A DNA stretch of 64,000 bases from Bacteroidaceae bacterium (GTDB lineage Bacteria; Bacteroidota; Bacteroidia; Bacteroidales; Bacteroidaceae). Both the position numbers and the translations under genes were made by a program. The DNA is taken from the NCBI GenBank assembly GCA_017547385.1, contig JAFYPU010000030.1, positions 1 through 64,000 of the forward strand. Direction: 5' to 3'. The notes beneath the pieces are model-generated. The model did not search any database. It had not been told where the DNA came from and saw only the letters and a program-made list of their open reading frames with translations. Shown here piece after piece: positions 1 through 64,000 of this stretch (positions are counted from its first letter, which is position 1; each line of letters starts with the position of its first letter).

Positions 1-16
1 AGAGAAATACAAAGAA

Positions 17-49
17 TTTGGAGTGTAAACTCAGATAGTATTATCTTTG
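17..49 (+). promoter_or_regulatory. Orphan Bacteroidetes-type promoter
   Basis: TTTG at 17-20 and TATCTTTG at 42-49, separated by 21 nt, fit the -33/-7 pattern of Bacteroidetes promoters (spacing slightly long). No plus-strand gene follows. A weak hairpin with a T run ends near 129, so a short transcript of about 75 nt is conceivable. Confidence 0.4.
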
Positions 50-168
50 CCAAGTGTCAACTGCTATAGGCATAAAAAAAAGAAGTGTAAACAGGTATAG
101 TATTTAAAGTTTAAACTGTCAACTTTTTTCAGTACACCTCATGACACAAAAATATCAAGGCCTTGATA

Positions 169-254
169 CTGCAGTATCTTGTGCTTGACACAAAAGTCTC
201 CTGTGCTTGACACTGCAGTGTCAAGGCGTGATACTGCAGTGTCAAGGCGTGAGA
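169..254. repeat. Divergent 21-bp module repeat block
   Basis: CTGCAG occurs at 169, 213 and 234; the last two are exactly 21 bp apart, and a degenerate unit starts near 190. The block contains the cores GTGCTTG and AAGGCGT seen in the dispersed 3 x 21-bp family elsewhere in this window, plus a perfect 20-bp palindrome at 206-225 (CTTGACACTGCAGTGTCAAG). I regard it as a diverged member of that family. Confidence 0.6.
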
Positions 255-335
255 AAATCCCGGGAAGCCGGTTTCACGTTTACAATCGGCCCGAGGCTTC
301 CGCTTCTGCGCATGCAGCCTCTCCTTCACACAACA

Positions 336-364
336 AAGAAGCACCCGCAGGGCGGATGCTTCTT
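336..364 (-). terminator. Terminator downstream of the leuA gene run
   Basis: Arms AAGAAGCA (336-343) and TGCTTCTT (357-364) with an inner CCGC/GCGG stem form a hairpin. On the minus strand it is followed by a T-rich stretch. It lies just past the last gene of the minus-strand run ending at 428. Confidence 0.6.
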
Positions 365-427
365 GATGAGAATGTTTCTGTATTTCAAAATAAACGGATG
401 CGGCATTTTGCAGATGCCCCTCGCCGC

Positions 428-715
428 TCAGCAGAAGATGAGACAGGCGTCGGCTATGGTGATGAGAAAGGCCAGCACAGCCAGGACAACGGCAGGAATC
501 ACAAAGTAGCGATCGTAGAGTTCCAGGCTCAAGAAGAAGAGCCCTGCCGGCACAATCCAAAGCAGCTGTGTGAGCACATAGAGCAGGAAGCGCACAAAAC
601 CGGAATCGCTCGTGCCGAACGGCTGAAGGCCGAAGAGAAACAGCGGACACACCAGCACGGGCAGCAATCCCGTTCCGGCCAAAGCCACGAGCCACTTGGG
701 AAACCCTTTCATCAC
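428..715 (-). CDS. Small three-helix membrane protein
   Basis: A 95-residue protein I cannot assign to a family. It has three hydrophobic stretches, roughly residues 8-30, 42-64 and 70-94, with few charges between them, so it is very likely an integral inner-membrane protein. Its start overlaps the end of leuA by 4 nt (ATGA), which implies translational coupling and supports both its reality and its start. A terminator follows at 336-364. Nothing visible shows a catalytic function; a link to leucine metabolism is only suggested by position. Confidence 0.6.
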
Positions 716-2208
716 TTCTTGAATTTGTTGATACAGTCGATATAGGCTTCCACACTGGCGGCGATGATGTCGGTGTTGGCTCCGAAGCCGTAGTAAACAC
801 TTCCGTTATACTCCACCTGCATGTGCACTTTTCCCACATCGTTCGAACCGCGGTTGATGGCCTGAATGGTAAATTCTTTGAGGTTCATCTGCCGCTTGAT
901 GATGCGCTTCACGGCATTGATGGCGGCATCCACAGGTCCGTTGCCCTCGGCCGCAGCATCAAACTTCTCACCGGCAATATCCAGGATGAGGGCAGCCACC
1001 GGACGCACCCCATGACCGCTCGTTACCTGCAGGTAGTCCAACTTGATGCTGTGCGCGTTGCTTCTTTCGGCTCCAGCCAGCACAAGCACATCGTCGTCGG
1101 TAACTTCTTTCTTCTTGTCGGCCAACTTCAGGAACTCCTCGTAGATGCTGTCCAGTTTGGCATCCGTAACACTGATGCCCAACACTTCGAGTCGGTGCTT
1201 CAGGGCGGCACGTCCCGAACGCGCTGTGAGAATGATGGCATTGTCGTCCACACCCACGTCCTTGGGGTTGATGATTTCGTAAGTCTCCACATTCTTCAAC
1301 ACACCATCCTGATGAATTCCGCTGGAATGGGCAAAGGCGTTTCGGCCCACAATGGCCTTGTTCGGCTGCACCGGCATGTTCATCAGCGAACTGATCATGC
1401 GACTTGTGGCGTGTATCTTGCGCGTGTTGATGTTGGTTTGGATATTCAGGTCGTGGTGGCATTTCAATATCATAGCCACTTCTTCTTCACTGGTGTTGCC
1501 GGCGCGTTCGCCAATACCGTTGATGGTAACTTCCACCTGCCGTGCACCATTGAGCACACCCTCAAGCGTGCAAGCCGTCGCCATGCCCAAGTCGTTGTGG
1601 CAATGCGTGGAGATAATCGCACGGTCGATGCCATTGACGTTCTCCATGAGGTAACGGATTTTGGCACCGTATTCGCGCGGCAAGCAATAGCCTGTGGTGT
1701 CGGGTATATTCACGACTGTGGCTCCTGCCTTGATGACAGCTTCTACGACACGCGCCAGATATTCGTTGTCGGTGCGCCCGGCGTCTTCAGCATAGAACTC
1801 CACGTCCTCCACATAGCGTTTGGCATACTTCACGGCAGCCACCGCACGTTCGATAATCTCCTCACGCGTCGAGTTAAACTTGTAGCGGATGTGGCTATCG
1901 CTGGTTCCGATACCGGTGTGAATGCGTTTGCGCTTGGCAAACTGCAATGCCTCGGCTGCGCAGTCGATATCCTTCTCGACGGCACGGGTCAGCGCACAAA
2001 TGGTGGGCCATGTTACGGCTTTCGAAATCTCGATAACGGAATTGAAATCGCCGGGAGAGGAAATGGGGAAGCCGGCTTCGATTACATCCACGCCGAGTGC
2101 TTCAAGTTGCTTGGCCACTTGAATTTTCTCAACGGTATTGAGTTGACACCCCGGCACTTGTTCGCCATCGCGCAAGGTGGTGTCGAATATGTAAAGTCTG
2201 TCGCTCAT
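712..2208 (-). CDS. leuA: 2-isopropylmalate synthase
   Basis: Catalyses the first committed step of leucine biosynthesis, condensing acetyl-CoA with 2-oxoisovalerate. At 498 aa it has the usual length. The N-terminal HMGL-like TIM barrel shows [12 protein letters not shown] near residue 10 and the metal-binding HCHNDLG segment; the flexible-domain signature [12 protein letters not shown] follows. The C-terminal third matches the LeuA allosteric domain, so leucine feedback is expected. It lies 4 nt after rsmD and overlaps the next small gene by 4 nt. No leuB, leuC or leuD is nearby, so the rest of the pathway is encoded elsewhere. ilvE, which uses the pathway product, lies about 2.5 kb away on the other strand. 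Confidence 0.97.
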
Positions 2209-2212
2209 ATCT

Positions 2213-2782
2213 TTATATTGTTGTTTCGTTTTCGTTTAAGGTTTCTTCGGGTTTACGGAAGAAGCTGAAGTTCACACTGCCGTATGCACGATGTTCGAGA
2301 AAGCAGGGGTGTTGAGAAAAATCGTGATTCTTGCCGTGCTCGAGCACAAAGAGACCACCCGGCCTCAGCACCCGTCCACTCAGCACCCGTTCGGGCAATT
2401 CCGCCAATTCGGACAGGGCATACGGAGGATCGGCAAAGACAAGGTCAAACCCCTCCTTGCATTTTGCAACAAAGCGCAACGCATCTCCGCACAGTGCCAC
2501 CGAAGCCGTGTCCTGCAAGCTGCGCAGTGTGGAGTGTATGAAGGAATAATGCTTTCGGTCCTGCTCCACCACAACTACCTTGGGACATCCGCGCGACAGG
2601 AGTTCGAGCGTTATGCTTCCCGTGCCGCCAAACAAGTCGAGCGCGGCGGTTTCCTCGAAATCAAGGTAAGAGCGCAGCACATTGAAGAGGTTTTCTTTGG
2701 CAAAGTCTGTGGTAGGACGCGCCTTGAAGGTACGTGGAACCTCAAAGCGACGGCCTTTGTATTTTCCTGTAATTACACGCAT
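2213..2782 (-). CDS. rsmD: 16S rRNA (guanine(966)-N2)-methyltransferase
   Basis: A 189-aa Rossmann-fold methyltransferase of the RsmD family, which methylates G966 of 16S rRNA using S-adenosylmethionine. The N-terminus [12 protein letters not shown] is typical. The SAM-binding loop LDLFGGTGS lies near residues 48-56, and the catalytic DPPY motif near 118-121. It follows the DUF3822 gene after 15 nt and precedes leuA by 4 nt, consistent with one transcript. DUF3822 next to rsmD is, as I recall, a common arrangement in Bacteroidetes. Confidence 0.95.
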
Positions 2783-2797
2783 GATGACGGGAGAGAA

Positions 2798-3622
2798 TTA
2801 AATATCGAGCAGGAGTGTCATGAGATCGTAAGGCACACCCGATGTCATGGCCACGACATGGCGATTGTATTCACCGGCCGGATTGATAGTGTAGACACTC
2901 GAAGCATACTTGCGCAACTCTGCAGAAATGCTTTCACGCTCTTCGGGCGCTCCGGCCACATAGAAAGCAGCTTCCGTAGGCTTCATGGCTTGATGCGAAG
3001 CCACGTTGAAAACATAGTAGGCTGCATCCACGGGATTGGCCATGCGATAGGTGTTGGCCATCACCAACTTGTTTTCTTCGAACACCGCCACGCTGAGCAT
3101 TCCACCATGCGCATAGGCAAACAAACGCTTGGCAGCCGCTACTCCTTTCACCGAGAAATGGCGCAGTACAGGCGTGAGGGCCGACACATAGTGCACGTTG
3201 CCATATTCCTCCTCAAGGATGCGGCACGTGGTTTCGTCGAGCGCAAACAGAAGCACGGCATTGGCCGAGGGCAACATGTCGTAGAAAACGCGACGCGGTG
3301 TTTCGGAGGGGAAGGTGTAATTGTATAAGGTTTCACAATCCTCTTCCTGAAAATCAGCCAAGGGCACCAACGTTGTGGCTCCCACCACCAACACCTGCAC
3401 CTTGCGTATGGGGGCTTCCAATATGGGTTCGGAGGTTTTAGCTTCGCGCAAATTCACCGCCAACGAAGTGTTGGGGCGCACGGCATAAGGAGCGAACTCG
3501 AAGAAGGTTTCGCGCCGCGCCTCGTATCGGGCAAAGCAGATGTCCCCATCGCCCATTCGCAAATAGAGCGTTGCGGGCGGTGCGGCTTTCAGCGTTTCGG
3601 CATTTGTCATAGGTTGGTCCAT
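2798..3622 (-). CDS. DUF3822 family protein
   Basis: A 274-aa cytoplasmic protein with no signal peptide or membrane segment. Its overall pattern and position directly upstream of rsmD fit the Bacteroidetes DUF3822 family, whose function is unknown. The start could be the first Met (3622) or the fifth residue (3610); a TAAATTTG -7 element at 3664-3657 allows either. It heads the run DUF3822-rsmD-leuA-membrane protein. I see no catalytic motif. Confidence 0.8.
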   Translation of the reverse strand: MDQPMTNAETLKAAPPATLYLRMGDGDICFARYEARRETFFEFAPYAVRPNTSLAVNLREAKTSEPILEAPIRKVQVLVVGATTLVPLADFQEEDCETLYNYTFPSETPRRVFYDMLPSANAVLLFALDETTCRILEEEYGNVHYVSALTPVLRHFSVKGVAAAKRLFAYAHGGMLSVAVFEENKLVMANTYRMANPVDAAYYVFNVASHQAMKPTEAAFYVAGAPEERESISAELRKYASSVYTINPAGEYNRHVVAMTSGVPYDLMTLLLDI

Positions 3623-3656
3623 GTTCTTTTGAGCTGCGAATATGATTTCGGCTCGG

Positions 3657-3664
3657 CAAATTTA
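3657..3664 (-). promoter_or_regulatory. -7 element upstream of DUF3822-rsmD-leuA
   Basis: The minus strand reads TAAATTTG, a perfect TAnnTTTG match, 35 nt before the first start codon. No good TTTG -33 partner is seen at 19 nt. Confidence 0.45.
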
Positions 3665-3706
3665 CGTTTTTCTTTCATATAGATAGGCATCTGCGGCAAC
3701 AATACA

Positions 3707-4135
3707 TCATTTTGACGCTCCACCGCCCGATTTTGCGCCATTGCGACGCTTCATCCACCACGGCAGCCACCACCCGCCCCATGCGGCTCCCATCAACACG
3801 CCCAGGGTATTGGCCGCCAGGTCTCGCCAGTCGCCGCTACGGTAAAGCGTGGCATATTCCTGCAACAGCTCGATGACACCGCTCATCAGCACCGGCAAAA
3901 GGATGAAACACAGTCCTCGACGCAGCACCGGCAAGCGATAGGTGCTGCGATGGTATTCCCACCACAGCGTGCCGCACAGGCCCAGATACATCAGCACGTG
4001 CACCACCTTGTCAGTGCCGGCAAAAAGGCTCACACGCATCGAGGGCGGCTTCAGCAGGCACAGATACCACACCAACGCCACACAGAGCAGCGTCAGTGGA
4101 AAGGTGCGAAGAAAGTGAACGAGACGTCGCTTCAT
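3707..4135 (-). CDS. VanZ family membrane protein
   Basis: A 142-aa protein with four predicted membrane helices and the VanZ-like pattern: an early segment with DKVVH near residue 45, a WWEYH stretch and a late GDWRDLAANTLGVLMG segment, which is highly characteristic of VanZ-like proteins. The role of such stand-alone VanZ-like proteins is not established; the link to teicoplanin resistance applies only to the namesake. It overlaps the preceding DUF4250 gene by 4 nt (ATGA), so the two are probably co-translated. Confidence 0.88.
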   Translation of the reverse strand: MKRRLVHFLRTFPLTLLCVALVWYLCLLKPPSMRVSLFAGTDKVVHVLMYLGLCGTLWWEYHRSTYRLPVLRRGLCFILLPVLMSGVIELLQEYATLYRSGDWRDLAANTLGVLMGAAWGGWWLPWWMKRRNGAKSGGGASK

Positions 4136-4308
4136 GCAAAACGTTTGTGGGTTTCGAGATACTCAAATCCGGCTGCCGCCAGCCGCGCCTCGAGGTCTTT
4201 GCGTTCCACCTGCAAGTCTTCGCACAGTTCGTCGAGCGAAGCATATTGGTCGCGCAACTTCATATTGACCACACCGAGCAGCATGAAAGGGTCTTGGGGA
4301 AGTGTCAT
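4132..4308 (-). CDS. DUF4250 domain-containing protein
   Basis: A 58-aa cytoplasmic protein whose sequence (starting MTLPQDPFMLLGVVNMKLRD) matches the DUF4250 pattern; function unknown. An in-frame upstream Met would add 35 residues, but I chose 4308 for two reasons: the family begins here, and a perfect promoter (TTTG, 19 nt, TACTTTTG) lies at 4365-4335, which would place the longer start inside or upstream of the promoter. The stop overlaps the VanZ start by 4 nt. Confidence 0.85.
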   Translation of the reverse strand: MTLPQDPFMLLGVVNMKLRDQYASLDELCEDLQVERKDLEARLAAAGFEYLETHKRFA

Positions 4309-4334
4309 AAGCTTGTCTGTTTTGTTTGGAGCGG

Positions 4335-4365
4335 CAAAAGTAGAACAAAACAGGAGGAGCGCAAA
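4335..4365 (-). promoter_or_regulatory. Promoter of DUF4250-vanZ
   Basis: The minus strand has TTTG (4365-4362), exactly 19 nt, then TACTTTTG (4342-4335). This is a consensus Bacteroidetes -33/-7 pair, 26 nt from the DUF4250 start codon. Confidence 0.8.
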
Positions 4366-4430
4366 GCAAAACCATGAATTTCCATTCCGCACCGACATTC
4401 CCGAAAGCCACACCCCCTTTGCGCGAGAAT

Positions 4431-4493
4431 CTGCAGTGCTCGCAGAATTTCCTGCAGTGCTTGCGGAAAATTCTGCAGTGCTTGTAAATTTTT
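4431..4493. repeat. 3 x 21-bp module element, locus A
   Basis: Three direct 21-bp units start at 4431, 4452 and 4473. Each begins CTGCAGTGCT, continues with a CAG/CGG-like part and ends in an A/T tract. It lies between the divergent DUF4250 and ilvE promoters. The same modular element recurs at 13076, 17680, 37597 and 56468. Confidence 0.85.
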
Positions 4494-4689
4494 GCTCGTC
4501 GCGCCCCCGCTTTTCCGACAGAATGTCAGCCGTTCACCCCGCGCATAGCGGTGCACACCGTGCCTCTACCGACATTTTGCAACCCATTTTCGCTCTTTTG
4601 CTTGCCGAAAAGCAAAAATATGGGTCGCACATGTATTTATTTGGCACGAAAAAGCCACTTCGCCGGGCAAATGTATGGACGAAAATACT

Positions 4690-4697
4690 TACCTTTG
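4690..4697 (+). promoter_or_regulatory. -7 element upstream of ilvE
   Basis: TACCTTTG matches TAnnTTTG and lies 75 nt upstream of the ilvE start. No TTTG is found at the expected -33 distance, so the call rests on one element. Confidence 0.45.
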
Positions 4698-4772
4698 CCT
4701 CATGCTAAACAAGCGACAAGTTCGCCTAAGAGCACACGCAACATCGTTAATAACACATAAAACATACACACA

Positions 4773-5792
4773 ATGGAAAACATCGATTGGAAAAACCTTG
4801 CTTTCGGCTACATACGCACCGACTACAACGTTCGCTGCTATTGGCGTAACGGTCAATGGGGAGAAATTGAAACCAGCTCCTCTGAAAGCATCAACATACA
4901 CATGGCTGCCACATGTCTGCACTACGGACAAGAAGCCTTTGAGGGACTCAAAGCCTTTCGCTGCCCCGACGGAAAAGTGCGCATCTTCCGCATGAAAGAG
5001 AATGCCGAACGTCTGCAAAGCACCTGCCGAGGCATCATGATGCCCGAGCTGCCCACCGAGCTATTCGAAACCATGGTCGAAAAAGCCATCCGCCTGAACG
5101 AGCGTTTCATTCCGCCCTACGAAAGCGGCGCCGCCCTCTACATCCGTCCGTTGCTCATCGGCACCGGACCGCAAGTGGGCGTAAAACCTGCCGAGGAGTA
5201 CTTGTTCCTCATCTTCGTTACGCCCGTGGGACCCTACTTCAAGGGAGGATTTGCCACCACCAATTATGTCATCACGCGACAGTATGACCGCGCAGCCCCC
5301 TTGGGCACCGGCACATTCAAGGTGGGAGGCAACTATGCCGCTTCCCTACGTGCCAACAAGGCCGCGCATGATGCCGGCTACTCCTGCGAGTTCTATCTCG
5401 ATGCGAAAGAGAAGAAGTATATCGACGAATGCGGTGCCGCCAATTTCTTCGGCATCAAGAACAACACTTACATCACCCCCAAATCTTCCTCCATCCTGCC
5501 CTCCATTACCAACAAGAGCCTGCAACAATTGGCTATCGACTTGGGGCTGAAAGTGGAGTGCCGTCCCATTCCCGAGGAAGAGCTTTCCACATTCGAAGAA
5601 GCCGGTGCTTGCGGCACAGCCGCCGTCATTAGTCCCATCGGGCGCATTGATGATATGGAGAACGGCAACAGCTACGTCATTGCCAAGGATGGCAAACCCG
5701 GCCCCACCTGCGAACGTCTCTACAAGCGTCTGCGCGACATTCAATACGGCATCGAGCCGGACACACACGGCTGGGTAACTGTGCTCGACTGA
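4773..5792 (+). CDS. ilvE: Branched-chain amino acid aminotransferase
   Basis: A 339-aa fold-type IV PLP aminotransferase that interconverts Leu/Ile/Val and their 2-oxo acids with glutamate. Length and sequence fit the BCAT II-like group common in Bacteroidetes. Visible family segments are HYGQEAFEGLKAF near residue 50, the lysine-bearing segment FKVGGNYAAS near 180 (PLP Schiff base Lys) and CGTAAVISPIG near 280. It is preceded by a -7 element at 4690 and stands as the first gene of a plus-strand series. It would act on the product of the leucine pathway begun by leuA. Confidence 0.96.
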   Translation: MENIDWKNLAFGYIRTDYNVRCYWRNGQWGEIETSSSESINIHMAATCLHYGQEAFEGLKAFRCPDGKVRIFRMKENAERLQSTCRGIMMPELPTELFETMVEKAIRLNERFIPPYESGAALYIRPLLIGTGPQVGVKPAEEYLFLIFVTPVGPYFKGGFATTNYVITRQYDRAAPLGTGTFKVGGNYAASLRANKAAHDAGYSCEFYLDAKEKKYIDECGAANFFGIKNNTYITPKSSSILPSITNKSLQQLAIDLGLKVECRPIPEEELSTFEEAGACGTAAVISPIGRIDDMENGNSYVIAKDGKPGPTCERLYKRLRDIQYGIEPDTHGWVTVLD

Positions 5793-5874
5793 GGCCCGAC
5801 TTCAGCAGCTACTACCGAGCCACAACTGCAAGCACACAACCAAATCCGACAACCCTATTAACTACATAAAGAAT

Positions 5875-6582
5875 ATGAAGAGCAATTCACAAATACGCCG
5901 CGAGGCTCGCAAAAACCTGTCCGGCTTCGCATATGACGGTCAACCCCTCTCCGGAAGCTACCCCGAAAGCAAATGGGGCACGTTTGTCATCATGACATTC
6001 CTATACATGCTTATCTCCAGCATAGCCCAAACGCCGGAAAGCATAGGCGAAATGCTTATGAAGAGCGAAAACTTTTCGTTTCTCGGTATCCCACTGACAA
6101 TCATCGGCATCATACTGATTTTGCTCTGCTTACCGATGAGTTGGGGCTACTCCGTGAGTTTTCTTGAGCACCACCGCGAACAACAAGTGGACATCGACCG
6201 TCTTTTTGTCGGCTATCGCCAATTCGGCCGCATCTTCGTGGCTTATTTGCTCAACTGTGTTTATACTCTCCTCTGGACATTGTTGCTCATCATTCCGGGC
6301 ATCGTGAAATCATACTCCTATGCCCTGATGCCCTACATTCTGGCCGACAATCCTGAAATGTCGGGCGAACAAGCCATCTGCCGAAGCATGGCGATGATGC
6401 AAGGCAACAAACTTCGCTTGTTCCTGCTCCACCTCAGTTTCTTCGGTTGGGCACTGCTCGCCATACTGACTTGCGGTATCGGCTTCCTGTGGCTGTATCC
6501 CTATATCTATGCTTCAATGGCCGCTTTCTATGAAGATGTAAAGAAAGACTTCGAGAAGAAATATGCCACAGCCGAGGTTTAA
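5875..6582 (+). CDS. DUF975 family membrane protein
   Basis: A 235-aa integral membrane protein. The start MKSNSQIRREARKNLSG and the hydrophobic layout (segments near 35-55, 70-95, 120-150 and 180-220) match DUF975, a family of unknown function with an RxxA/L N-terminal motif. The segment IPGIVKSYSYALMPYILAD is typical of the family. It lies 82 nt after ilvE with no visible terminator between, so it may share the transcript. Confidence 0.85.
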   Translation: MKSNSQIRREARKNLSGFAYDGQPLSGSYPESKWGTFVIMTFLYMLISSIAQTPESIGEMLMKSENFSFLGIPLTIIGIILILLCLPMSWGYSVSFLEHHREQQVDIDRLFVGYRQFGRIFVAYLLNCVYTLLWTLLLIIPGIVKSYSYALMPYILADNPEMSGEQAICRSMAMMQGNKLRLFLLHLSFFGWALLAILTCGIGFLWLYPYIYASMAAFYEDVKKDFEKKYATAEV

Positions 6583-6648
6583 AACACGACAACGAAGCAC
6601 ATTTATTTTTCAGCATTTACGAAATCCCTAAAACGAAACACAAATATC

Positions 6649-7536
6649 ATGCATACCTTTTCAAAAAAAATTCTCTTGTTGATTTTCCCTTCTCTCCTGC
6701 TTGGCAGCATGGCCGGATGCCGTGGCGATGCCGAAAAACTTGCCGAAAAAGAACGTGAGTTGGAAGAACTTCGTCAGTTGGCCGAACTCGACAAACGCGA
6801 AATGGAGAACCAATACGCTCAATTCGCTTTGCAATACGACGAACTCAAAAAAGGAATTAAGGACGACTCTCTCATTGCCCGTCTGGATGCCGAGCAAAAA
6901 CGCGCGGAAAGCCTTTTGGCAGAACTGAAACGCGTAAAAAGCAGCGACGCAGCCGAAATCAGACGTCTGAAAAAGGAACTCGAAACCGTACGTGCCGTGC
7001 TGCGCACCTATGTGCTACAAGTGGACTCTTTGCAACGCCTCAATCAAACGCTCACCACCGAGCGCGACGAAGCGCGTGCTCAATATGCCGAAGCCACGTC
7101 GCAGATAAGTAATCTCACCACCGAGCGCGAAAATCTCACAGAAAGAGTGGCCATCGCTGCACAGCTTAACGCCACCGGCGTGAGCATCTCGCCCATCAAG
7201 AAAAACGGCAAGCAAGCCAAAAAGACCAAAGACGTGGTGCGCTTCAGCGTTACGTTTACCATCACACGCAACGTAACAGCACAAGCAGGCAATCGAAACG
7301 TTTACATACGCCTGATGAAACCCAACCAAAGCGTGGCTAATCCTTCAGGAAACTTCACCTACGAAAACCGAAGCATCGAGTATTCTGCCACGAAGACCAT
7401 CGAATACACCGGAGAGGAACAAACCATCACCATGTACGTTCCCATCAACGAATTCCTCAGTCCGGGAAATTATGCAGCCTACATCTTTGTTGACGGACAG
7501 ATGGTGGGTTCGGGCAGCCTCAACATGGAAAAGTAA
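6649..7536 (+). CDS. Coiled-coil lipoprotein
   Basis: A 295-aa predicted lipoprotein. A basic N-terminus and hydrophobic core end in GSMAGC with Cys24 as the likely lipidated residue; Met at -3 is slightly off the lipobox consensus. Residues about 30-180 are a long charged coiled coil rich in Glu, Leu and Arg. After a Lys-rich linker, residues about 195-295 look like a beta-sandwich ending in a secretory-type sheet (AAYIFVDGQMVGSG). It may form a rod-like periplasmic spacer. I recognise no named family. Confidence 0.75.
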   Translation: MHTFSKKILLLIFPSLLLGSMAGCRGDAEKLAEKERELEELRQLAELDKREMENQYAQFALQYDELKKGIKDDSLIARLDAEQKRAESLLAELKRVKSSDAAEIRRLKKELETVRAVLRTYVLQVDSLQRLNQTLTTERDEARAQYAEATSQISNLTTERENLTERVAIAAQLNATGVSISPIKKNGKQAKKTKDVVRFSVTFTITRNVTAQAGNRNVYIRLMKPNQSVANPSGNFTYENRSIEYSATKTIEYTGEEQTITMYVPINEFLSPGNYAAYIFVDGQMVGSGSLNMEK

Positions 7537-7655
7537 GTACACCGCTCCCTTTGACTCAACTGCCGTTACAAATTCTCGATATACATATATAAATAATGTA
7601 TAGGCACACAACGATTGCCAACATACGTTTCCAAAACTTCAAGCAACAACACTCC

Positions 7656-9053
7656 ATGAAGAAGATACTATTCCTGCTTTTTGCACTACTAGCTTTCCCC
7701 GGCATGGCTCAGGAGGAAAACACTTCGGCCCCCATGCCCGAAATCCCCAACACCTATCGTTATCGCGTCTATCTGACCGACAAAAAGGAAAGCCCCTATT
7801 CACTCAAACGTCCCGGCGAGTTTCTTTCTGAAAAAGCACTGCAACGCCGCGCACGCCTCAAGTTGAAAGTGGACGAATACGATCTGCCGGTTTCGCCAAC
7901 CTATATCAATGGTTTGAAAGAACAAGGCATGAAAGTCTTGCATTGCAGCAAGTGGAACAACACGGCTGTGGTGGAGACACAAGATACTGCAGCCGCCAAC
8001 GCCCTCTGTGCCCTGCCTTACGTCAGCCGCGTGGTAAAAGTTTGGGAAAGCAACAACCGAAATGTTTCAGTAGAACGTCCCGAACGCCACAGTATTATAA
8101 CCAATGATTTGAAAGCCACTCCAAGATTTTACGGTGCCGGACAGCATCAAATCGAAATGCTGAACGGAAATCTCCTGCACCAACAAGGATTCAAGGGAGA
8201 GGGTATGACCATCGCTGTGATTGATGGCGGTTTTTACAATGCCGACACACTTGCAGCTCTCAGCAAGTGTAAAATTTTGGGCACGCGCAACTTCGTTCGT
8301 CCCGACAAAGGAGTGTACGATGAACAAAGCCACGGCATGATGGTTCTCTCTTGCATAGGAGCCAATGCACCCTTTTCACTTGTCGGTACAGCACCGAACG
8401 CATCTTTCTACCTGCTGGTGAGCGAAGATGGAAGTTCGGAGAGTCTTGTGGAAGAAGACAATTGGTGCGCAGCTGTGGAGTATGCCGACAGTTTGGGATG
8501 CGACATCATCACAAGTTCCTTGGGATATACAGAATTTGACGACAGTGCCACATCTCACCAATATCACGAGATGGACGGCCGCACAGCCATTAACAGCCGT
8601 TCAGCCTCGTTGGCCGCAAGTCGCGGCTTGTTGGTGCTGAACAGTGCCGGCAACAGCGGAAATGACCAATGGAAGTTGATTGGTTTCCCTGCCGATGCAC
8701 ACAACATCCTCGCGGTAGGCGCAGTGGACGCCGATGGGCGCAACACTTTGTTCTCCTCACTGGGAAATTCTGCCGACGGACGTATCAAACCCGAAGTCAT
8801 GGCAATGGGTGGTAAGACCAGCTTGCTGGATATCGACGGAAGCATCACACAAGCCAACGGAACCAGTTTCTCATGCCCTGTGCTCTGTGGAGCCGTGGCT
8901 TGCTTGTGGCAGGCATTTCCCGACAAGCGTCCTGAAGAAATCATCAAGGCAGTGTGCCAATCGGGCAACAACGCTCAACATCCCGACAATGTTTACGGGT
9001 ATGGCATCCCCGATATGTGGCGTGCCTACAATCTGCTGAAGAACGCCAAATAA
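7656..9053 (+). CDS. Secreted subtilisin-like serine protease (S8)
   Basis: A 465-aa exported peptidase of the S8 family. I start it at 7656, where MKKILFLLFALLAFPGMAQ forms a signal peptide; an in-frame Met 60 nt upstream would spoil it. An N-terminal propeptide-like region (about 20-140) precedes the catalytic domain. The triad is visible as Asp190 (AVIDGG), His226 (DEQSHGMM) and Ser404 (NGTSFSCP), with Asn333 of NSAGNSGN as the oxyanion residue. No Por-type C-terminal sorting tail follows the catalytic domain, so it may stay in the periplasm or be released by another route. Substrate unknown. Confidence 0.93.
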   Translation: MKKILFLLFALLAFPGMAQEENTSAPMPEIPNTYRYRVYLTDKKESPYSLKRPGEFLSEKALQRRARLKLKVDEYDLPVSPTYINGLKEQGMKVLHCSKWNNTAVVETQDTAAANALCALPYVSRVVKVWESNNRNVSVERPERHSIITNDLKATPRFYGAGQHQIEMLNGNLLHQQGFKGEGMTIAVIDGGFYNADTLAALSKCKILGTRNFVRPDKGVYDEQSHGMMVLSCIGANAPFSLVGTAPNASFYLLVSEDGSSESLVEEDNWCAAVEYADSLGCDIITSSLGYTEFDDSATSHQYHEMDGRTAINSRSASLAASRGLLVLNSAGNSGNDQWKLIGFPADAHNILAVGAVDADGRNTLFSSLGNSADGRIKPEVMAMGGKTSLLDIDGSITQANGTSFSCPVLCGAVACLWQAFPDKRPEEIIKAVCQSGNNAQHPDNVYGYGIPDMWRAYNLLKNAK

Positions 9054-9084
9054 GCATTCTCGTTTTTTCGCAATCGTTTCCGAA

Positions 9085-10407
9085 ATGCAGTCGCTCAGTC
9101 TATACGAACTCACAGGCTTGGTGCGCGACACCATAGCGTGTTCTCTTGATCGGGAATACTGGTTAGTGGCCGAGCTGAGCGAAGTGCGTGTGGGTACAAA
9201 CGGACACTGTTATTTGGAGTTTGTTGAGAAATCACGCCGTGGCGGTGCGCTGTTGGCCAAAGCGCGAGGAAACATTTGGAAAAGCACCTACCAACTGTTG
9301 GCACCCTACTTTGAGAAGACCACCGGCACGCCGCTCGTTGCCGGACTGCAAGTGAGGGTTCTGGTGAGCATCACGTTTCATGAACTGTACGGCTTTGCCC
9401 TTTCCGTCAGCGACATAGATCCCTCTTACACGCTGGGAGAAAGTGCCCGACAGCGCAAAGAAATCTTGGACCGCCTGGAAGCCGAAGGCGTGCTCACGCT
9501 CAACAAAGAGCTGTCCCTTCCGCGTCTTCTCCAACGCATCGCCATCATTTCCAGCCCCACCGCGGCAGGTTTCGGAGACTTCTGTCAGCAATTGGCAGAG
9601 AGTCCCTATCGTTTCACATTGGGCTTGTACGAAGCTGTCATGCAAGGCGAAAAAGCCGAAAGCACCATCATTGAAGCCCTGAACCGAATAGCCGAAGACG
9701 AAAGCCTTTGGGATGTGGTGGTCATCATTCGCGGTGGAGGTGCCACCAGTGAATTATCGTGTTTCGACACTTACGAACTCGCCACCAACGTTGCACAATT
9801 CCCTTTACCCATCTTTACGGGTATCGGGCACGAGCGCGACGAAAGCATACTCGACTGCGTGGCACACACACGCTTCAAGACCCCTACGGCAGTGGCTGCA
9901 TATCTCATCACACGGCAACAGGAAGAAGCCGAGCTGCTGGAACAATTCTCACAACGCCTGACAAGAGCAGCTGCCACACGCCTGAAAGATGAAGCACACC
10001 GCTTGCAAATGCATACGCTCCGTCTGCAAACCGCCACAAGGCGACACACCGCCCACGCAAGGGAATGCCAAATGTGGCTCGCCACACGGCTTGCGGTACA
10101 GACACACCGGCAGATTTCCTCATGGCACTCAATGCTGACCGACATGACACAGCGCATCAGGCCGGCCGCATTGCGACGCATCGAGAACGAACGACACAAC
10201 ATTCGACTTCGCGAGAGTCTGTTGCAAATGGCCTCGCCCGAACGCATCCTGCAGATGGGATACAGCCTGACCCTGCACAGGGGAAAAGCAGTGCGCAATG
10301 CCGAAACACTGAAAGCCGGAGACATTATCACAACCCGCGTGGCCAATGGCACACTGCAAAGCGTGGTTTGTGAAACTCCGACAGAGCAAGACACCAAGGC
10401 TACTTGA
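9085..10407 (+). CDS. xseA: Exodeoxyribonuclease VII large subunit
   Basis: A 440-aa XseA, the catalytic subunit of exonuclease VII, which degrades single-stranded DNA from both ends. The N-terminal OB fold covers about residues 1-110. The conserved core includes IISSPTAAGFGDFC and the segment VVIIRGGGATSELSCFD, followed by GIGHERDESILDCVAH, and then a long helical C-terminal half. xseB follows 3 nt downstream, the expected partner. Confidence 0.96.
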   Translation: MQSLSLYELTGLVRDTIACSLDREYWLVAELSEVRVGTNGHCYLEFVEKSRRGGALLAKARGNIWKSTYQLLAPYFEKTTGTPLVAGLQVRVLVSITFHELYGFALSVSDIDPSYTLGESARQRKEILDRLEAEGVLTLNKELSLPRLLQRIAIISSPTAAGFGDFCQQLAESPYRFTLGLYEAVMQGEKAESTIIEALNRIAEDESLWDVVVIIRGGGATSELSCFDTYELATNVAQFPLPIFTGIGHERDESILDCVAHTRFKTPTAVAAYLITRQQEEAELLEQFSQRLTRAAATRLKDEAHRLQMHTLRLQTATRRHTAHARECQMWLATRLAVQTHRQISSWHSMLTDMTQRIRPAALRRIENERHNIRLRESLLQMASPERILQMGYSLTLHRGKAVRNAETLKAGDIITTRVANGTLQSVVCETPTEQDTKAT

Positions 10408-10410
10408 AAC

Positions 10411-10623
10411 ATGAAAAAAGCAACTTTGACATACGAAGAAGCGATGAAGCGCATCGAGCAAATCGTTGGCGACATCGAAAACGGCCGACTCGACATCGAC
10501 CATCTCACTCCCGCTCTCAAGGAAGCACAACAGCTGCTTTCTTTCTGCAAAGAACGCCTCACGAAAGCCGAGGCCGAAGTTGAACAACTACTCCCAACAG
10601 ACACATATCATGAGCAAGAATAA
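10411..10623 (+). CDS. xseB: Exodeoxyribonuclease VII small subunit
   Basis: A 70-aa XseB that coats the helical arm of XseA. The pattern [20 protein letters not shown] followed by a second helix is diagnostic. It starts 3 nt after xseA and its last 14 nt overlap the trmB start, which suggests coupled translation. Confidence 0.95.
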
Positions 10624-11383
10624 ACTCTCCAAGTTTGCCGACATGGCCTCCTACCCTCACGTGTTCGAGGCACCGAGCACACCTCTTTCCGAGCCACATC
10701 CGATGCGCGGACATTGGCACACGGATTTCTTCCACAACGACAACCCCATCGTGCTCGAATTGGGATGCGGCCGCGGCGAATATACCGTCGGTTTGGCGCA
10801 CCTTTTTCCCGAAAAGAACTTCATCGGAGTGGACATCAAAGGGGCACGCATGTGGTCCGGAGCCACTCAGGCATTGCAGGAAGGACTCCCAAACGTTGCC
10901 TTTGTGCGCACGAATATCGAATTCATCGAACGCTTCTTCGCCCCCAACGAGGTGGCAGAAATCTGGCTCACGTTCTCCGATCCGCAAATGAAGAAGGCCA
11001 CCAAGCGACTCACGTCCACCTACTTCATGCAGCGTTACAGAAAATTCCTGACCGATAATGGCATTGTGCACCTCAAGACCGACAGCAATTTCCTGCAGAC
11101 TTACACGCACCACATGGTGCAACACAATGCGCTGCCGCTGCTTGAAGAAACGACCGACCTCTACGGAGAAATGGCCCGGGCTTTTGATGCCGACACACAA
11201 CGTATCCTGTCTATTCAGACCTACTATGAAAGCCAGTGGCGCGCCCGTGGATTGGCCATCCGATACATGAAATTCCGCCTGCCACAAGCCGGCGAATTGC
11301 AGGAACCCGATGTGGAAATACCGCTCGACGAATACCGAAGCTACAACCGCTCCAAGCGTTCAGGCCTGGAGTATAGCAAATAA
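10610..11383 (+). CDS. trmB: tRNA (guanine(46)-N7)-methyltransferase
   Basis: A 257-aa TrmB that makes m7G46 in tRNA. I chose the start at 10610 ([12 protein letters not shown]), because 48 additional in-frame residues upstream are only the shadow of xseB. Family marks are [11 protein letters not shown] near residue 48 (SAM loop), [12 protein letters not shown] and [15 protein letters not shown], a variant of the usual DPWPKKRH segment. The change from DPWPK to DPQMK is, as I recall, typical of Bacteroidetes TrmB. It overlaps xseB by 14 nt. Confidence 0.93.
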
Positions 11384-11412
11384 TTTATTCACCTTTTCAA
11401 ACAATCAAAACC

Positions 11413-11718
11413 ATGCTGAAACACATCGTAATGTGGAGCTTCATTGATGGAGCCGCCGACAAGAGCCGCGCCGAACATGCGGCGTGGATGAAGGAACACC
11501 TGGAAGCCTTGGTGGGTGTTGTCCCTGAAATTCGCAGCCTCGAAGTGGGCATCAATCAAAGCACAAGCCCCATGGCCTACGATGCTGTGCTGACACTTGT
11601 GGTGGACGATGCCGATGCGCTGAAGCGTTATCGCGAACATCCGGCGCACATAGAAATCTCTGAATACTGCCAGGCCGTGCGCCAAGCACGTGTCGTGGTG
11701 GATTATGTTACTCCCTGA
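11413..11718 (+). CDS. Dabb family stress-responsive barrel protein
   Basis: A 101-aa protein with the dimeric alpha-beta barrel (Dabb, stress responsive A/B barrel) pattern: MLKHIVMWSF at the start, a central acidic helix, and HPAHIEISEYC near residue 77 followed by the last strand VVVDYV. Such proteins are small dimers of unclear function in bacteria. It lies 29 nt after trmB and 10 nt before mrp. Confidence 0.88.
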   Translation: MLKHIVMWSFIDGAADKSRAEHAAWMKEHLEALVGVVPEIRSLEVGINQSTSPMAYDAVLTLVVDDADALKRYREHPAHIEISEYCQAVRQARVVVDYVTP

Positions 11719-11728
11719 AGAATTCAAA

Positions 11729-12829
11729 ATGCAACTTTATCCCAAACTCATCATCGACGCACTCGCCACTGTGCGCTACCCGGGAACGGGCAAGAACCTT
11801 ATCGAAGCCGAAATGCTGGAGGACGACCTCCGCATCGATGGCATGAATGTTTCGTTCTCACTCATCTTTGAGCGCGACACGGATCCGTTTCTCAAATCCG
11901 TAGTCAAAGCCGCACAGGCCGCCATTCACGCTTACGTAAGTCCTGAGGTCAATGTGGCGGTCAGCGTGAAAACCACACAGGCAGCACGCCCCGAACCGGG
12001 CAAGATGCTGCCGCAGGTGCGCAACGTGATTGCCGTGAGCAGCGGAAAGGGCGGCGTGGGTAAAAGCACCGTGGCCGTAAATCTGGCCGTGGCACTGGCC
12101 GCTCAGGGCTACAAGGTGGGACTTCTCGATGCCGATGTGCTCGGCCCCAGTCTGCCCAAGATGTTTCGTATGGAGCATGAGCAAATTTTTGCAGAACTGC
12201 GCGACAACCGACAGGTGCTTATCCCGGCCTTGAAATACGGAGTGAAAGTGTTGAGCATCGGTTTCTTTGTGCGCCCCGAAACTGCCACCGTGTGGCGTGG
12301 CGGCATGGCGAGCAACGCCCTCAAGCAGCTCATTGCCGACGCCGATTGGGGTGAACTCGACTACTTCATTCTCGACACGCCGCCCGGCACCGGCGACATT
12401 CACCTCACCTTGCTGCAAAACCTGGCCGTCACGGGTGCTGTCATTGTCAGCACGCCGCAACAGGTGGCCTTGGCGGACGCACGCAAGGGCATCGACATGT
12501 ATCAAAATGAAAAGGTGAACGTACCCATCCTGGGGCTTGTGGAAAACATGGCATGGTTCACCCCGGCCGAATTGCCCGAGAACAAATACTACCTCTTTGG
12601 TCGCGAAGGTGTGAAGACCTTGGCCGAAGAAATGAATGTGCCTCTGCTCGCACAAATCCCCCTTGTGCAAAGCATCTGTGAGAGTGGCGACCAAGGCGAA
12701 CCCGCTGCGCTGGAAACGGAGAGCATCACCGGAAAAGCCTTTGCCCAACTGGCCGAGGCCGTGGTGCGCGAAACCGAACGTCGCAACCAACAGTTGCCCC
12801 CCACCGAGGTGATAGCGATGAAGAAATAA
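11729..12829 (+). CDS. Mrp/NBP35-type Fe-S cluster carrier ATPase
   Basis: A 366-aa Mrp (ApbC) family P-loop ATPase that is thought to carry and deliver iron-sulfur clusters. A DUF59/MIP18-like domain covers about residues 1-90; the deviant Walker A SSGKGGVGKSTVAVNLA follows near 105, and DTPPGTGDIHLT near 215. The usual CxxC of many Mrp proteins is absent: the corresponding stretch reads ENMAWFTPAELPENKYY, a form I recall from other Bacteroidetes homologs. The start at 11729 gives the normal family N-terminus; a start 39 nt upstream would overlap the Dabb gene. A strong terminator follows. Confidence 0.92.
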   Translation: MQLYPKLIIDALATVRYPGTGKNLIEAEMLEDDLRIDGMNVSFSLIFERDTDPFLKSVVKAAQAAIHAYVSPEVNVAVSVKTTQAARPEPGKMLPQVRNVIAVSSGKGGVGKSTVAVNLAVALAAQGYKVGLLDADVLGPSLPKMFRMEHEQIFAELRDNRQVLIPALKYGVKVLSIGFFVRPETATVWRGGMASNALKQLIADADWGELDYFILDTPPGTGDIHLTLLQNLAVTGAVIVSTPQQVALADARKGIDMYQNEKVNVPILGLVENMAWFTPAELPENKYYLFGREGVKTLAEEMNVPLLAQIPLVQSICESGDQGEPAALETESITGKAFAQLAEAVVRETERRNQQLPPTEVIAMKK

Positions 12830-12865
12830 ACTTTCCTCCCAAAAAATTCGGCACAACAAGACCTC

Positions 12866-12900
12866 AGCGTCCGATGACAGATTTGTCATCGGACGCTTTG
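12866..12900 (+). terminator. Strong terminator after mrp
   Basis: A perfect 14-bp stem (12866-12879 with 12884-12897), loop GATT, followed by TTTG. It ends the xseA-mrp run. Confidence 0.85.
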
Positions 12901-13075
12901 TGTTTGGAGCATCAATCTGCCGAAAAAGCAATACCTATGGGAAAGACCGAGAAGTAAGCGGAGCGAAATTCAGAGGCCCGCGTTGTTGCCCACAAACATA
13001 AGAAAAACCACGTTCTCCCCTTTTCGTAGAAAAACATTCCCGTAGTAGATTTTTCTCCGTGCTTCACAGGTTCAT

Positions 13076-13138
13076 CTGCAAGGCGTTTAAAATTTTCCGC
13101 AAGCACTGCAGAATTTTCTAAACGCCTTGCAGATTTTC
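13076..13138. repeat. 3 x 21-bp module element, locus B
   Basis: Units start at 13076, 13097 and 13118. Their cores are AAGGCGTTT, AAGCACTGC and AAACGCCTT. The first and third are reverse complements of each other, so the core has been inverted within a fixed frame. It lies between convergent genes. Confidence 0.85.
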
Positions 13139-13212
13139 ACCCGAAGCCTCGAGAAATTTCACACAGCAATTTCACATCACCCTGCACCAAGCGTCGGTAG
13201 ATGCAATAGGGG

Positions 13213-13257
13213 CAAAAAAAATCCTTCTGCCCGTCAAGAAACGAGCAGAAGGATTTT
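13213..13257 (-). terminator. Terminator of the large hydrolase gene
   Basis: Arms 13218-13230 and 13245-13257 (AAAATCCTTCTGC and its complement) form a 13-bp stem. On the minus strand an eight-T run follows. It lies 23 nt past the stop codon at 13280. Confidence 0.85.
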
Positions 13258-13279
13258 GCATTTCTGTGAGGTGCTACAC

Positions 13280-16200
13280 TTAACGCAGCACTTTGCGGTT
13301 GTTAAGGATGTAAACACCTTTGGCAGGTGTGCAAGTGAGTTTGCGACCGGAGAGATCGTACACCACGGAGTTTCCCTCGCCTTGCACTTCAACACCGGCA
13401 ATACCTGTTGCTTCGGTTACGCGCAGAGTGGCATCGATAATGCTACCGCCATTGGCAAGGAAACCATTCGTACCAGTGCAAGTACCGTCGGCAGCTACCT
13501 GGCCACCCGGGTCAATGCTGTTCCAGTCCATCTTGAAACGGATGCGATAATCACCCGGCACCATGGGCGCTTTGAAAGAGGGGCAATCCATGGTGTTACG
13601 TGCTGAACCAGTGATGGATTTTCCAGCGGAATTGACACCGCCATTTGTGTCATCGTTGAAGTTTCCCGTATAGAAGCTGAACGACATCACGTCAGTGCCA
13701 CTCTGATCTTTGGAACCCTCTACGAAAGAAAACTGTTGGTCTGCATCAAGGTCGATATAGACGTATGCATTCATCCAGTTGCCGGCCTTGTCGATTTCCA
13801 CCTCAAGGGTAGAACCGGCTTCACAGGTGAGAAGTGCATCGGCATCGGCCGATTTGTCCCAATAAGGCTTCGCCGTATTCACCGTGATGACCTGAGCTTC
13901 CTTACCCTCCTCGGTGAGAGTAATGGTCTTGATGTAGCGATCCGAACGTGTGGCAGAGGTGTTCTTATCGAAGTTGGTGGAATAAGGCTCCACCACTTTG
14001 GGGGTTATAGTGAGCACGATGGAGGCTGTTACGCCCGAACCGTCAGTAGCTGCAGCCGTGATTGTTACTTCGCCCTCGGCCATAGGTTTTACGAAACCAT
14101 TGGAAACGATGGCCACCTTATCATTGCTGCTGCTCCACTTCAGAACAGGAAATGTGGCATCGGCAGGGCTGGTGGTTGCCTTCACCACAATGGTCTTGTT
14201 GAGAGCCACAGTGTTTTCGCCGTTCTCGGTAGCGAGTGTGAGGCTCTGCACCGGAACTTGTGTTGCCGTAGCGTCGATACCGTCAAAGCTATATACGCTG
14301 CTGCCGGGCAACTTCACAGTGATGGAAGCATCGATGTCGATGGCTTCACCTTCGGTCAGACCTTCAAGAGCGGCCTGTTCGCCAAACGAACTGCGGAGAA
14401 TGATGCTGCCCTTGACATTGGCAGGAATGTTGAGAGCTTCGCGCAAAGTGAAAGTGTAAGTTTTGGCTGTGTTCGCACCATTGCGGAGAGCGAGTGTTGA
14501 CTTCGTACCATTCCAAGCAGCCCAACCATAAATGTTGGCCTTGCTGCCATCCCACGGATTGCCGCCCACCCAGTGAGCATCGGGCAGCACATCGGCGTTA
14601 CGCTTCTGCCAAGCAATGCACTCGGCGAGGTCGGCCCACAAGCGGCCGTTTTCGATGCTGTTCATCAAGGCATAGTCGTTGTAGAGTTCCACCATGCCCG
14701 AGCCGCACACGAAGGCGCAACGCATCTCGCGACGCACAGCTTCGTAGCTCATATCCTTGCTCACGGCGCCGAAACTTGAAAGAATGAAACCGTGGGTCAT
14801 GAGTGTATTGATGGGACAGATGGGCGAGTTGCTCACATAATTCTGATAGACGAGGCGGTCGCGGTAAGTGATCCAACGCTCGCGGTCGATGCTGTTGCTA
14901 CCCGAAACTTCACCATAGTCGTTCTCCTGACGCCAAGTGGCATCCGTGATTTGATACCAGAAGGGGCTGGCCCATGTACCTACCGTGGTGTTGAAGAAGA
15001 TGTCCTCGCGGAGTTCTTCACGCACAAAGCGTTCGAGACGGATGATGCCCTCAGCATTCTCATTACCCGTATCACCGGCATCCGGACCGGTGGCAGAGAA
15101 CTGTGCAGAGATACCGTCAAATTTAAAGAAGCGATAATCGCCTTGGTTCTTCACGAGATTGGTGGCAGCGTCCTTGAACACTTGATAGTAAGCGGGGTTT
15201 GAAAGTTGCATACCGCCCTTGTCGTTCCAGTAACTGCGACGATAGTTTCCGCTCTGACCATAGCCACCCACCGGGCCGAGCCATGCACCCACGCCTGCGC
15301 CCATTTCTTCAGCCTCAGCTGCGATGTCGCGCATCTCGTTAGGGAAGGCAGAATGGAAAGTCCAAGTGCCGTAGTTGTCCCAACCGTCGTCAATAATGAA
15401 AGCGGCAGGGCCTTCTCCGTAGCGGCTGTAGAAATCGTTCTGCCAATGATTCAAAACATCGAGCACGCCTTCGGCTTGCATGTTGGTGTGCTCGCTGCCG
15501 GGTGCTGCATTGTTGCGGTTGATGTTAAGTTCGTACCAAGAAATGTAGCAAGGGAAGGCACGCCAAGGCACAGCGCGTTCGCGTTCCGAATAAGCAAGGA
15601 ATGAGCGGCGCTTCTGTGTTTTGTGAATATCTTCGTTGGCTTCGGTGCCATCCTGCGCCACGAGACCAACCACGGCTGCCACCTTCCAGGTTTCACTCTT
15701 GGCCAATGTGGTGTTGCGACTCCAACGTCCCTGAATGCCCACCACATCTGCATTTACCACAACGCCCTCCTTAGCGGTGTAGACCTTAGTTGTGAGTTGG
15801 CTGGTGGCATCTATGCTTTCGCTCTTGTTCTCCACCATCACGCGGATGCTGAATACACCGTCGTAAGGAGCAACGAAAGTAAATGTGTTGTTGCTCTGCT
15901 GGGTGCCGGAATAGCCGCTGTGATAATCATTGGCGGCAATAGCATTATTGGCATCAATCAAATCGGCACCGCCAAAGTTCAGACGATGCGAGCCTTTGGT
16001 GTACTTCACTTCCACTTCCACTTTCTGATCTTTCTTCAGCTCTACGCCGGTTTGCACATAGGCATAGACGTTGGGATAACCGGCTCCGGTGGCTTCAGTA
16101 ACGCGTCCGGGCACTTCGTCTTCGTTCACCTGTTTCCACGCATCAGCAGCCAGCGTAACGACATCGTATGTGTGTGTCAGGTTCCAATTGTCCTCTTCGC

Positions 16201-17557
16201 CTGTTGCGCCTCCCACGGTGTTGTAAGCCGTCGGGGTTTCAAGGCCGGCAAAGATGCGATTGCTCATAAGCACTGCACCACGCGTGTTGCCCACCACCTT
16301 GGGAGCAGAACCGGCGGCACGAGTGTCCACGTTGTATATCATCGGAATGACGTTGAACATATCCACGTCGTCAACACCTTCCAATTCCATTTCGGTGCGG
16401 AAATAGTGGCTTCCGTCGCGCAGCACGGCACGCCAAGTGATGTTCACTTTGCTGCCCTTGTAAGTGTATTCATAGTGTGCCACAATTTGTTTTCCGGCAA
16501 AGTGCTCGGCACCGCCTATGGCCGTGGGGTTAGCTTGCAAGTCCTTCACAGCTACGTCTTTCAGCGTCATGCCCGAGGCCGGAACATTGGTTCCTGCGCC
16601 GAAAGCCACGGTAAAGATTTCGGTGCCGGCCACCAAATTCATGGCATTCGAACCGGCAAAATAGATAGCGTCGCCCAGTTTCATAAAGCTGGCAGCCAGC
16701 ACATTGTTGCTCAATGTCCAAACGCCGTCCACCTCTTCACATTTGGCCGCACCCACGGCTTCTTGCTGCGCGGGATAAACCACAGCATTGGTATAGGCTT
16801 GACAATCGGGCTGTGTGGGGAGTGTGGCAAAATAGACCTTAACCGTGCATTCGGCATCATTGATGGCAACTGCGGCAAACTGGCCCTCGGGAGCCACCAC
16901 CGTCACATCGCTCTTCTGCAACGAGCCCTGACAGGTGTAAGTATCACCATCAGCATACGTATTACCACCAATCTTTATGGTGTTGCCACCCGGAATGCTG
17001 ATGGTATAGGTGCGCTCTTCGATGACCACTTCTGCAAATGTCCAGCGGCTTCCTGCATCTGACGAGCCGGCATCCTGCCAAAGTCCCAAAGTGTTGGAAC
17101 CATCATAGGGATTGCCGTCGATACCCTGATACCAGTTCAGATACTTGTCATTGCTGCCGGAAGAAGTGTACGGACGGATGTCATAAAAGTCGCCGGAGTA
17201 ATTGTTCAGCTTGAAATAAGCCTTTTCATTCTTCGTGGCCGACATTTTCACAAAATCCTTGCCATTGTTGTAACTTGAGGCCACCGTGTAGGTCAGCCAC
17301 TTCTTGGCCGTCTGGCTGTAGATGTAGTAGGCACCCGCCTTTCCTTCCACAGCATAGAAAGCAAACAAGCCATAGTTCTCGGCTGTCTGCGTCGGAGCTG
17401 TCAGTCCATTGGAGTAAGCTCCGTTGCCATTCACCATCGTATAGACGTGTTCGGGGTTCCCTACATCGGGAAGCGTAGTCGACACCTCTATCTTGTCGGC
17501 ATGCAGCTGCACAAAGGCGCAAAGCATCACCGCGATGAGAGATAAAATCTTCTTCAT
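13280..17557 (-). CDS. Large secreted clan-D-like glycoside hydrolase
   Basis: A 1425-aa exported protein with signal peptide MKKILSLIAVMLCAFVQLHA. Residues about 20-250 look like beta-rich binding modules, 250-620 like the N-terminal sandwich of an alpha-galactosidase-type enzyme, and 660-1000 like a TIM barrel: IIDDGWDNYG (721-730), FFKFDGIS with Asp814 as likely nucleophile (KxD), and WRQEND with Asp880 as likely acid/base (RxxxD), the GH27/GH36/GH31-type arrangement. A Big2-like domain (about 1100-1187), a GEVED-like domain with RIRFKMDWNSIDPGG (about 1255-1380), and a Por/T9SS-like tail (VYDLSGRKL ... GVYILNNRKVLR) follow. Substrate is uncertain; a host or dietary galactoside is a guess. 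Its own terminator follows. Confidence 0.8.
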   Translation of the reverse strand: MKKILSLIAVMLCAFVQLHADKIEVSTTLPDVGNPEHVYTMVNGNGAYSNGLTAPTQTAENYGLFAFYAVEGKAGAYYIYSQTAKKWLTYTVASSYNNGKDFVKMSATKNEKAYFKLNNYSGDFYDIRPYTSSGSNDKYLNWYQGIDGNPYDGSNTLGLWQDAGSSDAGSRWTFAEVVIEERTYTISIPGGNTIKIGGNTYADGDTYTCQGSLQKSDVTVVAPEGQFAAVAINDAECTVKVYFATLPTQPDCQAYTNAVVYPAQQEAVGAAKCEEVDGVWTLSNNVLAASFMKLGDAIYFAGSNAMNLVAGTEIFTVAFGAGTNVPASGMTLKDVAVKDLQANPTAIGGAEHFAGKQIVAHYEYTYKGSKVNITWRAVLRDGSHYFRTEMELEGVDDVDMFNVIPMIYNVDTRAAGSAPKVVGNTRGAVLMSNRIFAGLETPTAYNTVGGATGEEDNWNLTHTYDVVTLAADAWKQVNEDEVPGRVTEATGAGYPNVYAYVQTGVELKKDQKVEVEVKYTKGSHRLNFGGADLIDANNAIAANDYHSGYSGTQQSNNTFTFVAPYDGVFSIRVMVENKSESIDATSQLTTKVYTAKEGVVVNADVVGIQGRWSRNTTLAKSETWKVAAVVGLVAQDGTEANEDIHKTQKRRSFLAYSERERAVPWRAFPCYISWYELNINRNNAAPGSEHTNMQAEGVLDVLNHWQNDFYSRYGEGPAAFIIDDGWDNYGTWTFHSAFPNEMRDIAAEAEEMGAGVGAWLGPVGGYGQSGNYRRSYWNDKGGMQLSNPAYYQVFKDAATNLVKNQGDYRFFKFDGISAQFSATGPDAGDTGNENAEGIIRLERFVREELREDIFFNTTVGTWASPFWYQITDATWRQENDYGEVSGSNSIDRERWITYRDRLVYQNYVSNSPICPINTLMTHGFILSSFGAVSKDMSYEAVRREMRCAFVCGSGMVELYNDYALMNSIENGRLWADLAECIAWQKRNADVLPDAHWVGGNPWDGSKANIYGWAAWNGTKSTLALRNGANTAKTYTFTLREALNIPANVKGSIILRSSFGEQAALEGLTEGEAIDIDASITVKLPGSSVYSFDGIDATATQVPVQSLTLATENGENTVALNKTIVVKATTSPADATFPVLKWSSSNDKVAIVSNGFVKPMAEGEVTITAAATDGSGVTASIVLTITPKVVEPYSTNFDKNTSATRSDRYIKTITLTEEGKEAQVITVNTAKPYWDKSADADALLTCEAGSTLEVEIDKAGNWMNAYVYIDLDADQQFSFVEGSKDQSGTDVMSFSFYTGNFNDDTNGGVNSAGKSITGSARNTMDCPSFKAPMVPGDYRIRFKMDWNSIDPGGQVAADGTCTGTNGFLANGGSIIDATLRVTEATGIAGVEVQGEGNSVVYDLSGRKLTCTPAKGVYILNNRKVLR

Positions 17558-17679
17558 TTAAGCTATAATTTAAGGTGTTAGTAATTATTTTATTCCAGTT
17601 TGCAAAGAAAAAAAAAAAAAACGACCCAAGCAACAATTCGGACAAATAATAGAAACTTCTGCTCCGCCACCGCCATTTT

Positions 17680-17742
17680 CTGCAGTGCTTGCAGAATTTT
17701 CTGCAAGGCGTTTAGAAAAATCTGCAAGCACTGCAGACTTCA
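17680..17742. repeat. 3 x 21-bp module element, locus C
   Basis: Units start at 17680, 17701 and 17722 with cores GTGCTTG, AAGGCGT and AAGCACT. The outer two units are inverted copies (CTGCAGTGCTTGCAGA against TCTGCAAGCACTGCAG), so the whole could fold into a hairpin with the middle unit as loop. Confidence 0.85.
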
Positions 17743-17840
17743 GTCGCTCCCCTGTGTGTATCGAAGCACACCATCCGGAGTTTCTCACCAAGCTCATCCC
17801 GACCTCCAAACGCCCACCGAAAGCCACCGCAAGGGCACAA

Positions 17841-17887
17841 AAAAGCCGGAACACCTTATTGAAAAACAATAACTTGTTCCGGCTTTG
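17841..17887 (-). terminator. Terminator of tRNA-Ser
   Basis: A 12-bp stem (17843-17854 with 17876-17887) and an inner TTATTG/CAATAA stem form a tall hairpin. On the minus strand a T run follows. It begins immediately after the tRNA 3' end. Confidence 0.85.
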
Positions 17888-17972
17888 CGGAGAGAGAGGG
17901 ATTCGAACCCCCGGTGCCTCTCAGCACGGCAGTTTTCAAGACTGCTGTAATCGACCACTCTACCATCTCTCC
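17888..17972 (-). tRNA. tRNA-Ser (UGA)
   Basis: On the minus strand an 85-nt cloverleaf begins GGAGAGATGG. It has anticodon loop CTTGAAA (anticodon TGA), a long variable arm (GTGCTGAGAGGCACC), the T loop GGTTCGAATCC and the acceptor complement TCTCTCC with discriminator G. CCA is not encoded. A promoter lies at 17997-18027 and a terminator directly downstream. Confidence 0.95.
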
Positions 17973-17996
17973 TGAGGCTGGGCCTTAATTCGCGTG

Positions 17997-18027
17997 CAAA
18001 GGTACAACTATTTTTCTTACTTGCAAG
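17997..18027 (-). promoter_or_regulatory. Promoter of tRNA-Ser
   Basis: The minus strand has CTTG (18027-18024, one mismatch to TTTG), 19 nt, then TACCTTTG (18004-17997). It is 24 nt upstream of the mature tRNA 5' end. Confidence 0.65.
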
Positions 18028-18120
18028 AAAAAATCACAAAATATGCTCAAAAATAAAGAAAACGGCCTTCCAAAACATGAGATATCATCCTCACAACCCC
18101 TTTTTGCACGCCGAAAAGCA

Positions 18121-19167
18121 TCAGTTGCCAATCTCATAAATCAGACGCAGCTGGCCGGCCATCACCGTGTGTCCGGCGGAACGTATGCAGTGCATCGCCG
18201 GTTGCACACTGAAGCCTGCACCAATCGGACAATGGAATGAGAGTTCCACATCGGTCTCATGACCATCGGCATAATAGGCTCTGTTTACACCCAGACCCAA
18301 CGTACCACCGTTTCGCGTTACTTTCTCCATCACCAAAGCTCCGGCCCAATATCCTTTGCCCATTGCATTTTTTGTCAGTTGCACCGCACCTTGCGCCAAT
18401 AGGCCCACACACGCACGCCCTATCCTGAAGAGCGGTTGCTCTACCGAAGTCCACAGACCGAAATCTATTGTTTCTCCGCTTGCTTGCTTTGTGCCAAGAT
18501 GATAACCCAAGGTGTAAGTAGCCGAAGTGCCCTCCTTGGCAGGAACTTCGTACATCGCACTACCGAAATTCAGCACACCATCACGACCGGGCCGGAAACG
18601 AAATTGCTCATCCAATCGGTCGGAAGCACTGCCATTGTAAAGACTCTCACGAATGGTCCACCGCTCGGTCGGTCTGTATTCCACATGAGCACCCAGGGCA
18701 GAAAGGGGGAACATGCTGACTCCTTCATTCTCAGTGATAGTGGGCAGACCGCCATAAGACGAACCTGTGAAAACACCGGCATAGTCGGTATTGCAATAAT
18801 CCTCATCGGCACCACGCAAACCCAGAAAGAGAAAAACTTTTCCTTCGGCCAATTCCTGCCCCAAGCCCAAGTGCGTAAGACGGAATGCACGATTGGAAGC
18901 ATTGATATTGGAGAAATCCTGCCGGTCGTCCACAGCCGAAGCACCGGCCTCGTAGGTGGAAATAGCAGACATGTCCAGCGTAGCACCTTTCCACAACCGA
19001 ACACCGGCCTCTGCACTCAACAAATTGGCCCAGGCCGTGCGATCATCCGCCATATTCCATTGCCCCTCGGTGATAACTCCCACATTCCAACTAAAACGCG
19101 GCTCTTGAGCAAACAAAGAATGGATACCCAAGAGCAGTAACAGCAGTGTTGTTAATTTTATACGCAT
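18121..19167 (-). CDS. Porin-like outer-membrane beta-barrel protein
   Basis: A 348-aa exported protein with signal peptide MRIKLTTLLLLLLGIHSLFA. The rest is made of alternating beta strands with aromatic girdles, consistent with an outer-membrane barrel. The stretch with DEDYCNTDYAGVFTGSSYG near residue 120 and the late GVNRAYYADGHETDVELSF resemble carbohydrate-selective porins of the OprB type, which would make it a sugar channel. That assignment is tentative. It stands alone between tRNA-Ser and mnmA; no SusC/SusD pair is nearby. Confidence 0.65.
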   Translation of the reverse strand: MRIKLTTLLLLLLGIHSLFAQEPRFSWNVGVITEGQWNMADDRTAWANLLSAEAGVRLWKGATLDMSAISTYEAGASAVDDRQDFSNINASNRAFRLTHLGLGQELAEGKVFLFLGLRGADEDYCNTDYAGVFTGSSYGGLPTITENEGVSMFPLSALGAHVEYRPTERWTIRESLYNGSASDRLDEQFRFRPGRDGVLNFGSAMYEVPAKEGTSATYTLGYHLGTKQASGETIDFGLWTSVEQPLFRIGRACVGLLAQGAVQLTKNAMGKGYWAGALVMEKVTRNGGTLGLGVNRAYYADGHETDVELSFHCPIGAGFSVQPAMHCIRSAGHTVMAGQLRLIYEIGN

Positions 19168-19359
19168 ATATCGTTAGTTTGTATTTATCGCAAAAAGAGG
19201 ATGAATCCTTTCCGATGCGCCACCGAAGAGCCTTCTTCTTTCCAGATGCAAAAATAGAGCGTTCCGACAAACCTTACAATCACAAAAAATGGGTATTTCA
19301 ACACTGCCAAAGCCTGTCGAAACACCCAAAATCCTTGAAAAAGTTTGGTTCGTGATGCG

Positions 19360-20520
19360 CTAAACGCTGATTTCCCCCGAACCGATGCACACACGCGATG
19401 ATGCATCGTATACTACACCAAATTGACCCGGCGCCAGGCCTTGTATCATATCTTCACCCGTAACACGGTATTCACCATGGGTACGCAGGAGTTTTCCCGT
19501 ACGGAAGCGGTCTGTGTGGCGCACTTTGAAAGTGATGTCGAACTCACCCTCCGAAGGCCATGGATCGGCCGTGAGGAAATGGAATCCGGCCAAGGCGAAT
19601 GAGCGTCCATATTGCAAAAGTGTGTCATAACCATGGCTGACATACAGAATGTTGTTGTCGATGTCTTTCTTCACCACAAACCACGGTCCACCGCCCAACC
19701 CCAAGCCTTTGCGCTGTCCGATGGTATGAAACCAGTATCCGCGATGCTCGCCAATCTTTTTACCGGTTTCAATCTCGATGACCGGCCCCACTTGTTCGCC
19801 CAAGAAACGACGCACAAAGTCGCTATAATTGATCTTACCCAAGAAACAAATTCCCTGACTATCCTTTCGACGCGCAGGAGGTAGCTTAGCATCCAATGCA
19901 ATGCTTCTCACCTCGTCTTTCATGAGGTGACCGATGGGCAACATGATTTTGTCCATCTGCGCAAGGCTCAATTGAGCAAGGAAATCGGTTTGGTCTTTCA
20001 CCGGATCGGGAGCCGTGCCCAACCAACGCGTCTCTGCTTCCAAGTGATAGGCCGTCAGTTCTTCCCCACCCACCAACGAAACCGGTCGAGCGCATTCCAA
20101 ATCGAAAGCCTCAGACAACGGAACTTCGGGCAGCCTCGGTGTGGTGAGCACACGGGCATAATGGCCTGTGGCAATGCGGTCGTAAGCATGGCCTACCTTT
20201 TCCTCGAAAGCCCCAAACTTTATCAATTTGTTGCACATCACATCCGGATTGGGGGTCAAGCCTTGCTTCACATGTTCCATCGTATACGAAACCACCCTAT
20301 CCCAATACTCTTTTTGCAAATCTATGACTTCAAGTTTCAAGCCATAGCGTCGGGCTGTTGCCTCCGAGAGTTCGATATCCTCCTCGGCGGTACAAGTCAA
20401 ATCATCGGCATCCATACCGATTTTAATATAATACAAATCCGGGCGAAAGCCTTGTTCGTAAAGCAGATGCAAAGCCACGGCGCTGTCAACGCCTCCCGAA
20501 AGCAAAAGAGCTATGTTCAT
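19360..20520 (-). CDS. mnmA: tRNA-specific 2-thiouridylase
   Basis: A 386-aa MnmA that thiolates U34 of tRNA-Lys, Glu and Gln. I start at 20520 ([17 protein letters not shown]), which places the PP-loop SGGVDS at residue 8 as usual; the 20 residues upstream in frame are not family-like. Catalytic cysteines appear in [15 protein letters not shown] near residue 100 and in [11 protein letters not shown] near 205. The C-terminal beta domain is complete. A TACCTTTG -7 element lies 58 nt upstream. Confidence 0.96.
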
Positions 20521-20577
20521 GGTTCGTGTGCATTGGAAGTGCCTCATCAGAAAAAGCACTTCGGTGAATATACGATG

Positions 20578-20585
20578 CAAAGGTA
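20578..20585 (-). promoter_or_regulatory. -7 element upstream of mnmA
   Basis: The minus strand reads TACCTTTG, a perfect TAnnTTTG, 58 nt from the chosen mnmA start. It would exclude the longer reading frame start at 20580. No clear -33 partner is visible. Confidence 0.5.
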
Positions 20586-20652
20586 AGACTTTTTACGCAA
20601 AGGGGCGTTCTGTGCGTCCGGGTTCCGTCATGTTTCTTACTGACCACACCAA

Positions 20653-20696
20653 CAAAAAAAGCTCTGCCATCTCCACAAATCGGAGATGGCAGAGCT
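20653..20696 (-). terminator. Terminator of groES-groEL
   Basis: A 15-bp perfect stem (20660-20674 with 20682-20696), loop of seven, and on the minus strand a run of T. It lies 33 nt past the groEL stop. Confidence 0.9.
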
Positions 20697-20729
20697 GTTA
20701 TTCGAATTAGAATGTTGTCTGCGGAAAGA

Positions 20730-22397
<1,668 letters not shown>

Positions 22398-22418
22398 TTA
22401 TTATATGTACGCGCGCGA

Positions 22419-22691
22419 TTAGGCCAGCACTGCCAGCACATCGCTTTGGCGCATAATGAGATATTTCTCACCGTCGAGTTCCACTTCAGTTCCGCTGTAT
22501 TTTCCATAAAGCACGGTATCTCCGGCTTTCAGCACCATTTCTTCATCTTTGGTACCGGTACCCACCGCCAGCACACTACCCTGCAGGGGTTTTTCCTTGG
22601 CAGTGTCGGGAATGATAATACCACCTACTGTTTTCTCTTCTGCGGCCGCAGGCTTAACGAGCACACGATCGGCCAATGGTTTAATGTTCAT
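22419..22691 (-). CDS. groES: Co-chaperonin GroES
   Basis: A 90-aa GroES that caps GroEL. It begins [19 protein letters not shown] and has the mobile loop [17 protein letters not shown] and the conserved end [14 protein letters not shown]. It is directly upstream of groEL. I found no perfect TAnnTTTG in the 150 nt upstream, so how it is regulated is open. Confidence 0.97.
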
Positions 22692-22891
22692 CGTTTTTTT
22701 ATGTTTAAGTTTTTATTTGTTTAAGATGTTGTGCGAAGTTTCCGCCCCCACACTCGAATATCGAACATAAAGCTCGGAAAATCGCATTCGCCTTTCTTTA
22801 TGCCAAAAGTGTGCCAAAAAGGATTTTCGCAAGCACTTATTTTCTTTTGCCCACAATCTCCGCCATTTTGTCAGTCGCTCACGGCATGTTT

Positions 22892-25537
22892 TCAATGCTC
22901 ATAGAAAATAAAAGTTCCGTTTTGGGTAATTCCACGAAGCGATATGCGCAACCGCTGATGCTCACCGGCATTGCTAAAAAAGACGGCCGAGGCCTTTCCA
23001 TCCTTGTCGGTGCGCAGAGTCGGGCACCAAAACAATGTGCGACGCGTATCGGCATCATCACGCAGAGAGTAGCGCCGATAGTCCGGCGAATAGAAACGTT
23101 TGGGAGCACTGAAACCATCCACATGACGATGCTGCACACCTTTCCGATAGCGCATCGAACGATTGGGATGCGTATAAATAAAAATAGCAGCCGGACTGAA
23201 GCTCATCAATTCAGCCTCCTTGACACCTTGCATGGTACTTGGCAAAAAGTTTCGCCAGTCGTTGGGACTTTCCATAACCATGACACTCTTCACTGCATCG
23301 GAGAAGATGAGTGGATCATCGCCTTTGCGAAATTGCAACAACAGTTCGTTATCCACGAAAACCACTGCCGGACGCCCACGATAGTAGAATGCATATTTTT
23401 CCCCGGCTTCCACCACTTGGGAAGTGTCGCCAAAAGATTCGAAAAAGGCTTTCATGCGGGCATCCTCCGTATTGGCAATCGGGTCATAAGTGAACTGCGA
23501 ATTTTTACCTGCCAACCAATTCCAAATCAAAGGGATGTCTCTTCCTTCGTCCTGCCATCGCTCGATTTCCTGCACCACATTATAATAAACTTGGGCATGC
23601 CGGAAACCGGCTTTCTCGCCTCCCTTGTAACTATAGCGGTTCCCCACCAAACCACGATAGCCGTTCTTGGCCACCACCTCCGCCATGCCAAGAGACACGC
23701 TGAGCGTTTGCGGAATGGTGTCCTGCCAATTAAACACTGACGGTTTGTTGTCTCGATTTGCCACAGGGGGCATTGCCGGTTGCAATTCCATTTCCGACAA
23801 ATGGAAAGCGCGTGGTGAGAGTCCGAACCAACGATCCAGAGCCACACGACTCCATTTCCGTTTGCCATTCACTCGCGTGGAGAATTGTGCCACCCAATCG
23901 CCGGTAAAATCAACGTTCGAGACAAAAGCAAAACGCCCCAAAGAATCTGTTACGGCAGAAGCCTCCAAAGCTCCCCCTTCCCGTGTGTACATCTTCAGGT
24001 CAAGCGTAGCACCGGCCCAAACCTTTTCAGCCACTTCACCTTTGTCTTTGAGCACCCGACCATTCAGGGTGAGATGTTCCTCAATGGGTTGACGCAAGTC
24101 AAAACTGTCTTTTCCGTACATCGTAGCAAAGGCATTAGCTGTCCATCCTTGCACCAACAAAAGCAAGTCAAGAGCCCGACGATGCTCTACATCGTTTTTC
24201 TCAAAATAATACTCCGGACGAGAAATCCACCCTCGCAACTCTGAGGAGAGCAACATCTCGGTGTAAAAATCCACATGAGGAGTGGCCACCATCTCGCCCA
24301 CACTGTCGCGCACCGACAATGAGAAAGGAGCATCGGCCAAGGGATTTCCCTCGGCATCACACACCTTGAATTCCATGGCTATCGGGGAGAAAGGTTGATA
24401 CTCCACTGCATTCCGACTTACCGAGACTCGGGCCTGCCGTTCGGGGGCATCTTTCCACACCAAACGACGGCACAAACTGTTTCCTTGCGAATCAAAGAGT
24501 TCAACACGGTTGATGCCTCCATGAAAACTCTCATTGGGAATAAACATTTCCACCGGCACATCTCCCACCGTCAAAGTATCGAAATAACACGCACGTTCGC
24601 GGCAGAACACTGCCAATCCGGTGAGTTGTTCCGGCTGCATCTCACTGCGCTGAATGAGCAACGTAACGCCATCTTCCTCAACATCTGCCGTCAGCACATA
24701 ACCGACTGATTGAGGTTCCGGCAAGGGAAAACGCTGTTCGTTCTCCCCATCTGTATATTTCACGTATCCCCCCTGTGCTTCCGGCGACAGCATAAAAAGT
24801 CCCATTCCATCATGTTCGGGAACGATGTCCTGCACCTTACAACCATCAGCAGTGAAAAGCGAAAGTCCTCCCGTCAGTCCTCGGCCCTGCGCATCGCTGG
24901 CACGAAACGCCACACGCCCAACCATTCCTTTCACCATGTTCCCACCTTCCGGATAGAAGTCTACAAACACTTCGCCACGGCGCTTAAAATCATAGGGACG
25001 CGAATGGCCGGGAGCCAAATCGTGCTCATTCTCCGGACGCGGTATTTCCAAGGCCGTTTCCGCCCGACCTTCATTTTTCTCGAAGATGGGAATCACTCGC
25101 GAGAAGCACGCCTCACTGCCCCAATTGAGCATTTCGCGCGTATAAGCACGCACTTCGTAGAAGCCGGCGCGTACCGGCATATCGAGCTTGAATTCTCCAT
25201 AAGCCTGCCCCTCGTCCACCTGCAGCAGTTTGCGCTCCACCAAATCGCCATCGGCATTGAGCAATTCCACATACAGCACACCACTGAGTGTGGTGGGCTG
25301 CAACGAAGACGCACGCACCACATAGGCTTTCAGCCACATGGTTTCGCCCACCATGTAGGCATTGTTATCAAGATGAAGATAAACTTTCTCGCGCGGAAAC
25401 GCGTGATCGAATTGCGCGGCCGCCTTGAAACGTTGGAAGAGTTGCTCGAAAGGAGTTGTCTGCGCATGCACCCACAATGGCAGAAGCATCACAGCCAACA
25501 GACACAGCGTGCGAAAAAATACAAACTTAAATCTCAT
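22892..25537 (-). CDS. Secreted MG2-domain (macroglobulin-like) protein
   Basis: An 881-aa exported protein with a signal peptide ending near QA at residue 26. Residues about 45-150 have the MG2 macroglobulin pattern (FPREKVYLHLDNNAYMVGE, then KAYVV and GFYEVRAYTREML). More beta domains follow, with CarboxypepD-reg-like stretches. No thioester CxEQ motif is visible, so it is not a classical alpha-2-macroglobulin. Similar Bacteroidetes proteins of 800-900 aa are common and are often labelled TonB-plug or MG2 proteins; their role is not known. It lies 45 nt downstream of the nitroreductase gene. Confidence 0.7.
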   Translation of the reverse strand: MRFKFVFFRTLCLLAVMLLPLWVHAQTTPFEQLFQRFKAAAQFDHAFPREKVYLHLDNNAYMVGETMWLKAYVVRASSLQPTTLSGVLYVELLNADGDLVERKLLQVDEGQAYGEFKLDMPVRAGFYEVRAYTREMLNWGSEACFSRVIPIFEKNEGRAETALEIPRPENEHDLAPGHSRPYDFKRRGEVFVDFYPEGGNMVKGMVGRVAFRASDAQGRGLTGGLSLFTADGCKVQDIVPEHDGMGLFMLSPEAQGGYVKYTDGENEQRFPLPEPQSVGYVLTADVEEDGVTLLIQRSEMQPEQLTGLAVFCRERACYFDTLTVGDVPVEMFIPNESFHGGINRVELFDSQGNSLCRRLVWKDAPERQARVSVSRNAVEYQPFSPIAMEFKVCDAEGNPLADAPFSLSVRDSVGEMVATPHVDFYTEMLLSSELRGWISRPEYYFEKNDVEHRRALDLLLLVQGWTANAFATMYGKDSFDLRQPIEEHLTLNGRVLKDKGEVAEKVWAGATLDLKMYTREGGALEASAVTDSLGRFAFVSNVDFTGDWVAQFSTRVNGKRKWSRVALDRWFGLSPRAFHLSEMELQPAMPPVANRDNKPSVFNWQDTIPQTLSVSLGMAEVVAKNGYRGLVGNRYSYKGGEKAGFRHAQVYYNVVQEIERWQDEGRDIPLIWNWLAGKNSQFTYDPIANTEDARMKAFFESFGDTSQVVEAGEKYAFYYRGRPAVVFVDNELLLQFRKGDDPLIFSDAVKSVMVMESPNDWRNFLPSTMQGVKEAELMSFSPAAIFIYTHPNRSMRYRKGVQHRHVDGFSAPKRFYSPDYRRYSLRDDADTRRTLFWCPTLRTDKDGKASAVFFSNAGEHQRLRISLRGITQNGTFIFYEH

Positions 25538-25582
25538 AGTTCCGACAATGACAGATGTTATTGCTAAAGCACTGCCGCTTTC

Positions 25583-26230
25583 TTACCACCGATTGTAGTG
25601 GATATTGGCGGCATCAAACTTATCCTTGGGTTGCGGTGTGCCTTTGGGATAACCAATGGGAACCACGTTGAGCGGCACGATATGTTCGGGCAGTCCCAAT
25701 GCGGCTTTCACCACACTCAACCGGTCTTCATAAGGATGCACTCCGGTCCACACGGCACCCAGCCCCATTGCTTCTGCCATGAGGAGCAAATTTTCGGTGG
25801 CAGCCGAACAATCGAATGTCCAGTTGGTGGAAGGTTTCCCCTCCTTTGAAAGAACACTCAAATCACCGCAGACAATGACAGCAGCCGTGGCTTCGGTCAG
25901 CATCTTGGCATAAGGCAGACGCTGCGCCAAGCTATCCATTTCGGCACGGCCTTGTACCACCACAAACTTCCACGGCCGCATATCACGCCCCGTTGGGGCA
26001 GCCATGGCTGCGCGAAGCAAGGTGTCGAGCTGCTCACGACTGACCGGACGATCGGTGAAACTGCGCACGCTCTTGCGGTTCAGAATGTTTTGCAACACAA
26101 CGGAGGATTTCGCCTCTGCCGAATGCTTTCCACAACAAGCTTTTTCGCCATTTGCCGTTACGGCCAGACGAGCCAGACTGGCGAGAAGAGCCACAGAAAG
26201 CACGAGGCAAACAATCTTATAACGATTCAT
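25583..26230 (-). CDS. Exported nitroreductase-family flavoprotein
   Basis: A 215-aa nitroreductase-fold protein. The FMN-binding family pattern RKSVRSFTDRPVSREQLDTL starts near residue 53, with AAPTGRDMRPWKFVVV near 93 and GLGAVWTGVHPYEDR near 160. Unusually, residues 1-27 form a signal peptide or membrane anchor (CLVLSVALLASLARLAV), so the enzyme is likely periplasmic or membrane-tethered. Two adjacent cysteines (ACC, about 32-33) follow; they do not form a clear lipobox. It lies 71 nt after the FMN-binding membrane protein gene, which could supply electrons. Confidence 0.82.
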   Translation of the reverse strand: MNRYKIVCLVLSVALLASLARLAVTANGEKACCGKHSAEAKSSVVLQNILNRKSVRSFTDRPVSREQLDTLLRAAMAAPTGRDMRPWKFVVVQGRAEMDSLAQRLPYAKMLTEATAAVIVCGDLSVLSKEGKPSTNWTFDCSAATENLLLMAEAMGLGAVWTGVHPYEDRLSVVKAALGLPEHIVPLNVVPIGYPKGTPQPKDKFDAANIHYNRW

Positions 26231-26301
26231 ATTATTATAGGTGTTAAGGAAAATTTCTTATGCTGATGCTGTTTGTTTTTACTCACTTTTCCGACCGTTG
26301 G

Positions 26302-27495
26302 TCAGTCGGCACGTGAAGCCAGATGCAAGGCTTCGCCGAGCGGACAAAGGGTTTTGCACCACGGGCGGGGCACAAACAAACCTGCCATCACTATCACAAA
26401 TGCCAATATCAGCACAGGGAGAGACAGACTTTCGAGAGAAAAGAGCATAAAAGGCTCATAATCGAGCAGGAAAGCTCCGAAGCCCAACCACAACCCCATG
26501 AGCAGCACCGCAAACACACCCAAACGAATGTGATTCAGCACACGAAACACGTGAGCAGGTACTTCGATTCTCCCCCACGGGAACATGTAAAGCAGTTCTT
26601 GGAGTGCTCCCAACGGGCACACCCATTGGCAATAATGAGCCGGTTTCCCAAAGAACGGCATCACAACGGCTACGAGCAACATGGCCAACGTGGGAAGTAC
26701 GGTCAGTGGTTCAAAACCGGAGGAGAGCCATCCGCGAAGCAGAGACACGCTCAGAAATTGTCCACACCAAAATCCCACCACAACCACATTGAGCAGCAGC
26801 AACACCGGGCGCATCCATCGCTTGCGATGTTGCACAAAGGCAGCTGCAACTCCCAAAGCCAAGACGCCCAACACACACAAAGTTTTTGCCCAACCAATGG
26901 CCGGAACAATCACTGCGTTGTGCGAAGTTTGGCGACAAAAGGCCAAGGTTGCTTCCACATTGCGTATCAATGCATTCGAGGTATAGGTAGCTCCGCTCAC
27001 GGCATCCACTTTCACTTCAGGCGTTTGCTCCAAGCGTTTTCCTTTCCAAGCATCCAGCACCACGGCGGCACGCCGTTGGAAGTCAGGTGTTTCGGCGTTG
27101 TCTGTCACAATGATGTTTTGCACCACTTCGGCCGAATCAATATATACATACACCGGCACCGGACCTGCAAAGCCGGCCACCTCGGGGGCAATGCGGGCAC
27201 TGCTCACCACACGGCCGATAGTTTGTCCCGTCGCTGCCGACTGCACCGTCCAAGACACCGTATCGCACAAAAGCCAGCGAGCATCTGCGAGCCCCAAGGC
27301 TGATTTCACGGAAGCAGGCACGTCTGCTACCGACGGCATTCCCGTTGCAGTGTTTTCGGTTTCCTTGTCTGCATTCGGCTTCGCCAAATCTTCCCCCCAA
27401 AGGCTGCCCATCGGCACTGCAGCTGCCGAGAACAAAAGAAACACCAACAAAAGCGAAAGGGTGCGTTCGAGGGTTTTAATCAGTTTGTTTTTCAT
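26302..27495 (-). CDS. FMN-binding membrane electron-transfer protein (NosR/NapH-like)
   Basis: A 397-aa membrane protein. An N-terminal anchor (about 10-32) is followed by an extracytoplasmic FMN-binding domain with DAVSGATYTSNAL near residue 165; the SGATYT sequence fits the covalent flavinylation motif of RnfG/NqrC-type domains. The C-terminal half has about five membrane helices carrying two cysteine motifs, CQWVCPLGALQE and CKTLCPLGE, like those in NapH/NosR-type proteins. Together they suggest a transmembrane electron path to an outside flavin. No complete 4Fe-4S ferredoxin domain is present. The next gene is an exported nitroreductase. Confidence 0.8.
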   Translation of the reverse strand: MKNKLIKTLERTLSLLLVFLLFSAAAVPMGSLWGEDLAKPNADKETENTATGMPSVADVPASVKSALGLADARWLLCDTVSWTVQSAATGQTIGRVVSSARIAPEVAGFAGPVPVYVYIDSAEVVQNIIVTDNAETPDFQRRAAVVLDAWKGKRLEQTPEVKVDAVSGATYTSNALIRNVEATLAFCRQTSHNAVIVPAIGWAKTLCVLGVLALGVAAAFVQHRKRWMRPVLLLLNVVVVGFWCGQFLSVSLLRGWLSSGFEPLTVLPTLAMLLVAVVMPFFGKPAHYCQWVCPLGALQELLYMFPWGRIEVPAHVFRVLNHIRLGVFAVLLMGLWLGFGAFLLDYEPFMLFSLESLSLPVLILAFVIVMAGLFVPRPWCKTLCPLGEALHLASRAD

Positions 27496-27526
27496 TTCAT
27501 AACGTATTCATGCGGTTCTCATCCGC

Positions 27527-28567
27527 CTATCCTTCACGCAAGAAGTCGAAGGCGGCAAACACATCTTCCTTGCTCACACGGCAGTCCAGCTTGACGCGAC
27601 CCACATCCTCCAACAAGGTGAAATTGATGTGGCCGCCCATGTTTTTCTTGTCGTGCTGCATGTAGGCATAAAGGGTTTCGTAATCGTCGCAAGTGAAGTT
27701 GAAGCGGCCGTAGTGTTCACGGATAAAAGCAAACGTTTGGCGCATCTTTTCCACCGGAAACCCGAAGAGCGTACTCAGGAAGAGTTCGCACACCAATCCC
27801 CACGCCACGGCATAACCATGAAACACGGTGTTTTGCCGCTGCAATGCCAAACTCTCAAAAGCATGTCCCACGGTGTGTCCCAGGTTCAACGCTTTGCGCA
27901 AGCCCTGTTCGTGTGGGTCTTCCTGCACGACGCGTTGTTTCAGAACGATGCTTTCTTTCACCAACGTGGGGAGAAGAGAGAAGTCGAACGAATACACATC
28001 AAAATTCAGGTGCTCTGCCCACATCCTGTCTCCATCGAGCAAGGCATGCTTCAGCATCTCGGCATAGCCGGAGCACATGTTAAGATCGTCAAGCGTGTGG
28101 AGAAAATCTGTGGAAACAATCACGGCATCGGCCTCACGGAAAGCGCCGATTTCGTTCTTGAGTCCATTAAAGTTGATACCCGTTTTGCCTCCCACAGCCG
28201 CATCGACCATCGAGAGAAGTGTGGTGGGGATGTTCACAAACTTGATGCCGCGCTTGAAAGTGGCAGCGGCAAAACCTCCGAGGTCGGTAACCATTCCGCC
28301 GCCCAGGCATATCAGCAACGAGTGGCGCGTTGCACCACCGTTGCATAGTGCCTGCCACACAGCCATCAGCGTTTCCGGAGTTTTGTTCTCGTCTGTAGCA
28401 CCAATGACGATGCTCTCAGCTTGTTCCGCCAGGCTTCCTTTCAGCAGAGGACGGCACAGCCGATGCGTATTTTCATCGGTGAGCAAAAACAGACGATCGT
28501 AGTGCAAACCGCCCAGGAGCTGGGTCAAATCGGCAGCTACGTTGCGTGAATAGATGATTTGTTGCAT
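27527..28567 (-). CDS. aroB: 3-dehydroquinate synthase
   Basis: A 346-aa AroB, the second shikimate pathway enzyme, converting DAHP to 3-dehydroquinate with NAD and a divalent metal. The NAD loop LGGGMVTDLGGFAAATFKRG lies near residue 95, PTTLLSMVDAAVGGKTGIN near 120, and the metal-binding histidine segments LGHTVGHAFES near 250 and FHGYAVAWG near 268. I chose 28567 (MQQIIYSRNV) over an upstream Met because family members begin there. It shares aromatic metabolism with the pheA operon 1.6 kb away but is on the other strand. Confidence 0.95.
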   Translation of the reverse strand: MQQIIYSRNVAADLTQLLGGLHYDRLFLLTDENTHRLCRPLLKGSLAEQAESIVIGATDENKTPETLMAVWQALCNGGATRHSLLICLGGGMVTDLGGFAAATFKRGIKFVNIPTTLLSMVDAAVGGKTGINFNGLKNEIGAFREADAVIVSTDFLHTLDDLNMCSGYAEMLKHALLDGDRMWAEHLNFDVYSFDFSLLPTLVKESIVLKQRVVQEDPHEQGLRKALNLGHTVGHAFESLALQRQNTVFHGYAVAWGLVCELFLSTLFGFPVEKMRQTFAFIREHYGRFNFTCDDYETLYAYMQHDKKNMGGHINFTLLEDVGRVKLDCRVSKEDVFAAFDFLREG

Positions 28568-28654
28568 AATGTTTGAGAAGTCGAGGCTGAAATTTTCGCC
28601 CCACTTTTTCAATAACGATATTCGCTTATGAAATTCTTGTCGCCCTTGGGAAGA

Positions 28655-29107
28655 TTATGCCGGTTTGTGGCTCAAGTTCTTACCCTCGAAGCGTTCGATG
28701 GCCTCACGGAAGAAGTCGGGCATGTCTGCCGAGCATTGTCCTTTCACCGAGAAGCACACCATCACGGTTTGGCATCGGCAAAGAACGACCCCCGTCTCCG
28801 TGTTCACAGCCTGCTGCGCCAGGGTGAAACTGCGCTGACCGATGTGCGAAACCGCCGTCTCGACAACGATGGGGTCGCCATAGAAAATCGGAGCGATGAA
28901 GTCGGCTTTGATACTGGCAATGACGGGCACCACATCATTGGCACGATAGTACTTATCGAGCACGGTGCAGAGATAATCCTCTTTTCCCAGATCGTAATAA
29001 GCGAAATAAGAATTGTTGTTGACGTGGCCATAGCGATCCACATCGTTAAAGCGAATTTGTATGGGCACACGGTGATTGTATGCCTGCATTTCGATGTTTT
29101 GTTCCAT
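28655..29107 (-). CDS. Acyl-CoA thioesterase (4HBT hot-dog fold)
   Basis: A 150-aa hot-dog-fold thioesterase of the YbgC/4HBT type. The catalytic segment IRFNDVDRYGHVNNNSYFAY near residue 18 contains the conserved Asp and the HVNN motif. It probably hydrolyses acyl-CoA thioesters; the substrate cannot be told. It lies 23 nt after the small acidic protein gene. Confidence 0.88.
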   Translation of the reverse strand: MEQNIEMQAYNHRVPIQIRFNDVDRYGHVNNNSYFAYYDLGKEDYLCTVLDKYYRANDVVPVIASIKADFIAPIFYGDPIVVETAVSHIGQRSFTLAQQAVNTETGVVLCRCQTVMVCFSVKGQCSADMPDFFREAIERFEGKNLSHKPA

Positions 29108-29130
29108 AGATGAAGATTTTTGCTGACGTG

Positions 29131-29400
29131 TCAGAAGTAATTACGAGCCACGCTCTCCATGCGCCCACGGTCGGGCACAAACTCCAAGGTGTCCTCGTCG
29201 ATGCAGCAAAGGTCGCGCAAGGCAAAGACATCCTCGGTCTCGTCGGTGGTGCAAGCACCGGCCGAACAGAACAGCAGATTGCGGGCATCGACAATGCGCA
29301 CAGCCATGCGGCTATAGTCCGCTGCCTCACCGCTCTCCTGCAAGGCGGCACGCACGTATGCCATCAAGGCATCGACAAAGCGGTGTTTCATTTCTTCCAC
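29131..29400 (-). CDS. Small acidic protein of unknown function
   Basis: An 89-aa protein with no signal peptide. It starts with an amphipathic helix (MKHRFVDALMAYVRAAL) and continues with an acidic region containing three cysteines (FCSAGACTT, DLCC). I do not recognise the family. Close spacing to the thioesterase (23 nt) and sensible composition support it as a gene. A zinc or redox role for the cysteines is only a thought. Confidence 0.55.
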   Translation of the reverse strand: MEEMKHRFVDALMAYVRAALQESGEAADYSRMAVRIVDARNLLFCSAGACTTDETEDVFALRDLCCIDEDTLEFVPDRGRMESVARNYF

Positions 29401-29959
29401 GTCGGGTTCCTATTATATATGTCGGGGCGAAGTTACACAAAAGGCTGCGAAAGCCGATGCAGAGCGAGCAAAAAGTTACACTCCGTGCCCTCACTTTGCA
29501 AAATGCATTTTGTCAGCAGAATACACATTTCTTCAACAATTAAGACAGCCAAGACGCATCTGCAAGAGCATTTTGTCAAAACCGGCATCGCCAAGCAATT
29601 TGGTCATGTCGGTAGAAATTCGTATCTTGAAGTGTCAAGAGAGGAACGCCTGCGGTGTTTCTCTTTTTTTGTGCCGCAAAGCCTTCTGCAAGCACTGCGG
29701 AGAGGTTTTTGCAGATGCCTTGCAGATTTTTTTGCAGTGCTTGCTGAAAAATCCACAAGCATTGCCGATTTTTCTTCCCGCTTTCCGGCACTTCGCCGAG
29801 GCAACTGCAAGGCGTGCAGATGGCTCTCGAAGAGTTTTAAGAAAGATTAAGAAAGTAACAAAATGTCAGCCGGCACTTCCACAAACCGTTTCGATAATCA
29901 GGAAAAGCCACACAGAAAAACAAAAATCACACCATAAACCCAAAAAATCGAGCAAAATG
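29401..29959. other. Gene-free gap upstream of the Phe/Tyr operon
   Basis: I see no convincing gene. It contains a degenerate four-unit block of the 21-bp module family (29686-29773), a further single unit near 29805, and ends at the operon promoter. Open frames here cross the repeats and look spurious. Confidence 0.55.
29686..29773. repeat. Degenerate four-unit 21-23-bp module element
   Basis: Units start near 29686, 29709, 29732 and 29753 (spacings 23, 23, 21). Cores AAGCACTGC, ATGCCTTGC, GTGCTTGC and AAGCATTGC are recognisable, each followed by a T- or A-rich tract. One more isolated unit (CTGCAAGGCGTGCAGA) lies at 29805. Confidence 0.7.
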
Positions 29960-29990
29960 TTTGCTAATACATCGAAACGTATTACATTTG
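29960..29990 (+). promoter_or_regulatory. Promoter of the Phe/Tyr operon
   Basis: TTTG (29960-29963), exactly 19 nt, then TACATTTG (29983-29990): a perfect Bacteroidetes -33/-7 pair. Transcription should start near 29997, about 16 nt before the leader peptide start. Confidence 0.85.
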
Positions 29991-30012
29991 CTGCCGAAAC
30001 AAACTCAAAACC

Positions 30013-30108
30013 ATGTCTCACAACGCTGCATGCTTCCGCTATTACTTTAGCTTTTACTTTACGCAAAACGTGAAGCGGGACGGCATGCGCCGAAAGACAG
30101 GAAAATAA
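30013..30108 (+). CDS. Phe/Tyr-rich leader peptide of the aromatic operon
   Basis: A 31-codon reading frame, too short for ordinary gene finding, encodes MSHNAAC, then FRYYFSFYF, then TQNVKRDG and a basic end. Seven of codons 8-16 are Phe or Tyr. It lies between a perfect promoter and a terminator hairpin in front of prephenate dehydratase, exactly as expected for a ribosome-mediated attenuation leader. Stalling on uncharged tRNA-Phe or tRNA-Tyr would control the operon, which makes both amino acids. The architecture parallels E. coli pheL, but the peptide sequence is unrelated. Confidence 0.85.
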   Translation: MSHNAACFRYYFSFYFTQNVKRDGMRRKTGK

Positions 30109-30153
30109 ACCAACACAAATTCATCCCGCTTCGCCCTGAAGCGGGATTTTTTG
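30072..30153 (+). promoter_or_regulatory. Attenuator with competing hairpins
   Basis: The terminator stem pairs 30123-30132 (ATCCCGCTTC) with 30138-30147 (GAAGCGGGAT), loop GCCCT, then six T. A second copy of GAAGCGGGA at 30072-30080, inside the leader peptide frame, can instead pair with 30124-30132 (11 bp counting one wobble and a G-C to 30134). A small CGGC/GCCG hairpin (30081-30092) sits between. Ribosome stalling at codons 8-16 would leave the upstream copy free and allow read-through. Confidence 0.85.
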
Positions 30154-30181
30154 TTAATACCCCTCGGAAGAACCTACCAAC

Positions 30182-31012
30182 ATGAGAAAAATCGCTATAC
30201 AAGGCATCAAAGGCTCGTTTCACGACATTGCCGCCCACCAATACTTTGAGGGCGAAGAGCTCGACATTGTATGTTGTCGCGACTTTGAAGGGCTGTTTCG
30301 CGAAATGAAAAGCGACGACAACGTGCTGGGGCTGATGGCCATCGAGAACACCATAGCCGGCAGCCTTCTCCACAACTACGAATTGCTGCGCGAAAGCGGC
30401 ATGACCATCGTGGGCGAGCACAAACTTCACATCGAGCACAGCCTGATGTGCCTGCCCGAAGACGATTTTGAAAACATCACCGAAGTGAACTCACACCCCG
30501 TGGCCCTGATGCAGTGTCGCGGCTACCTGAGCAGAAATCCGCAAATGAAAGTGGTGGAAGTGGACGACACGGCCGGAGCTGCCGAACAAATCAGTCGCCA
30601 AGGCTTGCGCGGACATGCCGCCATCTGCCACGTGGGCGCAGCCCCACTCTACGGGATGCGTGTCTTGGAACAAGGCATCGAGGACAACAAGCACAATTAC
30701 ACACGCTTCCTCCTGCTGTGCGACCCATGGAACGCCGACCGCCTGCGCGACACCAGACAGACAGACAAAAGCTCCATCGTCTTCACACTGCCCCATGCCG
30801 AAGGCAGCCTGTCGCAAGTGCTGAGCATTTTCAGCTTTTATCGAATCAACCTCTCGAAGATACAATCGCTGCCCATCATCGGACGCGAATGGCAATACCT
30901 CTTCTACGTCGATGTGTGCTATGACGACTATGTGCGCTACCGACAAAGCATCGACGCCGTGCGACCACTGACCAAAGAATTGCATATCCTGGGAGAATAC
31001 AAAGGAAAATAA
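30182..31012 (+). CDS. pheA: Prephenate dehydratase
   Basis: A 276-aa stand-alone prephenate dehydratase giving phenylpyruvate. The catalytic half begins IAIQGIKGSFHDIAA and shows the MAIENTIAGSL segment near residue 55; the TRF-type segment NYTRFLLL lies near 180. The C-terminal ACT-like domain (from about 195; HAEGSLSQVLSIFSFYRINL) normally binds Phe for feedback inhibition. It is the first structural gene after the attenuator; the aminotransferase follows 2 nt downstream. Confidence 0.96.
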   Translation: MRKIAIQGIKGSFHDIAAHQYFEGEELDIVCCRDFEGLFREMKSDDNVLGLMAIENTIAGSLLHNYELLRESGMTIVGEHKLHIEHSLMCLPEDDFENITEVNSHPVALMQCRGYLSRNPQMKVVEVDDTAGAAEQISRQGLRGHAAICHVGAAPLYGMRVLEQGIEDNKHNYTRFLLLCDPWNADRLRDTRQTDKSSIVFTLPHAEGSLSQVLSIFSFYRINLSKIQSLPIIGREWQYLFYVDVCYDDYVRYRQSIDAVRPLTKELHILGEYKGK

Positions 31013-31014
31013 TC

Positions 31015-32184
31015 ATGAACATAAAGCCTGCCGAACGACTTAACAGCGTGAGTGAATACTACTTCTCGCGCAAACTGAAAGAAGTGGCGCGTCTCAACGC
31101 CGAAGGAAAGGACATTGTGAGTCTGGCCATCGGAAGCCCCGACATGCCACCCTCACCCGAGACCATCGAAGTGTTATGCCGAGAAGCCGCACGTCCCGAC
31201 GCACACGGCTATCAGCCCACCGGCGGCATTGCCGAACTGCGCGAAGCCATGGCCGAGCACTACCGGCGATGGTATGGCGTAACACTGAACCCGGCCACCG
31301 AAATCCAACCGCTCATCGGCTCGAAAGAGGGAATTCTGCACACCACGCTGGCACTTGTCAATCCCGGCGAAAAGGTGTTGGTGCCCAATCCGGGATATCC
31401 CACATACACTTCATTGTCGCGCCTGTTGGGCTGCGAAGTGGTGAACTACGACTTGAAAAGCGAAAACGGCTGGCAACCCGATTTTGAAGCCCTCGAATCC
31501 ATGGATCTCACCGGAGTTCGGCTGATGTGGACCAACTATCCCAACATGCCCACGGGAGCACCGGCCATGCGCAGCACTTACGAACGATTGGTTGACTTTG
31601 CCCGAAAGCACAACATTGTGGTGGTGAACGACAACCCCTACTCCCACATCCTGGCCAAAGAACACCTGAGTATTCTGCAAGTGCCCGGAGCACTGGACTG
31701 TTGCATCGAATTCAACTCGATGAGCAAGAGCCACAACATGCCCGGCTGGCGCGTAGGGATGCTCGCCGGCAACGAAACTTTCGTCCGCTGGATTCTCACC
31801 GTAAAAAGCAACATCGACAGCGGCACATTCCGTCCGCTGCAATTGGCAGCTGCACAGGCTTTCCGCAACTCGGACGAATGGCACACCGAAGCCAACATCA
31901 ACGTTTATGCACGCCGCCGACAAACTGCCGAAAGCATTATGCAAACACTGGGATGCAGCTATGACACAGCGCAAGTGGGCATGTTTCTTTGGGGACGCAT
32001 TCCCGAACATTATGCAGATGCCGAACAACTCACTGAGTGCTTGCTGCACGAAGCCCGAGTGTTTATCACACCCGGCTTCATCTTTGGCAGCAACGGCCAA
32101 CGCTACATACGCATTTCGCTCTGCGCCAACGAGAACCGCATGAACGAAGCTCTGCAACGCATCCGCAAGGTGTTCGGAGCGTAA
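31015..32184 (+). CDS. Class I/II PLP aminotransferase of the aromatic operon
   Basis: A 389-aa fold-type I aminotransferase. The PLP lysine lies in FNSMSKSHNMPGWRVG near residue 240, with NPGYPTYTSL near 125 and NDNPYSH near 205. By its place between pheA and the DAHP synthase gene it most likely transaminates phenylpyruvate and hydroxyphenylpyruvate (or prephenate); family similarity alone would also allow aspartate or LL-diaminopimelate aminotransferase. Confidence 0.9.
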   Translation: MNIKPAERLNSVSEYYFSRKLKEVARLNAEGKDIVSLAIGSPDMPPSPETIEVLCREAARPDAHGYQPTGGIAELREAMAEHYRRWYGVTLNPATEIQPLIGSKEGILHTTLALVNPGEKVLVPNPGYPTYTSLSRLLGCEVVNYDLKSENGWQPDFEALESMDLTGVRLMWTNYPNMPTGAPAMRSTYERLVDFARKHNIVVVNDNPYSHILAKEHLSILQVPGALDCCIEFNSMSKSHNMPGWRVGMLAGNETFVRWILTVKSNIDSGTFRPLQLAAAQAFRNSDEWHTEANINVYARRRQTAESIMQTLGCSYDTAQVGMFLWGRIPEHYADAEQLTECLLHEARVFITPGFIFGSNGQRYIRISLCANENRMNEALQRIRKVFGA

Positions 32185-32254
32185 CGGCAGAGGCATTCTC
32201 ACACAGACAACACATCATTTCAGATATCAAACAACAAAAAAATACAACACAACA

Positions 32255-33322
32255 ATGGAACTCAATCTTAGCCCTCTTAATCTTCCGGGAATTGAAGATA
32301 AAAGACCTATCGTGATTGCCGGTCCGTGCTCGGCCGAGACAGAAGAACAGGTAATGAACACCGCTACGCAGCTGGCGAAGAAAGGAATTAAAATCTTGCG
32401 TGCCGGCATCTGGAAACCCCGCACCAAACCCGGCGGATTTGAAGGCGTGGGCGAAGTAGGCCTTCCTTGGCTTTCGCGCGTGCAGAAAGAACTCGGTATG
32501 CTTGTTTCCACCGAAGTGGCCACGCCGCGCCACGTTGAAGCATGCATGGAAGCAGGAGTCGACATCCTTTGGGTGGGAGCACGCACGGTGGCCAACCCTT
32601 TTGCCATGCAGGAACTGGCCGACGCCATGAAGGGTTTGGATGTGCCCGTGCTGGTAAAAAATCCTGTCAACCCGGATTTGGAACTCTGGATTGGCGGTCT
32701 GCAACGCATCAACGGAGCCGGAATTACGCGCTTGGGCGTGATACATCGCGGCTTCTCAAGTTACGATAAGCGCCTCTATCGCAACCTGCCGATGTGGCAC
32801 ATCCCCATTGAGCTGCGTCGCAGAATTCCAAATCTGCCCATCTTCGGCGATCCCAGTCATATCGGGGGCGCACGCGAGCTTATCGCTCCGCTTTGTCAAC
32901 AAGCACTTGACCTCGGTTTCGAAGGACTGCTCGTCGAGAGCCACTGCAACCCCGATTGCGCGTGGAGCGATGCCAAACAACAGGTTACACCCGACGTTCT
33001 CGATTTCATCCTCGACAAACTTACGGTGCGCAACACGAGCATCACCACCGAGAGTCTGGAAGCCCTGCGCCGACAAATTGATGAATGCGACAGCGCGCTC
33101 ATCGAACTGCTCTCGAAGCGTATGCGTGTGTGCCGCGAAATCGGACATTACAAGCGCGAGCACAACATGACGGTAGTGCAAACAGGACGCTACACAGAGA
33201 TTCTGGACAAACGAGGAGCGCAAGGTGTGCTCTGCGGAATGGGAACAGACTTCATGAAAACCATCTTTGAAGCCATCCACGAAGAAAGCGTGCGTCAGCA
33301 AATAGACATTCTGAACAAATAA
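32255..33322 (+). CDS. Bifunctional DAHP synthase / chorismate mutase
   Basis: A 355-aa fusion. Residues about 1-260 are a DAHP synthase of the KDSA/AroG-like class: VIAGPCSAETEEQVM near residue 15, RAGIWKPRTKPGGFEG near 50 and FGDPSHIGGARELI near 200. Residues about 265-355 are an AroQ-type chorismate mutase (LEALRRQIDECDSALIELL, then KREHN). The fusion joins the entry step of the shikimate pathway with the branch to prephenate, which suits an operon dedicated to Phe and Tyr; such fusions are usual in Bacteroidetes. Confidence 0.95.
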   Translation: MELNLSPLNLPGIEDKRPIVIAGPCSAETEEQVMNTATQLAKKGIKILRAGIWKPRTKPGGFEGVGEVGLPWLSRVQKELGMLVSTEVATPRHVEACMEAGVDILWVGARTVANPFAMQELADAMKGLDVPVLVKNPVNPDLELWIGGLQRINGAGITRLGVIHRGFSSYDKRLYRNLPMWHIPIELRRRIPNLPIFGDPSHIGGARELIAPLCQQALDLGFEGLLVESHCNPDCAWSDAKQQVTPDVLDFILDKLTVRNTSITTESLEALRRQIDECDSALIELLSKRMRVCREIGHYKREHNMTVVQTGRYTEILDKRGAQGVLCGMGTDFMKTIFEAIHEESVRQQIDILNK

Positions 33323-33336
33323 AAGGCTTTCGAAAA

Positions 33337-34110
33337 GTGAAGATACTCATTCTTGGTGCCGGAAAAATGGGTTCGTTTTTCGTGGACCTGCTCAGCTTCG
33401 AACACGAAACGGCCGTGTATGATGTAGACCCCAAGCGGCTACGTTTCATGTACAACACGCAACGCTTCACATCGCTTGAAGAGATTCGCGACTTTGCTCC
33501 CGAATTGGTCATCAATGCTGTTACGCTGAAGCACACGCTGGATGTATTTCGCCAAGTCATACCCTATCTACCACAGGAATGCATCCTCAGCGATATAGCT
33601 TCGGTGAAGACGGGCATACAAGCTTTCTACGAAACCTGCGGCCGCCGATACGTCAGCACACACCCCATGTTCGGCCCCACCTTTGCCAACCTGGGAGCTT
33701 TGGCCTCGGAGAATGCCATTGTCATCAGTGAGGGCGATTATATGGGTCGCATTTTCTTCAAAGACCTCTACAGTAAATTGGGACTCAACATCTGTGAATA
33801 CACTTTTGACGAGCACGACGAAACTGTGGCCTACTCGCTTAGCATTCCCTTCGTGAGCACTTTTGTTTTTGCTGCGGTAATGAAGCATCAAGATGCGCCA
33901 GGTACAACTTTCAAACGGCACATGGCAATTGCTAAAGGTGTATTGGGAGAAGACGACTGCCTGTTGCGTGAAATCCTCTTCAATCCTCGCACCGGCGGAC
34001 AAGTATCTAAAATTCGCGACGAGCTGAAGGAAATGCTTGAAATCATCGACCGAAAAGACGAAGAAGCACTCAACAATTACTTGAAAAAGATTCGCGAACA
34101 CATCAAATAG
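33337..34110 (+). CDS. tyrA: Prephenate dehydrogenase
   Basis: A 257-aa NAD(P)-dependent prephenate dehydrogenase forming 4-hydroxyphenylpyruvate. It starts with GTG at 33337; the Rossmann loop LILGAGKMGSFF follows at once. STHPMFGPTFANLG near residue 108 is the conserved catalytic histidine segment. No ACT domain is present, so feedback by tyrosine must act elsewhere (for example through attenuation). It is the last gene of the operon, 14 nt after the fusion gene, and ends at a shared terminator. Confidence 0.93.
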   Translation: MKILILGAGKMGSFFVDLLSFEHETAVYDVDPKRLRFMYNTQRFTSLEEIRDFAPELVINAVTLKHTLDVFRQVIPYLPQECILSDIASVKTGIQAFYETCGRRYVSTHPMFGPTFANLGALASENAIVISEGDYMGRIFFKDLYSKLGLNICEYTFDEHDETVAYSLSIPFVSTFVFAAVMKHQDAPGTTFKRHMAIAKGVLGEDDCLLREILFNPRTGGQVSKIRDELKEMLEIIDRKDEEALNNYLKKIREHIK

Positions 34111-34154
34111 GGCGAGAAAAATTCTATTCCCATCACCGAAAATTTCCCAACAAA

Positions 34155-34195
34155 AGCAATCCCCTTTCCATCGCATAGACGGAAAGGGGATTGCT
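34155..34195. terminator. Shared terminator between tyrA and the DUF349 gene
   Basis: A perfect 15-bp stem (34155-34169 with 34181-34195) with an 11-nt loop lies between convergent genes. The minus-strand side is followed by TTTTGTTG, so it serves the DUF349 gene best; the plus side has only a weak T run. Confidence 0.8.
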
Positions 34196-34220
34196 GTATT
34201 CAGATGTCCGAAAGGCAGGC

Positions 34221-36068
34221 TTATGCTTGCTCTTCGGCTTTGATTTGTTCGTTCACGGCATTGATTTTTTCTACGAGCAGACCGAGGTCTTCTTTGAGGC
34301 GTTCAATTTTCTTGGAAAGCTCTTCCACCAAACTGTTACCCGACTTCGATTTACTGCTAAAGAAGGTAAGATTGGTTTCGTAGTTTTGAATTTCTACCTT
34401 CTTGGCTTCGTAAGCAGTCATGAGGCGAGTGCGTTCACGCACAAGCTCATTGCCGCCCTTGTCGGCCACATTCTTCTTGAAGTTCTCCAAATGGCGACGA
34501 CCGGCACTCAGGTGCAGTTCTTTGTAGATGCGATCCACCACTTCACGATACTGCTTGTAGACCTTGTCCTTCTTGCGGAAAGGAACATGACCAATGCCGT
34601 TCCATTCTGCCTGAAGTTCGCGCACCGTTTGCTGGACATTGTCGCCGGGATTTTCGAGAAGTGCCTGCAATTTTTCGATAACCGCTTGTTTCAGTTCAAG
34701 ATTAGCTTCTTCTTCCTTGCGCTGGCCTTGTGTAGCTGCGTTCTTTTGTTCAAAGAAGTAGTTGCATGCTTCGTTGAAACGCTTCCAGATGTTTTCAGAA
34801 ACCTTGTGTGCCACGGGACCAATGGTTTTCCATTCTTTCTGCAAGGCCACAAGTTTGGCAGAAGTGGCCGCCCAATCGGTGCTATCCTTGAGTGCTTCGG
34901 CTTTTTCACAAAGTGCGGTTTTGGCAGCCAAGTTCTCGGAGAGGGAATCGCGGAGTGACTTGTAGAATTCGGTCTTAGCTTTGAAGAATGTGTCGCAAGC
35001 CGTGCGGAAACGCTCAAATATCTTGGCATTCATTTTTTTCGGTGTGAAGCCAATGCCTTTCCACTCTGCCTGTGTTTCAAGAATGGTCTTTGTTGCTTCT
35101 TCCCAGGCCGCGTTGTTGTTCAGCGCAGCCACATCGATAGCCTCAACGCGTTCGCAAAGTGCGGTCTTGAGCACAAGATTTTCTTCCTCGCGAGCTTTCA
35201 GGGCCTCGAAGTGCGCTTGGTGTCGTTTATTCACCACAGTGCTGGCTTCCTTGAAGCGATTCCAGATTTCTTCACGCAGTTCCTTGCTCACAGGACCGAT
35301 TTCGCGGAATTCCTGATGGAGTTTCTGCAATTGATGAAATGCCGAAACGGGGTCTTCCACCTCAGCAAGCTTTTCGGCAGCCTCACACAGATGTGTCTTC
35401 GCCTCAAGATTTTTCTTGAAGTCGTAAGCACGGAATTCGTGGTTCAGGCGCAATTGATCATAGAATTGTTCTACGTGCAGGTGGTATGTCTTCCAGAGTT
35501 CGGTGGCCGCTTCTGCAGGAACGAGCTTTATTTCCTTCCAGGCAGCCTGAAGCGTTTTCACTTCTTCATAACCCTTGTCGGCAGTTTCGGGGTCGGCGCC
35601 CAATTCCTTGATGCGCTCGATGATTTCCTGCTTCTTGCGCAGATTTTCCTGCTTGATTTGTTCTTGTTCTTCTGCCAACTTGGCACGCATTTCTTTGACC
35701 AAGCTCATTTGTGCCTTAAATTCTTCTTCAAGCGTGTCGGCTTCGGGTTGGAATTCCTCAGCAGCACCACCGGCAGCGATGAATGCCTCACGAGCAGCCA
35801 CCACCTCGGCATTGTGAAGCCGATAGTATGTTTGTTTCAGTTGTTCCAGCTCTGCTCGCTCTGCCTTGTCGGCTTCGTGCACCAGTTCCTTGAGGCGATT
35901 GATAATCTCCTCCTTGGTTTGCGGCTGCGCCCTGGCCGGAGCCTCTTCGGAAACCTCAGCCGGCATTTCCGTAAGTGTTTCCGGGGTTTCAACAGCCTGT
36001 GCATTTTCTTGTGATTGCACGTTTTCGTTTTTCACTTCTTCGGGAGCGATGTTTTTGATTTCTTCCAT
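34221..36068 (-). CDS. DUF349-repeat protein
   Basis: A 615-aa cytoplasmic, highly charged, helical protein. After an acidic Glu-rich N-terminus (about 1-60), repeats of about 70-75 residues recur, each with a W-K-x-I-G/P core (WKTIGPVAHKVSENIWKRF, EWKGIGFTPKKMNAKIFERF, EWNGIGHVPFRKKDKVYKQY), the DUF349 signature. The last 80 residues are a coiled coil. The function in Bacteroidetes is unknown. I chose 36068 (MEEIKNIAPEEV) over a Met 27 codons upstream because the extra part is not family-like. Confidence 0.88.
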   Translation of the reverse strand: MEEIKNIAPEEVKNENVQSQENAQAVETPETLTEMPAEVSEEAPARAQPQTKEEIINRLKELVHEADKAERAELEQLKQTYYRLHNAEVVAAREAFIAAGGAAEEFQPEADTLEEEFKAQMSLVKEMRAKLAEEQEQIKQENLRKKQEIIERIKELGADPETADKGYEEVKTLQAAWKEIKLVPAEAATELWKTYHLHVEQFYDQLRLNHEFRAYDFKKNLEAKTHLCEAAEKLAEVEDPVSAFHQLQKLHQEFREIGPVSKELREEIWNRFKEASTVVNKRHQAHFEALKAREEENLVLKTALCERVEAIDVAALNNNAAWEEATKTILETQAEWKGIGFTPKKMNAKIFERFRTACDTFFKAKTEFYKSLRDSLSENLAAKTALCEKAEALKDSTDWAATSAKLVALQKEWKTIGPVAHKVSENIWKRFNEACNYFFEQKNAATQGQRKEEEANLELKQAVIEKLQALLENPGDNVQQTVRELQAEWNGIGHVPFRKKDKVYKQYREVVDRIYKELHLSAGRRHLENFKKNVADKGGNELVRERTRLMTAYEAKKVEIQNYETNLTFFSSKSKSGNSLVEELSKKIERLKEDLGLLVEKINAVNEQIKAEEQA

Positions 36069-36283
36069 AATAATGGTAGTAAGAGGGTTAATGTTTCTGC
36101 ACAACGTCAGACAAAATGCTATGGGCCTTCCGTCATCAGTCTGTGCCAATCGTAATAATGAAAGCCTGCTGCACAGAGGCTGACAGGCTATGTAGCGAAC
36201 ATGAGTTCGCTATTTATCTGCAAATGAATGCATTTTTATTTTCTCCGACAAGCGTTTCGGTTATTTTTCAAAGCCAAAGCCTA

Positions 36284-37210
36284 TCAAATCCACGCTTTTC
36301 TGCGGAACAAAGCATAGAACACGGCGGTTACGAGCACGGAGCCACCGGCCACAAGCGGGAATCCCCACCACGCAGCCTCCATGCCGTTGATTAGGTTCAT
36401 ACCGAAGATGCTTGCGATAAGCGTGGGGAACATCAGGATGATGGAGACGGAAGTCATCTGCTTCATGACGCTCGCCATGCTGTTGTTGATGATATTTGCG
36501 TAGGTCTCCATGGTGGAGTCCAAGATGTGTGTGTAAATGTTGGTAGTCTCTCTGGCCTGATTCATCTCAATGGTAACGTCCTCGATAAGGTCGGCATCCA
36601 CTTCATCGACAGGCAGTTTGAATTTCAACTTCGAAAGCAACGTTTCGTTGCCACGGATGGAGGTAATAAAATAGGTCAAACTGTCTTGCAAACGCGAGAG
36701 CCCAATCAAGTCCTCGTTGTCTATCTTTCGGTCGAGGTTTCGTTTGGCCTCGTCCACCAAAACGCCAATTTGCTTCAAGCGTTTGAGATACCACACAGCC
36801 GAGGAGAGGAAAAGCCGGAATACCATGTCCACAGAGTCTGTGAAACCTTGGTTTCGTTTCTGTTGGTAGCTGACGAAATCAATCATCATGTTGGTTTCGT
36901 AATTGCAAACCGTAACACACACACCCTTGTTGAGAATGATGCCCAACGGGATGGTGGTGTGCGGTGTGCGCGACTGCACTTCCTTCACATAGGGAATGCG
37001 AAGAATGATGAGCGTCCAACCGTCGTCGTAGTCATAACGGGCACGCTCGTCCTTGTCTCGAATGTCATCCAGAAAGTAATCAGGGATTTTCAGTTCCTCT
37101 TGCAAAAAAGCTTCGTCGTCCGGTGTGGGACACGTAACTTGCACCCAGCAGCCGGGTGTCCATTCCTCCTGTGTGCGGAGTGCGTGGTCGGTATTCCAAT
37201 AGGTTCGCAT
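36284..37210 (-). CDS. corA: CorA-family magnesium transporter
   Basis: A 308-aa CorA. Residues 1-240 are the cytoplasmic funnel domain; two helices close the C-terminus, with the pore signature GMN in ASIFGMNLING near residue 272, and a basic tail (RRKAW). It imports Mg2+ (or Co2+/Ni2+). The nearest promoter is about 210 nt upstream, leaving a long leader that may hold regulatory structure. Confidence 0.94.
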   Translation of the reverse strand: MRTYWNTDHALRTQEEWTPGCWVQVTCPTPDDEAFLQEELKIPDYFLDDIRDKDERARYDYDDGWTLIILRIPYVKEVQSRTPHTTIPLGIILNKGVCVTVCNYETNMMIDFVSYQQKRNQGFTDSVDMVFRLFLSSAVWYLKRLKQIGVLVDEAKRNLDRKIDNEDLIGLSRLQDSLTYFITSIRGNETLLSKLKFKLPVDEVDADLIEDVTIEMNQARETTNIYTHILDSTMETYANIINNSMASVMKQMTSVSIILMFPTLIASIFGMNLINGMEAAWWGFPLVAGGSVLVTAVFYALFRRKAWI

Positions 37211-37417
37211 AGCCGTTCTCCATAAATTTATTGACGGGAAGAACGCGCCATGCGTTTCTCCCGGTCTATCCTACGTATGTCGAGTGATAGTCGTCCATTG
37301 GTGATTGATACTTCTGCTAATTCTTAAAAGCCTGACATGCGTGCCGCCCCTCACTCCGGAGAGAGAATGAGCGCATCTGCCCAACTGCAGTGTCGCTCCG
37401 GTGCTTTGTAGGCGCGG
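37211..37417 (-). promoter_or_regulatory. Long untranslated leader of corA
   Basis: About 207 nt lie between the inferred promoter and the corA start. Two short frames are visible on the minus strand: one starting MRSFSLRSEG near 37370 (19 codons) and one encoding MDDYHSTYVG (ATG at 37300). No known riboswitch pattern is recognised. In Salmonella, corA has a leader with a short regulatory frame; similarity here is only architectural. Confidence 0.35.
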
Positions 37418-37447
37418 CAAAAATACAAATTTTCTTTTTTCAACAAA
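37418..37447 (-). promoter_or_regulatory. Promoter of corA
   Basis: The minus strand has TTTG (37447-37444), 18 nt, then TATTTTTG (37425-37418). This is a good -33/-7 match and the only one upstream of corA. Confidence 0.6.
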
Positions 37448-37596
37448 ATTTTTCGCTTTTTTTTGTGAGCACAAATACACCGGCGAACTTCCGAAGCGGA
37501 TTTCAGACACAGAAAAACGGCACTCAACACCACAGCCCCCTCAAAGAAAAACTCTCCTGCACAGTGTGCAAAAAAGCATAGGCATTCCCGAAAATT

Positions 37597-37659
37597 CTGC
37601 AGTGCTTGCAGAAATTCCTGCGAGCACTGCAGAAAATTCTACAAGCACTGTAAATTTTT
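37597..37659. repeat. 3 x 21-bp module element, locus D
   Basis: Units start at 37597, 37618 and 37639 with cores GTGCTTG, GAGCACT and AAGCACT. It lies in the divergent gap between corA and the lipoprotein pair. Each unit ends in an A/T tract. Confidence 0.85.
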
Positions 37660-38030
37660 GCACTTCCAACGCCTGTTTTTGCGACAAAATGTAAGCGACA
37701 AAACGATGTTATTCTAAATACATACAACTCAACTCCACATCCTTTTTCATCGCCCGTTAAAAAATCCTTATTATCTTTGCCTCCGTCAAAAGGAGGGCGA
37801 CGAACTCCGTTCGTGCGGACCACACCGCCCCACCGGCACACAGAGAAAATCATCCACATTGTTTCATCCCCTAAACCTATTTTTCAAGAAACAGACAGAC
37901 ATTGCAAACAGAAACGCACACGCGACACAAGGCCTGGGGCCGAATGTCGAAAAGTCAACGATGAGCCTCAACTCATCTCATTACTAACTAAGCGTTTCCG
38001 TTCCAAACATACTACATTGAGCTTTTAGCT
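37660..38030. other. Leader region before the RNA candidate
   Basis: No gene is supported. A TATCTTTG -7 element (37772-37779) is followed by two small hairpins: CCTCC/GGAGG (about 37781-37797) and CGAAC/GTTCG (about 37800-37812). A GAGCT/AGCTC hairpin near 38019-38031 precedes the rod-shaped RNA. Confidence 0.5.
37772..37779 (+). promoter_or_regulatory. -7 element upstream of the RNA candidate and lipoproteins
   Basis: TATCTTTG is a perfect TAnnTTTG. No TTTG is seen at the -33 distance. Transcription from here would pass through the RNA candidate (38031-38166) into the lipoprotein gene, giving a leader of about 420 nt. Confidence 0.45.
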
Positions 38031-38166
38031 CTTGTTCTCCACTACCGAATACCACCAATGTTAAGACCCGAGAGCAAGTAGCCTGAAGGTTCACGTCCGA
38101 TGGGCGTGAGCCGTTTGGCACTTGTTGGGTAAAGGGTAACGTGGTGGTAACCCGGTAGTGAACAAG
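38031..38166 (+). ncRNA. Rod-shaped structured RNA candidate
   Basis: Nested pairing runs through the whole segment. Helices in order: CTTGTT 38031-38036 with AACAAG 38161-38166; CACTACCG 38040-38047 with CGGTAGTG 38153-38160; TACCACC 38050-38056 and ATGTTA 38058-38063 with TAACGTGGTGGTA 38137-38149; CCC 38067-38069 with GGG 38134-38136; CAAGT/GCC 38075-38083 with GGCACTTG 38117-38124; GGTTCACGTCC 38088-38098 with GGGCGTGAGCC 38102-38112. Bulges and G-U pairs suggest selection for RNA rather than a DNA palindrome. It may be a cis leader of the lipoprotein genes, a separate RNA or a small mobile hairpin; I cannot name a family. Confidence 0.55.
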
Positions 38167-38208
38167 TACGAACGGTTTCGCGCCTTTTTAATTACCACCA
38201 CAAACAAA

Positions 38209-39102
38209 ATGAGAACATTTCATGTATTTTCCTTGATGCTTTCTGCGTTCCTGCTACTCACATCGTGCGGAACAAAAAAGGTGCTCAATGCAAATGTCGT
38301 GGGATATCAGTCGGTCCGCACACGACACGCACAACCCACGCCGGAACGCCCTATCCCGAAGAGTGCAGAAATAGCAGTGGTCTACACCATTTCTGAAACC
38401 GGGGAAATAACAGCCGTGGTTTATAACCGCACACCCAACACCATGGTTATAGACCAAACAAAATCATTCTTTGTCAACACCGATGGGAAGTCCACGTCCT
38501 ATTACGACCCTACCGTCCGCACCACTTCGTCGACCTCTTCCAGTTCCATCACTCGCGGTGGTTCTATCAACCTGGGAGCTTTGGCCGGTGCATTCGGGGT
38601 TGGCGGAATTTTAGGTCGAATTGCCAGCGGTATAAATCTGGGCGGCGCTGGCACAACCGGCACAGCCATCACTAACGCTACTTATGTGGCAGACCAGCCC
38701 CAAGTTTCGTTGGCGCCACATAGCAATGGAGCGATGTCAAAAGTATTCAGCATCATCGGCATTGGCAAGGATGCACTGAGTGAAGGGGAGGTGCTATTGC
38801 CCGAAATCCCCGAGCAGCAATCGTACAGCCATTTCAGCATCTACATCAGCTATTCATTGGATGACGGAAAGACATTTAAGCAAATTGCCACCGACTTCTA
38901 TGCTAACTCCAAGGTAATCGTCCCTGTCAGAGGCAGAGGCAGGACCAATGAGGCGCTACGCCAGATTTACGCCACCAAGCAAAACGCCATCAACGAGTAT
39001 TGGTGGATGTTGTACTTCAGCAACAACATCGACAAAAACAATGCTTCGATTAAGGCCGGACACGACTTCAGAGTTCAAGGAATACTTTTCGATTATCAAT
39101 AA
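38209..39102 (+). CDS. Lipoprotein with glycine-rich centre
   Basis: A 297-aa predicted lipoprotein. I start at 38209 (MRTFHVFSLML) because the lipobox LLTSC then sits at residues 15-19; the longer frame would begin inside the RNA candidate. Residues 20-110 are beta-rich, 120-165 are Ser/Gly-rich with a hydrophobic glycine stretch (LGALAGAFGVGGILGRIASG) that could insert in a membrane, and the rest is beta-rich. I do not recognise the family. The next lipoprotein gene follows after 12 nt, so the two form an operon. Confidence 0.7.
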   Translation: MRTFHVFSLMLSAFLLLTSCGTKKVLNANVVGYQSVRTRHAQPTPERPIPKSAEIAVVYTISETGEITAVVYNRTPNTMVIDQTKSFFVNTDGKSTSYYDPTVRTTSSTSSSSITRGGSINLGALAGAFGVGGILGRIASGINLGGAGTTGTAITNATYVADQPQVSLAPHSNGAMSKVFSIIGIGKDALSEGEVLLPEIPEQQSYSHFSIYISYSLDDGKTFKQIATDFYANSKVIVPVRGRGRTNEALRQIYATKQNAINEYWWMLYFSNNIDKNNASIKAGHDFRVQGILFDYQ

Positions 39103-39114
39103 ATACATGGAACT

Positions 39115-40131
39115 ATGCCGAAGAATATCATCAAATTTTTATCGCTCGCAGCCGCAATTCTATTGTTCCACTCCTGTACCACCTCACAAACCATCAGCAT
39201 TGCCGGAACACCAGGGACGGAGATTTATACGCCCGACAAGGACAAAATAGCTGTGATTCCGGCAACGGGAAAAGCCAAAGTGAGAATTCCGGGGGACGTT
39301 TACTACGCTTACTTCATGTCTCATCAAGTCGGTTCTAACGAGTTTGTGCCTTTTGCCCTCGACTTTAATCGTTGCAACTATGCTGGCAAAAGAGCTGCGC
39401 GTATACTTAGCTATCCGGCTGCAGCATTGGGAGCAATAATGGTTGGACTTGGAGCGGCAAATACCGCCGGAGAGGAGGATGGGAGCCTACGTGGTCCTTT
39501 TATCGGCGGAGGAACAATAATTACCGCTGCAGGTATTACCGGTGCCATAGCACTTCACAAACAGCTCAAGCAAACCCAGCTTCGCTACAGATACAAGTAT
39601 CTATCGTCGCAAAGCACCAACGAAGATTTCACATTCACTCATCCCATCGACAATGGCTTCATCAGAACGGTGAAGAACGAACCGCAACGTAGCGAAACCC
39701 AGGTAGAAAATTCTGAAGGCACACCGGCTGCCACCTCCACAGCAGCGCGAAGACGCGGCAAGACCTCGACTGCCACACGCAACCTGAGAGACAACGGCAA
39801 GCAAGTGGCCGGCACTTACGTCGGCACAGGCAGATTGTTGCTAAACGGAGAAGAAGTGGAAAGCTATACGGACATAAAAGTGGTGGTGAAGCGCATCGAC
39901 GAGAACAATGTGCTTGTGGAAGTCTATGAAAGCGGTGAAGCATTCTTCAACACCGGCGATAAATATTCCATAAAGAAAGCGAGCAGTGGCAAGTTCACAC
40001 TTTCACTGAAAGGAATCCCCTCCGCCACTATCACCATCAGTAAGAATAAAAACATGGTATACCTCCATCCCAAGGTGAACATCGAAGGTGAAATTTATAC
40101 ACTGGAAATAAAGGCCTCGTTGCAGGAATAA
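39115..40131 (+). CDS. Lipoprotein with C-terminal calycin-like region
   Basis: A 338-aa predicted lipoprotein with lipobox LLFHSC (Cys21). Residues 22-95 are beta-rich and resemble PEGA-like surface modules. Two glycine-rich hydrophobic stretches (about 98-118 and 124-142) could form a membrane hairpin, as in the preceding protein. A basic, Ala/Thr-rich linker (about 195-225) precedes a C-terminal domain of about 100 residues with GTYVGTGRLLLNGEEV and alternating strands, like a small calycin. Function unknown; it likely works with its neighbour. A terminator follows. Confidence 0.7.
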   Translation: MPKNIIKFLSLAAAILLFHSCTTSQTISIAGTPGTEIYTPDKDKIAVIPATGKAKVRIPGDVYYAYFMSHQVGSNEFVPFALDFNRCNYAGKRAARILSYPAAALGAIMVGLGAANTAGEEDGSLRGPFIGGGTIITAAGITGAIALHKQLKQTQLRYRYKYLSSQSTNEDFTFTHPIDNGFIRTVKNEPQRSETQVENSEGTPAATSTAARRRGKTSTATRNLRDNGKQVAGTYVGTGRLLLNGEEVESYTDIKVVVKRIDENNVLVEVYESGEAFFNTGDKYSIKKASSGKFTLSLKGIPSATITISKNKNMVYLHPKVNIEGEIYTLEIKASLQE

Positions 40132-40171
40132 ACCTCCTTCACACCTAAATGCCATTATCACCCAAACAAAC

Positions 40172-40206
40172 AAGGCGAACCTCCGAAATGCTTGGAGGTT
40201 CGCCTT
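40172..40206. terminator. Bidirectional terminator
   Basis: A perfect 13-bp stem (40172-40184 with 40194-40206) with a 9-nt loop, T-rich on both outer sides, separates the plus-strand lipoprotein genes from the minus-strand hydrolase genes. Confidence 0.85.
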
Positions 40207-40239
40207 ATTTATATAAAATTTTGTATTAGATATACCCAA

Positions 40240-43200
40240 TCACTTCACCAGCACTTTGTGGCTGTTTACCACATAGACACCGGCCGGCAATGCGATGCGC
40301 ACATTGCCCTCAACATTCTGGCGGTTCACTAATCGACCAGCGGCATCGCAGATGCTGACAGGCAGTGAACGTGCGGCACTTACCAACACGCCTCCGTCCA
40401 CGGGCATCACGCTGATGGGCTGACGCGATTCCACACCACGGATACCCACATTAGGATCTTCTTGGTAAACACGCACCCAGTCGAAGAGGGTTTCATACGT
40501 ATGGCCAGTATCGGCATTGGCTGCCCAAGAACCATTGCCCACCGATTGGTTCAGAATGAGGTAGAAAGGCTTGTCGAAGGGCCATTGTCCCTTGTCGAGT
40601 GCGTTTTGGTCGGCACTGCGGGCATAGCTGCCCACTTTCTTGCCATCCACATACCATGTAAGCAAACCATCGACCCATTCCAAACCGTAGGTGTGCCACT
40701 TGGCCATGTCGCAAGACTCACTGAATGACGACTGCGGTGTGTTCTTGTTACCCAAATTATAGGTCCAATTGGTGTGAATGGTGTGATAAGCCGTGTTCTG
40801 CGTATCGATTTGCTCCCAGATGTCGATTTCGCCATCGTTGGGCCAACCTTTACTTTGGTCAGAAGGCATCATCCAAAATGCCGGAAAGTTTCCGGTATGC
40901 GGATGCGTGAGGATGCGAGCTTCAATCTTACCATACAGAAAATCGTGCAAACCTTGTGTCTTCACGCCACCCGTAATCATGGGAACATTGTCGGTGGATG
41001 TATCCGGATTGGGTATAGCGCGAGTTACAAGATGACCGTCTCTCACATACACCACTGCCTCACTGTTGGAAAGCCAACGGTTCCACGTAGCCCCTTGACG
41101 CTCGCAGCGTTTCCACTTGTCGGCATCGGGCTGCGTGCCATCGACTTGGTTAAATTCATCACCAAAGACGAGTGCATGAGTTGCCTCGGAAGTAGGTTGA
41201 AAATCAACGGTGATAATCACATCTCCGTTGACACTATCCTTGGGTATGGTGAAGCTGCCCACAGCACGTGAGTATTCGCTCCACTGACGATTGCCGCGAA
41301 TGTATTGTGGGCCATCAAAATTGTGGCCGTGCTTCACGGTGATTTGCTCTGCTTTATATCCCGAGACAACTGCGGTGGGAACTACTGATATTGCCTTGAA
41401 AGGAGTTACGGTAGGTGCAAGACCGGTGTTTCCACTGCCGTTCACACTTCCGTTGGTGGAGTTCACGATGAGCTTGTGGCTTGCATTGTGCACGTTCAGC
41501 AGAAAGTCAACCACAGCACCACCGTTTTCATTGATTTTGTTACTTCCGCCTTCGCTCCACTGACCGGCAGGGTCAGCATTGTTCCAGTCCACTTTCAAGC
41601 GAGCGCGATATACGCCCACGGGCAGCATCTCGGGCAACGTAAAAACCGGCAGTGCATTTACCGCAACATTGCCCGGAGCATCGGTGATGGCTGTACCAAG
41701 ACTGTTGTAACCATTGAGATATGTATAAGAAATGAGTTCGCTGTTCATCGAAGGGATGCCGGTGCTTCCCAAGTCGGCAGTGAACTTTCCGTCCTGGTTA
41801 TAGTCAACATACAGATACATGTGCATGGCGCGACCGGAGTATCCCACAGAAGTGGTAATGGTTTCACCGGGTTGAAACCCCACTGCCTTTGCCGTCATGT
41901 CGCGATACACATAATTTGGAGCAGTGGTTGTGAGGGTGATGCGTTGTGCCACGGTATTCTTATCTCCCGTGAAGGAAAAATTGCTCAGCAGACGGTCTGA
42001 ACGCTCATTGGTCAAATCGTCCGAGAAGTTGCGAGCATAATCGTCGCCACTCTCTCCGCCTGTTCCGGGGTCCACGAAATAAGGTTCGATATGCACATCA
42101 CCGTCCATGTAAGTGCCGGGGATGGTTATCTTGTTGCCTTGGAAAAGGAACGAAGGCAACACCACATCCTGATACTGCGGATTGCCGTGCACCAGACTGT
42201 CGCCCTCAAGATTGTAACCATGACGCACACGAATATGAGAGATGACAAAGTTGTCGGAAGCCGGTTTGGCAATTACTGTGAGAGGCTTTCCGAAAGCATG
42301 CTTTATCGTTGTGAGTTCTTCTCCGTCCTCTGTCAGCAAGTCGCCATTGAGTCCGCCGGTGCGCGAAACGGAGATTTCATCTTGGTGAATGTTTACCAAA
42401 ACATCGGTAATCACACCGCCATTGCTCACAATGTCGTTAGTGGAAGTGTTGCGGCCGGCCGGGTCGATGCTTCCCCAATCCACTTTGAAGCGCATGCGAT
42501 AAAAACCGGGCTTCAAGTCTGTGGGCATTTTGAAAGCAGGCGGATTGATAAAGTTGCGAGCACCACCGGAAATCTTAGTACCATCACTCTTATAACCTTC
42601 CTGGTTTTCCACTGTTTCCACATACGAATATGTCATGATGTCGCTGCCTTCTGGAATAGTGTAATCGGCATTCAGTTCTGCAGAGAACTTACCGTCATTT
42701 TCACGGTCCAAGTACACATATCCGTTCATCCAGCCACTGGTAAACGAGAAATTAGGAGTGAGAGTTTCACCGGCCTTTACCACAAACGATTTGTGCAACA
42801 AGGGACGATAGATGAGCTGCGGCGAAACGCTACCCACCTCGATGGTTTGGTCGCCATCGGCAGAACCATTCAGCGAAATGCTGTTGAGATAATTGCCACT
42901 CTTGCTGGAAGTTTGCGTTTCCTCATAATTGATGGGATAATCACCATAAATAACGCGCGGAGTGGGACTGTCGGTTATCTCAATCTCGTCGATGTAAGCG
43001 GCGAAGTCTTCCGTCAAACGGTGCGGTGCTTCACAATCGGGCACCACCACAAGGCTGTGAATGTCGATACCGCCGGCACCTTTGATGGCGAACACCGCAT
43101 CACTCCACTTGTTGGGCGTAATTTTCGAAGACGAGAGTTCCCAGAACTGTTCGGCCTCGGGCGATTGGTCGGCACGCTCGGTGCGCTTTCCGAGTCCGAT

Positions 43201-43575
43201 GAGCATCACTCTACCCTCGATGGGTTTGTTGATGAACACGTGTACATACTTAGTGGAAGTGGTAAGCTCGAAAGTTTGCTTCAAATCGATGCGTACACCA
43301 AAGGTGTTACTACCGAAGCGAGAGCGTTGCACGGCCAACATCTTTGCGGAGGCATTGGGCGCGCGTCCCAATATCTCATCTTCTTGATTGAGTTCGTTGG
43401 TTATCACAGCCACATTTCCCTGCAGCTGCTTGGTACGGAAAGGCGACTCCTCCCAAGTGTCGTAAACGCCCAGCGCAGTGTAAGCCTCGTCCGTCTCAAA
43501 ATTTATCGTGGTCTGTGCAGAGGCAAGCATGGGAAGTGCCACGGCTGCACAACTGAGGTATTTCTTGAAATTCAT
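40240..43575 (-). CDS. Multidomain secreted GH16-family hydrolase
   Basis: A 1111-aa exported protein (signal peptide MNFKKYLSCAAVALPMLASA). An N-terminal jelly-roll-like region (about 25-200) is followed by two tandem repeats of a GEVED-like domain plus a beta domain: RMRFKVDWGSIDPAG with IRVRHGYN, then RARLKVDWNNADPAG with ITVKHGHN. The GH16 catalytic domain (about 835-1070) carries GEIDIWEQID, matching the EIDIxE motif with both catalytic glutamates. A Por/T9SS-like tail (SICDAAGRLVN ... GVYVVNSHKVLVK) closes it. The substrate is probably a beta-glucan or galactan. It lies 17 nt after the fucosidase gene. An upstream in-frame Met (43626) would bury the signal peptide. Confidence 0.88.
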   Translation of the reverse strand: MNFKKYLSCAAVALPMLASAQTTINFETDEAYTALGVYDTWEESPFRTKQLQGNVAVITNELNQEDEILGRAPNASAKMLAVQRSRFGSNTFGVRIDLKQTFELTTSTKYVHVFINKPIEGRVMLIGLGKRTERADQSPEAEQFWELSSSKITPNKWSDAVFAIKGAGGIDIHSLVVVPDCEAPHRLTEDFAAYIDEIEITDSPTPRVIYGDYPINYEETQTSSKSGNYLNSISLNGSADGDQTIEVGSVSPQLIYRPLLHKSFVVKAGETLTPNFSFTSGWMNGYVYLDRENDGKFSAELNADYTIPEGSDIMTYSYVETVENQEGYKSDGTKISGGARNFINPPAFKMPTDLKPGFYRMRFKVDWGSIDPAGRNTSTNDIVSNGGVITDVLVNIHQDEISVSRTGGLNGDLLTEDGEELTTIKHAFGKPLTVIAKPASDNFVISHIRVRHGYNLEGDSLVHGNPQYQDVVLPSFLFQGNKITIPGTYMDGDVHIEPYFVDPGTGGESGDDYARNFSDDLTNERSDRLLSNFSFTGDKNTVAQRITLTTTAPNYVYRDMTAKAVGFQPGETITTSVGYSGRAMHMYLYVDYNQDGKFTADLGSTGIPSMNSELISYTYLNGYNSLGTAITDAPGNVAVNALPVFTLPEMLPVGVYRARLKVDWNNADPAGQWSEGGSNKINENGGAVVDFLLNVHNASHKLIVNSTNGSVNGSGNTGLAPTVTPFKAISVVPTAVVSGYKAEQITVKHGHNFDGPQYIRGNRQWSEYSRAVGSFTIPKDSVNGDVIITVDFQPTSEATHALVFGDEFNQVDGTQPDADKWKRCERQGATWNRWLSNSEAVVYVRDGHLVTRAIPNPDTSTDNVPMITGGVKTQGLHDFLYGKIEARILTHPHTGNFPAFWMMPSDQSKGWPNDGEIDIWEQIDTQNTAYHTIHTNWTYNLGNKNTPQSSFSESCDMAKWHTYGLEWVDGLLTWYVDGKKVGSYARSADQNALDKGQWPFDKPFYLILNQSVGNGSWAANADTGHTYETLFDWVRVYQEDPNVGIRGVESRQPISVMPVDGGVLVSAARSLPVSICDAAGRLVNRQNVEGNVRIALPAGVYVVNSHKVLVK

Positions 43576-43592
43576 GTCTGAGGTTTTTGAAA

Positions 43593-45143
43593 TTAATAAA
43601 CTGAAACGGTGTGAATGAGCGGGCATGCCTTGCTATCGGTGATGGTGATGCGAACGGCCTTCACCTTATATCCGTTTCCGTAAGATGAGGTGCTGCCATT
43701 GAGCGGCACAATGCGCTTGTAGCCGATGGTGGTCAGTTCTGTGTCCGAAGCACGCTGTGTCCAGTTTGTGCCATCGGCGGAAGTCTCAACGGTAAATCCT
43801 TTCACGCGCTGGCCTTTGCGGATATATTCCATCAAGGATACGTAATGGATGGTTTGAGTTTCGTCCCAGGTCAATGTAATGGTGGCAGTGTTCACACCAT
43901 CATCGGTGGCCCAATACGTATCCTTATTATTATCTGTGAGGTGTGCAGCCTCGTAAGTGCGGTTGGCACCGGCGGCACGTGTTGTCGAAACTTCCACCTT
44001 GGCATTCGGGGCAAGGTCTGTACCCAGACGGGTTTGCAGCATCTGGCCGAGCTCTTTCAACTTTGCGACGTAAGTGTCGGGCAGAATGCCTGCCTTGTTC
44101 GGCGGGAAGTTGAGGATAAGCGTAGCGTTGCGTCCCACGGTTTCCAGATAGAACTTAAAGAGTTGATCCGCAGTTTTGCAGTCGCCATCGCTGTGCCAGA
44201 ACCAACCTCCTCCGGTGGCTTTTGCATCGCTTTCACCGGGCAGCCAATACCAGCCGTCCTCTTCACCATTTTCAGCACGGCCTTTCTCTGCGCCTCGGTT
44301 GCGCGGCGACCAGTTGGTTTCGCCTGCCCATCCGGCTTCGTTACCAATCCAACGGGCTTCGCCACCCACTCCCCACATCACGCAATTGGGCATCACTTTG
44401 TGCACAGAGTCGCGCAAGTTGGGAATGTCGTAATAGGTGGAATTGTCGATGCTGCGCGTGGTGTTGGCACCTCCATAGTAGCCATCACCGCCATTGGCTC
44501 CGTCAAACCACATCTCGAACTGGTCGTCTCCGTATTGCACCAATTCTGTGCACTGACGCAGGAAGACATCTTTCACATAGCGATTGGTGCCGTCGCCATA
44601 GTAAGCGCTGTTGCGGTCCCAAGGAGAAATGTAGAAGCCATACTTCATACCCAATTCTTTGGCGGCGGCTGCAAAATCTCTGGGGATATTCGTGTTACGT
44701 CCGAACTCGTTGCCCGAATTGGTTACGTTGTGATCTGTGGTTTCTGTGGGCCAGAGGCAGAAACCGTCATGGTGTTTCACCACGGCAATACCGCCTTTCA
44801 TGCCGGCAGCCTTCACGGCTTCGAGCCATTGGCGCGGATTGGGAGCGGCTGTGGGTGCGAAGGTGGCACGGTTTTCATCGCCGTAGCCCCATTCCTTGCC
44901 CGTGTAGGTGTTCATTCCATAGTGGAAGAAAGCATAGAACTCGGTTTCCTGCCATTGCATCTGCCGCTCGTGCGGAACGGGATGCACCGGAGCAGGTTCG
45001 TTGTCGGGATTGGCCAATGTCTGCTGTTGCAAACTGAACTCGCTTTGTGCTTGCAGCAACAAAGGAGAGGCAGCCAGCCCTACAGTAAGTAAGAACTGCG
45101 TAGTTTTTCTCATAGTTTTGGTAATTATAGTGTTAGATTTCAT
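43593..45143 (-). CDS. Alpha-L-fucosidase (GH29) with F5/8 type C domain
   Basis: A 516-aa exported GH29 enzyme. The barrel shows FYAFFHYGMNTYTGKEWG near residue 51, VKHHDGFCLWPT near 120 and FEMWFDGANG near 210, the Asp being the expected nucleophile. Residues about 385-516 form an F5/8-type (CBM32-like) domain that may bind sugars. There is no C-terminal sorting tail. Either 45143 or 45113 could be the start; the second places MRKTTQFLLTVGLAASPLLL as a shorter signal peptide. It begins an operon with the GH16 gene, suggesting joint attack on a fucosylated glycan. Confidence 0.93.
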   Translation of the reverse strand: MKSNTIITKTMRKTTQFLLTVGLAASPLLLQAQSEFSLQQQTLANPDNEPAPVHPVPHERQMQWQETEFYAFFHYGMNTYTGKEWGYGDENRATFAPTAAPNPRQWLEAVKAAGMKGGIAVVKHHDGFCLWPTETTDHNVTNSGNEFGRNTNIPRDFAAAAKELGMKYGFYISPWDRNSAYYGDGTNRYVKDVFLRQCTELVQYGDDQFEMWFDGANGGDGYYGGANTTRSIDNSTYYDIPNLRDSVHKVMPNCVMWGVGGEARWIGNEAGWAGETNWSPRNRGAEKGRAENGEEDGWYWLPGESDAKATGGGWFWHSDGDCKTADQLFKFYLETVGRNATLILNFPPNKAGILPDTYVAKLKELGQMLQTRLGTDLAPNAKVEVSTTRAAGANRTYEAAHLTDNNKDTYWATDDGVNTATITLTWDETQTIHYVSLMEYIRKGQRVKGFTVETSADGTNWTQRASDTELTTIGYKRIVPLNGSTSSYGNGYKVKAVRITITDSKACPLIHTVSVY

Positions 45144-45325
45144 TTTTCGGCATCAAGAGAAGAAAGGCCATTCCTCTCTTTGTGCGACTAAGTTATCGCT
45201 TACGCAAATACTGATAAACTTTCCATAACATTTTTTAGGCATACGCCTATTTTACCCCCCCCGTTTTGTAAACCCCATTTTACATTTAACAACTTCCAGA
45301 AGGGAAATAAGGAAATGCAGAAGCC

Positions 45326-47230
45326 CTACATTCTTTGCTCAATATGGCAGCGCGAATGCAGCGTGGCATAGAACTTATGCCGGCACAAGGTTTCGGCATC
45401 ACCCACCAAGATGAGTTTCATTTTGGCACGGGTCATGGCCACGTTCATGCGGCGCAAATCATTCAGGAAACCGATGTTGCCTTGCTCATTGGCACGCACC
45501 AACGACACAACCACCACGTCGCGTTCCTGCCCTTGGAAAGCGTCGACCGTGTTCACCGTGATGCTTTTTCGCAAAGGCCGCAGATATTCATCGTTTCGCA
45601 ACAAGGAACGCAACAGTTGCACCTGGGCACGATAGGGAGAGATGATACCGAAATCCACCCGCTCTTCCAACAAACGGCGACGCCCGATGCGTTCCACATA
45701 GGCACGGAGGGCCGAAAGCGTGCGCAGGGCTTCACTCCTGTTGGTCAGACTCCGCCCCGTTGTCTCTTCATGTTCGGTTTCGGAGAGGCCGTTCGGAACA
45801 TCGGCCGGGCTTTCCGGCAACACACCCTCGGCTTCCACCCACACCAACGGCCAATCCATCTCATCCAACAGGCTGCGATGCTTCACTTCGGGGGCGGCCA
45901 CGAGTTTTCCGTCATAGAACCATTCGGACGAAAAGCGCATCAGCGTTTCGTTCATGCGGTATTGCATGGTGAGCAGACGCACCGCCTCGGGATGCCGTTG
46001 CGCCAGCGTTTCCATCAGGGTAGTTCCCAATCCTCCGCGCATAGCTTCCACACTCTTCACCGTGGGCGGCAACTGACAGTGGTCGCCGGCCAGAATCACG
46101 CGGTCGGCTTTGGCCATGGCAATCCAGCAGGCGGCTTCGAGTGCCTGCGCTGCTTCGTCGATAAAAAGAGTATGAAAATGATGCCCCGTGAGAAGCGGAT
46201 GGGCTGCACCGGCCAGGGTGGAAGCGATGACGCGTGCCCCGTCGAACAGACTGTGCCGAATGCGTAGCTCCAGTTCGTCGGCACGTTCGCGCAGACGGGC
46301 TATCTTTTGGTGAAAGCTTTCAGAACGCCCCTTGCGTGGGGTGGCATAAAGCTGACGGATGCTCCGACGGATGGCCCACAAGGCCGGATAATCGGGGTGT
46401 GCTTCGAAGCGTCGCTCGTAGGTATTGGCCAGCATTTTGTCCGTAACGCGAGTGGGGTTTCCCATGCGCAGCACGGCCACGCCTCGGTCTGCCAATTGTC
46501 CCGTAATCCAATCGACGGCCGTGTTGCTCTGTGCACAAACCAGCACCTGCGGTTCGCGGCGCAGCACCTCACACACAGCCTCCACCAGCGTGGTGGTTTT
46601 GCCCGTGCCCGGCGGACCATGCACCACCAGCACATCACGGGCACGCAGCACATCGGCCACGGCAGAAGCCTGGGCGGCATTGAGCCACGGCAGATGGGGC
46701 GGCAGATGACTGCCGGCGCTCCACTCGGGTTTCCGACCTACATGCACAATGTTGCGTAGGGTTTCCAACCGATTGTCCTTCGCCATGAGCACTTTGTCCA
46801 AGGCCTCGAACATCAGTCGGTAGGTGGTTTCGTCAAAATGGAGTGCCACGCCGGGACGCTCCAAGGCATTCAGTTCGCTCAGGGCGGCTTCGTCGGGCAA
46901 AGCCACCACCATACGATGTTCCTCGGCATAGCTCACCACGGCGGCAAAACGGCAGAAACGCAACATGCCGCTACCGTCCACACCGAAGAAGCAAACCGAT
47001 CGGCCGTATTCAAAGTTGTGTTCGGTTTCCTCTTCCTCACTCCGCGTAATCTCCACCACCAGGCGGTCAAGCGAGTTATAGTAATGTCGCCCCACGTTCA
47101 CGGGGAACCAGGCATCGCCTCGCTTCACGCGTCGTTCCACGCCCGATGCCTCCACCTCACGACGGTAGGCGGCTTTCTCGTATTCGTATTCCAAGCGAAG
47201 CAATTCGCGCTGACGAAGCAATGAAGGCAT
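45326..47230 (-). CDS. SF1 DNA/RNA helicase (IGHMBP2/Dna2-like)
   Basis: A 634-aa superfamily 1B-type helicase. Walker [18 protein letters not shown] lies near residue 208, FIDEAAQALE near 352, GDHCQLPPTV near 375, LTMQYRMNETLMRFSSEWFY near 415, and the C-terminal VDAFQGQERDVVVVSLVR and NVAMTRAKMKLILVGD motifs. The N-terminal 180 residues resemble the beta-barrel of IGHMBP2/SMUBP-2. It likely translocates 5' to 3' on single-stranded nucleic acid; the cellular task is unknown. Confidence 0.92.
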   Translation of the reverse strand: MPSLLRQRELLRLEYEYEKAAYRREVEASGVERRVKRGDAWFPVNVGRHYYNSLDRLVVEITRSEEEETEHNFEYGRSVCFFGVDGSGMLRFCRFAAVVSYAEEHRMVVALPDEAALSELNALERPGVALHFDETTYRLMFEALDKVLMAKDNRLETLRNIVHVGRKPEWSAGSHLPPHLPWLNAAQASAVADVLRARDVLVVHGPPGTGKTTTLVEAVCEVLRREPQVLVCAQSNTAVDWITGQLADRGVAVLRMGNPTRVTDKMLANTYERRFEAHPDYPALWAIRRSIRQLYATPRKGRSESFHQKIARLRERADELELRIRHSLFDGARVIASTLAGAAHPLLTGHHFHTLFIDEAAQALEAACWIAMAKADRVILAGDHCQLPPTVKSVEAMRGGLGTTLMETLAQRHPEAVRLLTMQYRMNETLMRFSSEWFYDGKLVAAPEVKHRSLLDEMDWPLVWVEAEGVLPESPADVPNGLSETEHEETTGRSLTNRSEALRTLSALRAYVERIGRRRLLEERVDFGIISPYRAQVQLLRSLLRNDEYLRPLRKSITVNTVDAFQGQERDVVVVSLVRANEQGNIGFLNDLRRMNVAMTRAKMKLILVGDAETLCRHKFYATLHSRCHIEQRM

Positions 47231-47279
47231 GGGGGAAGGTTTGATGATAGATGTGGGTGTTTACAAACAGCGAATGAAG

Positions 47280-47960
47280 TCAACGCCGGTCGTCCAATGA
47301 ATTTCCACTCACGGGCGGAACGCCCCACCCTTGCGACGGAAGGCTGCTGCGCTCCACGCTGATTTGGAAGATGGCCTTTTCGCCTAATTTGAATTCGGCC
47401 ATGGCACCAATGCGGTCGCGCACCGGATAGTCATACAAGGGGAAAGGACCCGGCGGAAGCGAACGGTCCGAAAAGAAGCTCTTGGTGGCGTAAGCATAAA
47501 GGCCTATGCGTTCGTTTACACGGTAGCGCAAAGCGGCAGCCAAGCCTACGTCGGTGCGACGGAAAGCGCCCCAATCCATGTTGTCAGCATAGACACCGGC
47601 CGCCAACGAGAGACGCGAAGTGAGCGGTGCGGCATAGGCAAAGGCAGCACTCTGTCCGAAACCCACGCCACGCGGAGCACCCTTGCCCAACCCCACCGAC
47701 AATCCCAGCGAGAAGCGGGCATTGAATCCTTGGTGCAACGACCACAAGTCATCTCCGCACCAAGGCGAAGCCCCCGACCATCCGGGAGACGTGAGCAACG
47801 TGCGCGGCATTCCCACCTCGCCGATGGGCAGAGACGGAAACTCCGGGGCTGTTGGAGCCACCGTGTCGGGAAACTCCGACACCTCATTGTCGTGCTGCGC
47901 CGACAGGGGCAAGAACACCGACATCAGAAGGGCGATAATCAAGAAGCGCATCTGTTGCAT
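47280..47960 (-). CDS. Secreted beta-rich protein, possible small outer-membrane barrel
   Basis: A 226-aa exported protein with signal peptide ending PLSAQ near residue 22. A Pro-rich stretch (about 25-60) precedes alternating strands rich in Gly and aromatic residues (FNARFSLGLSVGLGKG, SAAFAYAAPLTSRLSLAAGV). This suggests a small barrel. I do not recognise the family. It lies 49 nt upstream of the helicase gene. Confidence 0.65.
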   Translation of the reverse strand: MQQMRFLIIALLMSVFLPLSAQHDNEVSEFPDTVAPTAPEFPSLPIGEVGMPRTLLTSPGWSGASPWCGDDLWSLHQGFNARFSLGLSVGLGKGAPRGVGFGQSAAFAYAAPLTSRLSLAAGVYADNMDWGAFRRTDVGLAAALRYRVNERIGLYAYATKSFFSDRSLPPGPFPLYDYPVRDRIGAMAEFKLGEKAIFQISVERSSLPSQGWGVPPVSGNSLDDRR

Positions 47961-48045
47961 ATCATTCGCAGTTTTTCGGTTTTTGCAGTGCTTCCGGCAT
48001 GTGTCGAAAGGGCTTTTCGCTCAATGCTTACGCGACATCATTTCA
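47961..48045. other. Start of a gene-free intergenic region
   Basis: This is the first part of a 343-nt gap without genes (47961-48303). It has a single degenerate 21-bp module (TTGCAGTGCTTCCGGC near 47986). The rest of the gap holds the 22-bp array and the alkD-like promoter. Confidence 0.5.
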
Positions 48046-48133
48046 TTATCATGCGCATGAGAAGAAATTATCATCCGCATGATAAGAACGTTTCATCCGC
48101 ATGATAAGAACGTTTCATGCGCATGATAATTCA
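48046..48133. repeat. Four tandem 22-bp palindromic repeats (iteron-like)
   Basis: Units start at 48046, 48068, 48090 and 48112, each exactly 22 bp. The shared core is TCATSCGCATGA, extended in unit 2 to TTATCATCCGCATGATAA. Each unit is itself nearly palindromic. Such arrays act as binding sites for one protein, as iterons or operators. No spacer sequence separates the units, so it is not CRISPR. Confidence 0.85.
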
Positions 48134-48272
48134 CCAAGAAGCACTGCGAAGATACAACAAAGGCCCGAAAGCCACCCACAAGAGGCTTGAAAGTTTATGT
48201 CTAATTAACGTTTCCGTTTTCTCCGACGGCACTAAAAGTCCGTTTCTCGCCATCGGTGCAAGCAAAAAGCTA

Positions 48273-48280
48273 TATCTTTG
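48273..48280 (+). promoter_or_regulatory. -7 element upstream of the AlkD-like gene
   Basis: TATCTTTG is a perfect match and lies 23 nt before the chosen start codon at 48304. It lies 140 nt after the 22-bp repeat array. No -33 TTTG is visible. Confidence 0.5.
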
Positions 48281-48303
48281 CTGCGCATTCCCAATGCCCG
48301 TTC

Positions 48304-49050
48304 ATGAACATCACAGCTCACCACATCCGTGCTCGTCTTGAAGCCATGGCCGCGCCCGAGTTGGCAACTTTCGCAGCATCGCTCATTCCCGGTCTGCAAC
48401 TCCCCATGCTCGGGGTACGCATCCCGGCACTGCGGCGCTTGGCGCGCGAATTGGCAAAAGCCGACTGGCGCACGGTGCTGACCACGGCGCTGCCGCCCGA
48501 CACCTTCGAACAGGTGATGCTGCGCGGTCTCATCATCGGCTATGCACGGATGGACTGGGAGGAACGCTGGCTGCTTGTGCGCCAATTCCTGCCGCTCATC
48601 ACCAACTGGAGCCTGTGCGACACCGTGTGCGCCACGCTCACCGACACACGCCGACACCGCGAACTGGCATGGCCTCGGCTGCTGCAAGACCTTGGGAGCG
48701 AAGAGGAGTTCACCCAACGCTTCGGCACCGTGATGCTGATGAGCCACTTCATGACCCCCGAACACATCACCCCGATGCTCACGGCCTTTGCCGCCATGCA
48801 GCCACGGGGCTACTATGCCGAGATGGGAGTGGCTTGGGCCGTGTCGGTGTGTTTTGTCAAGCACCCCGACCTCACGCTGCCCTGGTTGAGCGAACACCGT
48901 TTCGGCGACCAAGTGCACCGCCTTGCCTGTCGGAAAATCTTGGAATCACTCCGCACTCCCCAACACATGCGCCCCGTGATACGAGCCTTGGGAGCACAAC
49001 GGACGGCAAGCACCCCTCATCCCCCGAAAATCACCACCCCGAAACCTTGA
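48304..49050 (+). CDS. AlkD-like DNA alkylation repair protein
   Basis: A 248-aa HEAT-like repeat protein of the DNA alkylation repair (AlkD/YhaZ-like) family, DNA glycosylases that remove bulky or charged alkylated bases. The family segments VRIPALRRLARELAKADW near residue 40 and ITNWSLCDTVCATL near 100 contain the conserved Trp and Asp. The start at 48304 follows the -7 element; an earlier in-frame Met at 48256 would lie upstream of it. Confidence 0.9.
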   Translation: MNITAHHIRARLEAMAAPELATFAASLIPGLQLPMLGVRIPALRRLARELAKADWRTVLTTALPPDTFEQVMLRGLIIGYARMDWEERWLLVRQFLPLITNWSLCDTVCATLTDTRRHRELAWPRLLQDLGSEEEFTQRFGTVMLMSHFMTPEHITPMLTAFAAMQPRGYYAEMGVAWAVSVCFVKHPDLTLPWLSEHRFGDQVHRLACRKILESLRTPQHMRPVIRALGAQRTASTPHPPKITTPKP

Positions 49051-49056
49051 TACACC

Positions 49057-50154
49057 ATGCGAATTTTCTCTCTTATATTATTATATGTAGCCTGCGCAAC
49101 CTTGCTTTTCGCTGCCGAACCGCTAAAAAAGCCCCTGCGTTTCATACCGACCGACAGCGTGGTCTGCTGGGACGAAGATTGGTGCAACCTGCAGCAAACA
49201 GCCATCAGAAGCGGCGTTAACGGTCGGAGCTATCCGCTCGACATTGCCCCGATGAAACGGAAAGCCTTGCGCCAATTGGCCGAACAATGGGACAACACCA
49301 TGGCCACACAATTCGACCTCACGGGAGCACTCATCGGTGTGCCGGCCGGCGAACAGGCCTATGCCGCAGTGCGCACCGTTGAGACATCAGCCCGTCTGCT
49401 GGCACTCACAGGGCAGGCACATTATGCCGAACCGCTGGAACGATTGGCCTTCAACCTGCTGCCACGTCTGGCCCTCGACTCCACCGATGCACCCGGCCGA
49501 CACATGGCCGGCCGACTGCTGCTCTCACTCGTCGGAACGACCTATGCCGCCGACGACGAGGGCGTTTTCATAAACTTCTATACCAACTCCTTTGCCCGCA
49601 CCACCGTCGGCACACGCTCCGTGAGCATCGACATGGTTACAGCCATGCCCCACGATGCCCGCATCAAGCTCCGCATCGGCCTGTCTCGCGGCACACAGCA
49701 CATGAAAGTGCGACTGCGCCTTCCTCTCTGGGCCTGCCGGCAAGCCTTTCCTGCATCGGCCTATACCGCCGACGAACCCGCCGGTCTCAGCCCCGAGATT
49801 TTCGTGAACGGCCGCAGCGAACAACTGCCCGTCGAACAAGGTTACATCGTTATCGACCGTTATTGGAACAACGGCGATGAAGTGTATCTCGATTTCCCTT
49901 TCTCTCCCCTATGTCTCCGCAGCCTGCGCCCTTCCGAAAGCAGCACCCCCACCGCCATACAAAGAGGACCGTTGCTCTATGTCCCCTTTGCAGGCCGCCC
50001 GACAGCCCCGACGCTCACGCCGGAAAGCCTGACAGAAGCCGACGAGCCCGGACCGCTGGGACACACCGTGCTGGTGGAAAAAGCCACCGACATTACCCCC
50101 AACGACACACCGCTGCTGCTCCTCCCTTACGTGGACGCCGCCATGATGCGATAG
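49057..50154 (+). CDS. Exported GH127-like (DUF1680) fragment protein
   Basis: A 365-aa exported protein (signal peptide ending near LFAAEP). From about residue 165 onward it resembles the non-catalytic C-terminal beta domains of GH127 beta-L-arabinofuranosidases: GVFINFYTNSFA, IKLRIGLSRGTQHMKVRLRLPLWA, VIDRYWNNGDEVYLDFPF and AIQRGPLLYV. Normal GH127 enzymes are about 600-700 aa, so most of the helical catalytic barrel with its zinc-binding cysteine site is missing; residues 30-140 keep only a few helices. It is either a decayed enzyme or a binding protein. It starts 6 nt after the AlkD-like gene. Confidence 0.6.
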   Translation: MRIFSLILLYVACATLLFAAEPLKKPLRFIPTDSVVCWDEDWCNLQQTAIRSGVNGRSYPLDIAPMKRKALRQLAEQWDNTMATQFDLTGALIGVPAGEQAYAAVRTVETSARLLALTGQAHYAEPLERLAFNLLPRLALDSTDAPGRHMAGRLLLSLVGTTYAADDEGVFINFYTNSFARTTVGTRSVSIDMVTAMPHDARIKLRIGLSRGTQHMKVRLRLPLWACRQAFPASAYTADEPAGLSPEIFVNGRSEQLPVEQGYIVIDRYWNNGDEVYLDFPFSPLCLRSLRPSESSTPTAIQRGPLLYVPFAGRPTAPTLTPESLTEADEPGPLGHTVLVEKATDITPNDTPLLLLPYVDAAMMR

Positions 50155-50389
50155 CCTCAGGACGAACACGGCAACCGACGAAAGTATTTTAAGATTGTTT
50201 CAAAAAAATATACCTTTTAAGGATTTGCAACACAACCCCTTACCAAGATAATGCATCGGGCAGGACCAAAACCGCTTGTCCGAATCAAAAAAAATTAAGA
50301 CCTTTGCCGTTCCAAGATGCAATGCCGACAGGTTTTCCCACATAGGAAAAACCACACGCAGCATCGAACGTAAAAACACACAACATCGA

Positions 50390-51733
50390 ATGGAAACAAA
50401 CGAAGCGGGCAGATGGCAAATCTGTCTTGACGAAATACGCCGCCAAACGCCGAGCCAGACTTTCGAGACCTGGTTCGCTCCTTTGCAGTTTGTGGCGTTC
50501 AGAAACGGGACGCTCACCGTGAGTGTGCCCAACCGCTTCGTGTATGAAATGATTGAGGAGCAGCACATCGGAGTGTTCCAGCAGGCCATCGTAAAAGCCT
50601 ACGGGCCGGGCATCAAACTGCAATACAGCATTCGCGCAGAGCAGACCCAACAACCCGAACCGCCGCAGCCAAAAGCCGGAAAGGCCATGGCCAAGCCGCA
50701 ACAGCCACCCCTGGATCCGCAACTCAATGCCTGCTACACCTTCGAGGGATTTGTGGAAGGCGTCAGCAACAAGTTGGCACGCACCGTTGCCCTCTCAATT
50801 GCCGAAAAGCCCGGACAAGTTACGTTCAACCCCTTCTTCCTTTACGGACCTTCGGGCGTGGGAAAAACACACCTGGCCAACGCCGTCGGTGTGCGCATTC
50901 GCGAACTCTATCCGGAGAAGCGTGTGCTTTTCGTTTCGGCGCATGTGTTCCGCACCCAATACACCGATTCCGTCATCCGCAACACGCAAAACGAGTTCAT
51001 ACACTTCTATCAGTCAATCGACGTTCTCATCATCGATGACATACAGGAGATAACCACGGCTCGCACGCAGCAGGCTTTTTTCCACATCTTCAACCATCTG
51101 CAACAGAACGGACGACAACTCATCATCACTTGCGACCGTCCGCCCGTGCTTTTCGAAGGCATCGAAGAGCGTATGCTGACACGCTTCAAGTGGGGCATGG
51201 TGGCCGAACTCGAGCGACCGGATACCGAACTGCGCAAAGCCATTCTTCACTCCAAGATCCGACGCGACGGACTCTCAATCCCTGAAGAGGTGTTGCAATA
51301 CATCGCACAGAACGTCAGTGACAGCGTTCGCGACCTCGAGGGTGTGGTCAACTCCCTCATGGCCTACTCCGTGGTTTACAACTGCGAAATCGACCTCCCC
51401 CTGACCGCAAGAATTGTGGCGCGAACCGTCAACTTGGAGAAGAAGGAACTGACACTCGACGACATTGTGCAGAAAGTGTGCTCGCACTACGGAATCAAGC
51501 AAAAGGAAATCCACTCAAAGAGCCGCAAAGCCTCAATTGTATTGGCACGACAAGTGGCCATGTTCCTCTGCCGAAAATACACCGACCTGCCCACTTCGCA
51601 AATCGGGCAGCGCATCGGCCGGCGCGACCACAGCACCGTGCTGCATGCCTGCAAGCAGGTGGAACACCGCATCTCCACGGACAAAGCGTTCCGCCGCGAG
51701 ATGGAGGAGCTGGAAGCCTCGTTGAAAAAATAA
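50390..51733 (+). CDS. dnaA: Chromosomal replication initiator DnaA
   Basis: A 447-aa DnaA. Domain I is about 1-75, followed by a Pro/Gln-rich linker; the AAA+ domain shows FFLYGPSGVGKTHLANAVG near residue 155 and VLIIDDIQEI near 215. The C-terminal DNA-binding signature IGQRIGRRDHSTVLHACKQV is intact. I chose 50390 (METNEAGRWQICLDEI) because upstream in-frame residues have no family resemblance. dnaN and recF are not adjacent. A terminator follows. Confidence 0.97.
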   Translation: METNEAGRWQICLDEIRRQTPSQTFETWFAPLQFVAFRNGTLTVSVPNRFVYEMIEEQHIGVFQQAIVKAYGPGIKLQYSIRAEQTQQPEPPQPKAGKAMAKPQQPPLDPQLNACYTFEGFVEGVSNKLARTVALSIAEKPGQVTFNPFFLYGPSGVGKTHLANAVGVRIRELYPEKRVLFVSAHVFRTQYTDSVIRNTQNEFIHFYQSIDVLIIDDIQEITTARTQQAFFHIFNHLQQNGRQLIITCDRPPVLFEGIEERMLTRFKWGMVAELERPDTELRKAILHSKIRRDGLSIPEEVLQYIAQNVSDSVRDLEGVVNSLMAYSVVYNCEIDLPLTARIVARTVNLEKKELTLDDIVQKVCSHYGIKQKEIHSKSRKASIVLARQVAMFLCRKYTDLPTSQIGQRIGRRDHSTVLHACKQVEHRISTDKAFRREMEELEASLKK

Positions 51734-51749
51734 GAAAGGAATTCAACAC

Positions 51750-51785
51750 ATCCCAAATCGTTCCGACGGTTTGGGATTCTTTTTT
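51750..51785 (+). terminator. Terminator of dnaA
   Basis: A 12-bp stem (51750-51761 with 51766-51777, one wobble) with loop TCCG is followed by TCT and five more T. It lies 16 nt after the dnaA stop. Confidence 0.88.
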
Positions 51786-51791
51786 CGGATT

Positions 51792-52160
51792 TCACACCCC
51801 CAACACATTGCGCAACACCCACCATGCCAAATAAAGCACAATGTAGGTGTAAAGCACATAGGGGTGGTATAAAACGTGCCGAAAACGCAAATATTTTTCT
51901 CCCTTGGTAAACCATTCCATATACATCACTGCCAAAACATACGGAAGGGCCATAAACAAAAAATAATTGTATTGAAATGCCTCCGCAAAGCGTCCGTGCA
52001 ACAGCGCATGCACCGCCCGTTGCAATCCGCAGCCGGGGCAATCCCAGCCCGTAAGTGTACGAAAAAAGCACTTGGGCATAAAAACATACCGAGCGGGGTC
52101 GAGCCAATACAGCACGACTCCGCCCGATACTATAATCATTGTAAAGACTATGCGACGCAT
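51792..52160 (-). CDS. DUF2752 family membrane protein
   Basis: A 122-aa membrane protein with three helices. The signature FFRTLTGWDCPGCGLQRAVH near residue 32, with CPGC and the following Arg, defines DUF2752, a family of unknown function. Met codons at 52175, 52169 and 52160 are all possible; I use 52160 because it begins directly before the first helix. Confidence 0.85.
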   Translation of the reverse strand: MRRIVFTMIIVSGGVVLYWLDPARYVFMPKCFFRTLTGWDCPGCGLQRAVHALLHGRFAEAFQYNYFLFMALPYVLAVMYMEWFTKGEKYLRFRHVLYHPYVLYTYIVLYLAWWVLRNVLGV

Positions 52161-52186
52161 TCTTGACATAGCCACACAGCCGCTAC

Positions 52187-53644
52187 TTATTTCTTCGGCG
52201 TATTTTCAAGTGTTGACAACACGAACTGCCAATAACGCTCCACGCTGGGGATGTAGCAACGCTCGTCGGGTGTGTGCGGCGAACGCATGGTGGGACCGAA
52301 GCTCACCATGTCCATGTTGGGATACTTGGCACCGATGACGCCACATTCCAAGCCGGCGTGCACCACCTGCACCTTGTTTTCTTTACCAAAGAGTTCGAGA
52401 TACACACGCTTCATCACCTCAACGATTTCACTGTTGGGGTTGGGCTGCCATGCGGGATAGTCGCCGTCGAGTTCTACTTTCATGCCTGCCATTGCGAAGA
52501 CGCTTTCCAAGGTTTCGGCACAGCATTCGCGCATCGAGTCGCGTGAAGAGCGCACCAGCACTTTGAACATCACCTTGCCACCATCGATTTCCACAATGGC
52601 CAAGTTGGAAGATGTTTCCACAATGTGAGGAATTTCGGGAATGAAGCGCATCACACCGTTGTGGCATCCGCAAAGTGCGTTGACCAATGCATCCTGAATT
52701 TCGGCAGGAACAATGGCATTGGGAAGTGCCACTTCTTCACAAGTCAAAGTAAAGGCAGGTTCGATAGCGGCATACTCACCCTTGAAAGTCTCACGCCATT
52801 CATCCACCACCTCCACAAAGGCTTCCACATTCTCCTTCGGCAAAGTCAGCACCACTTCGCAGTCGCGCGGAATGGCATTGCGCATGTTTCCACCGTGCCA
52901 GGTCGAAAGACAAGCCTCAAAGTTGGCAATGGCATCCTGCACGAGGCGAGCCATCATCTTGTTGGCATTACCGCGGCCTTCGTTGATTTCAAGTCCGGAG
53001 TGGCCTCCGCGCAATTGATGAATCTCCACCTTGATGGCTGCATCGCCTTCTTCGGGCGCGATTTCCTTATATTCGGAAATGGCAGTCAGGTTCACACCAC
53101 CGGCCGAACCGATCATCATTTCGCCCTCTGTTTCGTTGTCAAGGTTCAACAGGATGTCGCCTTTCAGTGTGTCGCAGTCCATATCATTCACACCGCCCAT
53201 GGTCGATTCTTCGTCCACTGTGATAAATCCTTCCAGCGGTCCGTGCTTCAGCGTATTGTCTTCCATGATTGCCATAATGGTGGCCACGGCCATACCGTCA
53301 TCGGCTCCGAGCGTTGTACCTTTGGCTTTCACCCATTCGCCGTCGATGTAGGTTTGGATGGGGTCGGTCTCGAAGTTATGGGTCGAGTCTGCCGTTTTCT
53401 GAGGCACCATGTCCATGTGTCCTTGCAGCGTAACGATTTTTCTGTCCTCCATGCCGGAAGAGGCAGGCTTGCGCATCACAATGTTTCCGGCCTTATCCTG
53501 GAAAGCCTCAACGCCTTTTTCTTTTGCCCAATCGAGCAGGAATTTCTGTATCTTCTCCATGTATCCCGACGGACGCGGCACTTGTGTCAGCATGTCGAAG
53601 TTTTGCCAAATGGCAGCGGGTTGCAAGTTTTTGATTTCGCTCAT
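52187..53644 (-). CDS. pepD: Aminoacyl-histidine dipeptidase
   Basis: A 485-aa PepD (M20 family; beta-alanyl-histidine dipeptidase) cleaving X-His dipeptides and other small peptides. Metal-binding segments are LQGHMDMVPQK near residue 77, LGADDGMAVATIMA near 115 and VDEESTMGGVNDMD near 145; LDNETEGEMMIGSAGG follows. The C-terminal HAGLECGVIGAKYPNMDMVSFGP carries the last metal His. Length is normal. It is monocistronic in appearance. Confidence 0.95.
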   Translation of the reverse strand: MSEIKNLQPAAIWQNFDMLTQVPRPSGYMEKIQKFLLDWAKEKGVEAFQDKAGNIVMRKPASSGMEDRKIVTLQGHMDMVPQKTADSTHNFETDPIQTYIDGEWVKAKGTTLGADDGMAVATIMAIMEDNTLKHGPLEGFITVDEESTMGGVNDMDCDTLKGDILLNLDNETEGEMMIGSAGGVNLTAISEYKEIAPEEGDAAIKVEIHQLRGGHSGLEINEGRGNANKMMARLVQDAIANFEACLSTWHGGNMRNAIPRDCEVVLTLPKENVEAFVEVVDEWRETFKGEYAAIEPAFTLTCEEVALPNAIVPAEIQDALVNALCGCHNGVMRFIPEIPHIVETSSNLAIVEIDGGKVMFKVLVRSSRDSMRECCAETLESVFAMAGMKVELDGDYPAWQPNPNSEIVEVMKRVYLELFGKENKVQVVHAGLECGVIGAKYPNMDMVSFGPTMRSPHTPDERCYIPSVERYWQFVLSTLENTPKK

Positions 53645-53680
53645 AGTGTTTTTCTTTATTGAGTTAGTATTTATTTTTCA

Positions 53681-54559
53681 TTATTCTTCATTTCTTTCCG
53701 CAGCATTTCCATCATCTACCTCGCGGAAGTCGGGTTTCCAAGCCTGACGCGTCAACTCCAAAGTGGTCCAACCGTAACGATCATCGAAACGTGGGGCTTC
53801 TGCCTCATAGTATTCTTCAGGAATGGGACGCACATTGGCATACCACCACGCTTGGTAAACTTTGCAAGAACGCCCGGTCGTATATGTTTCCGCATCATTG
53901 CTGAATTGCACCTGCTTCGGTATTTTCGGGGAACAATGAAAATCGCTTTGTCGCACCTGTTTGGCTTCACCCGAACCAATGACGAATGAATGCAACTTGC
54001 GGCCGTCATCTTTTCCATAAAGGATTTCGTAGATCACAACGGGATGCGAAGAGGCATTGATTACCTGGTCCTTCCCCCAAGCCACCGCGATGCGCCTTGT
54101 CCGCCCCGCTTGGCTGTATCCATAACTGCCGATGCATCGTTCTTTCTCTGCTATGAAGTCGTCCCGAACAATCATCACATCCGACACAATGCAGCTTTCA
54201 AACACCACAATCGCCAGGACACCACTGAAAACAGTAATGATAAAAGGGCTGACGGGGTGCGCAAGTTTCAGGGCGGTGATAAGCCTGCTTTTCCAACCAT
54301 CGGCATCCTGCTCCACCCTATTTTGAAATCTTCGCCGGCACCACTCCGACATATTCCATCGTTGCCGAGACTTGCAGCGCGTCTTCTTGGGTGTTTTCGC
54401 TGCCGCCCCGTTTTCCATCACTTCCACATCCGTTTCTGCCACCTCGTCTTCCCATGTCGTGCCTTGGGATTTTCTTCCCAGCCCCATTGTGATAAGCCAC
54501 AGCGTCAGCACTGCGACACTCACCACAAAGACTATTTCAACGAGCAAGGCGATAATCAT
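53681..54559 (-). CDS. Two-helix membrane protein of unknown function
   Basis: A 292-aa protein with an N-terminal helix (about 3-26), a basic and acidic cytoplasmic stretch (about 30-95), a second helix (about 103-125) and a soluble C-terminal domain of about 165 residues with two cysteines (HCSPKIP, RSCKVY). The C-terminal part contains VVIYEILYGKDDGRK and an aromatic-rich end, perhaps an extracytoplasmic beta domain. I know no family for it. It overlaps the flippase-like gene by 4 nt. Confidence 0.65.
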   Translation of the reverse strand: MIIALLVEIVFVVSVAVLTLWLITMGLGRKSQGTTWEDEVAETDVEVMENGAAAKTPKKTRCKSRQRWNMSEWCRRRFQNRVEQDADGWKSRLITALKLAHPVSPFIITVFSGVLAIVVFESCIVSDVMIVRDDFIAEKERCIGSYGYSQAGRTRRIAVAWGKDQVINASSHPVVIYEILYGKDDGRKLHSFVIGSGEAKQVRQSDFHCSPKIPKQVQFSNDAETYTTGRSCKVYQAWWYANVRPIPEEYYEAEAPRFDDRYGWTTLELTRQAWKPDFREVDDGNAAERNEE

Positions 54560-55548
54560 GTTTTCCGAATGTTACGTTGGAGCAATGCGAGGTCCGCCCA
54601 GCCGTAGGCACCCAGCAGCACCACTTCCATGGTCTGTATGGTGTGCACCACGAGAGCAAAGAGAATGGCTTGGGGTTCGGCCACGCCATAGAGAATCAGC
54701 ATGGTCTTGACCGCGAAGTGCCACGGACCGGCTCCATTAGGCGTCGGCACAAGCACAGCAAAGGTTCCGACACAGAAAATAAGGAATGCGGCAACAGGAT
54801 TGATGCCACAGGTGAAATCAAAACAGAAAAAGGCAATGTAGAAATGCAGGTAATATCCCACCCAGATGCCCAACGAATAGAACAGATAGAGTGGCAGATT
54901 TTTCACATCGCGCAGCGAGCGAATGCCGGTCCAAATGTTGCGAGCTATCTCCCGGCTCTTGCTGAAGAACGACAGGTTCTTGAACAGATAATAGCCAAAG
55001 CCCAACACGGCAACGGCACACAGAGCTGTTACGACATACCCCGTACCGGTGAAACGGCCGAGCACTTGATCCAGACTCATGCCCGTGGTACGCAAGAATT
55101 GGAGCAGCACCGGCAACTGGCTGAGAACGGCCACCGCCGTGAGCAGTATCACCATCACGGAATCGACCAGACGTTCGGTGAGCACCGTGCCCAAAGATTT
55201 CGAGAACGACACACCGTCATACTTCTTGAGTGTACCACAACGTGCCACCTCACCAATGCGAGGCACGACCAAGCTGGAAGCATACGACAAGAATATGGCA
55301 TCCGCGCAAACGCGTGCCCGAGGCTGTTCGCCCAAGGGCTTTAAGGCCATGCGCCATCGCCATGCACGAAAGAGTTGCGGCAAGACGCCGAACAGCAACG
55401 ACAATGCCATCCAGCCCCAATGCATATCATGAAAGACACAATGCATAAAATCCCGCCAGTCGGTACCGCGGTACATCCACCACAGAATGCCGATTCCCAG
55501 CACAAAGGGCAGAAGTGTTTTCAGTATGTTGGTCAGTATCTTTCTCAC
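54556..55548 (-). CDS. UPF0104 / lysylphosphatidylglycerol synthase TM-type protein
   Basis: A 330-aa polytopic protein of the LPG_synthase_TM (flippase-like, UPF0104) family with about eight helices. Family segments are RAWRWRMALKPLG near residue 57, SLVVPRIGEVARC near 90 and VPTPNGAGPWHFAV near 270. It could move lipids or polyprenyl carriers; no synthase domain is attached. I propose a GTG start at 55548, because the Met-initiated frame at 55698 would run 64 nt into rsmA on the other strand. It overlaps the next gene by 4 nt. Confidence 0.85.
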   Translation of the reverse strand: MRKILTNILKTLLPFVLGIGILWWMYRGTDWRDFMHCVFHDMHWGWMALSLLFGVLPQLFRAWRWRMALKPLGEQPRARVCADAIFLSYASSLVVPRIGEVARCGTLKKYDGVSFSKSLGTVLTERLVDSVMVILLTAVAVLSQLPVLLQFLRTTGMSLDQVLGRFTGTGYVVTALCAVAVLGFGYYLFKNLSFFSKSREIARNIWTGIRSLRDVKNLPLYLFYSLGIWVGYYLHFYIAFFCFDFTCGINPVAAFLIFCVGTFAVLVPTPNGAGPWHFAVKTMLILYGVAEPQAILFALVVHTIQTMEVVLLGAYGWADLALLQRNIRKT

Positions 55549-55634
55549 GTTCGCTTTCCGATAAGGCTTTTTTGCTATCTTCGCAGCATGTTTACATGCC
55601 TTTAGAAAGCAAAAGTAAGAAAAAAACGTTGCAA

Positions 55635-56450
55635 ATGAAATCCGTACGTCCCAAAAAACAACTCGGACAGCATTTCCTGACAGATTTGAGCGTTGCACGC
55701 CGCATTGCCGACACCGTTGACGCTTGTCCGGACATCCCCATTCTTGAAGTAGGTCCCGGCATGGGAGTGCTCACTCAATTCCTCATTCCGAAAGAACGCA
55801 CACTGAAAGTCGTGGAAATCGACGACGAAAGTGTGAGTTGGTTGCGCCACAACCACCCGTCGTTGGAAGAGAACATCATCGCCGACGATTTTCTCAAGAT
55901 GCACCTTGAGAACACGTTCGACGGCTCTCCCTTTGTGCTCACCGGCAACTATCCCTATAACATCAGCAGTCAGATTTTCTTCAAAATGCTTGACTATCGC
56001 CACCTCATCCCTTGCTGCACGGGCATGATACAAAAAGAAGTGGCCGAACGTCTGGCTGCTAAACCCGGCAACAAGTCGTACGGCATCCTCAGCGTATTGG
56101 TGCAATTGTGGTATGATGTGGAATATCTCTTCACCGTCGAACCGGGTGTTTTCAACCCACCACCCAAAGTTAAAAGTGCCGTGGTGCGCATGACGCGCAA
56201 CAACACAGAAGATCCCGGTTGCGACCCCCGTTTGCTGCGCCGCTTGGTGAAGACGGTGTTCAACCAACGCCGCAAAATGATGCGCGGCTCTATCAAACCC
56301 TTATTGGCAGCGTTGAATGCCGAACGCGGATGCACGCATGAGCACACCGAGTTTCTGGCACTTCCTTTGCTGACACGCCGCCCCGAACAGCTTTCCGTGT
56401 CGGAGTTTGTGGAGCTGACCAACACGGTCGAGGTGCTATACCACTCGTAA
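55635..56450 (+). CDS. rsmA: 16S rRNA dimethyladenosine transferase
   Basis: A 271-aa RsmA (KsgA) that dimethylates A1518/A1519 of 16S rRNA during 30S assembly. It begins MKSVRPKKQLGQHFL, as is normal; in-frame Mets upstream (55596, 55515) give non-family residues. ILEVGPGMGVLTQFLI near residue 38 is the SAM loop and TGNYPYNISSQI near 105 the NxPY catalytic motif. It is divergent from the flippase-like gene with an 86-nt gap; a near-match TATCTTCG lies at 55576. Confidence 0.96.
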   Translation: MKSVRPKKQLGQHFLTDLSVARRIADTVDACPDIPILEVGPGMGVLTQFLIPKERTLKVVEIDDESVSWLRHNHPSLEENIIADDFLKMHLENTFDGSPFVLTGNYPYNISSQIFFKMLDYRHLIPCCTGMIQKEVAERLAAKPGNKSYGILSVLVQLWYDVEYLFTVEPGVFNPPPKVKSAVVRMTRNNTEDPGCDPRLLRRLVKTVFNQRRKMMRGSIKPLLAALNAERGCTHEHTEFLALPLLTRRPEQLSVSEFVELTNTVEVLYHS

Positions 56451-56777
56451 CCTCAACGCCGCAATATCCGCAGTGCTTGCAGAAAAATCTGCAGTGCTTG
56501 TAGAAATTTCTGCAAGCACTGCAGATTTTTTCAGCTCCCTAGTTCATATCTCTCACCGCTCCGCGGAGCTTCCGTTCCTTGAAGAAGCAGTGCCTCCGGG
56601 CTGTTTGCTGCAATGACCACACAACAGACCAACGATGCACCTCTGACAAAAAAAACACGGCATTAACATCAAGCAAAAGCAAAAAAACACTAAATTTGCC
56701 TGCAACGTGGGAGTGCCATGCCGGCCTAAGCACACCGACACACCACCCACCTTACCTTTCATTCATACCTACCATTT
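56451..56777. other. Gene-free gap between rsmA and cstA
   Basis: No gene is supported. It holds the 3 x 21-bp module element (56468-56530), a CTCCGCGGAG palindrome (about 56561) and a TAAATTTG -7 element (56691-56698) that may serve cstA. Confidence 0.55.
56468..56530. repeat. 3 x 21-bp module element, locus E
   Basis: Units start at 56468, 56489 and 56510 with cores GTGCTTG, GTGCTTG and AAGCACT. The last two are inverted copies forming a 22-bp near-perfect hairpin (about 56486-56529) followed by T residues, so at this locus it may also end rsmA transcription. Confidence 0.85.
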
Positions 56778-58241
56778 ATGATTTCCTTCATCCTTTGCCT
56801 GCTTGCCCTCGTTGTGGGCTATTTCACCTACGGAAAGTTCATCGAAAAGACATTCGGCCCTGACAACCGCCCCACTCCGGTGCAACAACATGCCGACGGT
56901 GTGGACTATATACGCATGCCGAGGTGGAAAATTTTCATGATACAATTTCTGAACATTGCAGGCCTCGGTCCTATTTTCGGTGCCATTCTGGGAGCCAAAT
57001 TCGGTGCGAGCTGTTTTCTTTGGATTGTGTTGGGAAGTATCTTTGCCGGTGCCATGCACGACTATCTTGCAGCCATGATTTCGCTGCGGCACAACGGCGA
57101 AAGCCTGCCCGAGATTGTGGGGCACTACCTCGGAACAACCACCAAGCAAGTGATGCGCACATTCAGCGTGGTGCTACTGGTGCTCGTGGGGGCTGTGTTT
57201 GTGTCGAGTCCTGCCGCTTTGTTGCACAACCTCCTGCCCGAGACTCTTTCCCTGCAATGGTGGGTCATCATTATCTTCGTTTATTACCTGTTGGCAGCCG
57301 TGCTTCCCATCGACAAAATCATCGGTCGCATTTATCCCCTCTTTGCCGGTGCCCTGTTGTTTATGGCCGCCGGTTTGCTGATTGCCCTGCTGGTGCACCA
57401 CCCTGTGCTGCCCGAATTTTGGGACGGCCTCGGCAATGCTCACCCACAGGCAGAAAGCCTTCCCATTTTCCCCATTCTTTTCGTGAGTGTAGCTTGCGGA
57501 GCCATTTCAGGCTTTCACGCCACGCAGAGCCCGATGATGTGCCGATGCATGCAGCACGAAAAGATGGGTCGCCCCATCTTCTATGGTGCCATGATTGTGG
57601 AAGGCATTGTGGCACTGATATGGGCTGCCGTGGCCACCTATTTCTTTCATTACGAAGGCGGTGCCAACGGTCTGCCGACGGATGCCTACGGCGTGGCTGA
57701 GCCTGTGATTGTGCAGCACATGGCCGTGAAATGGCTGGGCATCGTGGGAGGTGCACTGGCCGTGCTGGGAGTGATTGCCGCACCCATCACCACAGGCGAC
57801 ACCGCCCTACGTTCGGCGCGTCTCATCGTGGCGGACATGCTGCACATCAACCAAGAGAAACTGGGCAAGCGTCTGGCTGTGAGTGCCGTGCTTTTTGCCG
57901 CAACCATGGGCATCATTCTCTACAGCCAAAGCGACAAAGAGGGGTTCGGCGTGATTTGGCGTTATTTCTCATGGGCCAACCAAACTTTGTCGGTCTTCAC
58001 GCTGTGGATGATAACGGTTTACCTGGTGCGCCATCGCAAGTGCTTCTACATCTCTCTGCTGCCGGCTTTGTTCATGACCTGGGTCAGCACCACCTACATC
58101 TGCATTGCCAAAGAATGCATCGGCTTGCCACCCACCATTTCACACCTTGTGGGAATTTTCTCTGTGGTGATTTCACTCCTTTGGTTCGTGAGATGGAAAT
58201 CAAAAAACGTTCGCCCCGACACCCTCGATGCTTTGCCGTAA
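56778..58241 (+). CDS. CstA-family transporter
   Basis: A 487-aa CstA-family membrane protein with about 13 helices. MISFILCLLALVVGYFTYGK at the start and the segments LNIAGLGPIFGAILGA near residue 58, MHDYLAAMISLRHNGES near 95 and GFHATQSPMMCRC near 245 are family hallmarks. Characterised members import peptides or pyruvate under carbon limitation. It is shorter than E. coli CstA (about 700 aa), as is usual in Bacteroidetes. A YgbA-like gene follows after 48 nt. Confidence 0.92.
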   Translation: MISFILCLLALVVGYFTYGKFIEKTFGPDNRPTPVQQHADGVDYIRMPRWKIFMIQFLNIAGLGPIFGAILGAKFGASCFLWIVLGSIFAGAMHDYLAAMISLRHNGESLPEIVGHYLGTTTKQVMRTFSVVLLVLVGAVFVSSPAALLHNLLPETLSLQWWVIIIFVYYLLAAVLPIDKIIGRIYPLFAGALLFMAAGLLIALLVHHPVLPEFWDGLGNAHPQAESLPIFPILFVSVACGAISGFHATQSPMMCRCMQHEKMGRPIFYGAMIVEGIVALIWAAVATYFFHYEGGANGLPTDAYGVAEPVIVQHMAVKWLGIVGGALAVLGVIAAPITTGDTALRSARLIVADMLHINQEKLGKRLAVSAVLFAATMGIILYSQSDKEGFGVIWRYFSWANQTLSVFTLWMITVYLVRHRKCFYISLLPALFMTWVSTTYICIAKECIGLPPTISHLVGIFSVVISLLWFVRWKSKNVRPDTLDALP

Positions 58242-58289
58242 AGCCACACCTTGATTGATTTGTTCCCTGACAAACTCCTCAAAATCCGC

Positions 58290-58598
58290 ATGGCACGCAT
58301 CGAACAAGAAAAGAAAACGGTGGAACGCATGGTGCGCATTTATTGCCGGCACAAAGAGGGCAACAAAGTACTCTGCGACGACTGCAAAAAACTCCTTGAA
58401 TATGCACACAAACGATTGAGCGATTGCAAATTCGGAGAACAGAAAAGCACGTGCAAGCAATGCCCCGTTCATTGCTATCGTCCTGACATGAAACAAAAAA
58501 TACGGGAAGTGATGCGATATGCCGGGCCTCGCATGCTGCTGTTTCACCCATGGGCAGCCCTGCGGCATCTGTGGCAGGAAAGAAAATCCGGCTTTTGA
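58290..58598 (+). CDS. YgbA-like nitrous-oxide-stimulated promoter family protein
   Basis: A 102-aa protein matching the YgbA_NO family. It starts with MARIEQEKKTVERMVRIYC and has cysteines in LCDDCKKLL, CKFGEQKSTCKQCPVHCY and a C-terminal PRMLLFHPWAALRHLW segment. In E. coli, YgbA is linked to recovery from nitrosative stress; the biochemical role is not settled, though the cysteine cluster suggests metal or Fe-S binding. A TTG codon 39 nt upstream is a less likely start. Confidence 0.88.
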   Translation: MARIEQEKKTVERMVRIYCRHKEGNKVLCDDCKKLLEYAHKRLSDCKFGEQKSTCKQCPVHCYRPDMKQKIREVMRYAGPRMLLFHPWAALRHLWQERKSGF

Positions 58599-58635
58599 GA
58601 ACCCCACCATGGCAGCAGTGGCAGGAGAAATGCGC

Positions 58636-59283
58636 TTAACAATTTTCAGTAGAGAGAATATGATGATTGTCTGCTGAAGCATCAACATAATCCAGCATCA
58701 ACAGATAATCGCCCTCTGCCCGTATCGTAGCCTCTGTGGCAAGTGCCTCATTCAGCGTGCCCTGCCACCAAGCATCAAAGCTATATATCGGATAGCGCAA
58801 TCCTTCGCTGCCCAACAGTTCAGCCCCAAAATTGATGATGGAAAGCTGTTGCCCGGGCTGCACGGCAAATGTTTGCGTGCCGCTCATGGGTCGCAATTCA
58901 CAATGGTCGGTAAACATCGCCACACGAATGCCCCGGCGATGATAATCCATCAGCAAAGCAATGTTTCCCAACGTATGACATTCACGCTTTCCTGTGGCTC
59001 CCAAAATTATGATGTTGGTTTCTCCCCTGCCACAAATATAGTTCACGGCCTTAGTCAGGTCATTGGTTTCCTGCTCCCTCACAATGTGAAGACGGTCCGA
59101 AAAGCGCAAACGAACTTCCTCATTCAGTGAGTCGCCATCACCCACAATGGCCAAAGGAATGCCCCCTTCGCTCACAAAACGATTGGCCGCTCCATCACAA
59201 CACACAACGGGAGCACCGGAATGCAGCAAACCGAGTGGCTTCGGATGAGAGGGATAATTGCCATCTGCCAAGAGGATTGTCAT
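58636..59283 (-). CDS. Thiamine diphosphokinase
   Basis: A 215-aa thiamine pyrophosphokinase, converting thiamine and ATP to thiamine diphosphate. Motifs: CCDGAANRF near residue 28, IVGDGDSLNEE near 45 and QETNDLTKAV near 70, followed by ILGATGKRECHTLGN near 90. I start at 59283 (MTILLADGNYPSH); the upstream in-frame Met overlaps the previous gene. It follows the PnuC-like transporter by 23 nt, so transporter and kinase probably work together in thiamine salvage. Confidence 0.93.
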   Translation of the reverse strand: MTILLADGNYPSHPKPLGLLHSGAPVVCCDGAANRFVSEGGIPLAIVGDGDSLNEEVRLRFSDRLHIVREQETNDLTKAVNYICGRGETNIIILGATGKRECHTLGNIALLMDYHRRGIRVAMFTDHCELRPMSGTQTFAVQPGQQLSIINFGAELLGSEGLRYPIYSFDAWWQGTLNEALATEATIRAEGDYLLMLDYVDASADNHHILSTENC

Positions 59284-59306
59284 ACGAAGAATTGTTTCTG
59301 AAAAAA

Positions 59307-59858
59307 TTATTGCGCACTGATGCGTCGCTTCCAATCAAAGTAACCATAAACGGCAATGAGTGCATAAACGGCATAAAGCACTGCCGTGAAATATAGGTCC
59401 TTATATATATATAGGAAAACATAGAGCACATCCACAAAACACCAGACAAGCCATTGTTCCACGTATTTGCGTGAAAGCATCCACATGGCCGCAATGCTCA
59501 GTGCCGTGGTGAAAGCATCGCTATAGGGCACCGTGCTGTCGGTGAAGTGAAGAAGCAAAACGGCAAGTGCTCCAAAACAAATCAGTGCCACGAGCACTAA
59601 GGGCAAATAACAACGTAGCGGCATGCTGCTGATGGGCAATTCTTTTTTCTCGCCTTTGCTGAAAGCCCAAGCCCACCAACCATAGACGGCAGCCAGGATG
59701 TAATAAATCTGAATGCCGCCATCAGCATAAAGACCGGCTTTAAAATAAACCACAGCATAAACCGCCGGCATGATGGCCCCGACAATCCACAGATAGATAC
59801 TGGCACGAAGTTCGAGCCAGAGGTAAAGAAATCCGAGAACAAAGCCTAATATCTCCAT
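59307..59858 (-). CDS. PnuC-family vitamin transporter (probable thiamine transporter PnuT)
   Basis: A 183-aa membrane protein with about seven helices and the PnuC pattern ELRASIYLWIVGAIMPAVY near residue 17 and YYILAAVYGWWAWAF near 52. PnuC-family members take up nicotinamide riboside, thiamine or riboflavin by facilitated diffusion with metabolic trapping. Next to thiamine diphosphokinase, thiamine is the likely substrate, as known for PnuT. No TPP riboswitch is visible in the short upstream gap. Confidence 0.9.
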   Translation of the reverse strand: MEILGFVLGFLYLWLELRASIYLWIVGAIMPAVYAVVYFKAGLYADGGIQIYYILAAVYGWWAWAFSKGEKKELPISSMPLRCYLPLVLVALICFGALAVLLLHFTDSTVPYSDAFTTALSIAAMWMLSRKYVEQWLVWCFVDVLYVFLYIYKDLYFTAVLYAVYALIAVYGYFDWKRRISAQ

Positions 59859-59878
59859 GTTGGCACTGACAGGTTCTT

Positions 59879-59917
59879 AAAAAACAAGCGCAATGCCTCT
59901 TAAGGACAGGCATTGCG
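59879..59917 (-). terminator. Terminator of rsfS-ftsH-cdsA
   Basis: A 10-bp stem (59889-59898 with 59908-59917) and, on the minus strand, a TTGTTTTTT tail lie just after cdsA and before the PnuC-like gene. Confidence 0.85.
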
Positions 59918-59937
59918 ACTATTAAGGGTTGAGACAA

Positions 59938-60783
59938 TCAACATCCGATTAAATAAAAATAAAGCACCGCACCGGGAATGGCCACCAAAGCCGAATCGAA
60001 ACGGTCGAGCATACCGCCATGGCCGGGCAAAATGTTGCCACTGTCCTTGATGCCGAGTTGACGTTTCAGCAGACTTTCCACCAAATCGCCCCACGTGCCA
60101 AACACGCAAACAGTCAGGCCCAGGCCCATCCACTGCCAAAGGAGCATTTTCTCGGGGAAGAAGTGCCACAACAGCACCGCTGCCACCAAACAGAGCACAC
60201 CACCTCCGATGCTGCCCACCCACGATTTTTTGGGCGAAATGCGCTCAAAAAGTTTGGCAGGAAAACGCTTGTGCAGCGCACTGCCCACCAGATAAGCACC
60301 GGTGTCGCTCGTCCAAATGAAGATGAACACCGAAAGCGGATAAATCCATTCGAAACTCACGGAGTTGGTGTAAGCCTGATAGCGGAAAGCCAGCACAGAG
60401 AGCAACGCAAAGGGCAGAGCCACATAGAGTTGGGACGCAAAAGCATAAGCCCAATTCTTCAGCGGATGGGGTTCTTTGCGATAGAGTTCGCTCACAAGCA
60501 GATAAATCAAGGTCAGCACGTAGGGAATGAATTCCTCACTGCCGGTCAGCCCGGAAGCAAAGCCGGCAACAGCAGCCACAAGGTAGAAACCCGCCACCGC
60601 TGCAATGAGACGATTGACCTGCGCTCCGTCGTGGCTGTTTACCAAGGAGGTGAACTCCCAAACACTCAGCACTGTTACCAATAGGAAGAGCACCAAGAAA
60701 CTTATGGGTGAGGCAATTGTGCATCCCACCACCGCCAGCAGGAAAAAGAATCCCGTGATGGCACGTACCAGCATGTTTTTCAT
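59938..60783 (-). CDS. cdsA: Phosphatidate cytidylyltransferase
   Basis: A 281-aa CdsA with about eight helices that makes CDP-diacylglycerol for phospholipid synthesis. The C-terminal signature SLLKRQLGIKDSGNILPGHG followed by GMLDRFDS is intact. Its start overlaps the ftsH stop by 4 nt (ATGA), so it is translationally coupled to ftsH. This order occurs in other Bacteroidetes, from what I recall. Confidence 0.95.
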   Translation of the reverse strand: MKNMLVRAITGFFFLLAVVGCTIASPISFLVLFLLVTVLSVWEFTSLVNSHDGAQVNRLIAAVAGFYLVAAVAGFASGLTGSEEFIPYVLTLIYLLVSELYRKEPHPLKNWAYAFASQLYVALPFALLSVLAFRYQAYTNSVSFEWIYPLSVFIFIWTSDTGAYLVGSALHKRFPAKLFERISPKKSWVGSIGGGVLCLVAAVLLWHFFPEKMLLWQWMGLGLTVCVFGTWGDLVESLLKRQLGIKDSGNILPGHGGMLDRFDSALVAIPGAVLYFYLIGC

Positions 60784-62846
60784 TGCTTGTTCTCTGTTAT
60801 TTCGGTTTCGTTAGTTTCAAAATCTTTCGGCGCAGTGGCCGCTTCAGTCGTTGCATCTGCTGCCTGCTCAGTGCTCTCGGCTGCTGCCACGGGCAATGCC
60901 GGTTGGGCTGCTGACGCTTCGGCTTCGGTCTGCTTCTTCTCGGCACTTTCTTCCAACAACACCTCAGCACGGCTCTTCCAAGGACGCTTGCCAAAGATGT
61001 TTTCCACATCCTCGGTGTAAATCACCTCGCGTTCCACCAACAAGTCGGTGAGTTGGGCATGCTTTGCCCCATTCTCGCTAAGGATGGCCTTGGCACGTTC
61101 ATACTGTTCGGCAATGAGGCGACGCACTTCCCCATCGATTAGTTCGGCTGTTTTGTCGGAATAAGGGCGTTGGAAATAGCTTTCTTGCGCACTATAATAA
61201 CTCACATTGGGCAACAAATCACTCATACCCAGGTAAGCCACCATGGCCGTTACGCGCTTGGTAACCACCTCCAAGTCGTTGAGTGCTCCAAATGAGATGT
61301 GGCCGGTGAAGAGTTCCTCGGCAGCACGACCGCCCAATGTGGCACAAATCTCATCGAGCATTTGCTCTTTCGTGGTATTGGTGCGTTCCTCAGGCAGATA
61401 CCAAGCAGCTCCCAGGGCACGGCCACGCGGCACAATGGTAACCTTGACCAGCGGATTGGCATGCTCGAGCAACCACGACACCGTGGCATGACCGGCTTCA
61501 TGAATGGCCGTGGTCTTCTTTTCCTCGGCTGTCATCACTTGCGTTTTGCGCTCCAAACCTCCGATAATGCGATCCACGGCATCGAGGAAGTCCTGTTTGG
61601 CCACCTGCTTCTTGTCATGGCGGGCTGCGATAAGCGCAGCTTCGTTGCAAACATTGGCAATGTCGGCACCTGAGAATCCGGCTGTTTGTCGAGCCAGGAA
61701 TTCGATATCAAGTCCTTCCTCAAGTTTGAGCGGCTTGAGGTGCACACCGAAAATGTCGATACGCTCTGAGAGATTGGGCAGGTCCACCTGTATCTGACGG
61801 TCGAAACGACCGGCACGGAGCAAAGCCTCATCAAGAATTTCCACGCGGTTGGTGGCAGCAATGATGATAACACCGGAATTGTTGGCAAAACCATCCATCT
61901 CGGTGAGCAACTGGTTGAGTGTGCTCTCGCGCTCGTCATTGCTGTTGAACGTGGGATTCTTTCCACGGGCACGACCTATGGCATCGATTTCGTCAATAAA
62001 GATGATGCACGGGGCTTTCTCCTTGGCCTGACGGAACAAATCGCGCACACGACTGGCACCAACACCCACGAACATTTCAACAAAGTCCGAACCTGCCAAC
62101 GAGAAGAAAGGCACATCGGCCTCGCCTGCCATGGCCTTGGCCAAAAGTGTTTTACCGGTTCCCGGAGGACCGATCAGCAAAGCACCCTTGGGGATTTTAC
62201 CACCCAGTTCGGTGTACTTCTGTGGATTCTTCAGGAAGTCCACAATCTCGCGCACTTCCTGCTTTGCTCCCTCTTGCCCGGCCACATCCTTGAACGTAAC
62301 CTGCGGAGCACCATTGGTTTTCTCGAAAAGCTTGGCCTTGCTCTTGCCCACATTGAAGATGCCTGCCTGTCCGCCGCCACCCATGCGGCGCATGAAGAAC
62401 ATCCAGATGGCCACCAGGATGATGAGCGGCAAAAGGCTTCCCAGCAGGCTGATAAAGAAATTGCTGCTTTCCTCATAGCGCACCTTGCCTTTGTAGCCCG
62501 AAGCATCAAGAAACTCCTGCAACCGGTCCACACTGGGATACTTGGTGGTGCAAGTGGGCTTGGCACCCGTGTTTTTCGTACCGGTTTTGAACACATCACG
62601 CACATGCTGCCCTTCGACCACCATGCGTGCCAAGCCTTCGGTTTTGTCAACGGTGATATCGGCCGTATAGCCTTTCTGCACATATTCCTTGAAGACAGAA
62701 TAATCAATCTGCTTGTTCTGCCCGGTGCCACCGCTCTCTCCCTGATAAAGCATATAGCCCAACACACCGATAACAACGATGTAGAGCCAATTCAGATTGA
62801 AGCGTGGCATTCCGTTTCCCTTCTGCGGGGACTTTTCTTTGCTCAT
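60780..62846 (-). CDS. ftsH: ATP-dependent zinc metalloprotease FtsH
   Basis: A 688-aa FtsH. A first helix (about 16-32), a periplasmic region and a second helix (about 135-155) precede the AAA+ module with [20 protein letters not shown] near residue 228 and [11 protein letters not shown] near 285. The zinc site [16 protein letters not shown] lies near 450. The C-terminal tail (about 640-688) is Ala/Glu-rich and low in complexity. It degrades misfolded membrane proteins and regulators. It starts 71 nt after rsfS and overlaps cdsA by 4 nt. Confidence 0.97.
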
Positions 62847-62917
62847 GCTGTTTTTTCGTTTGATAAAATGAAACGGCCGGCCGTTTCAGCACAAGACCGT
62901 TTGTCTGAATGAATAGT

Positions 62918-63289
62918 TTAGTCGAGGTCGGGCACTTCGGTGAGCGTTGCATCGTCCCACAAGTGCTCCAAGTCATAATGTTCGCGCGCCTCCGGCAGGA
63001 ATACATGCACCATCACCGTGCCATAATCGAGTGCCACCCATTCGGCATTCTCTCGGCCCACAACAGCTGCCGGCTTCTCGCCTTCCAACTCACGAGCCAT
63101 ATCCTCCACGCTGCCGGCAATGGCACTCACCTGCTGCGGCGAGCCACCCTGACAAATCACGAAATAACGACTGGGAGCTGTGATGATGTTCTCCATATCG
63201 ACCACAACAATGCCGTGGCCTTTTTTCTCTTGTATGCCTTGCACAATGGCGCGTACCAGTGCTTCTGTGTCTTTAACTTCTTTGCTCAT
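62918..63289 (-). CDS. rsfS: Ribosome silencing factor
   Basis: A 123-aa RsfS that binds uL14 and blocks subunit joining in slow growth. The segments IVQGIQEKKGHGIVVVDM, SRYFVICQGGSPQQV and WVALDYGTVMVHVFLPEARE are typical. I start at 63289, 19 nt downstream of a TAACTTTG element; an alternative Met lies two codons upstream, and the much longer open frame is not family-like. First gene of rsfS-ftsH-cdsA. Confidence 0.93.
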   Translation of the reverse strand: MSKEVKDTEALVRAIVQGIQEKKGHGIVVVDMENIITAPSRYFVICQGGSPQQVSAIAGSVEDMARELEGEKPAAVVGRENAEWVALDYGTVMVHVFLPEAREHYDLEHLWDDATLTEVPDLD

Positions 63290-63307
63290 ATACATATTAA
63301 ATTGCTG

Positions 63308-63315
63308 CAAAGTTA
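63308..63315 (-). promoter_or_regulatory. -7 element upstream of rsfS
   Basis: The minus strand reads TAACTTTG, a perfect TAnnTTTG, 19 nt before the rsfS start. TTTA at 19-nt spacing is a one-mismatch -33. Confidence 0.5.
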
Positions 63316-63441
63316 AAACGATTTCTCCGATTGATAAAACGGGCAAGCACAGAAAGCCCCCGTTTTTTTGTTTTTTATCAATTGAAAGACACCGCAAAGA
63401 CTGTTTCTGCATCATTCTCCAAACAAAAAAACGTGCAAAAA

Positions 63442-63473
63442 TTTGTTTGAAACAAAAAAGCACCTTATCTTTG
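63442..63473 (+). promoter_or_regulatory. Promoter of tRNA-Gln
   Basis: TTTG (63442-63445), 20 nt, then TATCTTTG (63466-63473). It is 47 nt upstream of the mature tRNA; a CGGGAG/CTCCCG hairpin (63488-63504) lies in the leader. Confidence 0.7.
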
Positions 63474-63520
63474 CACCCGTAATTCAACGGGAGGGGCGCT
63501 CCCGATTACAAAAAAGACCT

Positions 63521-63591
63521 TGGGGTATGGTGTAATGGTAACACTACAGATTCTGGTCCTGTCTTTCCTGGTTCGAGTCCGGGTACCCCAA
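63521..63591 (+). tRNA. tRNA-Gln (CUG)
   Basis: A 71-nt cloverleaf starting TGGGGTATGG with acceptor complement TACCCCA, anticodon loop TTCTGGT (anticodon CTG) and T loop GGTTCGAGTCC. CCA is not encoded. The first anticodon-stem pair next to the loop is an A-C mismatch. A promoter precedes and a terminator follows. Confidence 0.93.
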
Positions 63592-63601
63592 CAAACAAAA
63601 G

Positions 63602-63630
63602 GCGTGTCAAGACAACTTGATACGCTTTTT
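63602..63630 (+). terminator. Terminator of tRNA-Gln
   Basis: Arms 63602-63611 and 63616-63625 (GCGTGTCAAG with CTTGATACGC, one wobble), loop ACAA, followed by five T. Confidence 0.85.
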
Positions 63631-63686
63631 GTTTTCTCAGTGCTTGAGTACGACTCGTCTCTCAACGGACTAAACGTGATTTTAAG

Positions 63687-63922
63687 AGAACACGAATTGC
63701 ACTAATTAAACGAATCATCATCAATAGATTAAACACGATTAAACAGTCGGCACGAACATTCGTGCCATTCGAGTTCTTCGTGTTCGGAGACTTAATTAGA
63801 ACACAAATTGCACTAATCAAACGAATTGTCATCAACAGATTAAACATGATTAAACAGTCGGCACGAACATTCGTTCCATTCGAGCTATTCGTGTTCAAAA
63901 ACTGAATTAGAACACGAATTTT
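63687..63922. repeat. 111-bp tandem repeat at the right edge
   Basis: AGAACACGAATTGCACTAAT-type units start at 63687 and 63798, and a third partial unit (AGAACACGAATT) at 63909; both spacings are 111 bp. Each unit also contains an inverted repeat (GGCACGAA/TTCGTGCC in the first copy). Because 111 is a multiple of three, a repeated open frame runs on the minus strand, but it has no sign of being a real protein. The rest to 64000 is gene-free. Confidence 0.85.
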
Positions 63923-64000
63923 CCGAATATAACGAAGCACGTTTCATCCCTACACTCTGTTTGCACCAAAATCTATTCGACAAATTAGTGAAATTCGTGT

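Follow-up and report, generated by a model that had tools for sequence, protein, structure and literature searches.

What controls the aromatic amino acid operon that starts at position 30182 of a 64-kb stretch of DNA (the window) from an Alloprevotella/Prevotellamassilia-like Bacteroidales genome, and what part could the Phe- and Tyr-rich reading frame in front of its first gene play? The searchable literature says little on how gut Bacteroidales control their amino acid synthesis. An earlier note on this region had read it as a leader peptide with a ribosome-mediated attenuator, and this reading is supported at the level of sequence. Taking together the sequence parts, their conservation, the exclusive pairings, covariation, spacing and the match between codons and genes, we regard it as very probable that the element works as a classical attenuator of transcription, ribosome-mediated and with three hairpins. 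The transcription start, leader translation, stalling and read-through are steps that we infer from these data.

Genes and putative regulatory parts of the locus

The operon contains genes for the synthesis of both Phe and Tyr, as the note had claimed:

30182-31012, +: pheA, prephenate dehydratase (PF00800, 179.7 bits; PRK11898 at 2.7e-56, under the NCBIfam cut-off)
31015-32184, +: class I/II aminotransferase (PF00155)
32255-33322, +: DAHP synthase fused to chorismate mutase (PF00793 + PF01817)
33337-34110, +: tyrA, prephenate dehydrogenase with a GTG start (PF02153, 38.3 bits; NCBIfam prephenate dehydrogenase models under cut-off)

The region upstream of pheA holds the following parts, the arms being those of predicted helices:

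29960-29990, +: promoter, exact pattern match to TTTG-N19-TACATTTG (-33 and -7 elements)
30013-30108, +: leader peptide ORF of 31 codons, MSHNAACFRYYFSFYFTQNVKRDGMRRKTGK, from ATG at 30013 to TAA at 30108, with a Phe/Tyr-rich equivalent at 121/129 pheA loci
30028-30039, +: arm 1, outer part, GCATGC..CCGC, overlapping leader codons 6-9 (fold of 29998-30120; own-versus-swapped arms over 103 loci; covariation weaker than in the other stems)
30034-30060, +: control codons FRYYFSFYF, 7 Phe/Tyr in 9, the only run of this density on either strand of the window
30057-30063, +: arm 1, inner part, CTTTACG, formed by the last Phe/Tyr codons and the next codon (pairs with 30069-30075 in the minimum-energy fold)
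30069-30088, +: arm 2, the competing copy of the terminator 3' arm, with GAAGCGGGA at 30072-30080 (folds; complementary arm in 103/114 relatives; 2:3 covariation)
30123-30132, +: arm 3, the terminator 5' arm, common to the antiterminator 2:3 and the terminator 3:4 (folds and covariation)
30138-30152, +: arm 4, the terminator 3' arm plus six T (folds and covariation)

The promoter, the 31-codon frame, the terminator with six T and the second copy of its 3' arm, all named in the earlier note, were each found in place. The pattern TTTG-N19-TACATTTG, which fits the Bacteroidota promoter consensus and would set the transcription start, occurs four times in the window when the spacer is 19-21, the site at 29960-29990 included. 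Among 121 relatives, 56 have TTTG-N17-22-TAnnTTTG within the 160 nt that precede the last Phe/Tyr codon, 58 have TAnnTTTG without the TTTG element, and 7 have neither. Counting both strands, a single in-frame stretch of the 64 kb reaches 7 Phe/Tyr codons in 9. No AGGA-like site lies in the 15 nt before the leader ATG; Shine-Dalgarno sites are mostly missing in the phylum Bacteroidota.

When genome contigs were searched, the closest relatives of this pheA came from a roe-deer colon MAG (95%) and Prevotellamassilia timonensis (79%). Some further observations concern the genome itself. A repeat around GCAAGCACTGC is present in the window at 4433-4485, 13099, 17682-17734, 29688-29744, 37599-37630 and 56470-56522 (17 matches at no more than one mismatch, versus 2.5 expected), often as close inverted or direct pairs; it also occurs at about 1250-1310 of the locus L194, similar copies lie upstream of the genome's own hisG, and it is perhaps an interspersed REP-like element. 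A His attenuator at that hisG was considered and rejected, as inspection by eye of the ~380 nt that separate hisG from the ORF before it showed no His-rich leader. A match to ilvB is present, and trpB has no match in this genome (86.5% complete); 14/14 control genomes match trpB, 13 of them over cut-off, and either Trp auxotrophy or an absent contig is possible.

Predicted alternative folds and proposed mode of action

The fold of the leader RNA (29998-30155) consists of the terminator and a 1:2 hairpin, at -51.2 kcal/mol (z = -5.5, 200 dinucleotide shuffles). The terminator stem spans 30123-30147, with TCCCGCTTC at 30124-30132 and GAAGCGGGA repeated at 30138-30146, and is followed by the T run at 30147-30152, whose first T is able to pair. 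The 1:2 hairpin persists when the terminator is left out of the fold (29998-30120). Its outer helix, seen in the centroid fold, joins GCATGC..CCGC (30028-30039) to GCGG..GCATGC (30075-30088), and its inner helix, seen in the minimum-energy fold, joins CTTTACG (30057-30063) to CGTGAAG (30069-30075). The flanks of arm 2 that pair with arm 1 are thus CGTGAAG at 30069-30075 and GCATGC at 30083-30088, and either helix conceals the competing arm. When arm 1 is omitted (30062-30140 folded), arm 2 pairs with arm 3 at -25.2 kcal/mol (z = -3.3).

The claim that two structures exclude each other therefore holds in the predicted folds, 3:4 forming in the whole leader and 2:3 without arm 1, and both stems covary (see below). 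The wider statement that all parts of a switch are present stood for the parts that the note had named, at their places; the 1:2 hairpin had been missed. This hairpin, built in part by the Phe/Tyr codons themselves, would complete a classical three-hairpin attenuator, a prediction with moderate, family-wide backing. In the window alone, upstream pairing of arm 2 was not significantly raised over codon-shuffled controls (0.87 vs 0.76, p 0.12).

The last Phe codon begins at 30058, 14 nt before GAAGCGGGA (30072), and a ribosome stalled at 30058 should therefore just leave arm 2 unobstructed; 13-16 nt corresponds to about half a ribosome footprint. We propose that transcription would start just past 29990 and that a ribosome would translate the leader behind the moving RNA polymerase. 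If Phe-tRNA or Tyr-tRNA were scarce, the ribosome would stall within 30034-30060 and keep arm 1 unpaired, its leading edge halting just short of arm 2, which could then pair with arm 3. With 2:3 formed, the terminator would be blocked and the operon from pheA through the aminotransferase and DAHP synthase/chorismate mutase to tyrA would be transcribed. If both tRNAs were plentiful, or the leader untranslated, 1:2 and 3:4 would form and transcription would end near 30152. Close to arm 2 the run alternates between Phe and Tyr codons, so that a lack of one amino acid or the other should activate the operon, which would make the leader an OR sensor. The locus accordingly combines an end-product codon run, a terminator before the first gene, an exclusive antiterminator and codons that match the pathway; the window folds add a predicted 1:2 anti-antiterminator, for which family support is moderate and some controls speak against it.

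Conservation across Bacteroidales and the class

The comparison across relatives that the note had proposed was run on 166 gathered pheA loci, of which 132 were distinct (34 duplicates removed) and 129 had at least 250 nt upstream; the other three (L005, L043, L077) were excluded for short upstream sequence. Loci were taken from the best 30 of the matching genomes per search, and 38 order- and class-level loci were added later; about 20 more genus-level and 50 family-level matches without a locus lie outside the counts, barring those found by another search.

At least 7 Phe/Tyr codons in 9 were found upstream of pheA at 121/129 distinct loci, and 119 of the 121 leaders contain both Phe and Tyr within the 12 counted codons. 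A terminator was found by a simple rule at 114/121 leader loci, and the remaining 7 match a covariance model, R1, that we built for the element. A stretch complementary to arm 3 is present, against shuffles, at 103/114 loci with p ≤ 0.05 and at 86 with p ≤ 0.01, and at 83/103 loci 13-16 nt separate the start of arm 2 from that of the last Phe/Tyr codon. Codons, terminator and competing arm were thus all kept.

Eight of the 129 loci lack the run (L015, L017, L020, L026, L030, L067, L068, L073). Three of them still match the covariance model (L020, L015 and L030, the leader of L020 having 6/9 Phe/Tyr), and the other five show nothing. Two genus-level relatives look damaged: L015 has a frame break in the run (1320-1500), and L030 has a shortened run and a U-run that is not clear (2500-2680).

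R1 finds one strong element in the genome of the window (E 2.8e-16) and no second copy there, the seven other matches being weak (E 0.06 to 7.5). Across the order, at a threshold of E ≤ 0.001, it matches 43/149 genomes, with a pheA match in 61/149; matches on the opposite strand we ascribe to the palindromic nature of the terminator. Beyond the order but within the class, pheA is preceded by a run of 6/9 or more in 15/25 loci (L169-L193) and in 5/8 further loci (L279-L286), and some class-level leaders carry Trp. Among plasmid records there was a single match, a distant one to a Phocaeicola record that is unannotated, spanning the terminator and the start of pheA.

Trp codons were also seen near the Phe/Tyr run at L125, L128, L136, L170, L181, L186, L189, L249, L257, L263, L271, L274 and L283. 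Such codons in some leaders would fit shared control of DAHP synthase.

Covariation of the stems

All p-values in this section are optimistic, as related sequences are not independent. Pairing of arms 2 and 3 was scored between a fixed window after the run and the locus's own arm 3 or that of others. At the 29/114 loci whose arm 3 lacks CCCGCT, own arms pair at 20.8 versus 14.2 for swapped arms (permutation p 1e-4). The triplets of arms 2, 3 and 4 change jointly at 100/103 loci, a count to be read with caution because the arms were picked for pairing; the three loci without an anchor were left out of the table.

For the stems themselves we used an alignment, A1, of 58/103 loci (57 distinct), the other 45 being excluded by length, spacing, GC or identity. 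In stem 3:4, 93.5% of cells are paired, 7/11 pairs change on both sides, and there are 58 double-sided cells versus 13.9 in shuffles. In stem 2:3, 92.6% of cells are paired, 5/9 pairs change on both sides, and there are 24 double-sided cells versus 9.1; the number of pair types in this stem (8) was not above shuffles (438/500 as high).

The outer 1:2 helix gave a weaker signal in A1. Paired cells reach 73.7% versus 71.0% in shuffles (4/500 as high) and double-sided cells 22 versus 6.9, while pairs with double changes (reached by 66/500 shuffles) and pair types (260/500) did not go beyond shuffles. Over 103 loci, own outer windows pair at 15.08 versus 12.83 when swapped (p 2e-4). Among four controls, one was raised as well (12.48 vs 11.55, p 2e-4), one slightly so (12.04 vs 11.67, p 0.03) and two were flat, so part of the own-versus-swapped signal may be composition. 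The inner helix (12.08 own vs 11.64 swapped) is uninformative, both of its sides being near-invariant. Across the family, the mean upstream pairing probability of arm 2 is 0.80 versus 0.55 in codon-shuffled sequences, individually significant at 38/103 loci.

Sensor codons and gene content

We called a pheA linked when an aminotransferase, DAHP synthase or tyrA match lay downstream within the ~1.0 to 2.7 kb analysed; at most loci tyrA falls outside this stretch, and distant homologues could escape the call. Among 91 order- and class-level loci (L077, the 92nd, having too short an upstream region), pheA stands alone at 10, with no linked gene in 1.5 to 2.7 kb downstream. Six of these 10 have no leader. 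The other four, from four different families, have leaders with Phe/Tyr counts of 7/0 (L062), 9/0 (L069), 6/0 (L252) and 6/1 (L254, a run of 5/9 accepted by eye). In linked operons, 0/164 leaders are without Tyr and 2/164 have one Tyr (L261, L285); this set mixes thresholds, with 119 leaders at ≥7/9 and 45 at ≥6/9, and leaves out 13/81 linked loci without a run of at least 6/9. Tyr scarcity differs between stand-alone and linked leaders with a Fisher p of 4.7e-7, or 1.5e-5 against 68 order- and class-level leaders, in tests that ignore kinship and use a small stand-alone set, to which cases were added once the first two had drawn attention.

Where pheA is split off in four genomes (G199, G312, G278, G189), the other operon has a mixed leader and similar arms, assigned by eye; it includes a DAHP synthase in all four and an aminotransferase and tyrA as well in three. 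The loci of these split operons, each with its own mixed Phe/Tyr leader, are L235, L236, L237 and L238, only the DAHP synthase/chorismate mutase being detected at L238.

The mixed Phe/Tyr sensor that the note had matched to the structural genes is thus borne out by the relatives, and the Phe-only or nearly Phe-only leaders at stand-alone pheA are the strongest functional hint. That codon identity follows gene content fits amino-acid-specific stalling and would hardly be expected of a U-rich RNA element.

Alternative explanations

The switch could be driven by a metabolite or protein bound to the RNA instead of by leader translation, the Phe/Tyr-rich frame being a by-product of a U-rich element. 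In favour of this, the run ends in nearly invariant codons. Its last codon is Phe in 114/121 leaders, the penultimate Tyr in 107/121 and the antepenultimate Phe in 97/121, and the codon choice is near fixed as TTT TAC TTT (TTT 109 vs TTC 5; TAC 102 vs TAT 5), although the pheA genes of 103 loci favour TTC (806 vs 422 TTT; TAC 597 vs TAT 487). Some constraint there hence acts on the RNA and not on the peptide. Beyond the run, too, the RNA is kept and the peptide varies, GAAGCGGGA-like arms being read as VKRD or CEAGS or sitting after the stop. If ACTTT pairs with AAAGT in the 1:2 hairpin, however, the fixed codons would find an explanation within an attenuator. Earlier in the run, all four Phe/Tyr codons are used and Phe and Tyr are swapped, yet the frame and its start codon are kept, and codon identity tracks gene content. 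At gathering scores, moreover, Rfam matched only two tRNAs in the window, with no leader model, riboswitch or T-box, and nothing in 14 relatives. We consider RNA binding of this kind very improbable.

A strong terminator does stand between promoter and pheA, and it might simply act as a constitutive partial terminator that sets a fixed operon level, leader and alternative pairing being unused for regulation. This would leave without use both the cognate codons and a conserved, covarying antiterminator that is exclusive with the terminator, and we give it only the slightest chance. Hardly credible at all is a chance neighbourhood of a Phe/Tyr-rich frame and the ordinary terminator of an upstream gene. 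Intrinsic terminators are common, and two long ORFs on the + strand (29110-29850 and 29510-30073) lie upstream; apart from a hit at E 0.018 that falls under the Pfam cut-off, neither matches a known family, so that both look spurious, and relatives in the order and the class show the same layout in front of pheA.

Tandem units and a possible evolution of the family

Two leader-plus-terminator units in series precede pheA at L059, L063, L064 and L243, with arms assigned by eye. At the first three loci, unit one has CCCGTC or CCCGTT with ACGGG and unit two has CCCACC with GGTGG; as these arms differ, the two units should not cross-pair. The arms of the second unit at L243 are less clear. Serial arrangements are mentioned elsewhere, with two attenuator units upstream of the Streptococcus pneumoniae aromatic supraoperon (PMC1173090) and a second terminator in tandem at the rimP leader (PMC2965389).

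With the ribosome-mediated attenuator as the preferred reading, we lean towards an ancestral, class-wide Bacteroidia family whose sensor evolves with the operon, being mixed when the genes are linked and Phe-only when they are split, with occasional Trp and some tandem double gates whose arms should not cross-pair.

Comparison with known systems

In B. thetaiotaomicron, the operon pheA > hisHb > aroA-aroQ > tyrA has the same gene order as the one here, and a putative attenuator is given for it in Table 7 of a 2005 paper, drawn from a database of predicted competing structures (PMC1173090). That entry only lists the attenuator; the word "leader" is absent from the main text, and the passages concerned describe neither control codons nor conservation. 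For Flavobacterium psychrophilum, the 2021 text suggests leader-peptide attenuation before amino-acid operons and reports a structured 5' element of pheA, conserved in other Flavobacteriaceae genera and without an Rfam hit (PMC9723704). This element belongs to another order, and the passages concerned do not state pheA among the leader-peptide cases. As described, the uORFC-13-1 motif (24 unique representatives) likewise places a uORF, with at least one Phe codon, beside a terminator before a DAHP synthase gene, but it concerns aroF only (PMC8632094). Small ORFs reminiscent of leader peptides were reported for B. thetaiotaomicron in 2020, with pheA absent from the main text (PMC7366714), and a 2010 survey, which itself adds a case from Firmicutes, states that leader-peptide systems had until then been known only in Proteobacteria and Actinobacteria (PMC2965389). 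Our searches of the open-licence PMC literature turned up no account of the Phe/Tyr leader or its arms, nor of the Phe-only and tandem variants.

The mechanism is a known one, of the trp/his/phe type, and its detailed description for this phylum is apparently new. Sensor codons that follow operon content and the serial duplication are features of specialist interest. The analysis provides a predicted switch with a covariance model and natural variants (Phe-only, mixed and tandem), and it bears on transcription-translation coupling, since such attenuation needs a ribosome close behind RNA polymerase.

Tyr and Phe T-box riboswitches of Firmicutes also respond to aminoacylation and regulate aromatic genes through antitermination, binding tRNA directly without translation. 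The element described here has no T-box match, and translation of its leader is proposed instead. Its closest counterparts in design are E. coli pheL-pheA, trpL and hisL, which likewise combine a leader ORF with cognate codons, 1:2, 2:3 and 3:4 helices and a terminator before biosynthetic genes. E. coli pheL is Phe-rich and without Tyr, whereas the run here mixes Phe and Tyr, stands before one operon for both branches and follows a putative Bacteroidota promoter.
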